Assembly: GCF_013167955.1 (NCBI RefSeq)
Contig: NZ_BLWF01000003.1
Location: 434,001 to 498,000, forward strand
Reading direction: 5' to 3'
DNA from: Thermanaeromonas sp. C210
GTDB lineage: Bacteria; Bacillota; DSM-521; Neomoorellales; Neomoorellaceae
Length of the DNA stretch: 64,000 nt
The notes beneath the pieces are model-generated. The model saw only the letters and a program-made list of their open reading frames with translations. It was not told the DNA's origin and searched no databases. Every line of letters begins with the position of its first letter. The stretch's first letter is position 1. Shown piece by piece: positions 1-64,000 of this stretch. The position numbers were made by a program, and so were the translations under genes.

Positions 1-969
1 AACCTTTATTGCGATCACTGTTACCGCGATGCCGGGGCCAGGGCGGCAGAAGAATTGAACACCGACGAAGCCAAGGAGCTAATCGACGGGGCGGTACGGG
101 CCGGTTTTCGCATTTTCATCTTCAGCGGTGGGGAACCCCTCCTGCGCCCGGATCTCCTAGAGCTGGTGACCTATGCCACTTCCCAAGGTCTCAGGGTAGT
201 CCTGGGAACCAACGGGACCCTTTTGACCCCAGACCTGGCCCGGGAATTGCGCCGGGCCGGAGCCCGTGCTGTGGGGATTTCCCTGGACAGCTGTAAACCC
301 GAAAAGCACGATAAGTTGCGCCACAAGACGGGGGCCTGGCAGGCAGCTTTGGACGGCATGGAGGCCTGCCGGTCGGCGGGCCTGCCTTTTCAAGTCCATA
401 CCACGGTTTTCGATTGGAACCGCGAGGAATTGGAGGAGTTGACGGACCTCGCCGTATCCCTGGGAGCCAAGGGTCACCATTTCTTCTTTTTAGTGCCCAC
501 CGGCCGGGCAGCCTCCCTGGAGGAAGAGGCCTTAAGGGCCGAGGAATACGAGGAAACCATCAGGACTGTACTGTGGAAACAACAACAGGTAAACATTGAG
601 CTCAAACCCACGTGTGCTCCCCAGTTTATGCGCCTGGCCCGGGAAATGGGGTTGAGCCTGCCCTACAGCCGGGGATGCTTGGCCGGCATAGCTTACTGCC
701 TTGTGGGACCCCGGGGCCACCTCCAGCCCTGTGCCTACTTAAATTTAGAAATCGGCAACGTGCGGGAGATTCCCCTGGATAGGTTATGGCAAGAAAGTGA
801 GGTGCTTAAAAAGCTCCGGGGGCAAGACTACGGGGGCGTTTGCGGCCGCTGTCGCTACCGCACCCTTTGCGGCGGCTGCCGGGCCCGGGCCTACTGTTTT
901 TCCGGCGACTACATGGCCGCCGATCCCTGGTGCCGCTACTACTGGGGAAAGGAGGAACGCGTTGGATAA
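1..969 (+). CDS. Radical SAM/SPASM protein of alternative haem pathway (5' truncated)
   Basis: The frame is open from base 1, so the gene starts upstream of the window; the visible part begins inside the radical SAM cluster motif (YCDHC, the last two of the three CxxxCxxC cysteines). The glycine-rich FSGGEP motif follows, and the C-terminal third carries a SPASM-type cysteine set (CLAGIAYC, CAYL, CGRCRYRTLCGGC) for extra FeS clusters. It runs directly into ahbA, ahbB and hemL, which marks it as the haem-pathway radical SAM type (AhbC/AhbD/NirJ). AhbC and AhbD act on didecarboxysiroheme and Fe-coproporphyrin. I cannot tell from the sequence which paralogue this is; NirJ2-like is also possible because the missing upstream part would show whether a second copy precedes it. 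Confidence 0.82.
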   Translation, partial: NLYCDHCYRDAGARAAEELNTDEAKELIDGAVRAGFRIFIFSGGEPLLRPDLLELVTYATSQGLRVVLGTNGTLLTPDLARELRRAGARAVGISLDSCKPEKHDKLRHKTGAWQAALDGMEACRSAGLPFQVHTTVFDWNREELEELTDLAVSLGAKGHHFFFLVPTGRAASLEEEALRAEEYEETIRTVLWKQQQVNIELKPTCAPQFMRLAREMGLSLPYSRGCLAGIAYCLVGPRGHLQPCAYLNLEIGNVREIPLDRLWQESEVLKKLRGQDYGGVCGRCRYRTLCGGCRARAYCFSGDYMAADPWCRYYWGKEERVG

Positions 970-1441
970 CCTGGACCGCCAACTTCTGAACCTAATCCAG
1001 CAGGATTTTCCCCTTACCGGTCGACCCTACCTGGAGATAGGTCGCCGCCTGAACTTGAGCGAAGGCGAAGTAATAAAACGGCTGAAAAAACTAAAAAAGG
1101 CGGGTATCGTCCGCCGGATCGGAGCCGTCTTTGACCTGCGGCGGCTGGGATATGTGAGCACCCTTTGTGCTCTTAAGGTGCCGCCTGAGCGCTTGGTAGA
1201 GGTGGCCGAAGTGGTCAATTCTTTTCCCGGCGTTACCCACAATTATCTCCGGGAACATGAATATAGCATGTGGTTTACCTTAATCGGGCCCAGCCGTCAA
1301 GACCTGGAGAGGACCATGGAGGAAATAAAAAGGCGAACGGGGTTGACGGAACTTCTGGAACTTCCGGCCGAGCGCTCCTTTAAAATAAGGGTTAATTTTA
1401 ACCTGGAGGTCGGGGCGGACAATGGAAGGGCCGTTCTCTGA
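962..1441 (+). CDS. ahbA: Siroheme decarboxylase subunit AhbA (Lrp/AsnC fold)
   Basis: Product is about 159 residues, with an N-terminal winged-helix region (NLSEGEVIKRLKKLKKAGIVRR) and a C-terminal RAM-like domain. The THNYLREHEYSMWF segment fits siroheme decarboxylases rather than DNA-binding Lrp regulators. AhbA with AhbB decarboxylates siroheme to 12,18-didecarboxysiroheme. I start at TTG 962, which has AAAGGAGGAA 5-6 bases upstream and overlaps the preceding stop by 8 bases; a longer reading from 797 adds a low-complexity Ala-rich extension lying wholly over the radical SAM gene and is unlikely. Its 3' end overlaps ahbB by 20 bases, so translation is probably coupled. Confidence 0.86.
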   Translation: MDNLDRQLLNLIQQDFPLTGRPYLEIGRRLNLSEGEVIKRLKKLKKAGIVRRIGAVFDLRRLGYVSTLCALKVPPERLVEVAEVVNSFPGVTHNYLREHEYSMWFTLIGPSRQDLERTMEEIKRRTGLTELLELPAERSFKIRVNFNLEVGADNGRAVL

Positions 1442-1901
1442 ACTGGAGAAGAATATCGTGCGCTTTTTCCAGGGCGACATTCCCTTAGAACCCCGTCCCT
1501 TTGAAAGGGCGGCGCGGGAGTTGGGGATCAGTGAAGATGAAGTCCTTGATTATCTCCGGCGCTGGCAAAGGGAAGGGATTATACGGCGCTTCGGCGCCGC
1601 CCTCCGCCACCGGGAAGCGGGCATTGAGGCCAATGCCATGATCGTGTGGCAGGTTCCTTCGGAACAAATTCAAGCTGCCGGGAGCCGGCTGGCCTCCTTT
1701 CCGGAAGTGACCCACTGCTACCAGCGGAGAACCGCTCCGGGGTGGCCTTACAACCTCTTCGCCATGGTCCACGGGGCTACCCGGAAAGAGTGCGAGGCCC
1801 TGGCCCGCAGACTGGCGGCGGCTATTGACAACTACAATTACCGGATCCTTTTCAGCACGGCCGAGCTCAAAAAGGAAAGTATGCGTTATTTCTCGGACTA
1901 G
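1422..1901 (+). CDS. ahbB: Siroheme decarboxylase subunit AhbB (Lrp/AsnC fold)
   Basis: A 159-residue paralogue of the preceding gene. The HCYQRRTAPGWPYNLFAMVHG-like stretch (about residues 99-120) is the AhbB signature; the conserved His/Tyr/Arg there are placed near the haem in the family. The helix-turn-helix part (LGISEDEVLDYLRRWQREG) is kept, as is usual for these enzymes. It works as a heteromer with AhbA in the cytoplasm. The pair followed by hemL shows that this organism makes haem from siroheme rather than through protoporphyrin, as sulfate reducers and several clostridial relatives do. Confidence 0.86.
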   Translation: MEGPFSELEKNIVRFFQGDIPLEPRPFERAARELGISEDEVLDYLRRWQREGIIRRFGAALRHREAGIEANAMIVWQVPSEQIQAAGSRLASFPEVTHCYQRRTAPGWPYNLFAMVHGATRKECEALARRLAAAIDNYNYRILFSTAELKKESMRYFSD

Positions 1902-1985
1902 GGTGCTTCCCAGGAAAATAAGATTAAGGTCTTCCCGCCGGTGGGGCAGGGAAGGGCTTCGGAAGCATTCCGGAGAAGGGGGTAA

Positions 1986-3296
1986 ATGACAGTGTATAAG
2001 GAGTGGCCGCGTTCCAGCCGGGCCTACGCCGAGGCCGTGAAGGTAATGCCCGGAGGCGTGAACAGTCCGGTACGGGCCTTTAAGGCAGTAGGCATGGACC
2101 CGCCCTTTATAAGTCGCGGGGCAGGTTCGAAGATCTACGACATTGACGGTCACGAATATATCGATTTTGTAGGATCATGGGGTCCCCTGATCCTGGGCCA
2201 CCGGCACCCGGAAGTCACGGCGGCCCTGGAGAAAACCCTCAAGGAAATGGGCACGAGTTTTGGTGCCCCTACGGAATTAGAAACGGAGCTGGCCCGCGCA
2301 ATCACGGAAGCCGTTCCCTCCGTCGAGATGGTGCGCCTGGTGAATTCGGGCACCGAGGCCGTTATGAGTGCTATAAGGCTGGCCCGGGCTTTCACCGGAA
2401 GGGAGAAAATTATAAAGTTCGCCGGGTGCTACCACGGCCACGCCGATTATCTCCTCATCAAGGCGGGCTCCGGCGCCCTTACCTTCGGGGTACCTACCAG
2501 CCCCGGCGTACCAAAGGGTACGGCGGAAAATTCCCTGGTGGCTCGCTACAACGATCTGGACAGCGTCAAGGAGATTTTCCGCCACGTGGGGGAAGAAATC
2601 GCAGCGGTGATAGTAGAACCGGTGGCCGGGAATATGGGTTGCGTCCCCCCCAGACCAGGTTTCCTGGCCGGTCTGCGTGAGCTGACTAAGAAGTACGGGG
2701 CCCTGCTTATTTTTGACGAGGTCATGACCGGCTTCCGCGTGGCTTACGGCGGTGCGCAGGAGCTTTACGGCGTGCGTCCAGACCTTACCTGCCTAGGTAA
2801 AGTAATTGGCGGCGGGCTGCCGGTTGGAGCCTATGGAGGTCCCAAGGAAATAATGGAGCGGGTGGCTCCGGCCGGGCCCGTCTATCAGGCCGGCACCCTT
2901 TCAGGCAACCCCCTGGCGGTAGCCGCCGGGCTGGCGACCCTTAAGATTTTGGGACGCGGGGGAGCGTACGAAGCTTTGGAAAACAAGGCCAGATTTTTGG
3001 AAGAAGGCTTTCGGGAGGCCTTAGAGGAAGCAGGAGTGGTAGCGACCATCAATCGCGTGGGGAGCATGTTTACCGTTTTCTTTACTTCCGGAGAGGTGTA
3101 CGATTACGAAACCGCCCTTTCCTCGGATACCGGCTCCTTTGCCCGGTATTTTCGCTCTATGTTGGAACAAGGTATATACTTGCCCCCCTCCCAGTTTGAG
3201 GCCGCTTTCGTATCCCTGGCCCATACCAGGGAGGACCTGGAAAAAACCATTGAAGCAGCCAAGGGCGCCTTTAAAGCCCTGCACCGGGCGGGATAA
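1986..3296 (+). CDS. hemL: Glutamate-1-semialdehyde 2,1-aminomutase
   Basis: 436 residues, normal for the family. PLP-dependent fold type I enzyme converting glutamate-1-semialdehyde to 5-aminolevulinate, the second step of C5 tetrapyrrole synthesis. Visible hallmarks are the N-terminal [12 protein letters not shown] motif, SGTEA around residue 120, the DEVM aspartate segment ([10 protein letters not shown]) and the PLP lysine in [13 protein letters not shown]. Start ATG 1986 follows GAAGGGGGT. It sits 85 bases after ahbB and closes the tetrapyrrole operon, supplying ALA to siroheme, haem and probably the corrinoid that the acetyl-CoA pathway downstream needs. Confidence 0.96.
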
Positions 3297-3494
3297 TGGA
3301 GGAGCTTCTGCGGGGCCGGGTTACCTCTGCAATCTGTTTCCCGTTGAGAAGGTCGCGGCATCCCTTTTTAGCGCTTAAGGTGCCGGTAAACCTAGGAAAA
3401 CGGGCCTGGCGGCGCACCTCCAGTTCCTTTAGCAGGAATCTCCCCTTCAAGGGAGAATTCTCAAAAAGTGTCGGTTTCAGGAGGTGCGGCAGCC

Positions 3495-5435
3495 TTGGAG
3501 GAGACAATCTTTGCCCTTGATGTCGGAACCCGGAAAGTAGCCGGCGTCATCCTGGCCCGGGAAAAGTCGAAACTGCGCCTCCGCGCCGCAGTTATCCAAG
3601 AACACAAAGAGCGGGCCATGGTAGACGGCCAGATCCACAATGTTCCGCTGGTGGCCGATGTTATACAACAAGTAAAGGAAAAACTCGAACGGAAAATCCG
3701 TTCTCCCTTGACGAAGGTAGCCGTGGCGGCCGCAGGCCGCGCCCTCATTACGCAGCAAGCCGCGGCGGAAAGGGAGGTTGACGTTGGAGAAGAAATAAGC
3801 GGTGAGGTAGTTCTGGCCCTGGAGGCCGACGCCGTTCAAGAGGCAGAGCAGCTTATTCTGAACCGTAAGGACGCCGCCGGTGATTATCACTGCGTCGGAT
3901 ACAGTGTAATTAATTATACTCTGGACAACAGTCCCATAGGCCATCTGGTAGGCCAGCGGGGTCACCGAATAGGAGTGGAAGTCATTGCTACCTTTCTGCC
4001 CCGGGTGGTGGTGGATTCCCTGGTTTCCGCCCTCCTGCGGGCGGGGTTGGAGATGACGTCCCTTACTTTAGAGCCCATTGCCGCGGCGGCCTTGGCCGTG
4101 CCTCCTGCTATGCGGGGGCTGAACATTGCCCTCGTCGACGTGGGTGCCGGCACTTCGGACATTGCCCTCGCGCGGGAGGGAAGTATTTCCGGTTACGCCA
4201 TGGTGCCGGCGGCCGGGGATGAAATTACCGAGTACCTGGCCGACAAGCTGCTGTTAGATTTTAATACAGCCGAGGGAGTAAAAAGACAGCTGAACGAAAG
4301 GGAACGGGTCACCTTTACGGACATCGTGGGAAACAGGAGAGAATTGCCTTCTCACGAGGTTGTCGACCTCCTGACGCCGGCGGTCATCGAACTCACCCGT
4401 CAGATTGCGGAGCAAATTTTGCTTCTTAACGGGAAAGCGCCCCAGGCCGTCTTGCTAATTGGAGGGGGCAGCCTGACCCCGGGCCTTCCCCGTGCTTTAG
4501 CCCGTCAACTAGAACTGCCGGAGGATAGGGTAGCCGTTAGGAGCCGGGAAGTGGTAACCGACATCAGCGGTTCGCCCGGCTTTAGGGGTCCCCAGGCCAT
4601 TACACCCCTGGGGATTGCCCTCACCGCCCTGCGGCGGGAGGGTCTTACCCTGTCCCAAGTACAGGTTAACGGTCGACCGGTCCAGCTCCTGGGTCACCGT
4701 AGGCTCACCGTCGCCCAGGCCTTGCTGGCCGCGGGCATACCGGTACGCCGCCTCTACGGCCGCCCCGGGCGGGGCATAGGAGTAGAGGTGAACGGCCGCC
4801 TGCATTTTATTAGGGGAGAGCCGGGTAGACCGGGACGGATTATCCTCAACGGGCAGCCTGTCTCCCTGGACCACCAGGTCAAAGGTGGTGATGTACTGCA
4901 GTTTATCCCGGGAGAGAACGGCGCCGATGCCCGGGCTAAAGTGGGGGACTTAGTTCCGGAGACTTCGGTTAAGGAGATAACCTTCAATGGACGCAGAATT
5001 ATCCTCGAGCCGGTTATCCTAATGAACGGGAACGCGGTTTCCCGGGATGCGGAAGTTCCCGATCAGGCCAAGATAGAATATAACTCCCTGGAAACCGTGG
5101 CGGACGTGTTGCGCCATTTAGGGGAAAGCGATGACCGGCCGGTATTTTTGAACGGCCAGCGGGTCCAGCGGGAGGCCAGAGTAAAAACAGGCGATGTGCT
5201 GGAAACGGGCGCCAAGGCCACCTACCGCACGATAAAGATTAAGTTGAACGGTAAGGAGGTTGAACTCCCGCTAGGGACCAGCCAGGCCATTTTTGCCGAC
5301 TTGTTTACTTATCTAGATATAGGGTCCACTCCGCCAGCGGGGAAGAAAACCCTCCGCATGGAGATAAACAACCGCCCGGCCGAGTTCACTTCGCCTTTAG
5401 AGGACGGCGATGAGATAATCCTGGAATGGATTTAA
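3495..5435 (+). CDS. FtsA/PilM-like actin-fold ATPase with C-terminal beta-grasp-like repeats
   Basis: About 646 residues. The first 390 form an actin-like ATPase: phosphate-1 motif FALDVGTRKVAGV, the 1C/2C-type insert, phosphate-2 VDVGAGTSDIAL and adenosine motif LIGGGSLTPGLPRAL. The C-terminal 250 residues are unlike FtsA and contain three similar units of the type LNG-x-V...VK-x-GDVL (around residues 460-490, 555-585 and 620-646), reminiscent of beta-grasp/ubiquitin-like or SLBB pieces. I start at TTG 3495 because AGGAGGT ends 9 bases before it; a GTG at 3468 has no such site. A cell division or envelope scaffold role is inferred from the ATPase only. It is monocistronic and ends at a strong bidirectional terminator. 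Confidence 0.75.
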   Translation: MEETIFALDVGTRKVAGVILAREKSKLRLRAAVIQEHKERAMVDGQIHNVPLVADVIQQVKEKLERKIRSPLTKVAVAAAGRALITQQAAAEREVDVGEEISGEVVLALEADAVQEAEQLILNRKDAAGDYHCVGYSVINYTLDNSPIGHLVGQRGHRIGVEVIATFLPRVVVDSLVSALLRAGLEMTSLTLEPIAAAALAVPPAMRGLNIALVDVGAGTSDIALAREGSISGYAMVPAAGDEITEYLADKLLLDFNTAEGVKRQLNERERVTFTDIVGNRRELPSHEVVDLLTPAVIELTRQIAEQILLLNGKAPQAVLLIGGGSLTPGLPRALARQLELPEDRVAVRSREVVTDISGSPGFRGPQAITPLGIALTALRREGLTLSQVQVNGRPVQLLGHRRLTVAQALLAAGIPVRRLYGRPGRGIGVEVNGRLHFIRGEPGRPGRIILNGQPVSLDHQVKGGDVLQFIPGENGADARAKVGDLVPETSVKEITFNGRRIILEPVILMNGNAVSRDAEVPDQAKIEYNSLETVADVLRHLGESDDRPVFLNGQRVQREARVKTGDVLETGAKATYRTIKIKLNGKEVELPLGTSQAIFADLFTYLDIGSTPPAGKKTLRMEINNRPAEFTSPLEDGDEIILEWI

Positions 5436-5482
5436 GCAGGCCAGGGGCCGCGACCCGAATAAGCCTGCTCCAAATTAGTCCA

Positions 5483-5516
5483 AAAGAAGAAAGGCCCTTT
5501 CGGGCCTTTCTTCTTT
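5483..5516. terminator. Bidirectional intrinsic terminator
   Basis: A perfect 15-bp inverted repeat (AAAGAAGAAAGGCCC with its complement) around a TTTC loop. It has an A-run on one side and a T-run on the other, so it can stop transcription both from the FtsA-like gene on the plus strand and from tRNA-Leu on the minus strand. Confidence 0.88.
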
Positions 5517-5603
5517 GGTGCGGCAGAAGGGATTTGAACCCCCACGGTCGCAGTGACCACTAGACCCTGAATCTAGCGCGTCTGCCAGTTCCGCCACTGC
5601 CGC
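5516..5603 (-). tRNA. tRNA-Leu (anticodon CAG)
   Basis: Read on the minus strand this is a class II tRNA with acceptor stem GCGGCAG/CTGCCGC, discriminator A, encoded CCA, T-loop GTTCAAATC, a long variable arm, and anticodon loop centred on CAG (ATTCAGG). It is monocistronic, with its own promoter at 5616-5645. Confidence 0.95.
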
Positions 5604-5615
5604 ATGCGCAAGTTT

Positions 5616-5645
5616 ATTCTATCATCCTATTCCCGTATCTGTCAA
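5616..5645 (-). promoter_or_regulatory. Sigma-A promoter of tRNA-Leu
   Basis: On the minus strand TTGACA (5640-5645) and TAGAAT (5616-5621) are separated by 18 bases, with the tRNA 5' end about 13 bases beyond the -10. Nothing else between 5604 and 5700 is recognisable. Confidence 0.75.
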
Positions 5646-5700
5646 GGGGGATAAAGTCCGAGGCATCTGCGTTGTGGCCGATTTTTTAGAAGGCCTTGAC

Positions 5701-5845
5701 ATAATCTTACAGAAGCAACCCTATAATTAATAGGGTAGGCGCCTCAGGAATATAAAAAGCCTTAAGGAGATGGCAAGCGTTGGTAAAATAACCCCAAAAA
5801 GGGTATATTACTTCTTCTACCACCCTTTATGGTAGTATCTACCAC
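5701..5845 (+). repeat. Dispersed 145-base repeat, copy A
   Basis: This stretch aligns end to end with the reverse complement of 40567-40712. The first 18 bases (ATAATCTTACAGAAGCAA) and the last 16 (TGGTAGTATCTACCAC) are identical, while the middle is diverged but alignable with about one gap. It lies 5 bases downstream of the transposase stop codon, so it may be the outer end of this IS; a partial match to its first bases occurs inverted at 7436-7446. It contains no credible reading frame. Confidence 0.6.
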
Positions 5846-5850
5846 TTAAT

Positions 5851-7179
5851 TTAGGCTGCCTTTACTAAACTGCGTAGGTTTTCTCCTTTCTTTTCTCGTA
5901 TCCTCCCTAGCGCCATGGCCAGCATCACCGCTAACGCTAGAGCGCATGTTAAACTCATCTTCTTTAATCCTCGAATAAAGTGTTGCTCAAAACCAAAACT
6001 CTGGTCTAATCGGCTGTTTACTCGCTCCACCGCTGTACGCTTCTTGTAAAGTTCCTCCCAGCGGTAGCTGGAACGTGCTAGCGGCGTGAACACCCTCCGG
6101 TCTTCCTTAAGGGGTATCCGAATACTGCTCTTAACCGGACATTTATCTATTCCCTTGCATCTTAACCCATAATGCCTGGCCGGACAGCGGTATTTTAATG
6201 TTTCCCGGTCCTTCTCAAATCCTCCATAGGCCATCTCCCTCTTTATCCCCGTCTCCGGACAGTAACAGTATACTTTCCCCTTATAGTCGTATACTACGCT
6301 CTCCTGCCCCGCTATTAGTTTAGTTTCTTCCCCGTCTTTCCATTGGTTCCTTATGTCTATGACCGGCTTTATTTGATACTCTTCCCATAGCTCGATGATT
6401 AGTTCTGTGGAGTCGTAGGCCTTGTCTGCTGTAAGATATTTAATCCTTTCAAAGGTCCCCGGTGCCTTCTCTTTTACCCTCTCCAGAAGCTTGGGCGCCT
6501 CTTTTACTTCGCTCGCCGACGCCTTGGTAACTTTAAACCCTAGAGGCAGTTCGTATAGGGCATCTACTATTAGGTGCAGCCGAAATCCAAACCATTTCAC
6601 TACTTTTTCCCACTGGCTGCCGTCTTCCCTCTTACCCCGGTAAACCTTACACCCCCAGTCTGCATCTTGTTCCCGCCGACCGTCAGGTCTAAGCTCCCCC
6701 ACTTTTTCCTTCTTCCTCCCACGACTTAAGCTCGCCAAGGCTTTGCCGTCTATGGCCGCTACTTCTCCAAAACCCGGTAGTTCCTCCCTTAGCTCCTCTA
6801 CCAGCCGGTAAAATATTTCTTCGACCTTCTCTTCTTTCTTAAGCAGTTTCCCCAAAAACCGGCTGTATACCCATGACGGCGGTACGGCTTTTTCTCCCTT
6901 CGTTAGGTCAAATCCGCATAGCTCTCGTAATTGGGCATTACGCCAAAGTTCCCGCCTTAAACTTTCTATCGAAGGATGTTGGTATACTATCCCTGCCAGT
7001 ACAGAGTTCCATACGGCCCTTATGGGATAGTCATCCCGCCCATTCGCCCGTTCCTTCTCCAGTTCCACCATCAATTCTTCGTCCGGCATGTATTCAAGTA
7101 CTAGCCTAAGTCGTTCGAGCTCCCCTAAATTTTCGATTTCCCTCCACCCAAAAAGCCTCTGTTGTGGTATAATAGCCAT
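5851..7179 (-). mobile_element. IS transposase, DDE type (IS1182/IS4-like)
   Basis: A 442-residue intact transposase. The DDE catalytic residues can be placed at AIDGKAL (about residue 146), YLTADKAYDS (about 243) and the glutamate in KKRTAVERVNSRL (about 391); a cysteine cluster (CYCPETG, CPARHYGLRCKGIDKCP) sits between the second Asp and the Glu, as in IS1182-type enzymes. Family assignment is by motif only. The start ATG is at 7179 with AAGGAGG 7 bases upstream, and that site is buried in an inverted repeat (7180-7246). No clear target-site duplication was found. The element separates tRNA-Leu from the chemotaxis block. Confidence 0.85.
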
Positions 7180-7246
7180 GGATGACCCTCCTTTGTTTGG
7201 TTGGTTTGGTCTTACTTAACAGATTCGCTCTGAAGGAGGGTCATCC
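7180..7246 (-). promoter_or_regulatory. Inverted repeat occluding the transposase ribosome-binding site
   Basis: A perfect 14-bp inverted repeat: 7180-7193 (GGATGACCCTCCTT on plus) and 7233-7246 (AAGGAGGGTCATCC). In a minus-strand transcript that enters from the right, the 5' arm pairs with the SD arm that ends directly before the ATG, so the ribosome site would be hidden. Transcripts that start in the 39-base loop would lack the 5' arm and stay translatable. This is the design known from other IS elements for blocking expression from read-through transcripts; its function here is inferred. Confidence 0.6.
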
Positions 7247-7568
7247 TCTTTTTTGGGGTCAATTTTTTAATTCCTTAAACCCAATCCCCCTCAACCCCAA
7301 CCAAATTCATGCCTTTCCCGGGGTAAAATTTTTTCCCCAATCCCTTCATACCTTCACCTTTCTTATTTCCGCGTCAGCGCAAATGGCTCAGTCCTGGCGG
7401 GGGGGGCAAAACGTGGGTATAATAATTGCCTTTACTCTGTATGATTTTTCCACCCTAGAGGAGGATTCTGGCAGCAGATGTCGAATTATGGCACAAAGGG
7501 GGCAGGAGCCGTATGGCGGCCCCGAGGGGAAGGCGTACGCCGCTCGTCAAGGTGAATAGGGGAAACAG
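7247..7568 (+). other. Intergenic region with leader promoter of the c-di-GMP riboswitch RNA
   Basis: No credible gene. Positions 7247-7400 are C/T-rich and featureless. A TATAAT at 7418-7423 is a plausible -10 for the riboswitch transcript, but I see no good -35. Bases 7436-7446 match the start of the dispersed repeat in inverted orientation (9-10 of 11) and may be the other IS end. A reading frame over 7182-7559 has no ribosome site and no protein-like composition. Confidence 0.4.
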
Positions 7569-7656
7569 GATCCCGCTAAGGGCAAAGCCGTCGAAAGGCG
7601 GGGGCGCAAAGCTGCGGGCCTAAGGCCTTATGGGCTAGGGCAGCCGGGCTGCCGGG
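7569..7656 (+). promoter_or_regulatory. Cyclic di-GMP-I (GEMM) riboswitch
   Basis: The conserved GEMM-I blocks appear in order: AGGGCAAAGCC, a GNRA tetraloop (CGAAAG) closing the first hairpin, GGGCGCAAAGC, CGGGCCTAA, and the second helix with GCAGCC...GGGCTGCC. It is followed 45 bases later by a terminator hairpin at 7700-7725, so it probably works by transcriptional attenuation. The downstream genes are a chemoreceptor and a diguanylate cyclase, both typical targets of this class. Whether the ligand switches the genes on or off cannot be read from the sequence alone. Confidence 0.88.
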
Positions 7657-7699
7657 AGACGACAGGGTTAGTTGCAATATATCGTATGGTACAGCTCTA

Positions 7700-7725
7700 G
7701 GGCCGCCCCAGGAGGGGGGCCTTTT
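7700..7725 (+). terminator. Riboswitch expression-platform terminator
   Basis: GGCC-G-CCCC, loop AGGA, GGGG-GGCC, then TTTTGTTTG. It lies between the c-di-GMP aptamer and the chemoreceptor gene. Confidence 0.7.
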
Positions 7726-7840
7726 GTTTGGCCGGGTGGGGTGATGTTTTGTTTTAGTACAGATACTCTTGAGCACATGAAAGGAGGGGAGGCCTGCCCC
7801 GAAGGCCGGAATCCGGTGTGAAGGGTTGCAGGGCTAAAGG

Positions 7841-9889
7841 ATGAGCAATCTCAGTGTCAGGGGAAGTTTATTACTCAAGATGACTCTAGTGTTCGGGTTA
7901 ATCGTCGCCATTGGGTGTCTGGTATTGTCGTGGGTAAGTGAGACCCGGGCAGCCGCCGCCCTGGAGGCGGAGGCAAGGGAGGCCATGCTGAAGGTGGCGC
8001 GCCAGGTTGCCGAAACCCAGGATAGCCGCATCCAGGCTCGGTTGTATGTAGTGGAAAGTCTGGCCAATAAGAATGTAATCCGCGGCAGGTCGGGCGATCG
8101 GGAAGCTACCCTTGCAGAGAAGGTTCAGTTGCTGAATGAGGAATTAGAGAAGGCGGGTTCCCTTGGCTTTAAGCGTTTGGCCGTCTTGGACAGGGATGGT
8201 AACGCAGTTTACCAGAACGGCAGCACAGCTAACCTCGCCGACAGGGAGTACTTCCGCCGGGCCATGGAGGGTAACACCAATGTTTCCACCAGCATGGTGA
8301 GCAAGGTTGATCAGACGGTGATTTTCGGCTATGCCGCTCCCATCCGCCATTATGCTACAGGCGAAATAGTGGGCGCTGTGGCCGGTATAGTAGATGGGGC
8401 CAAATTTAGCGAACTGGTGGGAAGCGTCACCTACGGCCGTACGGGGTACGCCTTTGCCGTAGACAGCACGGGGAAGATCATAGCCCACAAGGATACCCAG
8501 AAGGCCCTGGACCAGGAGAATATCCTAGAAGAAGCCCAGTCTGATGCCTCCCTGGCCTCTCTGGCGGATGTGGTAGCCAAGATGGTGCAAGGCGAAGAAG
8601 GAGTGTCCACTTATACCCTACAGGGTCAGGAGATGATCATCGCCTACGCACCCCTCAAGACCGCCGGCTGGTCCATAGCAGTCACTGCGCCCAGGGATGA
8701 GGTGCTGGAGCGGGCGGCCAGCCTGCGACAGTCGGTACTACTCGTATCCCTTTTGGTTACCGTCCTTGCTGTGGTACTGACCTATGTGATGGCCAGAAGC
8801 ATTTCCACTCCTATCGCGGATTTGGCGCAAGTGGTCACGAAGTTTGCGGAATACGACTTTAGATTTGGTGAAAAAGACAAGGCAAGTCGACACTTGAAGA
8901 GAAAAGATGAGGTCGGGCAGATTGCCAATGCCCTCGCCGGCATGCAGAGTAATTTGGTCAATTTGATTAGGGACCTCAAAACGGAGGCCCAGACCCTGTC
9001 CGGCAATTCTGCCTCCTTAAGCGCTGCCTCAGAAGAGATGGCGTCATCCTCGGACGAAGTTGCCAAGGCCATTCAGCAGGTGGCCGCCGGAGCCGGGGAA
9101 CAGGCCGGGCATCTCCAGGAGATATTGGGCCTTATGGAGAACATAACTACCAACCTGGAAAGGGTTAGGACGGCGCTCGGGCGGGTTAAGGCCAACAGCG
9201 AGGACACCTCGGCGCGGGCCGGCGCCGGCAAAAAGGAGCTGGATAACCTCGTAGGTTCCATCGAGGGAGTGCGGGAAGCCTTCAAGGTGGTCGTCGAAAA
9301 GCTGGAGGTTCTCCGGGACTCCGTCGGCCAGGTGGAGGAGATTTTAGAAGTAATCAACGGAATAGCCGAACAGACCAATCTACTGGCCTTGAACGCGGCC
9401 ATTGAGGCGGCCAGGGCAGGAGAAGCTGGCCGGGGCTTTGCCGTGGTGGCCGAGGAAGTGCGCAAGCTGGCCGAGCAATCCCGGGCCTCTTCGGACAAGA
9501 TAAGGGAGCTCCTGGGCAGCATAACTTTACGCACCGGCGAAGTGGTCTCCACCTCCGAAAAGGTAACCTCCGAGGTGGCCAGCCAGCTGAATAACGTAGA
9601 GAACACCATCAAGGCCTTTGACGATATACTGGCGGCGGTAACGGCCATAGGGCCTTTGGTAGAAGCAACCTATAGGGAAGTGGAGGCTACAGTACAGGCC
9701 AAGGATGTGGCGCTGGAGCGGGTCCAGAGCATAAGCGCCGTGGCTGAAGAAACATCGGCGTCTGCTGAAGAGATATCTGCGTCGGCAGAAGAGCTTTCGG
9801 CCTCTACCCAGGAAATAGCCTCCAATGCCCAGCAGGTCTTAGAGGTGGCCAGGCGGCTGGAAGGGCAGGTGGAGCGTTTCCAGGTCTAA
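7841..9889 (+). CDS. Methyl-accepting chemotaxis protein (dCache-type sensor)
   Basis: 682 residues with classic transducer layout: short cytoplasmic N-terminus, first membrane helix about residues 9-31, an extracellular dCache-like sensor to about 290, second membrane helix about 293-315 ([19 protein letters not shown]), HAMP linker ([19 protein letters not shown]), and a long coiled-coil signalling domain whose hairpin tip reads [19 protein letters not shown]. The C-terminus contains repeated SAEE(I/L)SAS heptads. It sits under the c-di-GMP riboswitch, so receptor abundance should respond to the second messenger. The ligand is unknown. Start ATG 7841 has only a weak, close ribosome site (AAAGG). 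Confidence 0.93.
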
Positions 9890-10009
9890 AGGGCTCGGAA
9901 TTCCCGCGGAGCGGGGAGGTCAAACCAGGGGGGCGCCTGCGCGGAGTTAGTTCAATTTGCCGCGCGTCAGGGGGGAATAGGTATTTCGTGCTTCCAAGGG
10001 ACGAGTAAA

Positions 10010-11278
10010 TTGGTCCGGCCGGCTGCGGCGATCCTCACGTTCGGCGTCCTTTATCTGATAGCGCGGGCCAACTACCTCCTCTACCACGCCCTGGTGGAAA
10101 TATTTAGCGTGGTGGTAGCTTTCCTGATCTTTGCCATTTCTTGGCTGGTCAGGGACCGAGAACACGACTCTTTTCCCAGCGCTATCGGCGTGGGTTACGC
10201 CTTTGTGGGGCTTCTTGACATCACCCACACCATCGCCTACCGGGGCATGGGGATCTTCGCCCAAACCGGGGCCAACCCGGCCACCCAGCTATGGATAAGT
10301 GCCAGGTGGCTGGAAGCCGTTACCCTCCTTACAGCCCCCTTCGTCCATACGATTAGAGCCCGAACCCTCCTGTGGTGGACCTATGGGGCCTTTTTCGGCC
10401 TCGTGCTGCTGGCCATATTCTGGTGGAAGGTTTTCCCCATCTGTTACGTAGAGGGTTCGGGCCTCACTACTTTTAAAATAGGGGCCGAGTACGGGGTAAT
10501 CGGCGTTCTGGTTCTGACCCTTTTGGTACTGCGCAAGCATAGCCCCCAAATACCTCCCGTTTTGGTAAGGTACCTTTCTTATGCTATTGTTGCTACTATT
10601 GTCAGTGAATTTTGCTTCACCCTGTACGTCGATGTTTATGACTTAGCAAATTTTGCCGGACACCTGGTAAAAGTGGCGAGCTATTACCTGCTCTTCTGCG
10701 GGATTGTCGAGAGGTGCATTCGGGAACCCCTCGCTAACCTCTACTACAGCCTCCAGAAGGAGAACATGCGCCTAAAGCGTGAGGCTTCCCTGGACTCCCT
10801 GACGGGTCTTTTTAACCGGGGGGCCGCTCTATTGTTAATCGAGGCCAAGTTGCGGGAGAGCCGTGTTGCCCGGGAGCCCTTCAGCCTGATGATGATCGAC
10901 ATCGACCACTTTAAGCAGGTCAACGATACCCACGGGCACCAGATCGGTGACGCCGTCCTAAGGGAGCTGGGTAACTTGATTCTTGGCACCGTGCGGTCCG
11001 GCGAAGATATTGTAGGGAGGTACGGTGGGGAAGAATTCATTTTGGCCATGGGCAATACCGATGCCGCCCGGGCCACCGCCGTAGCCGAGCGCATACGGCA
11101 GGAGGTCGCAGAGCATATCTTCGCATCTCCCTGCGGCAAGCCCCTTAAAGTGACGGTGAGCGTGGGTGTAGTGGAGGCCAGGCGAGGAGAACCGGTAGAA
11201 GAGATTATCCGGCGCGCCGATGAAGCGCTGTATCAGGCCAAGGCCAGGGGCCGCAATCGCGCCGAAGTTATGGGATGA
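10010..11278 (+). CDS. MASE3-GGDEF diguanylate cyclase
   Basis: 422 residues. Residues 1-240 hold about seven membrane helices of the MASE3 sensor type (YHALVEIFSVVVAFLIF is its signature start). After a short coiled coil (about 245-260) comes a GGDEF domain (DSLTGLFNR, then IDIDHFKQVND, RYGGEEF). The GGEEF active motif is intact, so c-di-GMP synthesis from two GTP is expected; no RxxD inhibitory site is obvious just upstream of it. The start is TTG 10010 with AAGGGA 9 bases before it. It follows the chemoreceptor by 120 bases and probably shares the riboswitch-controlled transcript, which would give feedback on its own product. Confidence 0.88.
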   Translation: MVRPAAAILTFGVLYLIARANYLLYHALVEIFSVVVAFLIFAISWLVRDREHDSFPSAIGVGYAFVGLLDITHTIAYRGMGIFAQTGANPATQLWISARWLEAVTLLTAPFVHTIRARTLLWWTYGAFFGLVLLAIFWWKVFPICYVEGSGLTTFKIGAEYGVIGVLVLTLLVLRKHSPQIPPVLVRYLSYAIVATIVSEFCFTLYVDVYDLANFAGHLVKVASYYLLFCGIVERCIREPLANLYYSLQKENMRLKREASLDSLTGLFNRGAALLLIEAKLRESRVAREPFSLMMIDIDHFKQVNDTHGHQIGDAVLRELGNLILGTVRSGEDIVGRYGGEEFILAMGNTDAARATAVAERIRQEVAEHIFASPCGKPLKVTVSVGVVEARRGEPVEEIIRRADEALYQAKARGRNRAEVMG

Positions 11279-11388
11279 ACCCGCGGAGGTGAAACCCTGA
11301 AGGCTTCCTCAACCCTGTGGAAATAACGGGCGCGATGGGATATAATTTGGTTATGGCGTTAACCTTCCGCAGAGGAGGGGAGTAGCTA

Positions 11389-11850
11389 CTGGCCTTATAT
11401 GCTAACCGGGCCGCGCGGGGGGCCATCATTGCGGCGGTCTACGCTGTTATCACCATCGTGTTGGCTCCCATCAGTTTCGGCATGGTGCAAGTGCGAGTTG
11501 CCGAGGCCCTCACCCTGCTGCCTATAATATTTCCCGAAGCCATATGGGGGCTTTTCCTGGGCTGTTTAATCAGCAACATCTTTGGGGGAATGGGGCCTAT
11601 CGACATTTTCTTGGGCAGCCTTACTACCCTCGTGGCCGCCTGGCTTACTTATCGCTTGCGCGGTTCTCCTCTCGCCTATGTACCGCCCATAGTCCTTAAC
11701 GGGCTCATCGTAGGAGCTTATTTATCGTTTTTGCTGCAAGTAAATCTATTCCTTTGCATTGTCAGTGTTTCGGCCGGGGAAGCCGTGGCGGTATTGGGTC
11801 TGGGCATCCCCCTGTTGCGCCGGCTGCGCAAGTTATACCGGCAGGAATAG
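11389..11850 (+). CDS. queT: QueT-family queuosine-precursor transporter
   Basis: About 153 residues with four to five membrane helices. APISFGMVQVRVAEALTLLP is the QueT signature and lies near the N-terminus in homologues, preceded by a first helix. The only frame covering that helix (RGAIIAAVYAVITIVL) opens after a TAG at 11383 and has no ATG/GTG/TTG before it; a CTG at 11389 stands 8 bases after GAGGAGGGG, so I infer a CTG start. A start at TTG 11458 would cut off the first helix. TATAAT at 11340-11345 is a plausible -10. I looked for a preQ1 aptamer in the short leader and did not find one. Confidence 0.7.
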   Translation: MALYANRAARGAIIAAVYAVITIVLAPISFGMVQVRVAEALTLLPIIFPEAIWGLFLGCLISNIFGGMGPIDIFLGSLTTLVAAWLTYRLRGSPLAYVPPIVLNGLIVGAYLSFLLQVNLFLCIVSVSAGEAVAVLGLGIPLLRRLRKLYRQE

Positions 11851-12573
11851 GTGATCCGGGTGGCTACGGAAAAGGAAGTATATGTCCGGGACCTTTTTAG
11901 CCATATTGCCCGGCGTTATGACTTGATGAACACCCTTTTAAGCTTTAACCTGGATAAATACTGGCGACAAGTGGCCGTAGGAAAAGCGGCTTTAAAACCG
12001 GGGGATAGGGTCCTGGACGTTTGCTGCGGGACGGGCATGTTGAGTCTAGCCCTGGCGCGGGCGGTATTTCCCCGGGGCAAAGTGGTGGGGTTGGATTTTT
12101 GTCCAGCAATGCTCGAAGTGGCCAGGGGCAATCTGGCCCGCAGCCCCTATGGAAATCTGGTGGAACTGGTAGAGGGCAATGCCGTATCCCTTCCCTTTGC
12201 CAGCGATACCTTCGACGGTGCCACCATCGCCTTTGCCCTAAGAAATGTTCCCGATATAGAAAAAACCCTACTGGAAATGAAGCGGGTAGTACGCCCTGGA
12301 GGACGGGTGGTGTCCCTGGAGCTGGCCAAACCCTCGTGGCCCCTGTTTAAGCAGCTTTATTATTTTTACTTCAACCGTGTAGTTCCTATCCTGGGCCGTT
12401 TGGGGGTGGGACTTAAGGATCCGTACAGCTATTTACCTCGATCCTTACAGGGCTTTCCCCACCAGCGCGAAATACTTGCCCTCTTCAATCGCATAGGGCT
12501 GGAAGAAGCTCAATGCATTGAGCTCACCGGCGGAATAGTGGCCGTCCATGTCGGCATTAAGGGAGAGGAATGA
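11851..12573 (+). CDS. menG: Demethylmenaquinone methyltransferase (MenG/UbiE)
   Basis: 240 residues, the usual size. SAM-dependent class I methyltransferase: motif I VLDVCCGTGMLSLALA, motif II with GLDFCPAMLEVA, and the UbiE signatures YDLMNTLLSFNLDKYWR near the N-terminus and ALRNVPDIEKTLLEM later. It performs the final C-methylation of menaquinone. The gene abuts the queT stop, and ubiD-like and ubiA-like genes follow at short spacing, so these three form a quinone operon. GTG 11851 is used; a GTG at 11860 is an alternative start. Confidence 0.93.
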   Translation: MIRVATEKEVYVRDLFSHIARRYDLMNTLLSFNLDKYWRQVAVGKAALKPGDRVLDVCCGTGMLSLALARAVFPRGKVVGLDFCPAMLEVARGNLARSPYGNLVELVEGNAVSLPFASDTFDGATIAFALRNVPDIEKTLLEMKRVVRPGGRVVSLELAKPSWPLFKQLYYFYFNRVVPILGRLGVGLKDPYSYLPRSLQGFPHQREILALFNRIGLEEAQCIELTGGIVAVHVGIKGEE

Positions 12574-12579
12574 ACCTTC

Positions 12580-14055
12580 TTGGCCTATAAGGACCTGCGG
12601 GAATATCTGGATACCCTCACCAAGAAAGGATTGCTGCACCGGGTAACTGTAGAGGTGGATCCGGTGCTGGAAATAGCAGCCATAAGCGACCGGGTAGTGA
12701 AGGCCGGCGGTCCGGCCCTCTTTTTCGAAAGGGTAAAGGGCCATGCCATGCCGGTGGTTACCAATCTTTTCGGCAGTGAAGAGCTGGTCAAGACTGCTTT
12801 GGAGATTGAAAGTTTGGATGAGCCCGCGGCGCGGCTGGCGGAGCTCTTAAGAATACCTGAGGATACCAACTGGTTGTCACGCCTGCAGTATTTACCCAAA
12901 TTGATGGAGGTATCGCGGTTTCTGCCCCGGCGGGTTAAGAGCGCTCCCTGTCAGGAAGTGGTAGTGGACCCACCATCCCTGGCGGAGCTTCCTGTCCTCA
13001 AGCTTTGGCCCCATGATGGGGGCCGGTTCATCACTTTGCCCCTTGTGTTCACCCGGGACCCGCAAACCGGGAGGCGCAACCTGGGCATGTACCGGATGCA
13101 GGTCTTCGATGATCGAACTACCGGCATGCACTGGCACCTCCATAAGGATGCCGCCGAACATTTCTCCCGGGCGGGGGAGAGGCTGGAAGTAGCGGTGGCC
13201 CTGGGAGGTGATCCCGCCCTCATTTATGCCGCCACGGCGCCAGTTCCGCCCGGGATAGACGAGGTAATCCTGGCGGGTTTCTTGAGGCGCGAGCCAGTCG
13301 AAATGGTCCCGGCTCTGACGGTAAACCTGGAGGTGCCCGCTCATGCGGAAATAATTCTGGAGGGTTACGTCGACCTCGGAGAAAGGCGGCTAGAGGGGCC
13401 CTTTGGCGACCATACCGGCTACTATTCTCCCGCCGACTATTACCCCGTTTTTCACCTCACCTGCATGACCCGCCGGAGGGACGCCCTTTATCCGGCTACG
13501 GTAGTAGGCCGGCCTCCTATGGAAGATGCTTTCTTGGGTAAAGTGACGGAAAGGCTTTTCCTGCCTCTGATCCGCCTTATCCTTCCGGAGGTCAGGGATA
13601 TCAACTTTCCCGTAGAAGGTGTTTTCCACAATTGTGCCATTGTTTCCATTGCCAAACGTTATCCCGGCCAGGGGCGAAAAGTGATACACGCCCTATGGGG
13701 CATGGGCCAGATGATGTTTACTAAGTTTTTGATAGTGGTGGATGCCGATGTTAACGTCCACGACCTGGACGAAGTGCGCTGGAAGGTTTTGGGCAATGTG
13801 GACCCGCGGCGTGACACGGTTATTGTAGAGGGTCCCCTTGATGTCCTGGATCACGCCTCCCCCCAGCCGGGGTATGGCGGAAAGATGGGTATCGACGCCA
13901 CGCGCAAACTTCCCGAAGAAGGGCATCCTCGCCCCTGGCCTCTCGAGGCGCGCTCCGACCGTCAAACCCGGGAATTGGTCGTAAGGAGGTGGGAGGAGTA
14001 TGGGCTTTCCCGGGGTCTTCTATCGGAAACTGAATATCTTTTTGGAGATGATTAA
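12580..14055 (+). CDS. UbiD-family decarboxylase, probably menaquinone (MqnL-like)
   Basis: 491 residues, standard UbiD length. These enzymes use prenylated FMN to decarboxylate aromatic acids. Recognisable UbiD segments include the GMYRMQVFD region, MHWHLHKD, the LEGPFGDHTGYYS motif with the catalytic Glu/Asp set, and HNCAIVSIAKRYPGQ. It stands between menG and a UbiA prenyltransferase and overlaps the latter by 56 bases, so it most likely decarboxylates the prenylated naphthoate of the futalosine pathway. That role is from context; no UbiX-type flavin prenyltransferase is visible in the window. Start TTG 12580 follows AGAGGA. Confidence 0.85.
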   Translation: MAYKDLREYLDTLTKKGLLHRVTVEVDPVLEIAAISDRVVKAGGPALFFERVKGHAMPVVTNLFGSEELVKTALEIESLDEPAARLAELLRIPEDTNWLSRLQYLPKLMEVSRFLPRRVKSAPCQEVVVDPPSLAELPVLKLWPHDGGRFITLPLVFTRDPQTGRRNLGMYRMQVFDDRTTGMHWHLHKDAAEHFSRAGERLEVAVALGGDPALIYAATAPVPPGIDEVILAGFLRREPVEMVPALTVNLEVPAHAEIILEGYVDLGERRLEGPFGDHTGYYSPADYYPVFHLTCMTRRRDALYPATVVGRPPMEDAFLGKVTERLFLPLIRLILPEVRDINFPVEGVFHNCAIVSIAKRYPGQGRKVIHALWGMGQMMFTKFLIVVDADVNVHDLDEVRWKVLGNVDPRRDTVIVEGPLDVLDHASPQPGYGGKMGIDATRKLPEEGHPRPWPLEARSDRQTRELVVRRWEEYGLSRGLLSETEYLFGDD

Positions 14056-14869
14056 GTTCGAGCATACCATATTTGCCCTGCCCTTTGCCTACCTCGGGGC
14101 TTTTCTGGCCGCCGAAGGACTGCCAACGGGACACCAGCTCTTCTGGATTACCATGGCCATGATCGGTGCCCGAACCGCAGCCATGTCTTTAAACCGCCTC
14201 ATAGACCGGCACATCGACGCTTTAAATCCCCGCACCGCCGATCGGGCCCTGCCTCGCGGCATCCTTTCCGTCTTTGAAGTCTGGATTTATACGTTCCTCT
14301 CCCTGGGGCTTCTGGTCCTGGCCGCCTTCCAACTCAACGAGCTTTGCGTCCGGCTGCTCCCCCTGGCCGTATTTGTACTGGTAATTTATTCTTATACCAA
14401 ACGTTGGACCTGGGGGTGCCATCTAGTACTAGGCCTGGCAGACAGCCTGGCTCCTATGGGAGCGTGGGTAGCGGTGCGCGCAAGCCTGGATATCCCTGCC
14501 CTTGTACTGGGCATGGGGATGGGTCTCTGGGTGGCCGGCTTTGACATTATCTATGCCTGCCAGGACTACGACTTTGACCGGCGGTACGGTATCCATTCGA
14601 TTCCGGCACGCTTCGGTAAGGACAAAGCCTTGTGGATAGCCCGGGCCTTCCACGGGCTTGCGGTGCTCTGCCTGACTCTTTTGGGCTTTTTTCTCCAACT
14701 GGGAACCGTTTACTTTGCCGGAGTGATAGTAGCGGCGCTGATCCTGGTTCACGAACACCGCCTGGTATCACCTGAGGATCTTTCCCGTATTAATGTAGCC
14801 TTTTTGCAGATGAACGGCTATCTCAGCATGCTTATGTTTGCCTTTACGGTACTGGCGGTGCTCTTATAA
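14000..14869 (+). CDS. UbiA-family prenyltransferase, probably menaquinone (MqnP-like)
   Basis: 289 residues, about eight membrane helices. The two aspartate-rich motifs are present as NRLIDRHIDALNPRT (about residues 62-76) and DFDRRYGIHSIPARFG (about 190-206); these bind Mg-diphosphate of the polyprenyl donor. Start ATG 14000 has GGAGG upstream and lies inside the end of the ubiD-like gene, indicating coupled translation. Both UbiA 4-hydroxybenzoate and MqnP enzymes share this pattern; the thermophilic anaerobe context and the lack of ubiquinone make the menaquinone role more likely. Confidence 0.88.
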   Translation: MGFPGVFYRKLNIFLEMIKFEHTIFALPFAYLGAFLAAEGLPTGHQLFWITMAMIGARTAAMSLNRLIDRHIDALNPRTADRALPRGILSVFEVWIYTFLSLGLLVLAAFQLNELCVRLLPLAVFVLVIYSYTKRWTWGCHLVLGLADSLAPMGAWVAVRASLDIPALVLGMGMGLWVAGFDIIYACQDYDFDRRYGIHSIPARFGKDKALWIARAFHGLAVLCLTLLGFFLQLGTVYFAGVIVAALILVHEHRLVSPEDLSRINVAFLQMNGYLSMLMFAFTVLAVLL

Positions 14870-14893
14870 CCCCTTGCCAAGGTGGTGAATAAC

Positions 14894-15718
14894 TTGACGG
14901 AACTGACCAATGCCGAAATTGAGCGCTACAGCCGGCAGATTATCCTGTCCAACTTAGGGGGACGGGGGCAGAAAAGGCTCAAGGAAAGCAGGGTTCTGGT
15001 GGTAGGAGCCGGAGGCCTCGGGTCCCCGGTGGCCTACTACTTGGCCGCTGCCGGGGTGGGTACTATCGGCATTGTGGACAGTGATGCCGTGGAGCTCTCC
15101 AACCTCCAGCGACAGATCCTCCATTCCACCGATAGGCTGGGAAAATCCAAAGCCGAATCGGCGCGCGAGACGCTTCTGGCCTTAAATCCCCACATTACTG
15201 TCAACACCTACCCCCTGCGCTTGACCAAAGACAATATCCTACCCATTATCCAGGATTACGAAGTGGTGGTGGGCGGGGTAGACAATTTTCCCACGAGGTA
15301 TCTGCTCAACGATGCCTGTGTAATGGCCGGCAAGCCCCTCGTGGAAGGTGGGGTACTCCAGTGGGACGGCCTGGTCATGACCATCAAGCCCGGGGAGGGA
15401 CCCTGCTATCGCTGTATTTTCCCCGAACCGCCGCCTCGCGGGGCCGTGCCCTCCTGCCAGGAAGCGGGGGTCATGGGGGTGATCCCGGGGGTTATCGGCG
15501 TCATCCAGGCCACCGAAGTTATAAAGCTCTTGCTGGGTGTAGGGCAGACTCTTACCGGCCGTCTGATGCTGTACAACGCCCTGGAGATGCACTTCCGCGA
15601 AGTGACGGCCGAGCGTAATCCGGGTTGCCCTGTATGCGGTGACAACCCCCGCATTCGGGAGTTAGAAGATTACACCTTCGTCTGCGAAGGACAAAGTTGC
15701 CGAGGCGAACTACCGTGA
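14894..15718 (+). CDS. MoeB/ThiF-type E1-like adenylyltransferase
   Basis: About 274 residues. The Rossmann ATP site GAGGLGSPVAYYLAAAGVG and the NLQRQ motif are intact, as is the Cys-x2-Cys pair of zinc sites (CYRC and CPVC). It adenylates the C-terminal glycine of a small sulfur carrier of MoaD/ThiS/TtuB type. I use TTG 14894 because AAGGTGG ends 8 bases before it and the protein then starts at TELTNAEIERYSRQIIL, as homologues do; GTG 14882 is also in frame. A MoaD/ThiS-like carrier lies 1.5 kb downstream (17256), so a TtuC-like role in tRNA thiolation is possible along with molybdopterin or thiamin synthesis. Confidence 0.85.
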   Translation: MTELTNAEIERYSRQIILSNLGGRGQKRLKESRVLVVGAGGLGSPVAYYLAAAGVGTIGIVDSDAVELSNLQRQILHSTDRLGKSKAESARETLLALNPHITVNTYPLRLTKDNILPIIQDYEVVVGGVDNFPTRYLLNDACVMAGKPLVEGGVLQWDGLVMTIKPGEGPCYRCIFPEPPPRGAVPSCQEAGVMGVIPGVIGVIQATEVIKLLLGVGQTLTGRLMLYNALEMHFREVTAERNPGCPVCGDNPRIRELEDYTFVCEGQSCRGELP

Positions 15719-16902
15719 AACATCCTTATTACCAAGCCGCTCAAAATATAGCATCCCAAATAGTGTCCTGGCGCAGGTACTTTCACCGGCACCCCGAGCT
15801 TAGTTTCCAGGAAAGGGAAACGGCACGCAAGATAAGCCATATCTTAGAATCCCTGGGACTGGAGGTGAGAACGGGCGTAGCCGGTACCGGAGTGGTAGGG
15901 CTGCTGCGAGGCTCGAGAAGCGATGCAGCCGTCGCTTTACGAGCAGATATGGATGCCCTTCCCCTGCAGGAAGCCACGGGAAGGGAATTTGCCTCCCTTA
16001 ATCCGGGCGTCATGCATGCCTGCGGCCACGATGCCCACATGGCCATGGTGCTGGGAGCAGCGGCCATCCTGGCCCAGGAGCGGGATAGGTTGCCCGGTGC
16101 CGTTAAATTCATCTTCCAGCCCGGAGAAGAAAAGCCGCCCGGGGGAGCCAAATTAATGATCGAAGAAGGGGTGTTAGAAGATCCCCCGGTCAAGGCCATT
16201 TACGGTTTGCACGTGCACAGCCAGTTTCCGCCGGGAACGGTGGCCGTTAAAGAAGGGCCGGTCATGGCAGCGGTGGATAACTTCACTGTAAGGATCAGGG
16301 GGCGGGGCGGCCATGGCTCCTCACCCCACCTGGGCATTGATGCCATAGTGGTGGCCTGCGAAGTGGTCCTGGCCTTGCAAACGATTATCTCCCGCTCTTC
16401 CGACCCCCTCCAGCCCGTCGTCTTGACCGTGGGCACCATAAAGGGCGGCGAAAAGGAGAACATCATCGCCGGCGAAGTGGAGCTCAGCGGCACCGTGAGG
16501 ACCCTGGATTCCGCCCTGCGGGCGGATATCAAGGAACGGTTTGAGCAGGTGGTAACGGGTGTTACTTCGGCCCACGGAGCCACTTATGAGCTCGAATATC
16601 TGGCGGCCTACCCGGTACTGTATAACAACGACCGGCTCCTCGAGATCCTGCGCTCCCTAGATCTGCGGGCCTTAGGGATAGATGGACTGTCCAGCCTCCC
16701 GGCGCCTTCCATGGGCGGGGAGGACTTCGCCTGGTATGCCCAAAAGGTTCCGGCATTATACCTCTTTTTGGGTGCCCGACCGTCTCCAGGCGAGGCCTAC
16801 AACTGGCATCACCCCTCTTTTGACATCCACGAAGGGGTGCTGCCCACGGGTGCCGCCTTGCTGGCGGCCCTGGCTGCGGAAACCCTTAAGCTGAGCCCAT
16901 AA
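15697..16902 (+). CDS. M20D-family amidohydrolase (N-acyl amino acid / IAA-amino acid hydrolase type)
   Basis: 401 residues. Dinuclear metal peptidase fold: HACGHDAHMAM, GEEKPPGGA, GLHVHSQFPPG and WHHPSFDIHE provide the usual Cys/His/Glu metal ligands. A dimerisation domain sits around residues 185-300. Members remove acyl groups from amino acids or act on short peptides; the true substrate is unknown. TTG 15697 has AAGGA 5 bases upstream; GTG 15715, which overlaps the previous stop, is an alternative start six codons in. It is translationally coupled to the adenylyltransferase but shows no functional link to it. Confidence 0.85.
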   Translation: MPRRTTVKHPYYQAAQNIASQIVSWRRYFHRHPELSFQERETARKISHILESLGLEVRTGVAGTGVVGLLRGSRSDAAVALRADMDALPLQEATGREFASLNPGVMHACGHDAHMAMVLGAAAILAQERDRLPGAVKFIFQPGEEKPPGGAKLMIEEGVLEDPPVKAIYGLHVHSQFPPGTVAVKEGPVMAAVDNFTVRIRGRGGHGSSPHLGIDAIVVACEVVLALQTIISRSSDPLQPVVLTVGTIKGGEKENIIAGEVELSGTVRTLDSALRADIKERFEQVVTGVTSAHGATYELEYLAAYPVLYNNDRLLEILRSLDLRALGIDGLSSLPAPSMGGEDFAWYAQKVPALYLFLGARPSPGEAYNWHHPSFDIHEGVLPTGAALLAALAAETLKLSP

Positions 16903-16903
16903 A

Positions 16904-16930
16904 AAAACCTTCCCGCAGGAAGGTTTCGGA
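16904..16930. terminator. Terminator shared by convergent genes
   Basis: AAACCTTCC, loop CGCA, GGAAGGTTT. On the minus strand the stem is followed by a run of T, so it mainly terminates the small zinc ribbon gene, and it also closes the amidohydrolase operon from the other side. Confidence 0.8.
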
Positions 16931-16941
16931 AAAAGGGGCGC

Positions 16942-17052
16942 TCAACTCTCTTTTTTAGCAAAGGTGTCTTTCTGTCCACATTCGGGGCATTTACGCGGTT
17001 TGCAGCGTGCTTCCTTTTCATAGCCGCAACTGTTGCATTTCCAAAGGGCCAT
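16942..17052 (-). CDS. Rubredoxin-like zinc ribbon mini-protein
   Basis: 36 residues starting MALWKCNSCGYEKEARC and ending in KPRKCPECGQKDTF-type sequence. It has two Cys-x2-Cys knuckles plus one extra cysteine, as in a rubredoxin/zinc-ribbon fold. ATG 17052 has GGGAGG about 9 bases upstream; a longer frame from 17142 adds 30 residues without a ribosome site. It has its own promoter and terminator, so it is an independent minus-strand unit between plus-strand operons. Iron or zinc binding cannot be decided, and its function is unknown. Confidence 0.78.
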   Translation of the reverse strand: MALWKCNSCGYEKEARCKPRKCPECGQKDTFAKKES

Positions 17053-17089
17053 AACGTCGCCTCCCGGTAAAGAAAAAGTAGTTATTATT

Positions 17090-17118
17090 ATTTTAAAGCT
17101 AGCATGGTGCTCCGTCAA
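17090..17118 (-). promoter_or_regulatory. Sigma-A promoter of the zinc ribbon gene
   Basis: On the minus strand TTGACG (17113-17118) and TAAAAT (17090-17095) with exactly 17 bases between them, about 35 bases upstream of the start codon. Confidence 0.72.
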
Positions 17119-17255
17119 CGGTTTTCTCTCCTGAATGTCCACGCTCTTAAGAGAGGGGTTTAGCTCGGCGGCCTAGGCAGGCCTATTTTTGCAGCCCGGA
17201 GAAAAGAGTATTATAATAGTAACTGCCGCCATTAGCGCCGGAAGGAGGTTGGCAC

Positions 17256-17453
17256 GTGAAGGTCATAATTCACCAGGCCGGGAGGCGGGAACTGGAGGTT
17301 CCCGGGGGAAAGAAGCTGGCCGATATTGCTCGCGAGCTGAATATCAACCTAGAAGCGCACCTGGTAGTGCGCGGGGGCAGCATCCTTACCCGGGACGCAT
17401 TTATTGAAGATGAAGACGTCATCGAAATCTTCCCGGCCATATCGGGGGGATAA
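17256..17453 (+). CDS. ttuB: TtuB/ThiS/MoaD-like sulfur carrier
   Basis: 65-residue beta-grasp protein ending in ISGG; the terminal Gly-Gly is where the thiocarboxylate forms. The segment LNINLEAHLVVRGGSILTRDAFIEDEDVIEIFPAISGG fits TtuB/ThiS-type carriers. GTG 17256 follows GGAAGGAGGT. It is three bases upstream of a TtuA-like sulfurtransferase, the arrangement expected if it donates sulfur for 2-thioribothymidine at tRNA position 54. The symbol rests on that neighbour; a ThiS or generic MoaD role is not excluded. Confidence 0.78.
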   Translation: MKVIIHQAGRRELEVPGGKKLADIARELNINLEAHLVVRGGSILTRDAFIEDEDVIEIFPAISGG

Positions 17454-17456
17454 GAA

Positions 17457-18374
17457 ATGCGCTGTAAAGGTTGTCAGGCCAAGGCTACAGTAGAAGTAAG
17501 GCACCACAATGCCGCCTACTGCAATGACTGTTTCCAGGACTACTTTCTTAAAAGGGTCCAGCATAACATTCGCGCCTACAAAATGTTCTCCCCCGGTGAC
17601 CGTGTGCTTTTGGTGGTCTCCGGTGGTAAAGACAGCCTCAGCCTGTGGGATGCCTTAATACGGCTGGGCTACCAGGTCACCGCCCTTTATATAGACCTGG
17701 GGATTGAGGGCTATTCCCAGCGTTCGGGGGACAAATGCCGGGAGTTCGCTGCCAAGAACGGGACGTCCCTTGGGACCATATCGGTGAAAGAAGTCTGGGG
17801 CTTGAGCATTCCCGAAATAGCCCGGAAAACCCGCCGGACTCCCTGCGCCGTGTGCGGCCGCATTAAGCGCTATCTATTTAATAAATGCGCTCTGGAGGGC
17901 AGTTTTCCGGTTGTGGCCACGGGCCACAACCTGGATGACGAAGCTGCCTCTTTGCTGGGTAACCTCCTCCACTGGCAGACGGGTTATTTGGCCCGCCAGC
18001 AGCCCAATCTGCCGGCTACCCACCCGAAATTGGTGAAAAAAGTCAAGCCCCTGTACACCCTAACCGAGCGGGAGTGCCTCGCCTACGCCCTGATCCGGAA
18101 TATCCCTTACCTCGCCGAAGACTGCCCCTATGCCGAAGGGGCTACCAGCATTACCTATAAAGAAGCCCTCAATCACATCGAAGCAGCATCGCCGGGGACC
18201 AAACTCTCCTTTTTGAAGGGATTCTTAAAGCATAAGGGCCTGTTTCGGGAATACGACGGGGAGGTAGAACTGAGGGAGTGCTCCCGTTGCGGCCAGGTGA
18301 CGACCGAAGAAGTATGTTCCGTTTGCCGCCTTCTGGAAAGGGCCCAAAAGCGCAGCGCGGCTCAACAGAAATGA
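17457..18374 (+). CDS. ttuA: TtuA-type tRNA-5-methyluridine(54) 2-sulfurtransferase
   Basis: 305 residues of the TtcA/TtuA family. An N-terminal zinc finger (CKGCQ...CNDC), the PP-loop ATPase motif SGGKDSLSLWD, catalytic/FeS cysteines in TPCAVCGRIKR and later EDCPYAEG, and a C-terminal zinc finger (CSRCGQ...CSVC) are all in place. The two zinc fingers and the Cys set match TtuA rather than bacterial TtcA. The enzyme adenylates U54 and transfers sulfur from TtuB, which stabilises tRNA at high temperature, so the gene supports a thermophilic host. It shares an operon with the carrier just upstream. Confidence 0.87.
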   Translation: MRCKGCQAKATVEVRHHNAAYCNDCFQDYFLKRVQHNIRAYKMFSPGDRVLLVVSGGKDSLSLWDALIRLGYQVTALYIDLGIEGYSQRSGDKCREFAAKNGTSLGTISVKEVWGLSIPEIARKTRRTPCAVCGRIKRYLFNKCALEGSFPVVATGHNLDDEAASLLGNLLHWQTGYLARQQPNLPATHPKLVKKVKPLYTLTERECLAYALIRNIPYLAEDCPYAEGATSITYKEALNHIEAASPGTKLSFLKGFLKHKGLFREYDGEVELRECSRCGQVTTEEVCSVCRLLERAQKRSAAQQK

Positions 18375-18664
18375 GTTTGCAGAAGGTGTTCCTTAACGGT
18401 GGCATGTCTCTAAGGATTACTCGTCCGGGCGTGTTTTAAAGCAGGAACAGGAGCAGGTAAACAGAAGGCCAGAGGTAGTAAACGCCGAATGAGCGGGGAA
18501 CTCCGCCGAATTCCGAAAGTTGAGCACTACCCTTGCTTTGCCAGGCTATTAGCGCGAGAGGGAGCTAAATCACGCCTAGCTAAAAGGGGGGATAGCTCTC
18601 AGGCTTCCCGAATCTTGTCTGGGGAGCAACTCCGTGCTAAAATAAAGACATCGGAAAAGCCTTA
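18375..18664 (+). other. Intergenic region with tRNA promoter and an IS-end-like scrap
   Basis: No credible gene; a 61-codon frame at 18489 lacks a ribosome site. Bases 18561-18602 (AGCTAAATCAC followed by AAAGGGGGGAT and GCTC-CAG) resemble 43790-43834. A promoter with TTGTCT (18615-18620), 17 bases, TAAAAT (18638-18643) drives the two tRNAs that follow. Confidence 0.5.
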
Positions 18665-18741
18665 CGGGATGTAGCTCAGCTTGGTAGAGCACCTGCTTTG
18701 GGAGCAGGGGGTCGCAGGTTCAAATCCTGTCATCCCGACCA
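18665..18741 (+). tRNA. tRNA-Pro (anticodon TGG)
   Basis: Acceptor stem CGGGATG/CATCCCG, D-arm GCTCAGCTTGGTAGAGC, anticodon loop CTTTGGGAG with TGG, T-arm GCAGGTTCAAATCCTGT, discriminator A and encoded CCA. It is co-transcribed with tRNA-Thr 8 bases downstream. Confidence 0.96.
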
Positions 18742-18749
18742 TATTCAAT

Positions 18750-18825
18750 GCCGGCGTAGCTCAGCAGGTAGAGCAGCTGACTTGTAATCAGCAGGTCACC
18801 GGTTCGAGTCCGGTCGCCGGCTCCA
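18750..18825 (+). tRNA. tRNA-Thr (anticodon TGT)
   Basis: Acceptor stem GCCGGCG/CGCCGGC, anticodon loop CTTGTAA with TGT, T-arm CCGGTTCGAGTCCGG, discriminator T and encoded CCA. The integrase remnant directly downstream makes its 3' end the likely attachment site of a former element. Confidence 0.96.
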
Positions 18826-18858
18826 GTAAAAACTAGGGGTCGCAAGGGTTTGCGGCTC

Positions 18859-19190
18859 CTAAATTTTTTCCTGATCATCGCCAAGTGTTGAGTTGCCGCC
18901 CAGTTGTCGCCCATCTGCGGAAATAGCCTTCTCCAGCCTCTCTACTGTTTTCCGGTGCCAGCGGGGGAGAGCATGGGAGTACATGCGGGCGGTGGTATAG
19001 GCGTCTTTGTGGCGGAGGACTTCCTGAACGGTGGGGAGAGGGATGCCGTGTGCGAGCATGATAGAAGCGCATGTATGCCAGAGATCATGGGGGCGCATTT
19101 CCGGCATGCCTGCTGCTTTGGCTGTTTTTTTTATGGCCCGGTGGACGTTCCTTTGAATAAAACGAGTTTCATTGGCCGTAAGGGACTACT
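18859..19190 (-). pseudogene. Tyrosine integrase, C-terminal remnant
   Basis: Read leftwards from about 19190 (in-frame TAG TAG just upstream) the frame gives roughly 110 codons of a phage-type integrase: ANETRFIQRNVHRAIKK, then RPHDLWHTCASIMLAHG, LRHKDAYTTARMYSHA. The second catalytic arginine of the HxLRHT box is Trp here (DLWHT), while the first-half catalytic region is absent. The nucleophile tyrosine (ARMYSHA) remains. The fragment ends 33 bases from tRNA-Thr, as expected for an element that integrated at the tRNA. It is probably inactive. Confidence 0.75.
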
Positions 19191-19236
19191 ATAACAAAGG
19201 CTGTTGACCTAATAACGCGTCAACAGCCTTTGTTAT
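19191..19236. repeat. 18-bp perfect inverted repeat
   Basis: ATAACAAAGGCTGTTGAC and its exact complement around a 10-base loop (CTAATAACGC). It abuts the 5' break of the integrase remnant. It could be a terminator for the minus-strand genes at 19.3-19.8 kb, since the far arm ends in a T-containing tail, or part of the former element. Confidence 0.6.
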
Positions 19237-19264
19237 GGCGTAATGCTAGGCGCGGCTTCTCAGG

Positions 19265-19615
19265 TTAGGAGTCTATTTGTACGGGGTTAATCTCAACAGC
19301 ACAAATACGGCTTGCGGGGATTATGATGGCCCTCAAGAGCTGTTTATCAACGATTTTGCCGCCGCTGAATACCTTCAAGAAAAGGCAATCGCCACGGGCC
19401 GGAAGTAGGACGGCAAAATTCTTGATAAAGAACAATTTGGACCCGTTTATGACTTTTTTGCAGCAATCGCCGCACTCGAACTCAATGCCGATTTTTTTAT
19501 CATCGTTGCGTTGCAACTCATTGAGGATGGACTCCAGTCCTTCCAATGCTGGATCCCTTTCGGGCGAACTCTCTCTAATCTTGTCAAAAATTGCGTTCAA
19601 ATCAGCTTCAGACAA
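19265..19615 (-). CDS. Hypothetical protein in AT-rich island
   Basis: About 116 residues, no family recognised. It contains a CGDCC motif near residue 50 and an acidic N-terminal helix. I prefer TTG 19615, 8 bases after AAGGAG; GTG 19624 lies directly against that site. Base composition is clearly lower in GC than the neighbours, in keeping with acquired DNA between the integrase remnant and the acetogenesis operon. A coding fragment ending 19 bases upstream (19634-19789) was probably its operon partner. Confidence 0.5.
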   Translation of the reverse strand: MSEADLNAIFDKIRESSPERDPALEGLESILNELQRNDDKKIGIEFECGDCCKKVINGSKLFFIKNFAVLLPARGDCLFLKVFSGGKIVDKQLLRAIIIPASRICAVEINPVQIDS

Positions 19616-19633
19616 TGGAATCACTCCTTCTTT

Positions 19634-19789
19634 TTAGTCTTTGATAATAGAATATGGATCTACCTGGCAAATGGTTACACAATCACGGTGGCCTTCTTGA
19701 ATCGATTCATGAGAAAATAGATCCAGGATGTCTCGGTGAAATTCATAGGCTACATGATGGTAGCCCTCGCATTCGATGATTATCCATAC
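19634..19789 (-). pseudogene. Truncated coding fragment upstream of the hypothetical gene
   Basis: An open minus-strand frame of about 51 codons reads like protein (ECEGYHHVAYEFHRDILDLF, then HRDCVTICQVDPYSIIKD and stop) but has no ATG, GTG or TTG; a TAA at 19790-19792 precedes it. I read it as the 3' end of a gene whose front has been lost. No family recognised. Confidence 0.4.
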
Positions 19790-19792
19790 TTA

Positions 19793-20086
19793 GCAGGCTG
19801 TATCTTGTTATCACTATCATTTTTTGGACAATTAGATAGATTTCTCTAGCCTTTTGGACGAAATATATTATAATTGAGGTAAAGGCCATATGAGCCTCTT
19901 TCTTGCTAGAACGCGGGAGTTAAATATTTTGTCTTTCCCTTTTTATTTAACACGGATAATTGTTAAACAAAAAAAGCAAGAAAAGAAGCTGGTCATTAGC
20001 AGGAAAAACGGGATTTGTGCAGAATTTCACTAATGTTGGTGGCCCTGAACACCAGGGTACTGATTTTTGAACATGGGGGCTTTAGG
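19793..20086 (+). promoter_or_regulatory. AT-rich promoter region of the acetyl-CoA pathway operon
   Basis: About 290 bases without a gene, much richer in A/T than the surroundings. TATAAT at 19869-19874 is the best -10 candidate, but no matching -35 at 17 bases is visible (TTGGAC at 19854 is too close). The leader to cooC is then about 200 bases. I see no known riboswitch in it. Confidence 0.4.
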
Positions 20087-20845
20087 GTGAAGCTAGCAAT
20101 CTCTGGCAAAGGTGGGGTAGGAAAAACCACTCTAGCCGCCGCGTTAACCAGGTTCTTTGCCTGCAAGGGTTACCGGGTCTTTGCGGTGGATGCCGACCCG
20201 GACACCAGCTTAGGATTGGTCCTAGGGCTGCCCGAGGAATGCCTCGGTTCCCTTAAACCTGTAGTGGAGATGCGCGAAGTTATTGCCGAACTTACCGGCG
20301 GCAGCGGGACCTTTTTCTCTCTGAACCCCGATGTGGATAAGCTTTTACAGGATTATACCCTCACCTACGGCAACATTTCCTTTTTGAAAATGGGAGGGGT
20401 GAAGCAGGGCGGTTCAACTTGCTACTGCCGGGAAAATGCCGTGCTCAATGCACTGGTCAACTCCCTCCTCTTGAGGGAAAATGAGATAGTGGTTTTGGAC
20501 ATGAGTGCCGGCATTGAGCACCTTACACGGGGGACGGCGCGGGGTGTAGACGTTATGCTGGTGGTAGTGGAACCCTCCGTGGTGAGTACGCGCACGGCGC
20601 GCGTGGTAGAAAAACTGGCCCTGGAACTGGGTGTTCCCCTGGTCAAATTTGTGGCCAATAAAGTGCGGGACGGCCGCCAGGAACAGTTCCTCCGGGAGCA
20701 TTTTTCGGCGGAAGAACTAATTGGAACCCTACCTTTTCAGGAAGAAATCCTGGATTTGAGCCTGGGAAGGGAGGCCGAGGAGCCCGTGGTTTTCCAGGAG
20801 GCTGTAGCCCGAATAGGCAACTACTTATTAGCCAGCAAGGAGTGA
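20087..20845 (+). CDS. cooC: CooC-type nickel-insertion ATPase for CODH
   Basis: About 252 residues. Deviant Walker A SGKGGVGKTT, switch motif VDADPDTS, and the dimer-interface metal site STCYCREN (Cys-x-Cys) typical of CooC. The family uses ATP to help assemble the Ni-Fe-S C-cluster of carbon monoxide dehydrogenase, and its place directly before acsA agrees. GTG 20087 begins at KLAISGKGG; the frame extends back to 20015, but that extension is not conserved-looking and has no better ribosome site. A second CooC-like gene lies at 28563. Confidence 0.9.
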   Translation: MKLAISGKGGVGKTTLAAALTRFFACKGYRVFAVDADPDTSLGLVLGLPEECLGSLKPVVEMREVIAELTGGSGTFFSLNPDVDKLLQDYTLTYGNISFLKMGGVKQGGSTCYCRENAVLNALVNSLLLRENEIVVLDMSAGIEHLTRGTARGVDVMLVVVEPSVVSTRTARVVEKLALELGVPLVKFVANKVRDGRQEQFLREHFSAEELIGTLPFQEEILDLSLGREAEEPVVFQEAVARIGNYLLASKE

Positions 20846-20946
20846 GGAGTTAGTCATGCCCGCTTCTACCAGTTTAAAGGCTGGGAGCGGAGGAATATAC
20901 CGGTGGTCCCGGTACGGAACTTTTTACCAAGGAGGTACAAGGCATA

Positions 20947-22974
20947 ATGCCCAGGTTTAGCGACCCCAGTCACACCTGCCGTCCTTCCGGCGCCCCGCGG
21001 GTTACGGAACCCAAGCGCCGGGAGCGGAGCATTGACTCTGCGGTGCTTTCGGTGCTGGAGCACACCCGGCAGCTCCCGCAAGTAGTTACCGCCTTCGATC
21101 GCTTTGTAGCCCAACAGCCCCAGTGTAAATTTGGCTATGAGGGAATATGTTGCCGTTTTTGTATGATGGGGCCGTGCAGAATCAAGGGCGACAGCGGTCC
21201 CGGGAGCCGGGGTATATGCGGTGCCTCGCCGTGGACCATAGTGGCCCGAAGTGTCGGCTTGATGATTTTAACCAGTGCCGCGGCCCACTGCGAACACGGC
21301 AACCACATAGCCCACACCCTCCTGGAGATGGCCGAAGGCCACTCGCCGGATTACGAAATAAAGGATCCGGAGAAGCTATACCAGGTCTGCCGGAGGGTAG
21401 GTGTGCAGACGGAAGGAAAGACGGAAGTGGAACTCGCCAGGGAGCTGGCCCTCAAGGCCCTGGAAGATTTCAGCCGCCTTAAGGGGATGGGGGATAGTGT
21501 GTGGGTTACCACCACGGTAACCCCCGGCCGTGTGGAAAAATTCCGTACCCATAACGTCATGCCCCACGGTATCCATGCCACCATTTCGGACCTGGTCAGC
21601 CAGGCCCACGTAGGGAATGATGACGATCCGGTCAACCTAGTGTTCAGCGCAGTGCGCGTGGGGCTGGCCGACTATGCCGGTATGCACATCGCCACCGACC
21701 TTTCGGATATCTTGTTCGGTACGCCGGAGCCCGTAGTAAGCCAGGCCAACATGGGGGTACTGGATCCGGATAAAGTAAATTTCGTTCTCCATGGTCATAA
21801 TCCCTTACTTAGCGAGATAATCGTCCGGGCCGCCCGGGAGATGGAGGGAGAGGCAGTTGCGGCCGGTGCCCGGGGTATCAACCTGGTGGGCATTTGTTGC
21901 ACGGGCAATGAGGTGCTCATGCGGCAGGGAATACCCCTGGTGACCTCCTATGGTTCCCAGGAGCTGGCTATCTGCACCGGAGCCGTAGACGCCATGTGCG
22001 TGGATGTCCAGTGCATCATGCCCGGCCTGCAGCGGGTGGCCGAATGTTTCCATACGCGCCTGATAACTACCTCGGATATCGCCAAAATTCCGGGAGCCTA
22101 TCACCTGGACTACCAGACTCACAGCGCTTTTTCCCAGGCCAAGGAAGTACTGCGCCTGGCCATTCAGGCCTTCCAAGAACGAAAGGAGAGCGGCCGGGAA
22201 GTCTTCATCCCGCCCCTTAAGAATACCGTAGTGGCCGGCTGGAGCCTGGAAGCTCTCTTCAAGCTCTTCGGCGCCGTTAATCCCGAAAATCCCGTACGGG
22301 TCTTAAACGAGGCCATCCTGGAGGGCGAACTGGCCGGGGTGGTCCTCATGGCCGGGTGCAACAATCTTAAAGTCTATCAGGATGCCTCCCACATAGCCAT
22401 TATGAAAGAACTACTCAAGAACAATGTCTTCGTAATAGCTACGGGCTGTTCTGCCCAATCGGCAGCCAAACTGGGACTCATGGATCCGGCTATGGTTGAC
22501 CAACTGTGCGGTGACGGGCTTAAGAGTTTCTTAGCCCGCTTGAGGGAAAAAGCCCAAGTAAGTGTCGGCCTGCCCCCGGTGTTCCACCTGGGTTCCTGTG
22601 TAGATAATACCCGGGCCTCGGATCTCCTCATGGCCATGGCCAACGACCTCGGGGTGGACACTCCTAAAGTACCCTTCGCTGCTTCGGCCCCCGAAGCCAT
22701 GAGCGGGAAGGCTACGAGCATCGGTACGTGGTGCGTAGCCCTCGGGCTTCCCACCCACGTCGGGTGCATGCCGCCCGTGGAAGGAAGCGACCTGATATAC
22801 AGCATTCTGACCCAGATCGCCGGCGACGTTTACGGGGGCTACTTCATCTTTGAAATGGACCCCCAGGTGGCAGCTCGTAAGATACTGAATGCCTTGGAAT
22901 ACCGCACTTGGAAACTGGGTGTGCACCGCGAAGTAGCCGAGCGCTTCGGCACCCGGTTATGCCAGGGTTATTAG
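20947..22974 (+). CDS. acsA: CO dehydrogenase subunit of the CODH/ACS complex
   Basis: 675 residues, matching the bacterial CODH/ACS beta subunit. It reduces CO2 to CO at the Ni-4Fe-5S C-cluster. The B/D-cluster cysteines are in FGYEGICCRFCMMGPCRI and GSRGICGA; C-cluster ligands lie in segments such as ICCTGNEVL, GCNNLKVY, ATGCSAQSA and HLGSCVDNTR. CO is passed through an internal channel to AcsB, encoded 16 bases downstream. Start ATG 20947 follows AAGGAGGTA. No frameshift or missing ligand is visible. Confidence 0.97.
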   Translation: MPRFSDPSHTCRPSGAPRVTEPKRRERSIDSAVLSVLEHTRQLPQVVTAFDRFVAQQPQCKFGYEGICCRFCMMGPCRIKGDSGPGSRGICGASPWTIVARSVGLMILTSAAAHCEHGNHIAHTLLEMAEGHSPDYEIKDPEKLYQVCRRVGVQTEGKTEVELARELALKALEDFSRLKGMGDSVWVTTTVTPGRVEKFRTHNVMPHGIHATISDLVSQAHVGNDDDPVNLVFSAVRVGLADYAGMHIATDLSDILFGTPEPVVSQANMGVLDPDKVNFVLHGHNPLLSEIIVRAAREMEGEAVAAGARGINLVGICCTGNEVLMRQGIPLVTSYGSQELAICTGAVDAMCVDVQCIMPGLQRVAECFHTRLITTSDIAKIPGAYHLDYQTHSAFSQAKEVLRLAIQAFQERKESGREVFIPPLKNTVVAGWSLEALFKLFGAVNPENPVRVLNEAILEGELAGVVLMAGCNNLKVYQDASHIAIMKELLKNNVFVIATGCSAQSAAKLGLMDPAMVDQLCGDGLKSFLARLREKAQVSVGLPPVFHLGSCVDNTRASDLLMAMANDLGVDTPKVPFAASAPEAMSGKATSIGTWCVALGLPTHVGCMPPVEGSDLIYSILTQIAGDVYGGYFIFEMDPQVAARKILNALEYRTWKLGVHREVAERFGTRLCQGY

Positions 22975-22990
22975 AAGGGGGAGAGGAACC

Positions 22991-25183
22991 ATGGCCGTAG
23001 ACTTCGACAAGATATATGAGGGCGCTTTGCCGGACGGCAAGATTCCCACCAAACTCTTCCGGGAGGTTTACCACGGAGCGATTACGGCCGTAAGTTATGC
23101 CGAAATCCTCCTGAACAAGGCCATACGGGACTACGGCCCCGATCACCCGGTAGGATATCCCGACACCGCCTATTATTTGCCGGTAATCCGATGCTTTAGC
23201 GGAGAAAAGGTTACCAAGTTGGGAGACCTGCCTCCCATATTAAACCGTAAGAGGGCCCAAATAAAATCCGAGCTTACCTTTGAAAACGCCAGGCTGGCGG
23301 GCGAGGCCACCTGGTATGCGGCCGAGATCATCGAAGCCCTCCGCTACCTCAAGTATAAGCCCGAGGAACCCCTGGCTCCCGAGCCCGGGACCGGCTTCAT
23401 CAGTGACCCTGTAGTGAGGCGTTACGGGGTCAAAATGGTGGACTGGACCATTCCCGGTGAGGCTATTATTTTAGGTCGGGCCAGAGACCCCAAGGCCCTG
23501 GCGAAGATGGTCCAGGAGCTAATGGGCATGGGCTTCATGCTCTTTATCTGCGATGAAGCTGTCGAACAGCTCCTGGAACAGAATGTCAAACTGGGCATCG
23601 ACTATATTGCCTTCCCCCTGGGCAACTTTACCCAGATAGTCCATGCGGCCAACTATGCCTTGCGGGCCGGCATGATGTTTGGCGGGGTTACGCCTGGTGA
23701 CCGCGACGCCCAGCGCGACTATCAGCGCCGCCGCATCCGGGCCTTTGTCCTTTACCTGGGTGAGCGGGACATGGTCAAGACGGCGGCCGCCTTTGGAGCC
23801 ATCTTCACCGGCTTCCCCGTCATCACCGACCAGCCCCTGGCCGAAGATGAGCAAATTCCCGACTGGTTCTTCAGCGTCGAGGATTATAGTAAAATGGTCC
23901 AGATCGCCATGGAGGTCAGAGGAATTAAGCTCACCAAGATCAAGCTCGAGCTGCCCATCAACTTTGGCCCGGCCTTTGAAGGGGAGAGCATCCGCAAGCA
24001 CGATATGTATGTGGAAATGGGCGGGAACCGCAGCCCGGCTTTCGAACTGGCCAGGAGTGTAGGAGAGGCCGACATTACCGACGGCCGCATCGAGGTCATC
24101 GGGCCCGATCTTCCCGATATCCCCGAGGGCAGCGTCCTTCCCTTCGGCCTCCTCGTGGACATCTACGGCCGCAAAATGCAGGAAGACTTCGAAGGCGTCC
24201 TGGAGCGGCGCATCCACGACTTCATTAATTACGGCGAGGGCCTCTGGCATACCGGCCAGCGGAACATCAACTGGCTGCGCATAAGCAAGGACGCCGTAGC
24301 CAAGGGCTTCCGGTTCAAACACATGGGTGAGCTCCTCATCGCCAAAATGAAGGAAGAATTCCCGGCCATCGTAGACCGGGTACAGGTCACCATAATCACC
24401 GAAGAGGACAGAGTCCGGCAGGAAATGGAGAAGGCTAAAGAAAAATATAAGAAGCGCGACGACCGCATGCGGGGACTGACCGACGAGGCCGTGGACACCT
24501 TCTACTCTTGCGTCCTCTGCCAGTCCTTTGCCCCTAACCACGTATGCATAGTGACTCCCGAGCGAGTGGGCCTGTGCGGGGCGGTGACCTGGCTCGATGC
24601 CAAAGCGTCGTACGAAATCAACAGCGCCGGACCCAATCAGCCCATTCCCAAAGGAGGGGAAATAGACCCCATAAAGGGTATCTGGAAGAGCGTCAACGAC
24701 TACCTCTACAGTGCCTCCAACCATACCCTGGAGCAGGTATGTCTTTACACCCTCATGGAGAATCCCATGACTTCCTGCGGGTGTTTCGAAGCCATCATGG
24801 CGGTGGTGCCCGAACTCAACGGCATTATGATCACTACCCGCGACCATACGGGCATGACTCCTTCCGGCATGACCTTCTCCACCCTGGCGGGTATGATCGG
24901 CGGCGGGGTGCAGACTCCCGGCTTCATGGGCATCGGCCGGAGCTACATTGTAAGCAAGAAGTTCATCAAGGCTGACGGCGGCATCGCCCGTATAGTCTGG
25001 ATGCCCAAATCCCTAAAAGAATACTTGCGGGAAGACCTCGTCCGGCGAAGCGTCGAGGAAGGCCTGGGGGAAAAGTTCATCGACCAGATCGCCGACGAAA
25101 CGGTGGGCACCACAGTGGAAGAAATACTGCCCTTCCTGGAGGAAAAGGGTCACCCGGCCCTCACTATGGACCCCCTCCTGTAG
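22991..25183 (+). CDS. acsB: Acetyl-CoA synthase
   Basis: 730 residues, the bacterial full-length form with the N-terminal CODH-binding domain. It joins CO, the methyl group from the corrinoid protein and CoA. The A-cluster cysteines are visible as CVLCQSFAPNHVC, GLCGAV and TSCGCFE, the last providing the Cys-Gly-Cys that holds the distal nickel. Sequence is very close to what I know of the Moorella protein. Next is a 90-base gap with a GC-rich hairpin (CCGGGG 25204-25209, CCCCGG 25221-25226) that could tune expression of the genes below relative to CODH/ACS. Confidence 0.97.
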   Translation: MAVDFDKIYEGALPDGKIPTKLFREVYHGAITAVSYAEILLNKAIRDYGPDHPVGYPDTAYYLPVIRCFSGEKVTKLGDLPPILNRKRAQIKSELTFENARLAGEATWYAAEIIEALRYLKYKPEEPLAPEPGTGFISDPVVRRYGVKMVDWTIPGEAIILGRARDPKALAKMVQELMGMGFMLFICDEAVEQLLEQNVKLGIDYIAFPLGNFTQIVHAANYALRAGMMFGGVTPGDRDAQRDYQRRRIRAFVLYLGERDMVKTAAAFGAIFTGFPVITDQPLAEDEQIPDWFFSVEDYSKMVQIAMEVRGIKLTKIKLELPINFGPAFEGESIRKHDMYVEMGGNRSPAFELARSVGEADITDGRIEVIGPDLPDIPEGSVLPFGLLVDIYGRKMQEDFEGVLERRIHDFINYGEGLWHTGQRNINWLRISKDAVAKGFRFKHMGELLIAKMKEEFPAIVDRVQVTIITEEDRVRQEMEKAKEKYKKRDDRMRGLTDEAVDTFYSCVLCQSFAPNHVCIVTPERVGLCGAVTWLDAKASYEINSAGPNQPIPKGGEIDPIKGIWKSVNDYLYSASNHTLEQVCLYTLMENPMTSCGCFEAIMAVVPELNGIMITTRDHTGMTPSGMTFSTLAGMIGGGVQTPGFMGIGRSYIVSKKFIKADGGIARIVWMPKSLKEYLREDLVRRSVEEGLGEKFIDQIADETVGTTVEEILPFLEEKGHPALTMDPLL

Positions 25184-25273
25184 TTTGAACCGTTAAGCGC
25201 CGACCGGGGGCGGCTTCCGGCCCCGGCGAAGCTGTAATCTCACTTCTCGGTGGTTAGAAAGGGGTTATAAGCC

Positions 25274-26611
25274 ATGGGTCTTACTGGACTGGAGATTTAC
25301 AAGCAGCTCCCCAAGAAAAACTGCGGCGAATGCGGCACACCTACTTGTCTGGCCTTTGCCATGAACCTGGCAGCCGGCAAGGCCACCCTGGACTCCTGCC
25401 CTTACGTTACCCCCGCTGCCCGGGAGGCCCTGGAATCGGCTTCCGCCCCGCCTATTGCCAAAATAATTCTGGGCACTGGTGAAAGGGCGGTAGAGATGGG
25501 GGACGAAACCGAACTGTTCCGCCATGACAAGCGGTTCTACCATGAGCCCGTTATAGCCGTTGAGGTCAGCGACGCCCTGCCAGAAGAGGAGATCTTACAC
25601 AAAATCAGGAGCATAAATGACCTGGTCTTTGAGCGCGTAGGCCAGCGCTACCAGGTGGAGGCCATTGCCGTAGCGCACCAGGCTTCCGGGGCGGATGCCT
25701 TTGCGAGAGCCGTAAGCCTGGTTGCAGCTAACAGCCCCTTGAACCTGGTGCTGGTCGCGGAGGACCCGGCGGTCATGAAGGCGGCCTTACCGGCCGTTGC
25801 TGACCGTAAACCCCTGATCTATGCCGCCAACGCCGCCAATTACGAGGCCATGACCGGCCTCGCCAAAGAGCATGAATGTCCCCTGGCGGTCAAGGGCGGC
25901 AACCTGCAGGAGCTGGCGGACGTGGTAGATAAGATTACGGCCGTGGGGTACAAACAACTGGTGCTGGATCCCGGCGCTCGTGAGGTTTCCCGCGCCATTG
26001 CCGATTTCACCCAAATCCGGCGGCAGGCCATCAAGAAGCGCTTCCGCACCTTCGGCTATCCTCTTATGGCCTTCACCACGGCGGAAGATCCTCTCATGGA
26101 GGTGCTGGAGGCCGTAGATTACATTGCCAAGTATGCCAGCCTGGTCGTGCTCAAGACGGCCGCCAAGGCCCATCTACTGCCGTTGCTCTCTTGGAGGCAG
26201 AACCTGTACACCGATCCCCAGGTACCTATCCGGGTAGAGGAAAAGATTTACGAGATCGGCGAGGTCAACGAGAATTCTCCGGTCTACATCACCACCAACT
26301 TCTCCCTCACCTACTACTCCGTGGAAGGCGAGGTGGAGGCCAGCCGGATACCCAGCTTCATCATCCCGGTGGACACCAACGGGCTTTCTGTCTTGACCGC
26401 CTACGCCGACGGCAAGTTCGAGGCGGAAAAGATAGCCGGGGTCATGAAGAAGTTGGGCATCGAAAATAGGGTCCGACACCGGACGGTAGTAATACCGGGC
26501 ACTGTGGCGGTGCTGAAGGGGAAGCTGGAGGAACTCACCGGCTGGACGGTGCTCGTGGGACCGCGGGAGGCTTCGGGCATTCCCTCCTTTGCCCGCAGCC
26601 AGTTTGCCTAA
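25274..26611 (+). CDS. acsC: Corrinoid iron-sulfur protein, large subunit
   Basis: 445 residues. The N-terminal [4Fe-4S] motif KNCGECGTPTCLAFAMNL plus a following DSCPYV cysteine is the CFeSP large-subunit hallmark, used to reduce Co(II). A TIM-barrel middle and a C-terminal B12-binding part follow. With AcsD it carries the methyl group from AcsE to AcsB. Start ATG 25274 follows AGAAAGGGG. Confidence 0.96.
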   Translation: MGLTGLEIYKQLPKKNCGECGTPTCLAFAMNLAAGKATLDSCPYVTPAAREALESASAPPIAKIILGTGERAVEMGDETELFRHDKRFYHEPVIAVEVSDALPEEEILHKIRSINDLVFERVGQRYQVEAIAVAHQASGADAFARAVSLVAANSPLNLVLVAEDPAVMKAALPAVADRKPLIYAANAANYEAMTGLAKEHECPLAVKGGNLQELADVVDKITAVGYKQLVLDPGAREVSRAIADFTQIRRQAIKKRFRTFGYPLMAFTTAEDPLMEVLEAVDYIAKYASLVVLKTAAKAHLLPLLSWRQNLYTDPQVPIRVEEKIYEIGEVNENSPVYITTNFSLTYYSVEGEVEASRIPSFIIPVDTNGLSVLTAYADGKFEAEKIAGVMKKLGIENRVRHRTVVIPGTVAVLKGKLEELTGWTVLVGPREASGIPSFARSQFA

Positions 26612-26643
26612 AATAGCCGTTCCTTCAAGGAGGCCGAGATAGC

Positions 26644-28578
26644 TTGCAGCAATACACGGTGACCTTTTCACCGGATAATGTACGGGCTACGGTCCCGGCC
26701 GGAACCAGTATTTTGGAGGCGGCGTCCCGGGCAGGAATAGCTCTGAAGAGCACCTGCGGCGGCCAGGGTACCTGTAAGCGCTGTATAGTACAGGTAAAGG
26801 ATGGGCAGGTAACCTGTGAGCGGGACCCTCTGCCGGAAACTTTGCGGGGGGAAGGCTACACCCTGGCCTGCCAAACTAAGGTGTGGGGCCATGTCACCGT
26901 TGAAATACCCCCTGAAGCCCGCCTGGCCAAGCACCGGGTTCTCCTGCAGGACGAGGCGCCGGCTTCTGAAGCGGGGGCGGCAGAGGAGCTTTTAGGGGGG
27001 CGCCCCTTCCAGCCCCTGTGCGAAGCGGTAAACCTGCAGCTTGACCCGCCTACCCTCACCGAAAACGCCAGCGACTGGCACCGCCTGCGGGGTGCCCTGC
27101 GCCGGCATAGGCCGGAAGAATATTCTACTATCGGTCTCCCAAGCCTGCGTGAGCTGGCCGAAAGCCTGCGCCGGGCGGACTGGCAGGTGAAGGTAGTCCT
27201 GGCGCAATTAAAAGGAGCCAGTGAAGTAATCAGGGTAGCCCCGGCCGACAGCGGGGGGGTCTACGGCCTGGCCGTAGACCTTGGTACTACCACCGTGGCT
27301 GCCGCCCTGGTAGATCTTGCAGCAGGAGAGGTGCTAGGCCAGGCGGGGACCTACAACCGGCAGGCCCGCTTTGGTGATGATATCATCTCCCGCGTTATCC
27401 ATGCGACCGGCGAAGAGGGGGGACTAGAGGAGCTCCGGGAGGCGGCCCTGGCCAGCATCAACGAAGTGGCGGCCGAGCTTGTAGAGAAGTGCGGGATTGC
27501 GCCGGAGGAGGTGGTGGTGGCGACCCTGGCGGGCAACACCACCATGAGCCATCTCTTTCTGGGCCTTACCCCTAAATACATCCGACTGCAGCCTTATATC
27601 CCCACTACGGCGGAATATCCCATTGTGCGGGCCTGGGAAGCGGGGTTAAATATTCACCCCGCGGCTCCGGTCCTGGTATTCCCGTCGGTGGCCAGTTATG
27701 TGGGGGGCGACATCGTTTCCGGAACCCTCTTTACGCGTCTTAGCGAAAGCGACGAGCTGGTGCTTTTCGTGGATATCGGCACCAATGGGGAAATGGTGCT
27801 GGGTAATAGAGAATGGCTGATGGCCTGTGCCTGCTCTGCCGGGCCTGCCTTTGAGGGCGGCGGCATCACTTGCGGCATGAGGGCCATGCAGGGCGCCATC
27901 GAAAGGGTAGAGGTCGACCCGGCCACATCAGAAGTAAGGGTAAAGGTTATCGGCAACACCAAACCCGTGGGCATCTGCGGCTCGGGGTTGATCGATGCCC
28001 TGGCCAAGCTGCGCCGGGCAGGAATCCTCGACCGCATGGGGAATTTTGTCCCCGAAAGGGCCGGCAGGCGGCTGCGGCGGGGAGAAGACGGATATGAATT
28101 CGTCCTTGCCTGGAAGGAGGAAAGCGGAACCGGGAAAGACATCACCCTGACGGAGGGGGATGTCAAGAATCTTATCCGCTCCAAGGGGGCGGTCTTTGCC
28201 GGCATTCAGAGCCTTTTAAAGACCCTGGAGTTGCAACTGGAAGCCATAGACAAGATCATTATCGCCGGGGGTTTTGGTAATTATCTCAACATCCCCAACG
28301 CCATCGAGATCGGCCTCTTACCCGACCTGCCGCCCGAAAAATACCAGTTTGCCGGCAACACCTCCCTCAAAGGGGCCATCCAGGTGCTCCTTTGCCGGCA
28401 GGCGTGGGAAGAGGCTCTGGAGATCGGCCGCAAAATGAGCTATCTGGAGCTTTCAGCCGGCAACCTCTTTATGGAAGAATTCGTATCAGCCCTGTTCCTG
28501 CCCCACACCAATCTGGAGCTGTTCCCCTCCCTTGCAGGGGAAAGGGAAGGGGGGAGTAATCATTGGCCCGGAGCATAG
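26644..28578 (+). CDS. Reductive activator of corrinoid protein (RACo-like, ASKHA ATPase)
   Basis: 644 residues. N-terminal [2Fe-2S] ferredoxin domain (KSTCGGQGTCKRC, then LACQ near residue 78), a linker, and a C-terminal ASKHA ATPase (DLGTTTVAAALVDL, later GGGITCGMRAMQGAIE and IIAGGFGNYLN). It reactivates the corrinoid protein by ATP-driven reduction of Co(II) after accidental oxidation. This corresponds to the old orf7 between acsC and the second cooC in Moorella. Start TTG 26644; the 3' end overlaps the next gene by 16 bases. Confidence 0.92.
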   Translation: MQQYTVTFSPDNVRATVPAGTSILEAASRAGIALKSTCGGQGTCKRCIVQVKDGQVTCERDPLPETLRGEGYTLACQTKVWGHVTVEIPPEARLAKHRVLLQDEAPASEAGAAEELLGGRPFQPLCEAVNLQLDPPTLTENASDWHRLRGALRRHRPEEYSTIGLPSLRELAESLRRADWQVKVVLAQLKGASEVIRVAPADSGGVYGLAVDLGTTTVAAALVDLAAGEVLGQAGTYNRQARFGDDIISRVIHATGEEGGLEELREAALASINEVAAELVEKCGIAPEEVVVATLAGNTTMSHLFLGLTPKYIRLQPYIPTTAEYPIVRAWEAGLNIHPAAPVLVFPSVASYVGGDIVSGTLFTRLSESDELVLFVDIGTNGEMVLGNREWLMACACSAGPAFEGGGITCGMRAMQGAIERVEVDPATSEVRVKVIGNTKPVGICGSGLIDALAKLRRAGILDRMGNFVPERAGRRLRRGEDGYEFVLAWKEESGTGKDITLTEGDVKNLIRSKGAVFAGIQSLLKTLELQLEAIDKIIIAGGFGNYLNIPNAIEIGLLPDLPPEKYQFAGNTSLKGAIQVLLCRQAWEEALEIGRKMSYLELSAGNLFMEEFVSALFLPHTNLELFPSLAGEREGGSNHWPGA

Positions 28579-29312
28579 CCGTAGCCGGCAAAGGGGGTAC
28601 CGGCAAGACCACCTTTGCAGCTCTGACCATCCGCTACCTGGTGGAGCACAACAAAGGAAATATTTTGGCCGTTGATGCCGACCCCAACGCCAATCTCAAC
28701 GAAGCCCTGGGCCTGGAGGTAAACACCTACATTGCCGATATCCTGGAGGACACCAAGAATCCAAAGGCCGTACCGCCGGGAATGAGCAAAGACATGTTCG
28801 TGGAATACAAGCTGGCCCAGGCCCTGGTCGAAGCGGAAAAACTGGATCTATTGGTCATGGGCCGCCCCGAGGGACCCGGGTGCTACTGCTATCCCAATGA
28901 CTTACTGCGCAAACACCTGGAGACCCTGGCCCACAACTACGGGTATATGATCATCGACAGCGAGGCCGGCCTGGAGCACATCAGCCGCCGGATTATCCAA
29001 AACGTGGATGACCTCTTTATTATGAGCGATGCCTCCGTCCGCGGCCTTCGCTCGGCATCCCGCATACGCCAACTGGTCGAAGAGATGGCCTTGCCCATTA
29101 AAAGGCTTTTCCTGGTGGTAACTAAAACGGCCAACGGTTTGGGTTCCTTACAGAGAGAGGTGGAGCGCACGGGATTGACCCTGGCGGGAACCCTGCCCTA
29201 CGATCCCCTGGTGGTGGAATACGACGCCATGGGTACGCCCCTTTTCCGGCTCCCTCCCGACGCGGCGGCGGTGCGGAAGGCTTGGGAAATCCTCGACAAG
29301 GTAGGTCTGTAG
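28563..29312 (+). CDS. acsF: CooC/AcsF-type maturation ATPase for acetyl-CoA synthase
   Basis: 249 residues, MinD-like: AGKGGTGKTTFAAL, DADPNANLNEALG, and the metal-binding Cys-x-Cys in GPGCYCYPND. The C-terminal half keeps the SEAGLEHISR switch II. In acetogens this second copy is linked to nickel loading of ACS rather than CODH; the assignment follows from position between RACo and acsD. Start TTG 28563 lies inside the end of the RACo gene. A short tandem repeat follows it (29319-29345). Confidence 0.87.
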   Translation: MARSIAVAGKGGTGKTTFAALTIRYLVEHNKGNILAVDADPNANLNEALGLEVNTYIADILEDTKNPKAVPPGMSKDMFVEYKLAQALVEAEKLDLLVMGRPEGPGCYCYPNDLLRKHLETLAHNYGYMIIDSEAGLEHISRRIIQNVDDLFIMSDASVRGLRSASRIRQLVEEMALPIKRLFLVVTKTANGLGSLQREVERTGLTLAGTLPYDPLVVEYDAMGTPLFRLPPDAAAVRKAWEILDKVGL

Positions 29313-29365
29313 TTTTGGCCGTGGTGAATCTGACCGTGGTGAATCCAGGAAAGGAGTGACCTTTC

Positions 29366-31139
<1,774 letters not shown>

Positions 31140-31179
31140 GGCTGCGGACGCCGGACGCTAGGGGAAAGGGGGAAGCAGC

Positions 31180-31725
31180 TTGGGAGAAATCAGGGACCCG
31201 CAACCGCTCCGGTGGGTAGGAGAGTACTCCGGCCAGCCGGTCGAACGATGCTTCCAATGTCATAAATGCAGCGGTGGGTGCCCGGTAGCAGGGACCATGG
31301 ATATCCTGCCCCACCAGATTATACGCTGCCTTCACCTGGGGCTGGAGGAAGAACTCCTCGGCAGTAGGGCCATCTGGCTCTGTACTTCCTGCCGTACATG
31401 TAAAGCCAGATGCCCCAACGGGATTGATATAGCTGCCGTAAACGACGCCCTCAGGGCGAGAGTCTTAGCCCGGGGCCTGCGGCCGGCCCTCCCGGCTGTG
31501 GCCGATTTTCATCGTCAATTCCTTGCTTCGGTAGAAAAGAACGGGCGCGTCCATGAACTCGGCATGATGGTGGCCTACAAATTAAAAATCCGGAATTACC
31601 TCCAGGACGTTCCCTTGGGGATAAAGATGCTGGCCCGCGGCAAGTTTAGACTGCTGCCCGAGCGCATCCGCGGCCAAAAGGAAATCCGCACTCTCTTTAC
31701 AAAAGCCCGAGGTGAACAGCGATGA
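31180..31725 (+). CDS. hdrC: HdrC-like heterodisulfide reductase subunit
   Basis: 181 residues with two [4Fe-4S] motifs: CFQCHKCSGGCPV and CTSCRTCKARCPN. HdrC carries electrons between HdrA and HdrB in the soluble flavin-based bifurcating Hdr modules. Here it starts the hdrCBA-mvhD-metVF set, which in Moorella co-purifies as one complex with methylene-THF reductase. Start TTG 31180; the stop overlaps the hdrB start by 4 bases. Confidence 0.9.
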   Translation: MGEIRDPQPLRWVGEYSGQPVERCFQCHKCSGGCPVAGTMDILPHQIIRCLHLGLEEELLGSRAIWLCTSCRTCKARCPNGIDIAAVNDALRARVLARGLRPALPAVADFHRQFLASVEKNGRVHELGMMVAYKLKIRNYLQDVPLGIKMLARGKFRLLPERIRGQKEIRTLFTKARGEQR

Positions 31726-32597
31726 AGGTCAGTTATTATCCCGGCTGCTCCCTCCAATCCACCGCATCGGAGTACGGGGCGTCCACCGAGGCCGTTCTTG
31801 AGGCCCTGGGTATTACCGTCAAAGAGCTCCCCGACTGGAACTGCTGCGGAGCCACTTCCGGCCACGCAGTATACCCCGATCTTCACCAAGCCCTTTCCTT
31901 CCGCAATTTGGTGATAGCCGAAGGCGAGGGCCTTGACCTCGTGGTGCCCTGCGCCGCCTGCTACAACGCCCTCCGCTCCACCCAGGAAGCGCTGGCCGGT
32001 GGGGGCCCGGAAGCCCGGAGGCTGAAAGAGGAGATGGAGGACCTCCTAGGCCGCCAGTACCAGGGCAAGGTGCGGGTGCTTCATATCCTTGAGTTTTTGG
32101 CCCGAGAAGAAGTGGGGGAACTTATATCCGCACGCATGCGCATACCCCTTTCCGGATTGAAACTAGCAGCTTATTACGGTTGCCTCCTTACCCGGCCGCC
32201 CAGGACGGTGAGCTTCGAAACCAATCCCGAACAGCCGCGCCTCATGGACACCCTGTTGGCCCGGCTGGGGAGCCAACCGGTTTCGTGGAGTCACAAGACG
32301 GAATGTTGCGGCGCCAGCCTTTCCATACCCGCACCGGAGATCGTTTACAACCTGGTGGGGAAAATCATCCAGGCGGCCCGCAGGGCCGGGGCCGACGCCA
32401 TCGTGACGGCCTGCCCCCTATGCCAGACCAACCTGGACGGCCGCCAGCCGGAGGGGGAGAAGATCCCGGTATTTTTCCTCACCGAATTAGTGGGAGTGGC
32501 CCTGGGGTTGACCCCCCATGCCTGGCTGCGCAAACACCTCGTCGACGCCCGTCCTCTGCTCAAGGCCCGTAATCTCTTAACTGCGGCCCAGGCCTAA
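31722..32597 (+). CDS. hdrB: HdrB-like heterodisulfide reductase subunit
   Basis: 291 residues with two CCG domains. The first shows YYPGCSLQSTASEYG and NCCGATSGH, the second AYYGCLLTRPP and ECCGASLSI, each giving the Cys-Cys-Gly pattern that binds the noncubane [4Fe-4S] clusters of HdrB. In methanogens that site reduces CoM-S-S-CoB; acetogens have no such substrate, so the partner here must differ, perhaps electron transfer to MetFV. It is translationally coupled to hdrC. Confidence 0.9.
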   Translation: MKVSYYPGCSLQSTASEYGASTEAVLEALGITVKELPDWNCCGATSGHAVYPDLHQALSFRNLVIAEGEGLDLVVPCAACYNALRSTQEALAGGGPEARRLKEEMEDLLGRQYQGKVRVLHILEFLAREEVGELISARMRIPLSGLKLAAYYGCLLTRPPRTVSFETNPEQPRLMDTLLARLGSQPVSWSHKTECCGASLSIPAPEIVYNLVGKIIQAARRAGADAIVTACPLCQTNLDGRQPEGEKIPVFFLTELVGVALGLTPHAWLRKHLVDARPLLKARNLLTAAQA

Positions 32598-32619
32598 GAA
32601 GGAAGGTGGTGAGGTTACC

Positions 32620-35600
32620 TTGCCGAATAACGGGCTGAAGAAGGAAAAAGAAAACCCGGAAGTGGTGGGTTCAGTTTTGGTGGCCGGCGGCGGTATTGCC
32701 GGTATGCAGGCCGCCCTGGACCTGGCCAATGCCGGTTATCTCGTTCACCTGGTAACCGAATCGCCCTCCATTGGGGGGAAAATGACCCAGCTGGACAAGA
32801 CTTTTCCCACCAACGAATGCGCCATGTGCCTGCTGGGTCCCCGCATGACCGACACATTAAATCACCCCAATATTCGCCTCTACACCTGTTCTTCCCTGGA
32901 GGGCGTCGAGGGCAGTCGCGGCAACTTTAAAGTTCGCATCCGCCAGCGCCCGCGGTATGTTAACATCGAAGAATGCACGGCCTGCGGCGACTGCGAACAG
33001 GTATGCCCTGTACAGCTGCCCAACGAGTTCAACGAGGGCCTGGGGGAACGCAAGGCCATATACAAGCTCTTCCCCCAGGCCGTACCCAACAAGTATTTGA
33101 TAGAGAAGCGGGGCATACCTCCCTGCCGCAGCACCTGCCCGGCAGGCACCAACGCCCAGGGGTATGTGGCCCTCATTTCCCAGGGCAAATTCGCCGAAGC
33201 CCTGGAGGTCGTCCGGCGGCGCATGCCCTTTGCCGGGATCTGCGGCCGCATCTGCCATCACCCGTGTGAGGTCGAATGCAACCGTGGCCAGTATGACGAT
33301 CCCGTGGCCATCGCCCTTCTGAAACGTGCGGCCTACGACTTCGGCTGGGAAGAGGCCGCCGCAAAGGAAAGAGAAACCTACCGTCCCCGGGCCGTGCGGT
33401 CGGAAAAGGTGGCCGTAGTGGGGGCCGGTCCGGCAGGCCTTACGGCGGCCCAGGACCTGGCCTTGGAGGGATACCAGGTCACGTTATACGACGCGTTGGC
33501 CGATCCGGGCGGCATGATGAGGAGCGCCATCCCGCACTACCGCCTGCCCCGGGAAGTGGTTGACCGGGAGACCAGGCGCATCCTGGACCTTGGAATCGAA
33601 TTTATCCCCAACACCCGGGTGGGGAAGGACCTTCCCTTTGAAGAGCTCCTCAGCCGCTACGACGCCGTAATCCTTGCCGTAGGGCTGCAGCAGAGCCGGC
33701 CCCTAGAGGTACCGGGTGCTGACCTGGACGGCGTCCTGCCCGGCTTGGACTTCCTCCGTCAAGTAGCCCTGGGCCACGAGGTCAAAGTAGGCCGGCGGGT
33801 AGTGGTTATCGGCGGCGGCAATGTGGCCATGGACGTGGCCCGTACGGCCCGGCGCCTGGGAGCGGATGAAGTCCACGTGGCCTGCCTAGAATCCCGCGAG
33901 GAAATGCCGGCCCACCCCTGGGAAATCGAAGACGCCCTGGAAGAAGGCATTTTGCTGCACACCTCCCGGGGGCCCAAGGGCTTCCGGGGAGAGGACGGCC
34001 GGGTGAGCGGCGTAGAGCTCATGGAGTGCACCCGGGTCTTTGACGAAGAAGGACGCTTTAACCCCCAGTACAACCCGGCGGCAACCGAAGTCCTGCCGGC
34101 CGATACGGTCATCGTAGCCATAGGCCAGGCGGCCGACCTCTCCTTCCTGGGAGAGGACAGCGGGGTCCGGGTGGACCGCGGCCTTATTGCGGTCGACCCC
34201 CTAACCCTCGCCACCTCCCGGCCGGGCGTCTTTGCCTGCGGGGATGCAGTGAGGGGAGCCGGTTCCGTGGTGGAAGCGGTGGCCTCGGGGCATGAGGCCG
34301 CCGAAAGCGTTAGACGCTACCTCAACAGTGAAGACTTGGCCCGGGGGCGGAGCCAGGCCAAGGCGGAGAAACTGGGCCCACCGGAAAAAATCGTCCCCTT
34401 CCCGGGCCGGAGAGTCCCTCAGGATATGGCTTCCCCGTCTGAAAGGATTAAGGACTTCCGGGAAGTGGGCCGGGGATACACCAGGGAAGAGGCCATGGCC
34501 GAGGCCAAACGCTGCTTAAACTGCGGTATCTGTTCCGAGTGCCTGCAGTGCGAGGCGGTATGTAAGAAAAAGGCGGTCGAACACTGGCAACAAGAGGAGT
34601 GGCAGGAACTGCAGGTAGGCAGCATAATCCTGGCCCCGGGATATGAGCTCTTCGATGCCGAACTGGCCGGGGAGTATGGCTACGGCTATTATCCTAATGT
34701 TATCACCAGTATGGAATTTGAGCGGCTTTTGAGCTCCACCGGCCCCACCCAGGGCCATGTGGTGCGGCCTTCGGACGGCGAGGCCCCGCGGAAGGTGGCC
34801 TTTATCCAGTGCGTCGGCTCCCGGAACTGTGAGGGCGAGGGCAGTCCCTACTGCTCGGCGGTCTGCTGCATGTACTCCACCAAAGAAGCCATTATTGCCC
34901 GGGAACATGATGCCAACATCGAGCCCACCATCTTCTACCTGGACATGCGGTCCTACGGGAAGAACTTCGATAAGTACGTGGAAGGAGCCAAAAAGGCCGG
35001 GGTTCGCTACGTGCGGGCCATGGTTTCGCGGGTGGAAGAGGACCCCGTCACCCATAATCTATTTATCCAGTATGTGGACGGCAATAAACTGGTGCGGGAG
35101 GAATTCCATCTAGTGGTTCTGGCGGTGGGCGTCCGGCCCCCGCAAGAAGCGGCCAGGCTGGCGCGGGTATGCGGCATCGAGCTTAACCGTTACGGTTTTG
35201 CCTTCACCCCGGAATGGAATCCCGTAGCCACCAGCCGTGACGGAATTTACGTAGCCGGCATGTTCCAGGGGCCTCGGGATATTCCCGAAACGGTGATAAA
35301 TGCCAGCGCGGCGGCGGCCTGCGCCGGCGCCTATCTGGCCCCGGCCCGCAACACCCTTGTTAAGCCGAAGGAATACCCGCCGGAACGTGATGTGGGCCGG
35401 GAGGAGCCGCGGGTAGGGGTCTTCATCTGCCACTGCGGCATTAACATTGCCGGCGTGGTGGATGTCAGGGACGTGGTGGAGTTTGCCCGCCGCCTCCCCG
35501 GGGTGGTCCACGTGGAGGACAACCTCTACACCTGCTCCCAGGACACCCTGAAGAAGATGCAAGAGGTTATCCAGGAACACCGCCTGAACCGCGTAGTGGT

Positions 35601-37101
35601 GGCCTCCTGCACCATTCGCACCCACCAACCCCTCTTCCGCGAAACCTTAAGGGAGGCGGGACTTAATCCCTTCTACTTCGAGATGGCCAACATCCGCGAC
35701 CAGTGCTCCTGGGTTCACCGCGGCGAACCGGCCAATGCAACCGAGAAAGCCAAGGATCTCGTCCGCATGGCGGTGGCTAAGGTCAAGACCCATGAGGCCC
35801 TCCACCTCAATCCCGTGCCGGTGGTGCCCCGGGCCCTGGTCATCGGCGGCGGCGTGGCCGGGCTGACGGCCGCCCTCGATATAGCCGAGCAGGGTTACGA
35901 AGCCTACCTGGTGGAACGGGAGCCGGAGCTGGGAGGTTTTGCCCGGAACTTGCGGTTCAGCCTAGAGGGGAGCGACGTCCAGGCCTACCTTCGGGACCTC
36001 ATACAAAAGGTCCGGTCCCACCTGCGCATACAGGTCTTCACCGGTGCGCGGCTGGAAGATTTCGGCGGTCACCAGGGCCACTTCATCACCACCATTTCCT
36101 TGGCCCAGCCCGGCAAAGGCCCCCTCCGTACTACCGTAAAACTGGAGCACGGCGTGGTCATCGTGGCCACCGGCGTCCGAGAGATCGCCACCGACGAATA
36201 TCTCCGGGGCCAGGACGAACGCGTGCTTACCAATACTGAACTGGAGCAGGCCCTCGCCTCCGGCAGCTGGAACCCTCGGGCCAACAAAGAAGTAGTCTTC
36301 ATCCAGTGTGTGGGTTCCCGGGAGCCCGGGCGCCTCTACTGCAGCCGGACCTGCTGTGCCCAGTCCCTGAAAAATGCCCTGCGCATCAAGGAGCTCAACC
36401 CCGAGGCCAAGGTTTATATCCTCTACCGGGATATCCGCACTTACGGTTTTATGGAGGATTACTACCGCCTGGCCCGGGAGAAGGGGATTCTCTTCATCCC
36501 CTTTGAACCGGAGCGGAAACCCGTGGTGCGCCGGAGGGATATAGGCCTGCTGGAAGTTGAGGTAACCGACCCCTCTTCGGGGAAAACCGTCCTGCTGTGG
36601 CCGGATCAGTTGGTACTGGCTACGGGGGCAGCGGCGCCGGAGGGCATCGAAGAGCTGGCTACCCTCCTCAAGGTGCCCCTTAACGAGGATAATTTCCTAG
36701 TGGAAACCCATGCTAAACTGTCGCCCATCGACTTCCCCTCGGCGGGCATATTCCTGTGCGGTGCCGCCCATTCTCCCAAATTCCTGGCCGAGGCCGTAGC
36801 CCAGGCCAAAGGCGCTGTAGCCCGGGCCTGCACCATACTATCCAAAGAGAACCTGATGGTCGGCGGAGTAGTGGCCGTAGTAGAGGAGGGCAAATGCGCC
36901 GCCTGCCTTACCTGCGTCCGGGTATGCCCCTACGGAGTACCCCGGATAAACGAGCGCAACGTGGCCGAGATCAGCGCCGTCCAGTGCCAGGGGTGCGGGA
37001 CCTGCGCCGCCGAATGCCCGGCCAAGGCCATCCAGCTTCAGCACTATAAGGACCACCAGCTCCTGGCCAAGGTAGCAGGCCTCTTTGAGGAGGTGTCCTA
37101 G
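32620..37101 (+). CDS. hdrA: Giant HdrA: two HdrA modules with an inserted GltD-like NAD(P)H domain
   Basis: 1493 residues, about twice a methanogen HdrA. Order: N-terminal HdrA flavin fold (GGGIAGMQA at about 23-31) with ferredoxin motif CTACGDCEQVCP (about 119-130); a Fer4_20 plus GltD-like unit (about 165-600; CRSTCPAGTNAQ, VAVVGAGPAGLTAAQ, GGGNVAMDVARTARRLGA); cysteine cluster CLNCGICSECLQCEAVC (about 635-655) and the rest of the first HdrA with CVGSRNCEGEG; a second HdrA (CHCGINIAGVVDV, GGGVAGLTAALDIAEQGY, CVGSREPG); and two C-terminal [4Fe-4S] motifs. At least three flavin folds imply a bifurcation hub taking electrons from NAD(P)H. Start TTG 32620. No frameshift seen. Confidence 0.93.
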   Translation: MPNNGLKKEKENPEVVGSVLVAGGGIAGMQAALDLANAGYLVHLVTESPSIGGKMTQLDKTFPTNECAMCLLGPRMTDTLNHPNIRLYTCSSLEGVEGSRGNFKVRIRQRPRYVNIEECTACGDCEQVCPVQLPNEFNEGLGERKAIYKLFPQAVPNKYLIEKRGIPPCRSTCPAGTNAQGYVALISQGKFAEALEVVRRRMPFAGICGRICHHPCEVECNRGQYDDPVAIALLKRAAYDFGWEEAAAKERETYRPRAVRSEKVAVVGAGPAGLTAAQDLALEGYQVTLYDALADPGGMMRSAIPHYRLPREVVDRETRRILDLGIEFIPNTRVGKDLPFEELLSRYDAVILAVGLQQSRPLEVPGADLDGVLPGLDFLRQVALGHEVKVGRRVVVIGGGNVAMDVARTARRLGADEVHVACLESREEMPAHPWEIEDALEEGILLHTSRGPKGFRGEDGRVSGVELMECTRVFDEEGRFNPQYNPAATEVLPADTVIVAIGQAADLSFLGEDSGVRVDRGLIAVDPLTLATSRPGVFACGDAVRGAGSVVEAVASGHEAAESVRRYLNSEDLARGRSQAKAEKLGPPEKIVPFPGRRVPQDMASPSERIKDFREVGRGYTREEAMAEAKRCLNCGICSECLQCEAVCKKKAVEHWQQEEWQELQVGSIILAPGYELFDAELAGEYGYGYYPNVITSMEFERLLSSTGPTQGHVVRPSDGEAPRKVAFIQCVGSRNCEGEGSPYCSAVCCMYSTKEAIIAREHDANIEPTIFYLDMRSYGKNFDKYVEGAKKAGVRYVRAMVSRVEEDPVTHNLFIQYVDGNKLVREEFHLVVLAVGVRPPQEAARLARVCGIELNRYGFAFTPEWNPVATSRDGIYVAGMFQGPRDIPETVINASAAAACAGAYLAPARNTLVKPKEYPPERDVGREEPRVGVFICHCGINIAGVVDVRDVVEFARRLPGVVHVEDNLYTCSQDTLKKMQEVIQEHRLNRVVVASCTIRTHQPLFRETLREAGLNPFYFEMANIRDQCSWVHRGEPANATEKAKDLVRMAVAKVKTHEALHLNPVPVVPRALVIGGGVAGLTAALDIAEQGYEAYLVEREPELGGFARNLRFSLEGSDVQAYLRDLIQKVRSHLRIQVFTGARLEDFGGHQGHFITTISLAQPGKGPLRTTVKLEHGVVIVATGVREIATDEYLRGQDERVLTNTELEQALASGSWNPRANKEVVFIQCVGSREPGRLYCSRTCCAQSLKNALRIKELNPEAKVYILYRDIRTYGFMEDYYRLAREKGILFIPFEPERKPVVRRRDIGLLEVEVTDPSSGKTVLLWPDQLVLATGAAAPEGIEELATLLKVPLNEDNFLVETHAKLSPIDFPSAGIFLCGAAHSPKFLAEAVAQAKGAVARACTILSKENLMVGGVVAVVEEGKCAACLTCVRVCPYGVPRINERNVAEISAVQCQGCGTCAAECPAKAIQLQHYKDHQLLAKVAGLFEEVS

Positions 37102-37103
37102 CT

Positions 37104-37556
37104 TTGGCGGAATTCGAGCCCAAAATAGTAGCCTTTTGCTGTTACTACTGCGCCTATTCGGCGGCCGACCTTGCCGGTTCCCTGCGCCTCCAGTACCCGG
37201 CCAACGTGCGCCTGATCGAGTTCCCCTGCACCGGAAAGGTAGACGTAAGAGTCCTCCTGGGGGCCTTCGAAGAAGGAGCCGACGGTGTATATGTGGCCGG
37301 CTGCCTCGAGGGGGACTGTCACTTCCTCAAGGGCAACATCCGGGCCAGAAAGCGGGTGGAATACACCAAAAAACTCCTTGACGAAATCGGCATCGGGGGC
37401 GAGCGCCTGGAAATGTACAACTTATCCAGCTCCATGGGGCCGCGCTTTGCCGAAATCGCCCGGGAATTCACCGAAAGAATTAAAAGCCTGGGGCCCAGTC
37501 CCCTGAACCGGGGTTATTTCCCCACAAAGGAAGAAAAGGCGGGTGAGCAAACGTGA
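37104..37556 (+). CDS. mvhD: MvhD-like [2Fe-2S] electron-transfer subunit
   Basis: 150 residues of the MvhD/FrhD family. Conserved cysteines appear in VAFCCYYCAYSAADLAG, EFPCTGKVD and AGCLEGDCHFLKGN. In methanogens MvhD links the Mvh hydrogenase to HdrA; no hydrogenase is encoded here, so it most likely links HdrA to MetFV. Start TTG 37104, two bases after the hdrA stop; its end overlaps metV by 4 bases. Confidence 0.9.
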   Translation: MAEFEPKIVAFCCYYCAYSAADLAGSLRLQYPANVRLIEFPCTGKVDVRVLLGAFEEGADGVYVAGCLEGDCHFLKGNIRARKRVEYTKKLLDEIGIGGERLEMYNLSSSMGPRFAEIAREFTERIKSLGPSPLNRGYFPTKEEKAGEQT

Positions 37557-38221
37557 TTGTAGCGGAACCCAAGCCTCTAGCGGAGGTAGCAGACCTGATC
37601 GGGGAGGCCCGCAAGATTCTGGTAGTGGGCTGTGGGGGCTGTGTCACGGTTTGCCTGGCCGGGGGGGAAAAAGAGACCGGAATCCTGGCCGCCAGCCTGC
37701 GCATGCTGCGCAAGAAAGAAGGGAAGAGCCTGGAAACCGTAGAAGTAACCCTCACTCGCCAGTGCGACCCCGAATACGTGCAACTCCTGGATAAATACGT
37801 AACGGAAGATGTGGAATGTATCGTTTCCCTGGCCTGCGGGGTGGGCGTCCAGTTCCTGGCCGAGCGCTTTAACAAATGGGTGGTGCCGGCCCTCAATACC
37901 AAGTTCGCCGGGGGCGCCGTAGAACACGGGGTGTGGGAGGAGCGCTGCGGGCTATGCGGCGAATGCATCCTCCATAAGACAGGCGGTATCTGCCCCATAA
38001 TCCGCTGCTCCAAAAGCCTGCTGAACGGCCCCTGCGGCGGTTCCCAGGGAGGCAAATGTGAAGTAAATCCTGACATTCCCTGTGCCTGGCAACTTATCTA
38101 CGAGCGCCTGAGCGCCTTGGGCAAGCTTGACCTCCTCCTGGAGATTCAGCCGCCCAAGGACTGGTCTAAAGCCCGCGACGGCGGCCCGCGCAAAGTGGTA
38201 CGAGAGGATGTGAGGATGTAA
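37553..38221 (+). CDS. metV: MetV, zinc/FeS partner of methylene-THF reductase
   Basis: 222 residues. The C-terminal half has the MetV cysteine set (CGLCGECILHKTGGICPI, CSKSLLNGPCGGSQGGKCE, IPCAW), which holds FeS/Zn sites; the N-terminal half carries GCGGCVTVCLAGG. MetV forms the core heterodimer with MetF in acetogens that lack the RnfC2 subunit type. GTG 37553; the stop shares one base with the metF start. Confidence 0.9.
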   Translation: MIVAEPKPLAEVADLIGEARKILVVGCGGCVTVCLAGGEKETGILAASLRMLRKKEGKSLETVEVTLTRQCDPEYVQLLDKYVTEDVECIVSLACGVGVQFLAERFNKWVVPALNTKFAGGAVEHGVWEERCGLCGECILHKTGGICPIIRCSKSLLNGPCGGSQGGKCEVNPDIPCAWQLIYERLSALGKLDLLLEIQPPKDWSKARDGGPRKVVREDVRM

Positions 38222-39150
38222 TGGGCTTGAAAACGGAGAGCAGACTGGAGCGCCTCCTTTCCCAGGGCCATTTCGTGGTAAGCGGCGAGATCGGACCGCC
38301 CAAACACGCCTCGCCCGAAGGCATCCTGCACCATGCCGAGCTCCTCAAAGACTATGTGGATGCGGCCAACCTGACCGACAACCAGACGGCCATTGTACGC
38401 ATGTCCAGTATGGCTGCCGCCGTACACGTGCTGCGGGCCGGAGTAGAGCCCATCATGCAGATGACCGTACGGGACCGCAACCGGATCGCCCTGCAGAGCG
38501 ATCTCCTAGGGGCCTACAGCCTGGGCATCCGTAACGTCCTCTGCCTCACAGGGGACCACCAGTCCTTCGGCAACCACCCTACGGCGAAGAACGTCCATGA
38601 TGTCGACTCCATCCAGCTCCTGAAGATCGTCAAGGATATGCGGGACGACCGAAAATTTGCCTGCGGGGAAGAAATCAAGGAGCATGAGCCACGCTTTTTC
38701 ATCGGGGCCGCAGCCAATCCCTTTGCCGACCCCTTTGAATTCCGGGTCCTCCGCCTGGAGAAAAAGATCAAGGCCGGAGCCGACTTTATCCAGACCCAAT
38801 GTATTTTCGATATGGAGCGCTTTGAACGCTTTATGGCCCTGGTCAGGGAGCGCGGCCTCCACAAGAAAGCTTATATCCTGGCCGGCGTCATGCCCCTCAA
38901 GTCGGCCAAGGCCGCCCGGTACATGCAAAAATCCGTGGCGGGCATGGTCGTCCCCGACGAGATCGTGGCCCGCATGGAAAAGGCCTCCGACCCCCGGACC
39001 GAGGGAGTGGCCATATGCGTTGAACAGATCAAGCACCTGCGAACTATCGAAGGAGTGGCCGGGGTCCACATCATGGCCGTCATGTGGGAAGACATCATTC
39101 CCATCATTGTGAAAGAGGCCGGTTTGTATCCACGGCCTTCAGCCCATTAA
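38221..39150 (+). CDS. metF: 5,10-methylenetetrahydrofolate reductase
   Basis: 309 residues, FAD-binding TIM barrel making methyl-THF for AcsE. Visible are the N-terminal GEIGPPKHASPE segment, LTDNQTAIVRMS and the folate/flavin segment NVLCLTGDHQS. It is the last gene of the pathway operon. With HdrABC-MvhD-MetV it forms the six-subunit complex described in Moorella, in which the exergonic methylene-THF reduction is thought to be coupled to a second electron acceptor. Confidence 0.95.
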   Translation: MGLKTESRLERLLSQGHFVVSGEIGPPKHASPEGILHHAELLKDYVDAANLTDNQTAIVRMSSMAAAVHVLRAGVEPIMQMTVRDRNRIALQSDLLGAYSLGIRNVLCLTGDHQSFGNHPTAKNVHDVDSIQLLKIVKDMRDDRKFACGEEIKEHEPRFFIGAAANPFADPFEFRVLRLEKKIKAGADFIQTQCIFDMERFERFMALVRERGLHKKAYILAGVMPLKSAKAARYMQKSVAGMVVPDEIVARMEKASDPRTEGVAICVEQIKHLRTIEGVAGVHIMAVMWEDIIPIIVKEAGLYPRPSAH

Positions 39151-39254
39151 ACCTTTGCCCCACCTCTTCCCGCCCGCCATGTGGAAGGTGTACTCTTTTA
39201 CCCGTCCGGGCATATACTGATAGGGAGGAGTACCTCCACCGGGGAGGGGTTTTT

Positions 39255-40076
39255 GTGCGCAATTCCAGGCTGGAATCCCATATTTTGGCCTCCGTTGACG
39301 AGCTGGTCCAGTGCGCAATTGCCGTGGGCCTCAAAGAGGGCGAGGAAAGGGAAGAAGCTATAGCCCGGGGAGTGGAATTGGTCCGGCAGATGGGCGATCT
39401 CCTGGTGGAAGCCCTGGAAGGTCGCACCCAACATATGCGGGCTTTACTGGAACAACTGGTGGCCCAGCGGCTGCCCGACCGCAAGATCCTGCAGAGCTTC
39501 GGCACCTTTTCCCGTGACCTGGAGGAGATCATCGACCGGGGCATTGCCGCCTACAGGGCCGGCCTAACGGCCCCGCCACAGGCAAGCCCCCGGGAAGAGC
39601 CGGCGGGGGCTGGAGAGAGCGGTCCGGCAGAAGAGGGTGAGGCCGTAACGGGTGAAGGCGAGGACGGCGAAGATGAAACGTACGATCTCCTTGAATCCGC
39701 CCAAGAGGAGGTCGAGAAGGCGCCTGCGGCCGAAGAGGCAGGGCCTTCAGCCCCCTTGCCCTCCGCGGATGCGGAGCCTTCATCTCCTCCGGAGCCCGGA
39801 TCCTGGCGCAACCTGCGCCTAGCCCTGGAAAGGGCCTATCCCGGCGAAGAAATAAAAGAAAATGTGGCGGTAAGGGGGGGCAAGCTGGCCTACTTTCTGC
39901 CCCGCCTGGGACTGGGATTTGAAATAGGCACCTGGCCCCCCGACTGGCGGAAGGACTTCTTTTTCCGCCAGGCCGGGATCGAGGTAGTAAAGGTGGCCGC
40001 CGAGGAGCTGCGGAATCCCTTTACCCTGGCCCATAAACTGCGGCGCATGAGACCGTTCCTGGCCCGCAACCGCTAA
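39255..40076 (+). CDS. Hypothetical protein with helical N-domain, acidic linker and conserved C-domain
   Basis: 273 residues from GTG 39255 (GGGGAGGGG just upstream); a longer frame from 39084 only overlaps metF and lacks a ribosome site. Residues 1-110 are helical and charged, 115-205 form a Pro/Glu/Ala-rich low-complexity linker, and 205-273 form a compact domain (WRNLRLALERAYPGEE, YFLPRLGLGFEI, PPDWRKDFFFRQAGIEVVKV) reminiscent of a nuclease- or DUF-like fold that I cannot name. It is followed by a strong GC-rich inverted repeat. Confidence 0.65.
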   Translation: MRNSRLESHILASVDELVQCAIAVGLKEGEEREEAIARGVELVRQMGDLLVEALEGRTQHMRALLEQLVAQRLPDRKILQSFGTFSRDLEEIIDRGIAAYRAGLTAPPQASPREEPAGAGESGPAEEGEAVTGEGEDGEDETYDLLESAQEEVEKAPAAEEAGPSAPLPSADAEPSSPPEPGSWRNLRLALERAYPGEEIKENVAVRGGKLAYFLPRLGLGFEIGTWPPDWRKDFFFRQAGIEVVKVAAEELRNPFTLAHKLRRMRPFLARNR

Positions 40077-40082
40077 AGGCTC

Positions 40083-40122
40083 GTCTGGCTCCGGGGCATC
40101 ACGGGCGTCCCCGGAGCCAGAC
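40083..40122 (+). terminator. GC-rich inverted repeat, probable terminator
   Basis: GTCTGGCTCCGGGG and its exact complement around a 12-base loop. It lacks a clear T-run, so it may act weakly or stabilise the 3' end. Confidence 0.5.
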
Positions 40123-40263
40123 GTCTCCCTTCCTTAAGGGGAGGCAGCCAGCGCCTGCTAGCGTAGACTTGGTGCAAAGCCTGAGGCATGGCTTAAAGCC
40201 CGGCTATAAAAAAGTCGCGCTCCCCGCTCCCAAAAGCTTTCTCCGCCCATCACCTCGCCCCAG

Positions 40264-40452
40264 TATTCTTTGCCTACCGACCGGTACGCCGGACAGCATA
40301 AGGACCCGGACTATGTCCACCGGCCGGCGGACTGGATCTGGCGGGAGTAGCAGGAATTCGCGCGGTACGAGAAGTACCGGCTGGCCCTGCTTCTCCTGGT
40401 GGCGGCGCGGTTCGGGTTTTACCGCCGGGCGGCGACCCTGGTAAGAAAATGA
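40264..40452 (+). pseudogene. Decayed small ORF with in-frame TAG
   Basis: Reading from 40264 gives protein-like sequence YSLPTDRYAGQHKDPDYVHR, PADWIWRE, then TAG at 40348, then QEFARYEKYRLALLLLVAA and GFYRRAATLVRK ending in TGA. The composition on both sides of the TAG looks like one continuous helical protein. No start codon is apparent. Decay is the simplest reading; I have no evidence for stop-codon recoding. The remaining bases of 40123-40566 show nothing else. Confidence 0.4.
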
Positions 40453-40566
40453 TGCGGCGCGGTCTGCCCCTTCCCGGGGCGGTGGAGGGCATGAAAGCAA
40501 GGGCGTGAAACCCCCTGCCCGAAAGTACCACGCTGGGCCGTAATTCGCCTGGAACCGCAGAAGCGC

Positions 40567-40712
40567 GTGGTAGATACTACCACGAACGGCAATAGAGGGA
40601 GTAGTACACCTTTCGGGGGCCATTTTGCCCAGCTATTGTTACGATCTTGTATTTTTTCGTGTTCCTGATGGGTTCTGCCCTATCAATTACAGGTTTGCTT
40701 CTGTAAGATTAT
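40567..40712 (-). repeat. Dispersed 145-base repeat, copy B
   Basis: Reverse complement of this stretch aligns over its full length with 5701-5845; see copy A. One end is a 17-base perfect hairpin sequence (GTGGTAG ATA CTACCAC). No transposase is next to this copy. Confidence 0.6.
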
Positions 40713-40731
40713 ACCTCAGCCCCGGAAGGTA

Positions 40732-40761
40732 TTGACACGTCTGCTTTCGTGATGCTAAAAT
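40732..40761 (+). promoter_or_regulatory. Sigma-A promoter of the T-box leader
   Basis: TTGACA (40732-40737), 18-base spacer, TAAAAT (40756-40761). Confidence 0.78.
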
Positions 40762-40768
40762 AGCGCTA

Positions 40769-41049
40769 CAAGCCTTTAAGTACCCTCAAAGGCCGTGAAG
40801 GGGAAAGTAGGCGGCCTGGCGGTTTTCAGCGAGCCGGGGACGGTGAGAGCCCGGCAACCGCGAGCCGACCGAAAGCCACCCCGGAGCTTCCTGCCGAACG
40901 GCTTCTCACACCCAGAAGCCCAGTAGGCCAGGACGGAGGAGCCCCGTTAAAGGCCAGGCGCCTTTTTGAGGCGCGCCGAGGTGGGCCGTCCAGGCCAAAA
41001 AGGGTGGTACCGCGGGAAAGCCTCCCGTCCCTTGGGGACTGGAGGCTTT
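40769..41049 (+). promoter_or_regulatory. T-box riboswitch, probably alanine-specific
   Basis: The invariant T-box sequence AAGGGTGGTACCGCGG is at 41000-41015. Stem I carries the AGTA loop-E half (GGGGAAAGTAGGC), the AGCGAGCC and GGTGAGAGCC apical motifs, and the specifier side CCGAAAGCCACCCC. If the codon is GCC, followed by the usual purine, the sensed tRNA is tRNA-Ala; AGC (Ser) would be followed by C and is less likely. The terminator is 41017-41049 (AAAGCCTCC...GGAGGCTTT, then TAATATTTCTT). Uncharged tRNA would favour the antiterminator and expression of alaR-alaT. Confidence 0.87.
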
Positions 41050-41088
41050 AATATTTCTTACGCCCCGTAACAGGGAGGGAGGGGAAAC

Positions 41089-41571
41089 ATGCGGTCGAAA
41101 ATACTCCGCCTTTTAGAGGGCAACAGCCGTCTTTCGGCCAAGGAAATAGCCGTCATGTTGGGGCTGCCCCCCGACCAGGTGGCCCAGGAGATTTCCCGTA
41201 TGGAAGAGGAAAGGATTATCTTGGGCTATTCTACCCTTATCAACTGGGAGAAGGCGGGGGAGGAACAGGTAGCGGCCCTCATTGATGTAAAAGTAGCCCC
41301 CCAACAGGACGTCGGCTTCGACGAAGTAGCAGCCCGCATCTACCGCTATCCGGAAGTAAAGTCCGTTTTTCTAATGTCGGGCGGGTATGACCTGTCCGTC
41401 CTGGTTCAGGGCAAGAGTTTAAAGGAGGTGGCCGACTTCGTGGCCCGGAAGCTGGCTACCCTGGAGCATGTGCAGAGTACCGTCACCCATTTTATTTTAA
41501 AGCGCTATAAACAGGACGGCATCATCTTCGACGACCCGGAAGCCGATCGCAGGCAGGTGGTGCAGCCGTGA
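41089..41571 (+). CDS. alaR: Lrp/AsnC-family regulator AlaR-like
   Basis: 160 residues: N-terminal winged helix (GNSRLSAKEIAVMLGL, VAQEISRMEEERIILGY) and C-terminal RAM ligand-binding domain (GGYDLSVLVQGKSLKEVADFV). It overlaps the aminotransferase start by 4 bases (GTGA), the same pair arrangement as alaR-alaT (yugG-yugH) of Bacillus subtilis. The symbol is by that synteny and by the alanine T-box. ATG 41089 follows GGGAGGGAGGGG. Confidence 0.8.
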   Translation: MRSKILRLLEGNSRLSAKEIAVMLGLPPDQVAQEISRMEEERIILGYSTLINWEKAGEEQVAALIDVKVAPQQDVGFDEVAARIYRYPEVKSVFLMSGGYDLSVLVQGKSLKEVADFVARKLATLEHVQSTVTHFILKRYKQDGIIFDDPEADRRQVVQP

Positions 41572-42779
41572 CCGTAACCGGCCGTTTTGATCCTGAAAAA
41601 TTTATCTCGCCCGTAGTCAAAGGCCTTCAGCCCTCCGGGATTCGGCGCTTTTTCGAGCTGGTGGCCAATACTCAAGGGGTCATCTCCTTGGGAGTGGGTG
41701 AGCCGGATTTCGTCACCCCCTGGCATATCCGAGCGGCCTGCGTAGAGTCCCTGGAGAGAGGTTACACCATGTACAGCTCCAATTACGGCACCCCCGAACT
41801 CCGGCGGGCCATTGCAGAGTATCTGGAAGAGCGCTTCGGCCTCTCCTATCACCCGGAAAAGGAGATCCTGGTGACCATAGGGGCGAGCGAAGCGGTGGAC
41901 CTGGCCCTCCGTACCATCCTCTGCCCCGGCGACGAGGTGCTCATCCCCGAACCGTGTTACGTTTCTTATCAGCCCGTCACCCAGTTGTGTGGGGGCGTAC
42001 CCGTGATGGTGCCGACGAGCCGCACCAGGGACTTCATCATCAGCGCTGGGGAATTGGAAAAGTACATTACTCCCAGGACCAAGGCCCTGGTCCTCTGCTA
42101 CCCCAACAATCCGACGGGTGCGGTACTGGGGCGGGAGGATATGCTCGCCATTGCCCGCCTGGTAGAACAGTACAACCTTGTGGTGGTGGCGGACGAAATT
42201 TACGCCGAACTGCGCTACGACGGCCCGCCCGTATCCTTTGCTTCTCTGCCGGGCATGCAGGAGCGCACCCTTCTGATCAGCGGCTTTTCCAAAGCCTTTG
42301 CCATGACCGGCTGGCGCATAGGATACGTAGCGGCCCATCCCGAATTCCTGGCCGCCATGGTGAAGATTCACCAGTACACTATTCTCTGCGCCCCTATTAT
42401 GAGCCAGATGGCGGCCCTGGAGGCCCTGCGCAACGGGCGGTCCGATGTGGACCGGATGGTGGAGCAGTACGACCAGCGGCGGCGATTGGTGGTAAGCCGC
42501 CTTAGGGAAATGGGGCTGGACTGCTTTGAGCCCCGCGGCGCCTTCTACGTCTTCCCCTCCATTACCGTAACCGGCCTGACGTCGGAAGAATTTGCCTCCC
42601 GGCTTTTACAGGAGGAGCGGGTAGCTGTGGTGCCGGGCGGCGCCTTCGGCCCCAGCGGGGAAGGCTTCATCCGCTGTTCCTACGCGGCCTCCTTGCAGGA
42701 ACTTACCGAGGCCCTCAACAGGATGGAGCGCTTCGTAGCCCGCCAAATGAAATACCCCAAGGCGGCGGCCACCGGCTAA
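41568..42779 (+). CDS. alaT: PLP aminotransferase, probable alanine transaminase AlaT
   Basis: 403 residues, fold type I, AspAT family subgroup I-gamma. PLP contacts: GASEAVDLALR, YPNNPTGAV, DEIYAELRY, and the Schiff-base lysine in SGFSKAFAMTGWRIGY; the substrate carboxylate arginine is in FIRCSY. Direct T-box control by an apparent Ala specifier supports an alanine-forming role from pyruvate and glutamate. Aromatic or aspartate activity cannot be excluded from sequence. Confidence 0.85.
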   Translation: MTVTGRFDPEKFISPVVKGLQPSGIRRFFELVANTQGVISLGVGEPDFVTPWHIRAACVESLERGYTMYSSNYGTPELRRAIAEYLEERFGLSYHPEKEILVTIGASEAVDLALRTILCPGDEVLIPEPCYVSYQPVTQLCGGVPVMVPTSRTRDFIISAGELEKYITPRTKALVLCYPNNPTGAVLGREDMLAIARLVEQYNLVVVADEIYAELRYDGPPVSFASLPGMQERTLLISGFSKAFAMTGWRIGYVAAHPEFLAAMVKIHQYTILCAPIMSQMAALEALRNGRSDVDRMVEQYDQRRRLVVSRLREMGLDCFEPRGAFYVFPSITVTGLTSEEFASRLLQEERVAVVPGGAFGPSGEGFIRCSYAASLQELTEALNRMERFVARQMKYPKAAATG

Positions 42780-42785
42780 AACCGC

Positions 42786-43604
42786 CTAGCGGACCAGGTG
42801 TTTAACCGTAATATTTACGGCCTTCACCGGCAGGGAAGTCATCTCCTCGATCCCTGCCTTCACTTTTTTTTGGGCCGCCAGCAGGAAGGGCCTCCAGTCC
42901 ATACCGTAACGTCCCGTCACTTCAATGTGGAGAATGAGACCGGCGGGAGTATTTTCTACATGGACCCGGGGGTCCGACAGGGCTTCGTTCTTCACCAGGT
43001 GGGCGGCCAGCTGTTCGATTACGCTGTTGGCCACGTAGAAATGTCCCCAGATATTAAAAGTGGGTCGCACTATAGTTTGCTCTACCCAGAGATTCTTGCT
43101 CTTGCCCGGCTGGGCGTGGCGCCGCCGCAGAAAGGTACGGAGGGGCTCGATGAAGGGCCCTTTGAACCTGGGCTTGACTTCTACCGTCGGGACCGGGATT
43201 ACGTGCTTGCCCATGCGCTTGCGGATTTGCTGGGCCCGGGCAATCTCCCGCGGGGTAGCCACCTCGGTGATATCGATAAACAGGCCGGGCTCGGGCAATT
43301 CGAGATTCTCGGCAATGCGGCGGGCCATCTCCCGGGAGGTGCTGATGAGGAGAATCCGGGAGGGCGCCAGGGCGGCGATTTGCTTCTTAACTTCGGCCGC
43401 ATGCTGGGGGTCGAGGAACAAGGCCGTCTTGATGGCTCCAACGCGGGTGGGTTGTTCCTTGGCCGACACCCCGGCGAGGATACGGCTTCCCCGTATTAAG
43501 AGCCCGTCGTCGATAATGAGGTCGGTCTGGTAATCATGGGCCACGGCCAGCGCCCGGTGACTTTTGCCGGTGCCGCTGGGACCGATAAAGGCGATAACTT
43601 CCAT
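42786..43604 (-). CDS. P-loop protein with C-terminal Asp23/Gls24-like domain
   Basis: 272 residues. Starts MEVIAFIGPSGTGKSHRAL, a Walker A for nucleotide binding, with DLIIDDGLLIRG as a likely Walker B-like strand. Residues about 185-272 (FYVANSVIEQLAAHLV, HVENTPAGLILHIEVTGRYG, LPVKAVNITVKHLV) resemble Asp23/Gls24 envelope-stress domains. The combination is unusual to me, and no function is assigned. ATG 43604 has AGGAGG 10 bases upstream; the frame extends to 43712 without such a site. Its 3' end is 6 bases from alaT on the opposite strand. Confidence 0.72.
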   Translation of the reverse strand: MEVIAFIGPSGTGKSHRALAVAHDYQTDLIIDDGLLIRGSRILAGVSAKEQPTRVGAIKTALFLDPQHAAEVKKQIAALAPSRILLISTSREMARRIAENLELPEPGLFIDITEVATPREIARAQQIRKRMGKHVIPVPTVEVKPRFKGPFIEPLRTFLRRRHAQPGKSKNLWVEQTIVRPTFNIWGHFYVANSVIEQLAAHLVKNEALSDPRVHVENTPAGLILHIEVTGRYGMDWRPFLLAAQKKVKAGIEEMTSLPVKAVNITVKHLVR

Positions 43605-43913
43605 ATAAAAAGAGCCTCCTCGCACCCGGGACCCATAACGGACCCCTAAAAAGGGCGGACGGCCACGGGCCTCTTCCGGCCGGGTAGGTGAGAAATATGC
43701 GGCGGGATCCACCGGGTGATGGTACCCGACGTATCCCCGGTTTTAAGACGGTGATTTAGCCCATGAACGAGCAACTTGAGCCGAGCGAAAGCTAAATCAC
43801 CCCCGGCCAAGAGGTGGGGATTGCTCAGCTGATGGTCCCCCTTGGACCTGCCCCCCCTGGCCGTGCTATAATAAATCCCAGAGGAACCCTGTGCAGGGTA
43901 GGAGGGAACCAGG
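43605..43913. other. Intergenic region: IS-end-like hairpin element and dnaD promoter
   Basis: GGTGATTTAGC (43755-43765) and GCTAAATCACC (43792-43802) form an 11-bp inverted repeat, followed by CCCCGGCCAAGAGGTGGGGAT and GCTCAG; this resembles the right ends of IS200/IS605-type elements, and a diverged match lies at 18561-18602. Before dnaD, TTGGAC (43842) and TATAAT (43867-43872) are 19 bases apart, a usable but long promoter. Confidence 0.4.
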
Positions 43914-44681
43914 ATGCCTGCATCCCGCCGGTGGCCGGCCGACCTTCTGGCCACCTTGTTTGAAGACGGCCTTGTGACCATTCCCAGCCCTTTACTTCAA
44001 TATTATACCCGCCTCGGCCTCTTAGAGATAGAGGTTATGGTCATTATCCACCTGTTGCGGTGCCGGCAAATCGAGCACGACCGCTTTCCATCTCCGGAGA
44101 AGCTCAGCCAGTACCTATCTATAGATAGTGAAGAAGCCAAAAACGTCCTCGCCGGACTCATGGAGAAACAGCTCATTACCGTGGAGCCCTACTATAACCC
44201 GGACACCGGCCGCTGGTTCAATGCCTTCTCCTTACGCAACCTGTGGCACCGCCTGGTGGAGGTCATGGCTGTCGAGGGCGGGGGCCTTACCCCCAGGGAA
44301 CCGAATTCCTTACCCCCCGAGGACCGCACCGCCATCTCCGAAACGGGCCTTGGCGAGATTTACCGGACCTTTGAAAAGGAGTTCGGGCGTCCCCTGTCGC
44401 CCTTCGAGAGCAGCCAGATTGCCGACTGGTATCAAAATCCTGATCTCAAACCCGAATTGATCATCGAGGCTTTAAAAAGGGCCGTTTTGCGCGGGGCCCT
44501 TAATTTTCGCTACATCGATTCCATCTTGAAGGATTGGCTGCGCCACAACATCCGCACGGTCCAGGAGGCCGTCGCCTATGACGAACGCCTGCTGAGGCAG
44601 AGGCCGGGTAAGAAAAGACGCGCGGAACTTCCCACCGAGGATAAATACCGCGAACTCTACCGCCTGGAACCGGGAAAATAA
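43914..44681 (+). CDS. DnaD-domain replication initiation protein
   Basis: 255 residues. N-terminal winged-helix (LGLLEIEVMVIIHLLRC, then SPEKLSQYLSIDSEEAKNVL) and the C-terminal DnaD/DnaB-like domain about residues 150-210 (FEKEFGRPLSPFESSQIADWY and YIDSILKDWL, the YxxxILxxW motif). DnaD helps load the replicative helicase at origins and restart sites. It is directly followed by a DnaC/DnaI-like loader. ATG 43914 follows TAGGAGGGAACC. Confidence 0.9.
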   Translation: MPASRRWPADLLATLFEDGLVTIPSPLLQYYTRLGLLEIEVMVIIHLLRCRQIEHDRFPSPEKLSQYLSIDSEEAKNVLAGLMEKQLITVEPYYNPDTGRWFNAFSLRNLWHRLVEVMAVEGGGLTPREPNSLPPEDRTAISETGLGEIYRTFEKEFGRPLSPFESSQIADWYQNPDLKPELIIEALKRAVLRGALNFRYIDSILKDWLRHNIRTVQEAVAYDERLLRQRPGKKRRAELPTEDKYRELYRLEPGK

Positions 44682-44699
44682 AGGGGAGGGACTGGCCCT

Positions 44700-45521
44700 G
44701 TGCAGAAACTGCGAATACCTGCCGAATTGTTACAACGACCGTCTACCGCCGCCGAAGCCGGACCTTCGGCTTCCCATGGATCCCCCCCTCCTTCCTGTTC
44801 GGAGTGCGGTGACAGGGGAATAGTCCTTCGCGACGGCCGCGCCTACCGCTGCAAGTGTATGCAGATCAAGGCCTGGCATAACCGGCTTCGTTCCGCTCAC
44901 CTCACTCCTCACCTCAGCCGCCACACTTTCGCCAGCTTCGACCTGCGTTATTATTCCCGGCACCGTTACGACGAGCTGACAGGGACCACCTACTACGAAG
45001 CGGCCCGCCGCTGCTTGGAGGCCTGCAAGCAGTTCGTCAACCAATACGTCCAGGGAGAGGCGCCGCGGGGACTCTTCATCTTCGGGCCGGTGGGCAGCGG
45101 CAAGACCTTTCTGGCTGCAGCCGTGGCCAACGCCCTTACGGCCATGCACCAGGAAGTGCTCTTTGTGGTCGTGCCCGACCTCCTGGATGAGATCCGCGCC
45201 ACCTACGACCGGCGCCCGGAAGTAGAAAGCCCCACCGAACAGGAGCTCCTCACCACGGCCCGGGACGCGCCGGTCTTAATCCTGGACGACCTGGGAGCCC
45301 ATAACTATACCGAGTGGACGCGCAACAAAATATTCTCCCTAATCAACTACCGTTTAATCCACGACCTGCCTGCCATCATCACCAGCAACCTGGATTTGAA
45401 GCAGCTGGAAGAATATCTGGGCGAGCGTACCACGTCACGCTTGCTCCAGCTCTGCCGGTCCTATCACCTGCCGGTGGAGCAGGACATACGCTACATCCTA
45501 AGCAGAGAAGGGCGCCGCTAA
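44700..45521 (+). CDS. DnaC/DnaI-like helicase loader ATPase
   Basis: 273 residues. An N-terminal zinc site (CSECGDRGI...CKC), then AAA+ motifs: Walker A FGPVGSGKTFLAAAVA, Walker B VLILDDLG, sensor 1 PAIITSN. This is the DnaI/DnaC pattern of primosomal helicase loaders. GTG 44700 lies 18 bases after the dnaD stop, so the two are one operon. Confidence 0.9.
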   Translation: MQKLRIPAELLQRPSTAAEAGPSASHGSPPPSCSECGDRGIVLRDGRAYRCKCMQIKAWHNRLRSAHLTPHLSRHTFASFDLRYYSRHRYDELTGTTYYEAARRCLEACKQFVNQYVQGEAPRGLFIFGPVGSGKTFLAAAVANALTAMHQEVLFVVVPDLLDEIRATYDRRPEVESPTEQELLTTARDAPVLILDDLGAHNYTEWTRNKIFSLINYRLIHDLPAIITSNLDLKQLEEYLGERTTSRLLQLCRSYHLPVEQDIRYILSREGRR

Positions 45522-45541
45522 AGGGCGCCCAATTTTTGCGT
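45509..45541 (+). terminator. Terminator of the dnaD-dnaC operon
   Basis: GGGCGCC, six-base loop, GGCGCCC, then AATTTTTG. The stem begins inside the last codons of the loader gene. Confidence 0.8.
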
Positions 45542-45548
45542 CAACTTA

Positions 45549-45577
45549 TTGACAATGGTTTTCAATTACTCTATAAT
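45549..45577 (+). promoter_or_regulatory. feoAB promoter with Fur-like box
   Basis: Consensus TTGACA (45549-45554), 17-base spacer, TATAAT (45572-45577). Overlapping the -35 and spacer, TGACAAT-G-GTTTTCA (45550-45564) agrees with the 7-1-7 Fur box (TGATAAT-N-ATTATCA) at 11 of 14 positions, so repression by iron-loaded Fur is likely. Confidence 0.75.
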
Positions 45578-45631
45578 AGGAACAGGTCGATGAAAATATT
45601 TCTCATTTAGGCGGCGCAAGGAGGGAAAACC

Positions 45632-45871
45632 GTGACTCTGGACCAGGCAAAAAAGGGACATCTCTATCGCGTTACCCAGCTGCCCGGCAAGGAAATACGC
45701 AGCCAGGCCATACGGTTCGGTCTCTGGGAAGGTGCGGTGGTCACCTGCAAAGAGGTTATTCCCCGCGGGCCGGTTATCGTGGGGCGCAATCACCAGGAGA
45801 TTGCCATCGGCCGGGGGCTGGCCCGGCGGATCCATATAGAGCCCGTAGTGGCATACCAGAAGGTGTCTTAA
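45632..45871 (+). CDS. feoA: FeoA ferrous iron transport accessory protein
   Basis: 79 residues, SH3-like fold: the LPGKEIRSQAIRFGLWEGAVV segment and GRNHQEIAIGRGLARRI are FeoA-typical. It is thought to regulate the FeoB pore. GTG 45632 with AAGGAGGG upstream; 18 bases before feoB. Confidence 0.9.
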   Translation: MTLDQAKKGHLYRVTQLPGKEIRSQAIRFGLWEGAVVTCKEVIPRGPVIVGRNHQEIAIGRGLARRIHIEPVVAYQKVS

Positions 45872-45889
45872 GGAAAGGAGGGAAAACTC

Positions 45890-47731
45890 GTGAGCTGCCA
45901 TAGCCTTAAGCCGCCCCTCAATTTGCCGTCTGCAGGCCGTCGGATAGTTTTAGTGGGCAATCCCAACGTGGGCAAATCCGTTTTCTTTAATGCCTTGACC
46001 GGCCTGTACGCCGATGTTTCCAACTTTCCCGGCACCACCCTTGAGATCCATCACGGCCGGGTAGGCAACGACGTGATCATCGATACCCCCGGCATTTACG
46101 GGGTTTCTTCCTTCAATGACGAAGAAAGAGTCGCCCGGGATATTATTTTCGAGGCGGACGTGGTCATTAACGTGGTGGATGCCGTCCACCTGGACCGGGA
46201 CCTGTTTCTTACCCAGCAGTTGATCGATATGGGCTTTCCAGTGGTAGTAGCCCTCAATATGGTCGATGAAGCCGCCAGGGAAGGCCTCAAGGTCGACCAT
46301 GCTAAATTATCCGAAATGTTGGGGGTACCTGTGGTTCCCACCGTGGCCACTAAAAGGCAGGGTTTAGAGGAACTGAAAAAGGCGGTGGCTCGCGCCCAAC
46401 TGGGTCGGGCCTTGCCCGGCCTGGAGGAAATGCTCCGGCCTATTTTGCCCAAAGTCCATAACAGGGCGGAAGCCTTGTTGATCCTAGAAGGCGATCCCTG
46501 GGTGGCCGCCCGCCACCGGGTAAAGCCCATGGACAAACGGGAGGAAGTGTACCTCCTGAGGCGGCAGCGGGTAGACGAGATAGTGGCGGCCGTAGTCCGG
46601 GAAGACATGTCCCGGGCCTCCTTTAAGACCCACCTGGGGCAATGGATGCTCCGTCCCCTCACGGGCGTTCCCCTGTTACTGCTCACCCTTTACCTCCTCT
46701 ATCAGTTCATCGGCGTGTTTATCGCCCAGACCGTGGTAGCCATCACGGAAGAGGAGATCATGCAGGGTTATTACGAACCCTTCATACGGGGGCTGCTCGC
46801 ACCCATCCTGGGAGACAGTGCCCTGGGTACCATCTTAATAGGGGAGTTCGGCCTTCTCACCATGACGGTCACCTACATCCTGGGCCTTCTGCTCCCCCTG
46901 GTAGTGGGTTTCTACCTATGCCTTTCCCTTCTGGAGGATTCGGGCTATCTGCCCCGCATTGCCGTCCTGGTCGATCGCGTACTGATGCACCTGGGCATGA
47001 ACGGCCGGGGGATCATTCCCCTTATCCTGGGAGCGGGCTGCGTAACCGCGGCTACCATTACCACCCGCCTCCTGGGGAATCCCCGGGAAAAACTAATCGC
47101 CACCTTTCTTCTGGCTCTAACCATACCCTGTTCGGCCCAGTTGGCGGTAATTACCAGTATGCTGGTCCCCCTGGGGTCCAAATACGTCCTGGCCTATGTG
47201 CTCGTCCTTTTTAGCGTGCTGGGGGTTGCCGGTACCGTCCTTAACCGCGTCCTGCCGGGGCAGCCCAGCGATCTCTTCATCGACCTTCCCCCGCTGCGCT
47301 GGCCGCAGCCGGAAAACGTCTTGAAAAAGACCTATACCAAGACTTACGTGTTTCTCCGGGAGGCTACTCCCCTCTTTGCCGCCGGCGCCCTTCTCATAGG
47401 GATACTTCAGGTGAGCGGGCTCTTATCTCTCATCCAGACTTTCCTCGCTCCCCTGACGGTGAACTGGCTGCAGCTGCCCCGGGAAGCGGCCACGGCCTTT
47501 ATAATGGGATTTATCCGCCGCGACTTCGGCGCCGCAGGCCTTTACTCTTTGCCCCTTACACCCCCGCAGACGCTGGTGGCCCTGGTGACCATCACCCTCT
47601 TTGTTCCCTGTATTGCCTCGGCCCTGGTCATCTTAAAGGAGAGGGGCCTGCGCCAGGCCGTCACCATCTGGAGCAGTGTTCTGGTCCTGGCCTTCCTCCT
47701 GGGAGGTATAATATCCCATATCCTCATATAG
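45890..47731 (+). CDS. feoB: FeoB ferrous iron transporter
   Basis: 613 residues. G domain motifs: G1 GNPNVGKSVFFNALTG, G3 DTPGIYG, G4 as LNMVDE (NMVD for NKxD), then a helical spacer and a membrane domain with two Gate motifs; the first has GAGCVTAATITTR and the second IPCSAQ. The gate cysteine and the ring of small residues agree with FeoB. GTG 45890 with AAAGGAGGG. It takes up Fe(II) for an organism that needs much iron for FeS enzymes. Confidence 0.95.
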   Translation: MSCHSLKPPLNLPSAGRRIVLVGNPNVGKSVFFNALTGLYADVSNFPGTTLEIHHGRVGNDVIIDTPGIYGVSSFNDEERVARDIIFEADVVINVVDAVHLDRDLFLTQQLIDMGFPVVVALNMVDEAAREGLKVDHAKLSEMLGVPVVPTVATKRQGLEELKKAVARAQLGRALPGLEEMLRPILPKVHNRAEALLILEGDPWVAARHRVKPMDKREEVYLLRRQRVDEIVAAVVREDMSRASFKTHLGQWMLRPLTGVPLLLLTLYLLYQFIGVFIAQTVVAITEEEIMQGYYEPFIRGLLAPILGDSALGTILIGEFGLLTMTVTYILGLLLPLVVGFYLCLSLLEDSGYLPRIAVLVDRVLMHLGMNGRGIIPLILGAGCVTAATITTRLLGNPREKLIATFLLALTIPCSAQLAVITSMLVPLGSKYVLAYVLVLFSVLGVAGTVLNRVLPGQPSDLFIDLPPLRWPQPENVLKKTYTKTYVFLREATPLFAAGALLIGILQVSGLLSLIQTFLAPLTVNWLQLPREAATAFIMGFIRRDFGAAGLYSLPLTPPQTLVALVTITLFVPCIASALVILKERGLRQAVTIWSSVLVLAFLLGGIISHILI

Positions 47732-47744
47732 GAGGCGAGGGTAA

Positions 47745-47894
47745 ATGTCCGTCTGTTATATCAAGTGCCCCCGCTGCGGATACCCCGTGGCCACGCCGGG
47801 GCTCGGGCGGTGCCCCCGCTGCCGCAGCACCCTTTACCCTACATGCGGCGGGAACTGCGGGGAATGCCTTAAGTCTAAGTTAAAGAAACCCTAA
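47745..47894 (+). CDS. Small cysteine-rich zinc-ribbon protein downstream of feoB
   Basis: 49 residues with nine cysteines: YIKCPRCGYPV, GRCPRCRSTL, TCGGNCGECLK. ATG 47745 has GGAGGCGAGGG 4-5 bases upstream and the gene follows feoB by 13 bases, so it is the third gene of the operon. It takes the position of feoC in other bacteria and is comparable in being small and Cys-rich, but there is no helix-turn-helix. Metal binding is likely; function unknown. Confidence 0.75.
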   Translation: MSVCYIKCPRCGYPVATPGLGRCPRCRSTLYPTCGGNCGECLKSKLKKP

Positions 47895-47951
47895 CCTATC
47901 CAGTACAGATTAAATATTGGTAATTTTGTTAGAGAATTTAACTCCTCCCCC

Positions 47952-47980
47952 TTGCCTTGCAGCCCGAATGGTAATATAAT
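47952..47980 (+). promoter_or_regulatory. Promoter of pduL-like gene
   Basis: TTGCCT (47952-47957), 17-base spacer, TATAAT (47975-47980), about 80 bases before the start codon. Confidence 0.65.
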
Positions 47981-48058
47981 GGGGGTGAACGGTAGAAAAT
48001 GAGAGCCGAATGGTTGATTTAAAATGACGAACGGCAGACAAGGGGGAGGAGGCCCTGA

Positions 48059-48691
48059 ATGGATAAAACCCTGTTAGAAGTGCCCGTAGGCGTTTCCGGC
48101 CGCCACGTGCATCTTACACCAGAACATTTCCGCATCCTCTTCGGACCCGAGGCAACCGTGACTAAAATTAAGGATCTGGTCCAGCCGGGAGAATTTGCCG
48201 CCCGCGAAACCGTAACCGTAGTGGGGCCCAAGGGTGTCCTGGAGAACGTGCGCATCATCGGCCCCCTCCGCCCGTACTCCCAAGTAGAGGTGTCTCGCAC
48301 CGACTGTTTCAGGCTGGGAGTCAATCCCCCGGTTAGGGATTCGGGCCATCTGGAGGACAGCCCGGGGTGCGTCCTGGTAGGGCCGGCTGGAGTGGTCACC
48401 CTCGAACGGGGAGTTATCATAGCCCTGCGCCACATCCATATGCCCCCCGAGGAAGCCAAGAGGTGCGGCCTGAAGGACAAGGACACCGTGGACGTTGTCG
48501 TAGAAGGGGAGAGGGGCCTGATCTTTAAAAACGTGCTGGTGCGAGTCCACCCCAATTTCCGGCTGGAATTCCATATAGATACCGACGAAGCCAATGCCTG
48601 TCTCTTGGCCAACGGCAACAAGGTAAAAGCAGTGATGCCGGACGTGGCCAGGAGAACCGCCCGGGCCGTAGCCCTGGAGCTTACCGGATGA
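48059..48691 (+). CDS. pduL: PduL-type phosphate acyltransferase (phosphotransacetylase)
   Basis: 210 residues. The zinc-binding His pairs are visible in VGVSGRHVHLTPEHF and IALRHIHMPPEEA, with a later HIDTDEANA segment. PduL enzymes convert acyl-CoA to acyl phosphate; in Moorella-type acetogens, which lack Pta, they serve as the phosphotransacetylase for ATP from acetyl-CoA. There are no microcompartment genes around, and the N-terminus has no long targeting helix, so a free catabolic form is likely. ATG 48059 follows GGGGGAGGAGG. It stands alone between a promoter and a terminator. Confidence 0.93.
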   Translation: MDKTLLEVPVGVSGRHVHLTPEHFRILFGPEATVTKIKDLVQPGEFAARETVTVVGPKGVLENVRIIGPLRPYSQVEVSRTDCFRLGVNPPVRDSGHLEDSPGCVLVGPAGVVTLERGVIIALRHIHMPPEEAKRCGLKDKDTVDVVVEGERGLIFKNVLVRVHPNFRLEFHIDTDEANACLLANGNKVKAVMPDVARRTARAVALELTG

Positions 48692-48728
48692 CGCGGTCTG
48701 TCGGCAAGTAGGAATACCCCCTTATAGG

Positions 48729-48750
48729 ACTCCCGGAAGGGAGTTTTTTT
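48729..48750 (+). terminator. Terminator of pduL
   Basis: ACTCCC, loop GGAA, GGGAGT, followed by seven T. Confidence 0.88.
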
Positions 48751-48835
48751 CTTGTGGCGGCGGCAAGAGGAACTTTACTGGTTTTGAGCGAATGTATATT
48801 TAATGAAACCTCTAGATATAGAGGAGGGCAAAACC

Positions 48836-49033
48836 GTGAAGATACCCGTCTGCGACCGCTGTAAAGCCCAGAAGGTAGAGGGCGTTATATGCCGTCACTG
48901 CGATACGGCCTATTGCTATGACTGCCTGGACGTAAATCCAGGCGACATGCGCATCTGTCCTGTTTGCGGCCAGTTCCTATGCGACGAATGCTATGAAGGC
49001 CTTGTGCAGTGCGACTTAAAAAAGAAGTCCTGA
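48836..49033 (+). CDS. Small double zinc-binding protein
   Basis: 65 residues with ten cysteines and one histidine: VCDRCKAQKVEGVICRHC, YCYDCLDVN, ICPVCGQFLCDECYEG. The spacing resembles B-box/RING-like treble clefs. I start at GTG 48836, 7 bases after GAGGAGGG, rather than ATG 48803. A small hairpin (CCTCTA/TAGAGG, 48809-48824) overlaps that ribosome site. The gene has its own terminator. Function unknown. Confidence 0.7.
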   Translation: MKIPVCDRCKAQKVEGVICRHCDTAYCYDCLDVNPGDMRICPVCGQFLCDECYEGLVQCDLKKKS

Positions 49034-49035
49034 AG

Positions 49036-49057
49036 GCCCGCCAACGGCGGGCTTTTT
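49036..49057 (+). terminator. Terminator after the zinc-binding gene
   Basis: GCCCGCC, loop AAC, GGCGGGC, TTTTT. Confidence 0.88.
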
Positions 49058-49095
49058 GGGACGCTCATGTTTTCATATAGCGAAATAACCTTTCA

Positions 49096-49332
49096 TTGAC
49101 ACCGGTTTGACGATTTTTTTAGAATAATTGCGGGGGTTAAGGCAGGGTTCTCCTGCAAGGAGAACCCAAAATTCTTAAGAGGGGGAACAGAAGGATGCGC
49201 AAATCTACATAAAATGCCGGGAACGACCTTTCCGCTGAAGGATAGTCCATGCTTTCAGACGGTGCCAGTGACCACCAGGAGCAAAAAGGTATTTAAGACA
49301 CGCAAGATCAAACTACTGCGGGAGGAGATCTT
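49096..49332 (+). promoter_or_regulatory. Promoter and long leader of glutamate dehydrogenase
   Basis: TTGACA (49096-49101), 18 bases, TAGAAT (49120-49125). The leader is about 200 bases and begins with a perfect 10-bp hairpin (GGGTTCTCCT GCA AGGAGAACCC, 49145-49167). No known riboswitch class was recognised, and there is no clear terminator before the gene. Confidence 0.55.
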
Positions 49333-50589
49333 ATGGCATTAGAGGAAACCTCACCTAATCCTCTTCGGGCTGCTCAACAGGAAATACGTAAAGCAGTGCA
49401 GGCCTTGAACCTCGATCCTATCGTCGCCGACCTTTTGAGTGAGCCCCAGAGATTTGTGGAGGTTTCTTTTCCCGTGAAAATGGATGACGGGAGCACCAGG
49501 GTTTTTAAAGGTTATCGCTCGCAGCATAACAACGCCCTGGGGCCCTTCAAAGGTGGCATCAGGTTTCATCCTGAAGTGAATGCCGATGAAGTAAAGGCCC
49601 TGTCTATCTGGATGAGCTTAAAATGTGCTGTTCTCGGCCTCCCCCTGGGTGGGGGCAAAGGGGGCGTGAAATGCAATCCCAAAGAGCTGTCCCGCCGGGA
49701 GCTCGAGGAACTGAGCCGTGCCTATGTACGAAGCATAGCCCAGGTAATCGGGCCGGAGAAGGACGTTCCGGCCCCGGATGTCTACACCAACCCCCAGGTG
49801 ATGGCCTGGATGGCCGATGAGTTCAGTAGCCTCAACGGCTACAACACCTTCGGGGTAATTACCGGGAAGCCCCTGGAAATCGGGGGCTCGGCCGGACGCA
49901 GCGAGGCCACCGGCCGCGGTTGTGTTTTTGCCATTCGTGAGGCCTGCGCCCGGTTAAGTATTCCCCTGCAGAATGCTACCGTCGCCGTCCAGGGCTTCGG
50001 TAACGCCGGTTCCGTGGTAGCCAGGCTCCTCCACGAAATGGGGGCCAGAATTATCGCCGTGACCGACTCTACCGGCGGTGCCTACCGTTCCGAAGGCATA
50101 GATCCCATAAGTTTGCTGGAATTTAAGCAACAAACCGGCAGCGTCAAGGGAGCGCCGGGAACGACCCCTTTGAGCAACGAACAATTGTTTGCCCTAGAAT
50201 GTGACATAATTATCCCGGCCGCCCTGGAAAACGCAATTACGGCCGCCGTAGCCGAGGACATAAGAGCCCGGATAATTGCCGAAGCCGCCAACGGCCCGAC
50301 GACCCCGGAAGCCGATAAAATACTGGAGGACAAGGGCGTCCTTGTAATACCGGACATCCTGGCCAATGCCGGCGGGGTAACGGTATCTTACTTCGAATGG
50401 GTACAAAACTTGACTAATTACTACTGGACGGAAGAAGAGGTAAACCGCCGCCTTGAAGAAATGATGGTCCGCGCCTTCCAAGACGTTTACCAGATGCATT
50501 TGGACAAGAAAGTCTCCATGCGGGATGCGGCCTATATGGTGGCGGTAAACAGGATTGCCGGGGCCATGAAAGTACGTGGATGGGTGTAG
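49333..50589 (+). CDS. gdhA: NAD(P)-glutamate dehydrogenase
   Basis: 418 residues, hexameric GDH type. Glutamate-binding PLGGGKGGVKCNP with the catalytic lysine, YRSQHNNALGPFKGG, and the dinucleotide fold VQGFGNAGSVVARLLHEMGA are present. It interconverts glutamate with 2-oxoglutarate and ammonia and could support the alaT reaction. Cofactor preference cannot be read safely. ATG 49333 follows GGGAGGAG. An IclR-type regulator gene follows in the same direction. Confidence 0.95.
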   Translation: MALEETSPNPLRAAQQEIRKAVQALNLDPIVADLLSEPQRFVEVSFPVKMDDGSTRVFKGYRSQHNNALGPFKGGIRFHPEVNADEVKALSIWMSLKCAVLGLPLGGGKGGVKCNPKELSRRELEELSRAYVRSIAQVIGPEKDVPAPDVYTNPQVMAWMADEFSSLNGYNTFGVITGKPLEIGGSAGRSEATGRGCVFAIREACARLSIPLQNATVAVQGFGNAGSVVARLLHEMGARIIAVTDSTGGAYRSEGIDPISLLEFKQQTGSVKGAPGTTPLSNEQLFALECDIIIPAALENAITAAVAEDIRARIIAEAANGPTTPEADKILEDKGVLVIPDILANAGGVTVSYFEWVQNLTNYYWTEEEVNRRLEEMMVRAFQDVYQMHLDKKVSMRDAAYMVAVNRIAGAMKVRGWV

Positions 50590-50695
50590 TGAGGCGAGGC
50601 CAGGATAACGCCGGCCCACCGGGCGGCCGTCGGTGCGGTCAAGACCCGACGGCCGCCGAAGGCCGCCTCAAATATCGTAAAGGAGAGAAAAGAGG

Positions 50696-51508
50696 GTGCC
50701 GCAGGAGCAGAAGGGACGGGAAGGGAAGAATTCTAAAGTCCAGGGCGTTCAGGCCGTGGACCGGGCCTTGTCCATCCTGGAGGCCTTGGCCCGCGCCGAG
50801 GGCCCGGTCATGCTCTCGGCTTTAAGCTCCGAGATGGGGCTGCATATCAGCACCGTGCACCGGCTCCTTAATACCCTGGCCCGCAGGGGGTTTGTGGAAC
50901 AGGAACCCTACCAGGGCAGGTACCGCCTGGGCCTTAAGGTCTTTGAAATCGGAAATCGAGCCCTGTATTCCCTGGACATACGCGCCGTGGCCCGTCCTTA
51001 CCTGCGGGAGCTGGTGGAGGAATTCAACGAAACGGCCAACCTGGCCGTGCTGGACGGTTTTGAAGTGGTGTATATCGATCAAGTAGAATCCAGAAACATC
51101 ATTAAAATGCTGGCCCGCCCGGGCACCCGCACGCCTGCCTACTGCACAGGCACAGGCAAGGCACTGCTGGCATTCCTCAGTCCTTTCCAATGGGAAAGAT
51201 TTCTGGCCACTACCCCTTTAAGGGCCTTCACCCGGGCCACCATTACCGATCCTGAAGAGCTGGAGCAGGAGCTGGAAAAAATCAGAGAACAGGGTTTCGC
51301 CGTAGACAAGGGCGAGCTCGAGGAAGGAGTGCGATGTGTCGCCGCCCCCATCAAAAACCACGAACAAAGGGTAGTGGCTGCCCTGAGCGTTTCCGGCCCC
51401 AGCAGCCGTATAACAGATGAGCTGTTACACGGTAAACTGGCGGAAAGGGTTAAAACCGCCGCGGTTAATATTTCCCAGATCCTGGGGTCCGGCGAGGCCC
51501 GGCTGTAA
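50696..51508 (+). CDS. IclR-family transcriptional regulator
   Basis: 270 residues. An N-terminal winged helix (VDRALSILEALA, EMGLHISTVHRLLNTLARRGFVEQ) is followed by the IclR effector domain (FNETANLAVLDGFEVVYIDQV, PAYCTGTGKALLAF, VAAPIKNHEQRVVAALSVSGP). Neither ligand nor target is known; gdhA upstream and the activator gene downstream are candidates. GTG 50696 follows AAAGGAGAG. A terminator closes the unit. Confidence 0.9.
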   Translation: MPQEQKGREGKNSKVQGVQAVDRALSILEALARAEGPVMLSALSSEMGLHISTVHRLLNTLARRGFVEQEPYQGRYRLGLKVFEIGNRALYSLDIRAVARPYLRELVEEFNETANLAVLDGFEVVYIDQVESRNIIKMLARPGTRTPAYCTGTGKALLAFLSPFQWERFLATTPLRAFTRATITDPEELEQELEKIREQGFAVDKGELEEGVRCVAAPIKNHEQRVVAALSVSGPSSRITDELLHGKLAERVKTAAVNISQILGSGEARL

Positions 51509-51519
51509 CGGCCGGGCCT
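51495..51519 (+). terminator. Terminator of the IclR gene
   Basis: AGGCCCGGC, loop, GCCGGGCCT (9 bp, perfect) followed by TTTATATT; it overlaps the stop codon region. Confidence 0.8.
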
Positions 51520-51571
51520 TTTATATTATAATAAGTGGCGGCAGGGACTCTGGAGGTCTTGAGGCGGTGAT

Positions 51572-53287
51572 GTGCCTTTGGTGTCGGGTCGGGTAGACTT
51601 ACTGGCCGAGGTCCTGGCCTCCTTGCGCCACGGTTTTATAATGGTAGACGGCGCGGGCCGGGTTACCCGGATAAATCCCCAAGCTTTATCCTTCCTGGGT
51701 CTTCCGGAACAGGAGGTGAGGGGAAGAAGGTTAACGGAAATATTCCCCTCCACGCGCCTGGCCGAGGTTTTCACCACCGGACGCCCCCTGGTGGGTACCA
51801 CCTACCGCGGATTAAACCATACCCTGCGCATCAGCTATTTTCCCCTGGGGGTGAGTGACGGGGGAGCCGTCGTCGTTTTAGAACCGGTTGGTTCACCTTC
51901 ACCCTATGAAGAGGAACTGCCGTCCCGGCAAAACCTTATCGACCTCTATGAGGCCCTTCTGGCCGAACTGCCCCTGTGCCTGGTAGTAGTGGACAAGGAG
52001 GCCCGGGTGGTCTACTGCAACGATAACTACCGGGCCCTCCTGAAGTTGGATGACCGGCGGGTCGAGAACCGCCCGGTAAGGGAGATCATCCCCTTTACGC
52101 GGTTGCCCGAAGTCCTCTCTACGGGTCGGCCCTACCTCGATCCCGGCCTGGAGTTCGAGGGTCAAAAGCTCCTCGTGGCCGAGGTTCCCCTGAAAAAAAG
52201 CGGCGAAATCCTGGGGGGCGTGGGCCGGGTCGTATCCCAGGACACCGTAGCTTTAGAAAGTATAAGGGACTTTCGCCGCCGCTTTGAGATCCTGGAAAAT
52301 AAACTCCTTTTATACAAGCACGAGCTGGAGACGCTGCAACAGAACCGGTCACCCTTTGCCGAGATCATCGGTGTCAGCCCGGAGATGCAGCGTCTAAAAA
52401 GCCAGGCCGCCCGCATAGCCCGTGGGGAGGCCAACGTCTTGCTCCTGGGTGAGAGCGGCACCGGTAAAGAGCTCTTTGCGCGGGCCATTCACCTGGCGAG
52501 CCCCCGGGGTCGGGAACCCCTGGTCAAGATCAACTGTGCGGCCATTCCGGAAAACCTGCTGGAGGCCGAGCTTTTCGGATATGAGGAGGGAGCCTTCACC
52601 GGGGCCGTCCGGGGAGGTAAACCCGGTAAGTTCGAGCTGGCGGATGGAGGTACCATCTTCCTGGATGAGATCGGCGACCTCCCCCTGACTATGCAGCCCA
52701 AGCTGCTGCGCGTGCTCCAGGAACGCGCCTTTGAGCGGGTGGGCGGCAGGAAGACCATCAGGGTAAGCGTCCGGGTAATTGCCGCCACCAATAAGGACCT
52801 GCAGGCCCAGGTCAAAGAGGGCAAATTCCGCCTGGACCTCTATTACCGCCTGGCAGTCATAACCCTTCACATCCCGCCCCTGCGGGAGCGACCCGCCGAT
52901 ATCGAGCCTCTATGCGAAATGCTTATAGAGAGGTTTAACCGCCGCTACGGGCTAGCGGTCCGTTCCTTAAGCCCGGAGGTAAAGGAGTTCTTTAAAAAGT
53001 ACTCCTGGCCGGGGAACGTGCGGGAACTGGAGAACGTCCTGGAATACGCCTTTAACTTCCTGGAGCCGGAGGAAGAAGTCATTCGGCTGCACCACCTACC
53101 CCCCGGCTTCGGAGGGGAAGGCGGTCCCCACGGCCTGCAGCTTAAGGAAGCGGTGGCCCGGGCCGAGCAGGCGGCCATTAAGAAGGCCCTGCGGGCAGCA
53201 GGGGGCAATAAGCAGGAAGCGGCACGCCTGCTGGGCATACACCCTTCCGGCCTATACCAGAAACTAAAAAAATATAACCTGGAATGA
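51572..53287 (+). CDS. Sigma-54-dependent activator with two PAS domains
   Basis: 571 residues: PAS 1 (about 5-105), PAS 2 (about 125-230), then the AAA+ domain with Walker A GESGTGKELFARAIH, the sigma-54 contact loop GAFTGA intact, DEIGDLPL, and a Fis-type helix-turn-helix at the end (GGNKQEAARLLGIHPSGLYQKL). It activates RNA polymerase carrying sigma-54 in response to a PAS-sensed cue, perhaps redox or a small ligand. Directly downstream lie two molybdoenzyme units, and the second has a -24/-12 type promoter (55624-55637), so these are its likely targets. GTG 51572 is used. Confidence 0.92.
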   Translation: MPLVSGRVDLLAEVLASLRHGFIMVDGAGRVTRINPQALSFLGLPEQEVRGRRLTEIFPSTRLAEVFTTGRPLVGTTYRGLNHTLRISYFPLGVSDGGAVVVLEPVGSPSPYEEELPSRQNLIDLYEALLAELPLCLVVVDKEARVVYCNDNYRALLKLDDRRVENRPVREIIPFTRLPEVLSTGRPYLDPGLEFEGQKLLVAEVPLKKSGEILGGVGRVVSQDTVALESIRDFRRRFEILENKLLLYKHELETLQQNRSPFAEIIGVSPEMQRLKSQAARIARGEANVLLLGESGTGKELFARAIHLASPRGREPLVKINCAAIPENLLEAELFGYEEGAFTGAVRGGKPGKFELADGGTIFLDEIGDLPLTMQPKLLRVLQERAFERVGGRKTIRVSVRVIAATNKDLQAQVKEGKFRLDLYYRLAVITLHIPPLRERPADIEPLCEMLIERFNRRYGLAVRSLSPEVKEFFKKYSWPGNVRELENVLEYAFNFLEPEEEVIRLHHLPPGFGGEGGPHGLQLKEAVARAEQAAIKKALRAAGGNKQEAARLLGIHPSGLYQKLKKYNLE

Positions 53288-53331
53288 TAAACTCCCCTTA
53301 CCATTCCAGCAGAGCAAAGGGAAGAGAAACC

Positions 53332-55527
53332 ATGTCCGTGGAACTGCGCCGTACTCTGGAGAACTTGTTGGACCCCCATCAGGAACCGGCCGACCGATGG
53401 GTTTACACCACCTGCGGGTACTGCGGAACCGGTTGCGGCCTCTACCTCGGGGCAAGAGGGGGCCGGGCCGTGGCCGTTAGGCCCAACCCCTCATCCCCGG
53501 TAAACCGGGGCCGCCTGTGCCTGAAGGGCACCTATGAGTGGAAAACCCTGGAACATCCCGAACGAGCCGTGGTGCCCCTCCTGAGGGAAGGCGGCCAGCT
53601 GAGGCCCGCCACCTGGGAGGAGACCCAGCAGGTCTTTGTGGCCCGGGTGCGAGATGCCCTGCAGCAGTACGGGCCGGAAGCCGTGGGTATCTACCACGGC
53701 GGCCAGCTGACTATGGAGGAATATTATGCCCTCCACAAACTAGCCAAGGGTTTCTGGGGTACTCCCAACATCGATGCCAACACCCGCCTCTGCATGGCTT
53801 CTACCGTATCCGGCTACATCCGATCCTTCGGCGTCGATGCTCCGCCGGGCTGTTATGAAGACCTCGACGTAGCCCGGGTTATTTTCATCTTCGGCGCCAA
53901 CCCGGCCGAAATGCACCCCATGCTGTGGCAGCGGATCCTGCGCAACCGCCAGCATAGAGGCGCCAAAATCGTGGTAGCGGACCCGCGACGGACGCTGCCG
54001 GCGTCCGCGGCCGACCTGCACCTTCGGCTGCGCTGCGGCACCAACATCCCCCTGCTGTACGGAATCATACATGTTTTAATAAAAGAAGACTTAATCGACA
54101 AAGCCTTCATCGCCCGGTCCACCGCCGGATTCGACGAGCTGGCGGAAGCCGCCCGTCATTATCCCCCGGAGGTAGCTGGGGAGCTGACGGGCGTCCCGGC
54201 CGTGGACATCGTAACCGCAGCCCGCCTCTTCGGCCGGGCGGACACGGCGGTTACCGTCTTCTGCCAGGGTGTAAACCAGAGCGTGCAGCCGGTGGATACC
54301 GTTACCCTCATCAACTCCCTCCACCTCCTTACCGGCAAGATCGGCCGGCCGGGGTGTGCCCCCTTCTCCCTCACCGGCCAGGCCTCCGCCCTCAGTATGC
54401 GGGAAATAGGTGGAGCCGGCTGCCTGCCGGGCCTGCGCAACCCCCGCAATCCCCGGCACCGGCAGGAAGTGGCCCGCCACTGGGGTGTGGACGAAGGGAT
54501 CTTGCCCGCGGTCACCCGCGACATTAATACCATGCTGGAACTCATTGATTCCGGCCGGCTGCAGTTCTTATGGGTCATCGGCACTAATCCCGCCGTCTCC
54601 CTGTCCCACCAGGCATACGTCCGCAAGCAGCTGGAGCGCGTCTTCTTGGTGGTCCAGGACATCTTTTATCCCATGGAAACAGCCTCCTTGGCCGATATCT
54701 TCTTCCCGGCCGCCCAGTGGGGGGAGAAAACGGGCACCATCACCAACTCCGAACGCAGGGTAAACCTGGTCCGCAAGGCGGTAAACCCTCCGGGGCAGGC
54801 CCAGGACGACCTAACCATTATATGCCAGATCGCCCGGCGGATGGGGGCGGGAGAACTATTCCCCTGGCAGCACCCGGAAGAGGCTTTCGCCGAACTGCGG
54901 GAGTTAACCAGAGGCCGGCCCAACGACATGACCGGCATTACCTATGACCTCCTCGAGGCCCGCGGCGGCATCCAGTGGCCTTGTCCCGAAGGCAGCCCCC
55001 AGGGCAGCCCGCGCCTTTATACCAATGGGGTTTTCCCCACCGCGGCCGAAGATTCCCAGGACTATGGACCTTTCAACGAAAGCCCCGGTCGCGCCCGCCT
55101 CTGGGCCGTGACCTACCGGCCGCCGGCCCCCTTGCCGGATGAGGATTATCCCTTCTGGCTCAACACCGGCAGGGTTATCGAACATTATCATACCCGCACC
55201 AAGACCAAACGCATTCCGGAGTTGAACGCCCTCGTGCCCTATGCCTTTGTGGAAATCAACCCGGAGGATGCCCGGGCTTTACGCCTCGGCGAGGGAGACT
55301 GGGTCAAAGTCGTTTCCCCCCACGGGTGGGTTAAGGTGCGCGCCCGTATTACCGATGTGGTGGCCCGGGGAGAGGTCTTTTTGCCCTTTCACTTCGGGGA
55401 TTTAGACCCGGGAGAGGAAGCTCACCCCCAGGCGGCCAACCACCTTACAAGCCGGCTGACCGATCCCTGCTCACGCCAGCCCCTCACTAAAGTAGGGGCC
55501 TGCCGCCTGGAAAAGATCCCTCTCTAA
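53332..55527 (+). CDS. Cytoplasmic molybdopterin oxidoreductase, NasC/NapA-like (Cys-ligated)
   Basis: 731 residues, no Tat signal. [4Fe-4S] ligands C28-x2-C31-x3-C35 and C63 (CGYCGTGCGL, GRLCLKG); the Mo/W ligand is Cys154 in NTRLCMASTVSGY, the pattern of assimilatory and periplasmic nitrate reductases and of some Cys-type formate dehydrogenases. The C-terminal domain has the usual beta-barrel (LNTGRVIEHYHTRTKTKRIPEL, GDWVKVVSPHGWVKVRARIT). ATG 53332 with AGGGAAGAG is preferred to 53284. No partner subunit is adjacent except the exported enzyme block downstream. Nitrate reductase is my first guess, formate dehydrogenase-like the alternative. Confidence 0.82.
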   Translation: MSVELRRTLENLLDPHQEPADRWVYTTCGYCGTGCGLYLGARGGRAVAVRPNPSSPVNRGRLCLKGTYEWKTLEHPERAVVPLLREGGQLRPATWEETQQVFVARVRDALQQYGPEAVGIYHGGQLTMEEYYALHKLAKGFWGTPNIDANTRLCMASTVSGYIRSFGVDAPPGCYEDLDVARVIFIFGANPAEMHPMLWQRILRNRQHRGAKIVVADPRRTLPASAADLHLRLRCGTNIPLLYGIIHVLIKEDLIDKAFIARSTAGFDELAEAARHYPPEVAGELTGVPAVDIVTAARLFGRADTAVTVFCQGVNQSVQPVDTVTLINSLHLLTGKIGRPGCAPFSLTGQASALSMREIGGAGCLPGLRNPRNPRHRQEVARHWGVDEGILPAVTRDINTMLELIDSGRLQFLWVIGTNPAVSLSHQAYVRKQLERVFLVVQDIFYPMETASLADIFFPAAQWGEKTGTITNSERRVNLVRKAVNPPGQAQDDLTIICQIARRMGAGELFPWQHPEEAFAELRELTRGRPNDMTGITYDLLEARGGIQWPCPEGSPQGSPRLYTNGVFPTAAEDSQDYGPFNESPGRARLWAVTYRPPAPLPDEDYPFWLNTGRVIEHYHTRTKTKRIPELNALVPYAFVEINPEDARALRLGEGDWVKVVSPHGWVKVRARITDVVARGEVFLPFHFGDLDPGEEAHPQAANHLTSRLTDPCSRQPLTKVGACRLEKIPL

Positions 55528-55583
55528 TAATCTAGAAAGGTTTCTACGATTTTCGATACCCCGGCAGGATAAATCGGCGCCCG

Positions 55584-55612
55584 GAGCCCTGGAATCCTTA
55601 GTTCCAGGGCTC
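55584..55612 (+). terminator. Inverted repeat after the NasC-like gene
   Basis: GAGCCCTGGAA, 7-base loop, TTCCAGGGCTC (11 bp perfect), tail TTGGTGTTTC. Most likely a terminator; because it ends 12 bases before the -24 element it could also be an operator. Confidence 0.65.
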
Positions 55613-55623
55613 TTGGTGTTTCA

Positions 55624-55637
55624 GGCATAAATATTGC
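55624..55637 (+). promoter_or_regulatory. Candidate sigma-54 (-24/-12) promoter of the exported molybdoenzyme operon
   Basis: AGGCATA-N4-TTGCT: GG at 55624-55625 and GC at 55636-55637 are exactly 12 bases apart, as the consensus TGGCACG-N4-TTGCW demands. Start of transcription would be near 55649, giving a leader of about 90 bases with a short hairpin (AAGACT/AGTCTT) before the ribosome site. A gene for a sigma-54 activator lies two genes upstream. Confidence 0.6.
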
Positions 55638-55739
55638 TAGTACTTGCACAAGGGACCGGTCGCCGACGCGTGCAACAAAGGGTAAACACCACCCCGGGGA
55701 GGCACTAAGACTTTATCAGTCTTCGGCGGAGGTGAATTT

Positions 55740-58295
55740 ATGGAAAGAGGGAAGTTTAAGCTCAACCGGAGGCAGTTCTTAAAGGCTTCGGCCGCCGCGG
55801 CGGCCCTCGTAGGATCTACAGGTCAATACTTTATACCCCAGGTGCGGGGGGAGAATGGGGGGCAAAGGACCGTTAAATACGTGCGTTCCGTATGCTCCCC
55901 CAACTGCACCGCTTCCTGCGGGATTAAGGCCATGGTGGTGGATGGCCAGATAAAGGCCCTGTTTCCCACCGATGACTATCCCGAACCCGAATATGGCCCC
56001 CGCGGCTGCTTGAGGGGCCTCAGCTACATCAATATGATCTACGGTCCGGAACGCCTGAAAAAACCCTTGATCAGGACGGGCGAGCGGGGCAAGGGAGAGT
56101 TCAAAGAAGTCACCTGGGAGGAAGCCCTGGACTTCGCCGCGGGCCGTCTCAAAGAGATTGCGGCCAAGTACGGTCCCGAATCCGTCTGCTTCAGCTTCCA
56201 GGTGGGGGGCACCGGCCACGTCCAAAAGGGAGCCTGGATCGCCCTCTCCACCCTGGCCGGCTGGAATCTCATCCACCCCTACGACAAAAACGGGGACCTG
56301 CCCATGTTCTGGCCCCAAACCTTCGGCGTGCAGTCGGAGGAACTCGAACCCCTGGAGTGGCTTAACTCAAGGTATATAGCCGTCTTCGGGTCCAACCTCA
56401 TGGTTACCCGCCTTATGGATTCCGATCTATTAATCGAAGCCCGCAACAGGGGCGCCAAGCTGGTCGTTTTCGACCCCAATTATTCTCCCACGGCGGCCAA
56501 GGCCGACGAATGGATCCAGTTGAAGGCCAGCAGCGACGCTGCCCTGGCCCTCGGCATGGCCCGGGTGCTCCAAGAGGAGAAGCTGTATGACGAAGCCTTC
56601 ATCAAGACCTTCACCGACCTGCCCCTCCTGGTACGCCTGGATAACATGAACCGCCTCCGGGCCGCCGAGGTCAGGGGACTGGACAGACCGGCGGACGTCC
56701 CCGCCTACCGGGAGGCCTTCGTAGCCTACAACGGACGGCCGTTGGTAGTACATCCCGAAAAAATGGAAATGCCTCCCGATGTCCTCCTGGAGGGGGAAAT
56801 CGAAGTGGAATTGAAGAGCGGGGAAAGGGTGAAGGCCAAGCCGGTCTTCCAGCTGCTAAAGGAACACCTGCAAGCTTACACCCCGGACTATGTGGAACAA
56901 GAAACCGGCGTTAACGGCGACACCGTCGTCCGCCTGGCCCGGGAAATGGCCACCACGCGGCCCCTGCACGTGATCTATGGAGCCAGCAACTACCAGTGGT
57001 ACCACGGGGACTTAAAGGGCAGGGCCCTGGCTCTCTTGCCCGTACTCACCGGCAACATCGGCCGTCCCGGCGCAGGGATTTCCACCTACGCTGGCCAGTA
57101 CAAGATCCGCTTTGACGTCAAGGCCTGGTGGTTCCCCCGGCCGCCCCGGTGGCTCCCCTGGCTTTACATCCTCCACGGCCCCACGCCCGGCATGAAGGCG
57201 CCGTGGCCGTCCCAGGGCGTCAAGGCCCTCATCTTCGGCTGGGGAAATCCCTTCGACCAGCACAACATGGCCGGCCGCCTGCGCCAGATGGCCGAGAAGG
57301 GCGAACTGGAGTTTATCATGGGGATGGACAACCAGATGACCACCAGCTGTCTATACAGCGACGTGGTCCTGCCGGTGGCTAGCTGGTATGAAAAGGTCGA
57401 GCTCACCACCACCCCCCTCCATCCCTATATGCAGCTCCAGCAGCCGGCCATTGCGCCCCTCTACGAGTCCAGGTCGGAGCTCTGGATCGCCCGGGAGATA
57501 GCCCGGAGGCTCAATCCCGAATTCGAAAAGCACTTCTTCCCCGGCTTGGACGAAAACGCCGCAGCCGAAAAGGCCATTGAGCTGCTCCTGGAAACGGGCG
57601 GTCCGCCGGTGGCCGGCATAACCCTGGAACAACTGAAGCAGGGTCCCGTCCGCCTTAAATCCGAAGTCCCGGGGGACCGGCAGATACCTTTCTATGAACA
57701 GGTCCACTTTAAGAGGCCTTTCCCGCCCCGGAGCCGTCCAGCGGCCCTGGAAGCCACGGCCCAGTTTGTTAAAAGCGGCAGGATAGAGTTTTACAAAGAA
57801 GAGGACACCTTTAAAACCCTGGGCGAAACCCTGCCGGTTCACAAACCGCCCTTTGAAGAGAGCGAGTACGCCCTGAATCCGGCGGTTAAGGATAAATACA
57901 CCTTTGTTTTCCTTACCCGCAACTCCCTCTACCGCGTTCACGCCAATTTTTCCAACAACGTGTGGCTGAACGAACTCCAGGACAACCGGCCCAAGATCTT
58001 CCTGAACCCCGAAGACGCCGCGGCCAAGGGGATCGAACAAGGGGATCTCGTGGAAGCCTACAACGACCGGGGCAGGGTGAGAGGATACGCCGTTCTGGAC
58101 CCCGGTATGGCCCGCAATATAGTAATCTTCGAGCAGGGCTGGTGGAGCCGTTATCTGGCCGGGGACTCCTATAACTCCCTGACCTATCCCTTCATTAAGC
58201 CCACCCACGAGGTCTACTTCGTACCGGGAATCTGGGCCCCCAACACCGCCTGGAACGAAGCCCTTTGCGATGTCCGAAAGGTGGGTGAATCCTAA
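55740..58295 (+). CDS. Tat-exported type II molybdoenzyme catalytic subunit (NarG-like, Asp-ligated)
   Basis: 851 residues. A twin-arginine signal (NRRQFLKASAAAAAL, R10-R11) directs it outside the membrane. The FS0 cluster ligands are C52-x3-C56-x3-C60 and C90. The segment NGDLPMFWPQTFGVQ aligns with NarG CDLPPASPxTWGEQ, which makes Asp186 the Mo ligand, the mark of the type II DMSO reductase family (nitrate, selenate, chlorate reductases, DMS and ethylbenzene dehydrogenases). Downstream FGSNLMVTRLMDSD and PNYSPTAAKADEW also match NarG. It is shorter than NarG. The substrate is unknown; an oxyanion or sulfur compound is plausible. ATG 55740 after GGCGGAGGT. Confidence 0.85.
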   Translation: MERGKFKLNRRQFLKASAAAAALVGSTGQYFIPQVRGENGGQRTVKYVRSVCSPNCTASCGIKAMVVDGQIKALFPTDDYPEPEYGPRGCLRGLSYINMIYGPERLKKPLIRTGERGKGEFKEVTWEEALDFAAGRLKEIAAKYGPESVCFSFQVGGTGHVQKGAWIALSTLAGWNLIHPYDKNGDLPMFWPQTFGVQSEELEPLEWLNSRYIAVFGSNLMVTRLMDSDLLIEARNRGAKLVVFDPNYSPTAAKADEWIQLKASSDAALALGMARVLQEEKLYDEAFIKTFTDLPLLVRLDNMNRLRAAEVRGLDRPADVPAYREAFVAYNGRPLVVHPEKMEMPPDVLLEGEIEVELKSGERVKAKPVFQLLKEHLQAYTPDYVEQETGVNGDTVVRLAREMATTRPLHVIYGASNYQWYHGDLKGRALALLPVLTGNIGRPGAGISTYAGQYKIRFDVKAWWFPRPPRWLPWLYILHGPTPGMKAPWPSQGVKALIFGWGNPFDQHNMAGRLRQMAEKGELEFIMGMDNQMTTSCLYSDVVLPVASWYEKVELTTTPLHPYMQLQQPAIAPLYESRSELWIAREIARRLNPEFEKHFFPGLDENAAAEKAIELLLETGGPPVAGITLEQLKQGPVRLKSEVPGDRQIPFYEQVHFKRPFPPRSRPAALEATAQFVKSGRIEFYKEEDTFKTLGETLPVHKPPFEESEYALNPAVKDKYTFVFLTRNSLYRVHANFSNNVWLNELQDNRPKIFLNPEDAAAKGIEQGDLVEAYNDRGRVRGYAVLDPGMARNIVIFEQGWWSRYLAGDSYNSLTYPFIKPTHEVYFVPGIWAPNTAWNEALCDVRKVGES

Positions 58296-58981
58296 TGAAA
58301 CTGGGAATGGTGGTGGACCTCGACCGCTGCATCGGCTGCCGTACCTGTATGGTGGTCTGCAAAGAACATAATGCCCAGCCGCCGGGCACCTGGTGGAACC
58401 GGGTCTTCACCCCCGGCAGTCCCGAGCACCAGGTTGCGGCCGGGAAAAACGGGCGAATTCAGATGTACTTCTTGCCCGTCTCCTGCCAGCACTGCGAAAA
58501 CCCTCCCTGCGAAAAGGTGTGCCCGGTAGGGGCCACCTACACCGACGAGCGGGGACTGGTACTCGTAGACTATCGGCGTTGTATAGGCTGCCGGTACTGT
58601 ATGGCCGCCTGCCCCTACGGTGTCCGGCAGTTTAACTGGGAAGACCCCCGAGAAGCGAAGACCAGGGCAGGATACAGTCCCGGCTACAGTTACGGCTACC
58701 CCTTTGACCACTACGACAAAACCGGACGCCTGGTTTACACCCCCGACCGCCCCAGGGGCATCACAGAAAAATGTACCTTTTGTATCCAGTACGTGGATCA
58801 GGGGGAGAACCCCATCTGCGTCCAGGCCTGCCCGGCAAGGGCCCGTACCTTCGGAGACCTGGAGGACCCCAACTCGGAAATAAGCCGCCTGGTAAGGGAG
58901 CGACCCGCGTTGCGGCTCCGGGAAGAACTGGGCACTTCGCCCAAGGTCTACTACCTGCTGCCCGCCGGGTCGCGGCAATAG
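58295..58981 (+). CDS. Four-cluster ferredoxin subunit (DmsB/NrfC/NarH-like)
   Basis: 228 residues with sixteen cysteines in four motifs: CIGCRTCMVVCKEHN, CQHCENPPCEKVCPVG, CIGCRYCMAACPYG and CTFCIQ...CVQACPARA. All ligands are cysteine, so four [4Fe-4S] clusters are expected, unlike NarH, which has a [3Fe-4S]. It passes electrons between the NrfD anchor and the catalytic subunit and is probably carried out with it by the Tat system. Its ATG shares a base with the upstream stop. Confidence 0.92.
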   Translation: MKLGMVVDLDRCIGCRTCMVVCKEHNAQPPGTWWNRVFTPGSPEHQVAAGKNGRIQMYFLPVSCQHCENPPCEKVCPVGATYTDERGLVLVDYRRCIGCRYCMAACPYGVRQFNWEDPREAKTRAGYSPGYSYGYPFDHYDKTGRLVYTPDRPRGITEKCTFCIQYVDQGENPICVQACPARARTFGDLEDPNSEISRLVRERPALRLREELGTSPKVYYLLPAGSRQ

Positions 58982-58993
58982 GAGGGGAGAAAT

Positions 58994-60250
58994 ATGAGAA
59001 GGGAAAACAGCGTCCTTATCGCGGCCATCTTCCTTTTGGTAGTTAGCCTGGGAGCCTGGGGTTATCAGCTTGCCCGGGGGTTAATCGTTACCCATATGCG
59101 CAATCCCTTTAGCTGGGGCCTCTATATAGCCACCTTTGCCTTCTTCGTAGGCATTGCCGCCGGCGGCATGATCATTTCCTCCTCGGTCTACCTCTTCAAT
59201 GTCCGGCACCTAAAGCCCTTTTGCCGCATATCCTCTTTATGCGCCTTTGCCAGTATTCTGGCCGCCGGAGCCATCATCCTCCCCGACCTGGGACGGGTGG
59301 AGCGGATCTATAACCTGCTCCTGCACCCCAACTTCCGCTCTCCGTTGATATGGGACTTAATAGTAGTCGGCACTTATTTACTGCTGACCTTCCTGAGCAT
59401 CTATTTCCAGCTCCTGCCCGATTGGAAAAAAGAAGGACACGGCCTTCTAGTCGCCTGGACCCAGAGGTTATCCCTTGATCAAGTAGAAGAGATTTCCCGG
59501 AAATGGTCTCGGAGGATATCCCTGGTGGGTCTTCCGGTGGCCGTCCTCATTCATACGGTGACCGCCTGGATTTTTGCCACCCAGGCCTCCCGCAACTGGT
59601 GGAACTCGGCCCTGCTGGCGCCGGATTTCATAGCCAAGGCCGTGGCCTCGGGAACAGGCCTGGTGCTGGTGGTTTCCCTCCTGGTGGTAGGGAGGGAGGG
59701 CTTCGACCGGCACCGGGCAGCCTTTCACAGCCTGGCCCACATCACGGCCGGCGCCCTGATGGTCCATTTCTTCTTTACGGCCAACGAACTGCTGGTGCGC
59801 TGGTGGTGGGGTTCACCCGAGGAGCTAAGTCCCCTTCACCTCCTTTTCGGCCGGTACGGGTGGCTGTATTTCCTGGAACTGGCCCTTCCGGCCTTCACCA
59901 TGGTATATTTCCTCACGGCCCGCGGGAAGGCAACCCGGACCTCCCTTCTCCTGGGGAGCCTCGTGGTCTTCCCCGGCATCTTAGCCAACCGCCTTCTGTT
60001 AATGCCCGCCGCCTACAACCTCTTCCCCCTGCACCTATCCCTGCCGGGAGTGGAGGTGGAAGGGTGGAACTACCCCATCGCCCTGGGAGAATTCAGGCCG
60101 GACGGGACCATATTTGTCGACTTCTGGTCGTACGTCCCTTCTGCCGTGGAAGTGGCCGTTACCCTTTTACCCTTCGGCCTGGTCCTGCTGACCATCTCCC
60201 TCATGCTGCGGTGGGGCAACTTCTGGCCCGAAGGCAAAGCCTCAACCTAA
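58994..60250 (+). CDS. NrfD/PsrC-type membrane quinone-interacting subunit
   Basis: 418 residues with about ten hydrophobic helices. NrfD-family features: YIATFAFFVGIAAGGMIISS near the N-terminus, GRVERIYNLLLHPNFRSPLIWD and later FTANELLVRW. There are no haem-ligand His pairs of NarI type. It anchors the outward-facing molybdoenzyme and exchanges electrons with menaquinone, whose biosynthesis genes occur at 11.9-14.9 kb. ATG 58994 follows AGGAGGGGAG. Terminator hairpins follow. Confidence 0.92.
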   Translation: MRRENSVLIAAIFLLVVSLGAWGYQLARGLIVTHMRNPFSWGLYIATFAFFVGIAAGGMIISSSVYLFNVRHLKPFCRISSLCAFASILAAGAIILPDLGRVERIYNLLLHPNFRSPLIWDLIVVGTYLLLTFLSIYFQLLPDWKKEGHGLLVAWTQRLSLDQVEEISRKWSRRISLVGLPVAVLIHTVTAWIFATQASRNWWNSALLAPDFIAKAVASGTGLVLVVSLLVVGREGFDRHRAAFHSLAHITAGALMVHFFFTANELLVRWWWGSPEELSPLHLLFGRYGWLYFLELALPAFTMVYFLTARGKATRTSLLLGSLVVFPGILANRLLLMPAAYNLFPLHLSLPGVEVEGWNYPIALGEFRPDGTIFVDFWSYVPSAVEVAVTLLPFGLVLLTISLMLRWGNFWPEGKAST

Positions 60251-60272
60251 CCGCCTGTCGACCTTAAGCTCC

Positions 60273-60309
60273 GGCCGGGCTGCGCCTTCTTCGGGCCGCC
60301 CGGCCTTTT
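60273..60309 (+). terminator. Terminator of the exported molybdoenzyme operon
   Basis: GGCCGGGC, 17-base loop, GCCCGGCC, TTTTG. Confidence 0.8.
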
Positions 60310-60379
60310 GTAAGAATGCGAATTCGCCGCCCACCAGATCCGCTAATAAGCTTTTCTTCCAATTTGCTTTTGTTCTAGG

Positions 60380-60398
60380 GGGGGTAAAACCCCCTTTT
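60380..60398 (+). terminator. Second terminator-like hairpin before hflX
   Basis: GGGGG, loop TAAAA, CCCCC, TTTT. Downstream TATAAT at 60465-60470 is the likely -10 of hflX; no good -35 is visible. Confidence 0.6.
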
Positions 60399-60518
60399 GT
60401 CGTTTATAAAACAACAATACGGGGGTCCTGGAAGGAAACGCCCAAGATTTGTCTAACCTGCATTTATAATATAGATGTACCGATTCTTTTTGGACCTAAA
60501 CCCCGAGGAGGAGCCGGC

Positions 60519-61760
60519 GTGAAAAGGGGCATTCTTTGCTACCTGGCCCAGGAAGAAAAGGATGAGGAGATTTCTTACAACCTGGCGGAGCTGACGGAAC
60601 TTGCCCGAAACATAGATATAGAAATTAGAGGCTGTTTGCTTCAACACCGACGCCCGGACCCCAATTACCTTTTGGGAGAGGGCAAAGTTCAGGAACTGAA
60701 GGAAAGGGTGGAAGAAGAAAACATAGAAGCTGTCATTTTCAACCTGGAACTTTCTCCCCGCCAGATCTTAAGGCTTGAAGAGAAGCTAGACAAAGCAGAG
60801 ATATGGGACCGTACCCAGGTAATCCTGGAAATCTTCCGCCGGCGGGCCCATTCCCGGGAGGGGAAGATCCAAGTAGAGCTTGCCCGCCTTACTTATCTTT
60901 ATCCACGTATGCTGGGCCTGGGAGAAGTCCTTTCCCGCCTGGGAGGAGGCATCGGAACCCGGGGCCCCGGAGAAACTAAACTTGAAGTGCTCCGCCGTTC
61001 CGTCCGCCGGCGTATATATCACCTAAGCCGGGAACTGGAAGAAATACGCCGCAACCGCGAGGCCTTGCGCCGGCGCCGGGTTAAAAACGCCGTCCCCGTA
61101 GTGGCTCTAGTAGGTTATACCAATGCGGGGAAGTCCACCCTCCTCAACGCCCTCTCTTTAAGCGGAAATAAGGTCCTGGCCGAAGACCGCCTCTTCGCCA
61201 CCCTCGACCCCGTTAGCAGGCGCATCCGGCTACCTTCCGGACGCCAGGTATTACTTACCGATACCGTTGGTTTCATCCAGCACATGCCGGCCAGGCTAAA
61301 AGAAGCTTTTAAAGCCACCTTAGAAGAACTAGCCTCTGCCGATCTCCTGCTCCATGTTATTGATCTGACCAGCCCTTACATGGAACGCCAGGTGGCGGCG
61401 GTAGAGGGCATATTACAGGAACTGGACCTGGCCCATCGTCCCCTCCTTAAAGTTTACAACAAAGCAGATAAGTTCACGGGTATGCTCCCCCTGGATGGCC
61501 TGGCCATCTCGGCCCTCCACGGCACCAACCTTCCGGTCCTTTTGAGGCGCCTGGAAGAAGAACTCTTCCCTCTAAAGGAAGCCACCCTCTGGGTACCCTT
61601 TACCCACCTCGCGGAACTGGCCAGGGCCAGGGATAGGGTAGAAGTGGTGAAGGAAAGATATATGCCCCAAGGAGTAGAGGTCCTCTTGCGGGGCCGCCCG
61701 CAAGACCTAGAAGTTTTACAGGCCCGTGTTAAGGGTGAGGGAGAAAAACGCAATAGCTAA
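60519..61760 (+). CDS. hflX: GTPase HflX
   Basis: 413 residues. N-terminal HflX domain with the nucleotide-binding glycine motif GGGIGTRGPGETKLE, a coiled coil, then a G domain (G1 GYTNAGKSTLLNAL, G3 DTVGFIQHMP, G4 VYNKAD). HflX rescues and splits stalled or heat-stressed ribosomes. GTG 60519 follows GAGGAGGAG. Confidence 0.95.
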   Translation: MKRGILCYLAQEEKDEEISYNLAELTELARNIDIEIRGCLLQHRRPDPNYLLGEGKVQELKERVEEENIEAVIFNLELSPRQILRLEEKLDKAEIWDRTQVILEIFRRRAHSREGKIQVELARLTYLYPRMLGLGEVLSRLGGGIGTRGPGETKLEVLRRSVRRRIYHLSRELEEIRRNREALRRRRVKNAVPVVALVGYTNAGKSTLLNALSLSGNKVLAEDRLFATLDPVSRRIRLPSGRQVLLTDTVGFIQHMPARLKEAFKATLEELASADLLLHVIDLTSPYMERQVAAVEGILQELDLAHRPLLKVYNKADKFTGMLPLDGLAISALHGTNLPVLLRRLEEELFPLKEATLWVPFTHLAELARARDRVEVVKERYMPQGVEVLLRGRPQDLEVLQARVKGEGEKRNS

Positions 61761-62059
61761 GAAATGCCGCCCTTTAGCGACCGCATCAAAGTCGGGCGCA
61801 GGAGGTTCGAAGTGGGTTCGATAACCGCAAACACAACACCTTTCGGCGGAACTGAAAATAAACTGGCGGAGGTTCGAGTTATCCGCACTTTTTGCGGGGA
61901 AGGCCTGCCTTGGCTCGAAAGTGGGGGCGCGCTAGGAGGAGGTTTAATTGAGAGCCTCTCCGGTGTATGATATATTGGTCGTGAACCTTTCTAAGCACGT
62001 GGCGGAGAAAGCCACTGGGCGCTTGCAGGTAGTATAACCCGGAAGGGAGGGGCCACAGG
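61761..62059 (+). other. Intergenic region with hicB promoter
   Basis: No credible gene. TTGAGA (61946-61951), 17 bases, TATATT (61969-61974) is a plausible promoter for hicB-hicA. GGTTCGA recurs at 61804, 61814 region and 61871, and CCGCA/TGCGG (61882-61896) forms a small hairpin; I assign no function. Confidence 0.45.
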
Positions 62060-62266
62060 ATGAAACTACCCGTAATCTTAACCAAGGGCGAGGACGGCTT
62101 TATCATAGCCGAATGCCCGGTACTGCCTGGGTGTTTATCCCAGGGGAAGACGCGAGAAGAGGCCCTGGCAAACATTCGGGAGGCGATTGAGCTGTATCTT
62201 GAAACCGGAGAGGCACCACAGCTTCCCCCAGCCTTTGAGGTTGCCGAAGTGGAGGTCGCTATATAA
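62060..62266 (+). CDS. hicB: HicB-family antitoxin
   Basis: 68 residues, the short HicB form without a DNA-binding tail: IAECPVLPGCLSQGKTREEALANIREAIELYLE is the family core with its partial RNase H-like fold. It comes before hicA, the less common order. ATG 62060 follows GGAAGGGAGG. Confidence 0.88.
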   Translation: MKLPVILTKGEDGFIIAECPVLPGCLSQGKTREEALANIREAIELYLETGEAPQLPPAFEVAEVEVAI

Positions 62267-62282
62267 GGCCTAAGCTCCCGGT

Positions 62283-62492
62283 GTGCTCGGGGGGGAAGAG
62301 GCCGTCAGGGCCTTTGAGAAGGCCGGATGGCGTGTAGCAAGGCAAAAGGGAAGCCACGTGAGCATGGTCCAGCGGGGCACGCCCGTAATATTGACCATAC
62401 CCCTCCATAGGGAGTTGGACCGGGGCCTCTTGCGGGCGCTGATACGCAAAGCCGGCCTCACTGTAGAGGAATTTACTGCGCTCCTGGGGTAG
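62283..62492 (+). pseudogene. hicA: HicA-family toxin, probably damaged at its 5' end
   Basis: The frame contains the HicA core: EEAVRAFEKAGWRVARQKGSHVSM with the catalytic His, and LRALIRKAGLTVEEF. HicA proteins normally start with a strand such as LPVLSGKE. That sequence (RPKLPVCSGG) is present just upstream in another frame, so one base is missing in the run of seven G at 62289-62295. The expected overlapping start is ATA (ATATAAGG) where ATATGAGG would be expected. Translation from GTG 62283 would give 69 residues with no good ribosome site. Inactive or weakly expressed toxin is likely. Confidence 0.6.
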
Positions 62493-62769
62493 CCAGGAAA
62501 AAAGCGGCACAAATCCCTGGCTAGACCACACCTTTGCCGCGTGGCTTTTGGAGATGAGGGAGCACCCCGGGGTGGTTTAGGAACGTCTGGGGACAGCCAA
62601 ATAAGCGTGGTTATGGATACTCACAGCCACGTCCTCCCCTGTCTCACAGAGGAAGCCGTAGCCAGGAACAAAAACCTGACGCGTGGAGAGATAAACAAAA
62701 AAACCTCCGACAGCCCGCACTCCTGCAGTAAATTCTATAAGGTGCGAGGCTTGGAGGCCTTGATTTTGT
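62493..62769. other. Intergenic region without identified genes
   Basis: A frame from 62541 runs into the antisense of tRNA-Lys and is not protein-like. A minus-strand terminator for the two tRNAs would be expected near 62700-62760; only T-poor sequence and a weak A-run (62695-62703, T-run on minus) is seen. Confidence 0.35.
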
Positions 62770-62845
<76 letters not shown>

Positions 62846-62854
62846 ATGGATTGT

Positions 62855-62931
<77 letters not shown>

Positions 62932-62949
62932 TCCCTCAATGCAATAAAC

Positions 62950-62978
62950 ATTATAGCCAAAGAAATTCTCAAAGTCAA
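62950..62978 (-). promoter_or_regulatory. Promoter of the tRNA-Arg/tRNA-Lys unit
   Basis: Minus strand TTGACT (62973-62978), 17-base spacer, TATAAT (62950-62955), 18 bases before the tRNA-Arg 5' end. It is back to back with the promoter at 62981. Confidence 0.82.
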
Positions 62979-62980
62979 GC

Positions 62981-63009
62981 TTGAAATAGGGCGCCTGGAA
63001 TGCTATGCT
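62981..63009 (+). promoter_or_regulatory. Divergent promoter of the 41-residue gene
   Basis: TTGAAA (62981-62986), 17 bases, TATGCT (63004-63009). Confidence 0.55.
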
Positions 63010-63050
63010 ATAGATAAGAATAATGTATACAAGGTACAGGGGGCGAGGCC

Positions 63051-63176
63051 GTGGAGTATCTCCTGACGTGGATTGAGGGGGAGGAAGTGGACTACCGCAT
63101 CCTGACCGAGGAAGAGCTGCAGGCCTTTCTCGAGGAAGAAAAGGAGAAAAACTGCATCACCGCTCCTTTAGCTTAA
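63051..63176 (+). CDS. 41-residue acidic protein
   Basis: GTG 63051 to TAA; sequence starts MEYLLTWIEGEEVDYRI and continues with LTEEELQAFLEEEKEK, strongly acidic and helical, ending NCITAPLA. It has an upstream AGGGGGCGAGG, its own promoter and a terminator (63186-63210), which together make a real gene likely. No family recognised. Confidence 0.6.
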   Translation: MEYLLTWIEGEEVDYRILTEEELQAFLEEEKEKNCITAPLA

Positions 63177-63185
63177 GACTAACGG

Positions 63186-63210
63186 GCCGGCCTGACGGGC
63201 TGGCTTTTTT
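63186..63210 (+). terminator. Terminator of the 41-residue gene
   Basis: GCCGGCC, loop, GGCTGGC (one G-T pair), then TTTTTTATTT. Confidence 0.8.
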
Positions 63211-63244
63211 ATTTATCCTTGTCTTTAGGGGGAAACAAAGGGTC

Positions 63245-63859
63245 ATGGACAGAATGCCCTACAATTTAAACGTCACCCTGGAACTGGCCCGGGAGCGGCT
63301 CCGGGACCTTTCGCCCGAAGAAATAGCGGCCAGAAAAAACGTACGCTGGCAGGAGGACACCGGCGAAATACACTGTCCCTCCCTGGAATCCGTCTACCGC
63401 GTCCGGTACCCCGGCGGGCAGGTCTACGGAGAGGGAGGCGGGGAGGTAGACACCCGCTGCCAGGTTCTGATCCTCCACTATCTTGCCAGCAGCGGAACCT
63501 CCCTCCAGGGCCGGTGGATTTCCTTCAAGGAGCTTCCCGGCGGCTCCCTGTACCAGCAGCCCTTCTATTCCCGGTCCGTACTGCCCTTGGTGAAAACCTT
63601 CGGCTTCGACCTAGAGAAGTTCCTCGCCGCCGGCCGGGCCCTGGGGGGAGAAAGAGCTACCGTAGGGCACGCGGGGATGATTCTTTACCCCTTTCCCCTG
63701 GTACCGGTATGTATCTCCCTGTGGGCCGGCGACGAAGAAGTGCCTCCCAACGGGACCATCCTTTTCGACGGTTCGGCGGCCGAGCACCTGGCCACCGAAG
63801 ATTACGCCGTCCTCGCCGAGCTCCTGGTGCGCCGCTTGAAAGCTGCGGCGGCGGGATAA
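63245..63859 (+). CDS. DUF3786-like protein
   Basis: 204 residues. The N-terminal ELARERLRDLSPEEIAARKN, LILHYLASSGTSLQGRWISFKELPGG and the C-terminal FPLVPVCISLWAGDEEVPPNGTILFDGSA-type sequence fit DUF3786, a family common in acetogens, methanogens and sulfate reducers and often near corrinoid or acetyl-CoA pathway genes. Biochemical role unknown. ATG 63245. The next gene starts 2 bases after its stop. Confidence 0.72.
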   Translation: MDRMPYNLNVTLELARERLRDLSPEEIAARKNVRWQEDTGEIHCPSLESVYRVRYPGGQVYGEGGGEVDTRCQVLILHYLASSGTSLQGRWISFKELPGGSLYQQPFYSRSVLPLVKTFGFDLEKFLAAGRALGGERATVGHAGMILYPFPLVPVCISLWAGDEEVPPNGTILFDGSAAEHLATEDYAVLAELLVRRLKAAAAG

Positions 63860-63860
63860 C

Positions 63861-64000
63861 ATGCTCCGGGTGGTAAGCGTCAGCCTGGGCACTCCCCGGC
63901 GAAATTACCGCTACCGGCTGGACCTCCGGGGCACTCCCGTTCTGGTGGAGCGCCTGGGCTGCGGAGGCGACCTCAACGAAGCCGGCCGGCTCCTGGAATC
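63861..64000 (+). CDS. Start of a further gene (quinate 5-dehydrogenase-annotated family?), truncated by the window
   Basis: ATG 63861, two bases after the DUF3786-like stop; open to the end of the window (46 codons). It begins MLRVVSVSLGTPRRNYRYRL and continues VLVERLGCGGDLNEAGRLL, which resembles proteins annotated as quinate 5-dehydrogenase in this lineage. That annotation is doubtful in general, and only the first part is visible. Confidence 0.5.
   Translation, partial: MLRVVSVSLGTPRRNYRYRLDLRGTPVLVERLGCGGDLNEAGRLLE

Follow-up and report, generated by a model that had tools for sequence, protein, structure and literature searches.

An operon for an exported molybdoenzyme in Thermanaeromonas sp. 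C210 is preceded by a sequence that resembles a -24/-12 promoter. The question raised by this locus was whether that sequence is a working sigma-54 promoter and, if so, which activator would serve it. The whole stretch of DNA analysed, referred to here as the window, comprised 64,000 nucleotides. On the comparisons set out below, it was considered very likely that positions 55623-55638 act as a sigma-54 promoter for the three-gene operon and that this promoter is activated by the neighbouring PAS-AAA+-Fis protein via two palindromes.

The motif and its chance level

55623..55638, + strand: -24/-12 (sigma-54) promoter element AGGCATA-N4-TTGCT (exact letters, conservation)

The first-pass annotation had described AGGCATA-N4-TTGCT with GG and GC in a 12-base register, and this description was exact at 55623-55638: A55623 is followed by GG at 55624-55625, GC lies at 55636-55637 and the element ends with T55638. 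The gap that holds the motif was also of the length claimed, 212 bases (55528-55739). The motif matched 11 of the 12 positions of TGGCAYR-N4-TTGCW, the first base being A where the consensus has T.

There was one match to GGCAYR-N4-TTGCW in the window, compared with 0.22 expected by chance, and at least one match occurred in 20 of 100 shuffles of the window. When up to two mismatches to TGGCAYR-N4-TTGCW were allowed, 21 sites were found and 22.1 were expected. These counts place the motif letters by themselves near chance level, so that alone they prove little and are weak as evidence; the case for the predicted promoter is made by conservation and context, beyond the letters alone.

The expected 0.22 matches and the off-consensus first base are what can be said for a chance match, with transcription of the operon due instead to a sigma-70-type promoter that escaped recognition, or to read-through out of the upstream gene. 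This explanation was judged very improbable. A search of 55400-55800 gave no match to a sigma-70-like promoter, a weak argument against such a promoter since only 0.3 matches were expected in shuffles. The evidence on a chance match and on read-through is given with the conservation and the hairpin, respectively.

By the usual geometry, which we take to apply here and which sets the start 12 bases past the C of the -12 GC, transcription would start at 55649 (+). The predicted 5' leader would include the following block.

55642..55653, + strand: ACTTGCACAAGG, block in the predicted 5' leader (resembles a block in same-family gaps, by eye)

Blocks like ACTTTCACAAGG were seen by eye at a variable distance past the -12 element in the same-family gaps (window 55642-55653; L062-L072), and in several relatives such a block was followed by a short open frame starting ATGACC. 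The block is possibly a leader element or peptide. An Rfam scan of 50000-60500 returned no family at E values up to 1, and no known RNA family therefore accounts for the leader.

The operon downstream of the motif

55740..58295, + strand: Tat-signal-bearing type II molybdopterin oxidoreductase, catalytic subunit, the target (domain, PDB and motif comparisons)
58295..58981, + strand: 4Fe-4S subunit of the target operon (profile matches)
58994..60250, + strand: NrfD-like membrane subunit of the target operon (profile matches)

A Tat signal was found in the catalytic subunit, whose gene is adjoined by the Fe-S and NrfD partner genes. The nearest PDB entry for the catalytic subunit was perchlorate reductase PcrA (4ydd, E 3.2e-102), followed by NarG. 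The YDKNGDLP sequence of the target aligned with YDWYGDHP of PcrA and YDWYCDLP of NarG, with the type II Asp kept. At the position of PcrA residue 461, a Trp, the target has Tyr and NarG has Glu. The Asp in YDKNGDLP is presumably the molybdenum ligand of type II enzymes. The TIGR03479 cut-off for the DMSO reductase II alpha subunit was not reached (442.8 versus 984.75 bits).

Homologues on Archaeoglobus, Ferroglobus and Geoglobus contigs had 55-56% identity. Together with the Fe-S and NrfD partners of the target, they indicate a resemblance to the AF0174-0176 group, for which (per)chlorate or nitrate reductase activity is putative. In motif searches, nine of the 11 same-family loci likewise had the GQYKIR of the target, and the four loci from Archaeoglobus, Ferroglobus and Geoglobus had GQFKIR; no motif of this type was matched in L069, L072-L075, L147 or L148. 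The operon is carried by Moorella sulfitireducens (L081), and perchlorate reduction is reported for M. glycerini and M. sulfitireducens in PMC9964509.

Sigma-54 machinery in the genome

Absence of rpoN had been named as a ground on which the promoter would fall. An rpoN gene was found in the genome (PF04552, E 9.3e-59), and its product contains SRRTVAKYR, which we take to be the RpoN box. Genome-wide, GGCAYR-N4-TTGCW matched 19 times, compared with 10 times for the reversed control; part of the 19 matches fall within reading frames. Thirteen PF00158 matches were present, ten of which were strong sigma-54 activator genes; three weak matches (E 1e-7 to 1e-13) were excluded from this set. A same-strand GGCAYR-N4-TTGCW site was located no more than 2.8 kb past the AAA+ domain in 8/10 of the strong genes, compared with about 0.1 expected by our own arithmetic, and in 7/9 when the case in the window was omitted. 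At the seven other activator-linked sites the first motif position is T, whereas in the window it is A. The strong activator genes without a same-strand site were C2:174685 and C3:352212, the latter having a nearby match on the opposite strand.

Two more motifs matching all 12 positions, at G000:C3:339404 and C3:330856, have no strong activator gene within 10 kb. The G000:C3:339404 motif lies 250 bases before another molybdopterin enzyme gene.

The activator gene and the NapA-like gene

51572..53287, + strand: sigma-54 activator, PAS-PAS-AAA+(GAFTGA)-HTH_8 (Fis) (Pfam domains, GAFTGA motif read)
53284..55527, + strand: molybdopterin enzyme with NapA/NasC-like Cys-Met motif and no Tat-signal match (profiles, alignment)

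As claimed previously, the only sigma-54 activator gene in the window lies 2.3 kb upstream: it is the sole one of the 13 PF00158 matches that falls inside the window, and it ends 2.3 kb before the motif. The 12 Pfam families matched at E values up to 0.001 included no receiver domain for the activator, which has PAS domains instead. The activator gene is preceded by a gene for an IclR-type regulator (window 50696-51508). At L069 and L072 the same place is taken by a relative with 76-77% identity, and in the other fetched loci no relative of more than 120 bits was found.

The start of the NapA-like gene is ambiguous, being either the ATG at 53284, which overlaps the stop codon of the activator gene, or 53332, 48 bases further on. 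The RLCMAS sequence of its product aligned with RLCMAS of NapA and RLCHAP of FdhF. Cys-Met was present in 18/18 loci that have this gene; the pattern search matched 15 of the 18 (window, L062-L072, L147, L148 and L176), and L149 (RLCMAS), L150 and L151 (both RLCMSG) were read directly. Cys-Met, rather than Cys/Sec-His, at the active site is taken by us to denote a NapA/NasC-like enzyme. The best PDB match was NapA (2jim, E 3.6e-145), in a near-tie with FdhF (7qv7, E 6e-145). The product shares the active-site motif with NapA and NasC but differs from them in that no Tat signal was matched and in that it scored below both NCBIfam cut-offs (NapA, 428 versus 904 bits; NasC, 480.7 versus 1100 bits). 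It also fell below the formate dehydrogenase alpha cut-off (548 versus 666.25 bits), and its identification as a formate dehydrogenase was dropped because of the Cys-Met motif.

Conservation of the promoter

Orthologues of the exported enzyme were sought in 101 genomes. Full-length orthologues were found in 11 other same-family genomes (78-85% identity) and in three genomes of other families (G068, G062 and G099; 67-72% identity). The order activator, NapA-like gene, gap, exported enzyme, Fe-S subunit and NrfD subunit was kept in the 11 same-family relatives; at L068 (G016) the contig stops within the NapA-like gene and the activator is at the end of another contig, and at L070 the contig stops within the NrfD gene. 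G129 and G130, from two other families and found via the activator, have the same gene order; the searches for relatives in their orders spanned 3 genomes each. There were therefore 14 loci with this order, namely the window, the 11 same-family loci and the two from other families.

Fragments of the exported enzyme with 72-81% identity were seen at G002:C86:5258-5737 and G018:C6:16245-17359, with internal stop codons in 2/3 pieces. These fragments suggest decay of the operon in the two relatives.

Lack of conservation in relatives that keep the operon was the other ground on which the promoter had been left open to rejection. GGCAYR-N4-TTGCW was present in the gap of all 14 same-order loci, and it was the sole coding-strand match in each of the 14 as fetched. 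Eleven of them match the full consensus (12/12); the other three, namely the window, L063 and L065, have A or C as first base. The eight fixed bases, GGCA and TTGC, were invariant in all 12 aligned same-family gaps, and the gap of the window is 46-60% identical to those of its same-family relatives. In the same 12-gap alignment, the invariant ungapped columns numbered 0/17 between the palindromes and the hairpin, 7/40 in the hairpin and 5/42 in the leader. Recurrence of the same motif in the same gap at 14/14 loci argues against a chance match, with the qualification that the 12 same-family loci share descent and are not 12 independent events.

At G068, G062 and G099 the enzyme operon has no activator and middle gene beside it, and the 700 bases preceding the aligned enzyme start contained no match of at least 10/12 in any of them; G068 had a 9/12 match. 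Neither of the two grounds named for rejection of the promoter applied. Enzyme homologues at 26-56% identity and L017-L031 were outside the scope of the promoter and activator comparison.

Paired palindromes and the choice of activator

55523..55536, + strand: candidate activator site UAS1, TCTAATAATCTAGA (exact TCTA-N6-TAGA; overlaps the stop codon of the upstream gene)
55543..55556, + strand: candidate activator site UAS2, TCTACGATTTTCGA (1 mismatch; 20 bp from UAS1)

Two palindromes that had no place in the first-pass annotation are likely activator sites, judging from their recurrence. Each of the 14 loci has an exact TCTA-N6-TAGA that starts 98-145 bases upstream of where the -24 element begins, and in all 14 a second copy with 0-2 mismatches follows 20-21 bp after the first. 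The palindrome block had 21 invariant columns among 39 ungapped columns in the 12 same-family gaps. Ten of the 18 family genomes contained a pair at a 21-base register with no more than 1 mismatch, once in each and always at this locus, compared with 0 for the reversed control; this pattern misses the window and G013, where the register is 20. When an exact palindrome was required 60-90 bases from a promoter, 13 of the 66 genomes chosen gave matches (16 rows; reversed control, 0); this composite pattern misses G004, G007 and G129, where the exact palindromes are farther off. Thirteen of the 16 rows were at this operon, in 11 genomes, and three were elsewhere. By itself, TTCTA-N6-TAGA matched 11 times genome-wide and its reversed pattern 10 times; a lone palindrome is uninformative, and pair, position and promoter are needed jointly. 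Helical phasing of the palindrome shifts (about -99, -122 and -144) was dropped as an explanation, three classes being too few.

At G026 and G286 the row lies behind an open frame whose product by eye resembles a PAS protein, and these sites may therefore be promoters of other activators. At L190 (G014:C1:1090984-1091099, minus strand), in a same-family genome, a similar palindrome pair and promoter were seen 194 bases before a gene that by eye is ECF sigma factor-like; in the 14 kb fetched around this second G014 site there were no relatives of the eight window proteins queried.

It was considered highly unlikely that the promoter is real but served by another activator of the genome. Such an arrangement would be in keeping with the ten strong sigma-54 activator genes, with the predicted nature of the neighbour's binding, with the NapA-like gene that separates activator and promoter, and with L176, in which the pair is present (helix HVSGLY) yet is followed by neither such a promoter nor a target. 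Against this, the motif and the neighbouring activator co-occur in the other loci compared: 17/18 loci with the activator and NapA-like pair have a promoter after the NapA-like gene (for L068, the second gene of the pair only). A counterpoint is that in G068 an activator-like match lies about 6 kb upstream of the motif-less enzyme operon.

The recognition helices also argue for the neighbouring activator. HPSGLY was read in 13/13 activators from loci with this target (the window, ten same-family loci, L147 and L148, with G016 excluded) and is paired with TCTA-N6-TAGA. In L149, L150 and L151 the activator and NapA-like pair is followed by a 12/12 sigma-54 motif, but the downstream genes are different. 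Those of L149 are Rieske, cytochrome b, NapA (1136.7 bits; cut-off, 904) and ferredoxin-type genes. Those of L150 are NapC/NirT-type and cytochrome c552 genes, nrfHA-like by Pfam although below the NCBIfam NrfA cut-off (364.5 versus 595 bits), with Rieske and cytochrome b genes farther on. L151 is from the same genus as L150 and about 90% identical to it across the shared stretch. The helix is HRSAFY in L149 and QRSAFY in L150 and L151. No exact TCTA-N6-TAGA was found at these three loci; instead, TGTCC-N8-GGACA lies 79-115 bases before the promoter in each, with two further copies elsewhere in each of L150 and L151. The RSAFY side of this link between helix and palindrome comprises 3 activators from two genera and is confounded with descent.

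The hairpin before the motif

55583..55613, + strand: intrinsic-terminator-like hairpin (most likely the end of the upstream transcript)

The 11-bp inverted repeat noted earlier was present at 55584-55612 (GAGCCCTGGAA/TTCCAGGGCTC). Its suggested role as a promoter part was unsupported: the hairpin behaves like a terminator, and its place is shifted in L147 and L148. All 12 same-family gaps have such a hairpin directly 5' of the -24 element, with the T-run mostly kept and a weak fold in L072, and its letters vary among these gaps while the pairing persists. In L148, a hairpin with a T-run lies right behind the NapA-like gene, ahead of the palindromes, and in L147 one lies between the palindromes and the promoter. 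Because the position shifts between loci, a terminator fits better than a part of the promoter, and most likely the repeat serves to end transcription of the upstream genes.

Read-through into the operon is favoured by the weak T-run of the window hairpin and by the number of terminator-like sites in 55400-55800 (2 versus 0.8 expected in shuffles), a count that is weak by itself; the recurrence of the hairpin before the -24 element in the same-family gaps counts against it. That the inverted repeat is itself an operator or activator site was also judged very improbable: the hairpin does abut the -24 element in the 12 same-family gaps, but its letters are poorly conserved (7/40 columns), pairing and, mostly, the T-run are what is kept, and in L148 and L147 a hairpin lies before the palindromes and between palindromes and promoter, respectively, as would be expected of a terminator.

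Discussion

The circuit that we propose was built on features read from the sequence, namely the motif, its conservation, the activator domains, rpoN, the paired palindromes and the terminator-like hairpin; from these we infer binding, looping, the signal, the substrate and the transcription of the three genes as one. Sigma-54 RNA polymerase would remain in a closed complex at 55623-55638. The PAS-AAA+-Fis activator, whose gene lies 2.3 kb upstream, would bind 55523-55536 and 55543-55556, form a ring, loop the DNA across the terminator of the upstream genes and open the promoter with ATP once its PAS domains received a signal. Nitrate, (per)chlorate or another oxidised anion is probably linked to this signal. 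The promoter would then drive 55740-60250, comprising the molybdopterin oxidoreductase, iron-sulfur and NrfD genes, as one operon.

The first-pass annotation was correct about the sequence and most likely about what it means. A sigma-54 promoter with a nearby activator is ordinary in kind. In the Clostridiales sigma-54 regulons described by Nie et al. (2019, PMC6615313), the activators are of the Fis type, most targets lie beside the activator gene and there are several UAS copies and the consensus TTGGCATNNNNNTTGCT; the proposed circuit is alike in its Fis-type activator adjacent to the target, its two candidate UAS copies and this consensus. It differs in its palindrome, which is TCTA-N6-TAGA here and TGT-N10-12-ACA for fifteen groups in the main text of that paper, and the distance from the first candidate UAS to the -24 element is 98-145 bp here compared with mostly 100-250 bp there. 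Moorella is not mentioned in that main text, which was the scope of the comparison, the motifs of other groups, MopR included, being in a figure and a supplement outside it. In a wider sigma-54 study (PMC12316311), nitrate reductases made up 42% of 176 sigma-54-controlled members of an anaerobic-dehydrogenase COG; its main text likewise has no mention of Moorella. Sigma-54 control of this operon did not appear among the literature matches listed, judged by titles and abstract openings. Within the literature searched, three elements are new as far as the searches show: the target, the palindrome proposed as enhancer, and the recurrence of the activator together with a NapA-like enzyme.

For the perchlorate reductase of Azospira, an RpoN-dependent regulator, PcrR, has been proposed, with control by PcrP, PcrS and PcrR (PMC5845722, PMC4623255). 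Proposed RpoN-dependent activation of a type II molybdoenzyme, with involvement of a PAS protein, is shared by the two systems. Azospira, however, has a histidine kinase and a response regulator, whereas here a single protein combines PAS, AAA+ and Fis domains and gave no match to a receiver domain. According to PMC5845722, it is not yet known which signals induce the pcr operon in Azospira.

AF0174-AF0176 of Archaeoglobus fulgidus is a putative (per)chlorate/nitrate reductase (PMC6299022, PMC8322695). It has the molybdopterin, Fe-S and membrane subunits in common with the operon of the window, a likeness drawn via homologues on archaeal contigs and not from the A. fulgidus sequence itself. 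AF0174-AF0176 is archaeal, whereas the operon of the window is bacterial with a predicted sigma-54 promoter, and the substrate of its enzyme is putative. To our knowledge, archaea have no sigma-54.

The PAS activator and the NapA-like enzyme without a Tat signal may form a transferable sensing pair, a tentative idea that we consider rather unlikely to hold. The enzyme would turn over or bind an anion (nitrate, nitrite or a chlorine oxyanion) and so set the activator, and the pair would have been plugged before different respiratory operons via a sigma-54 promoter. Helix and palindrome would then change together, with HPSGLY and TCTA-N6-TAGA before AF0174-type genes and HRSAFY or QRSAFY and TGTCC-N8-GGACA before nap or nrf genes.

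The locus would provide a complete and testable control circuit, consisting of sigma factor, activator, two enhancer sites, promoter and target, for a respiratory molybdoenzyme in Moorella-type thermophiles. With its single activator, the circuit could be simpler to rebuild than the pcr control of Azospira. The presence of the activator and NapA-like pair before nap, nrf and AF0174-type genes suggests that one class of regulator may serve oxyanion respiration.
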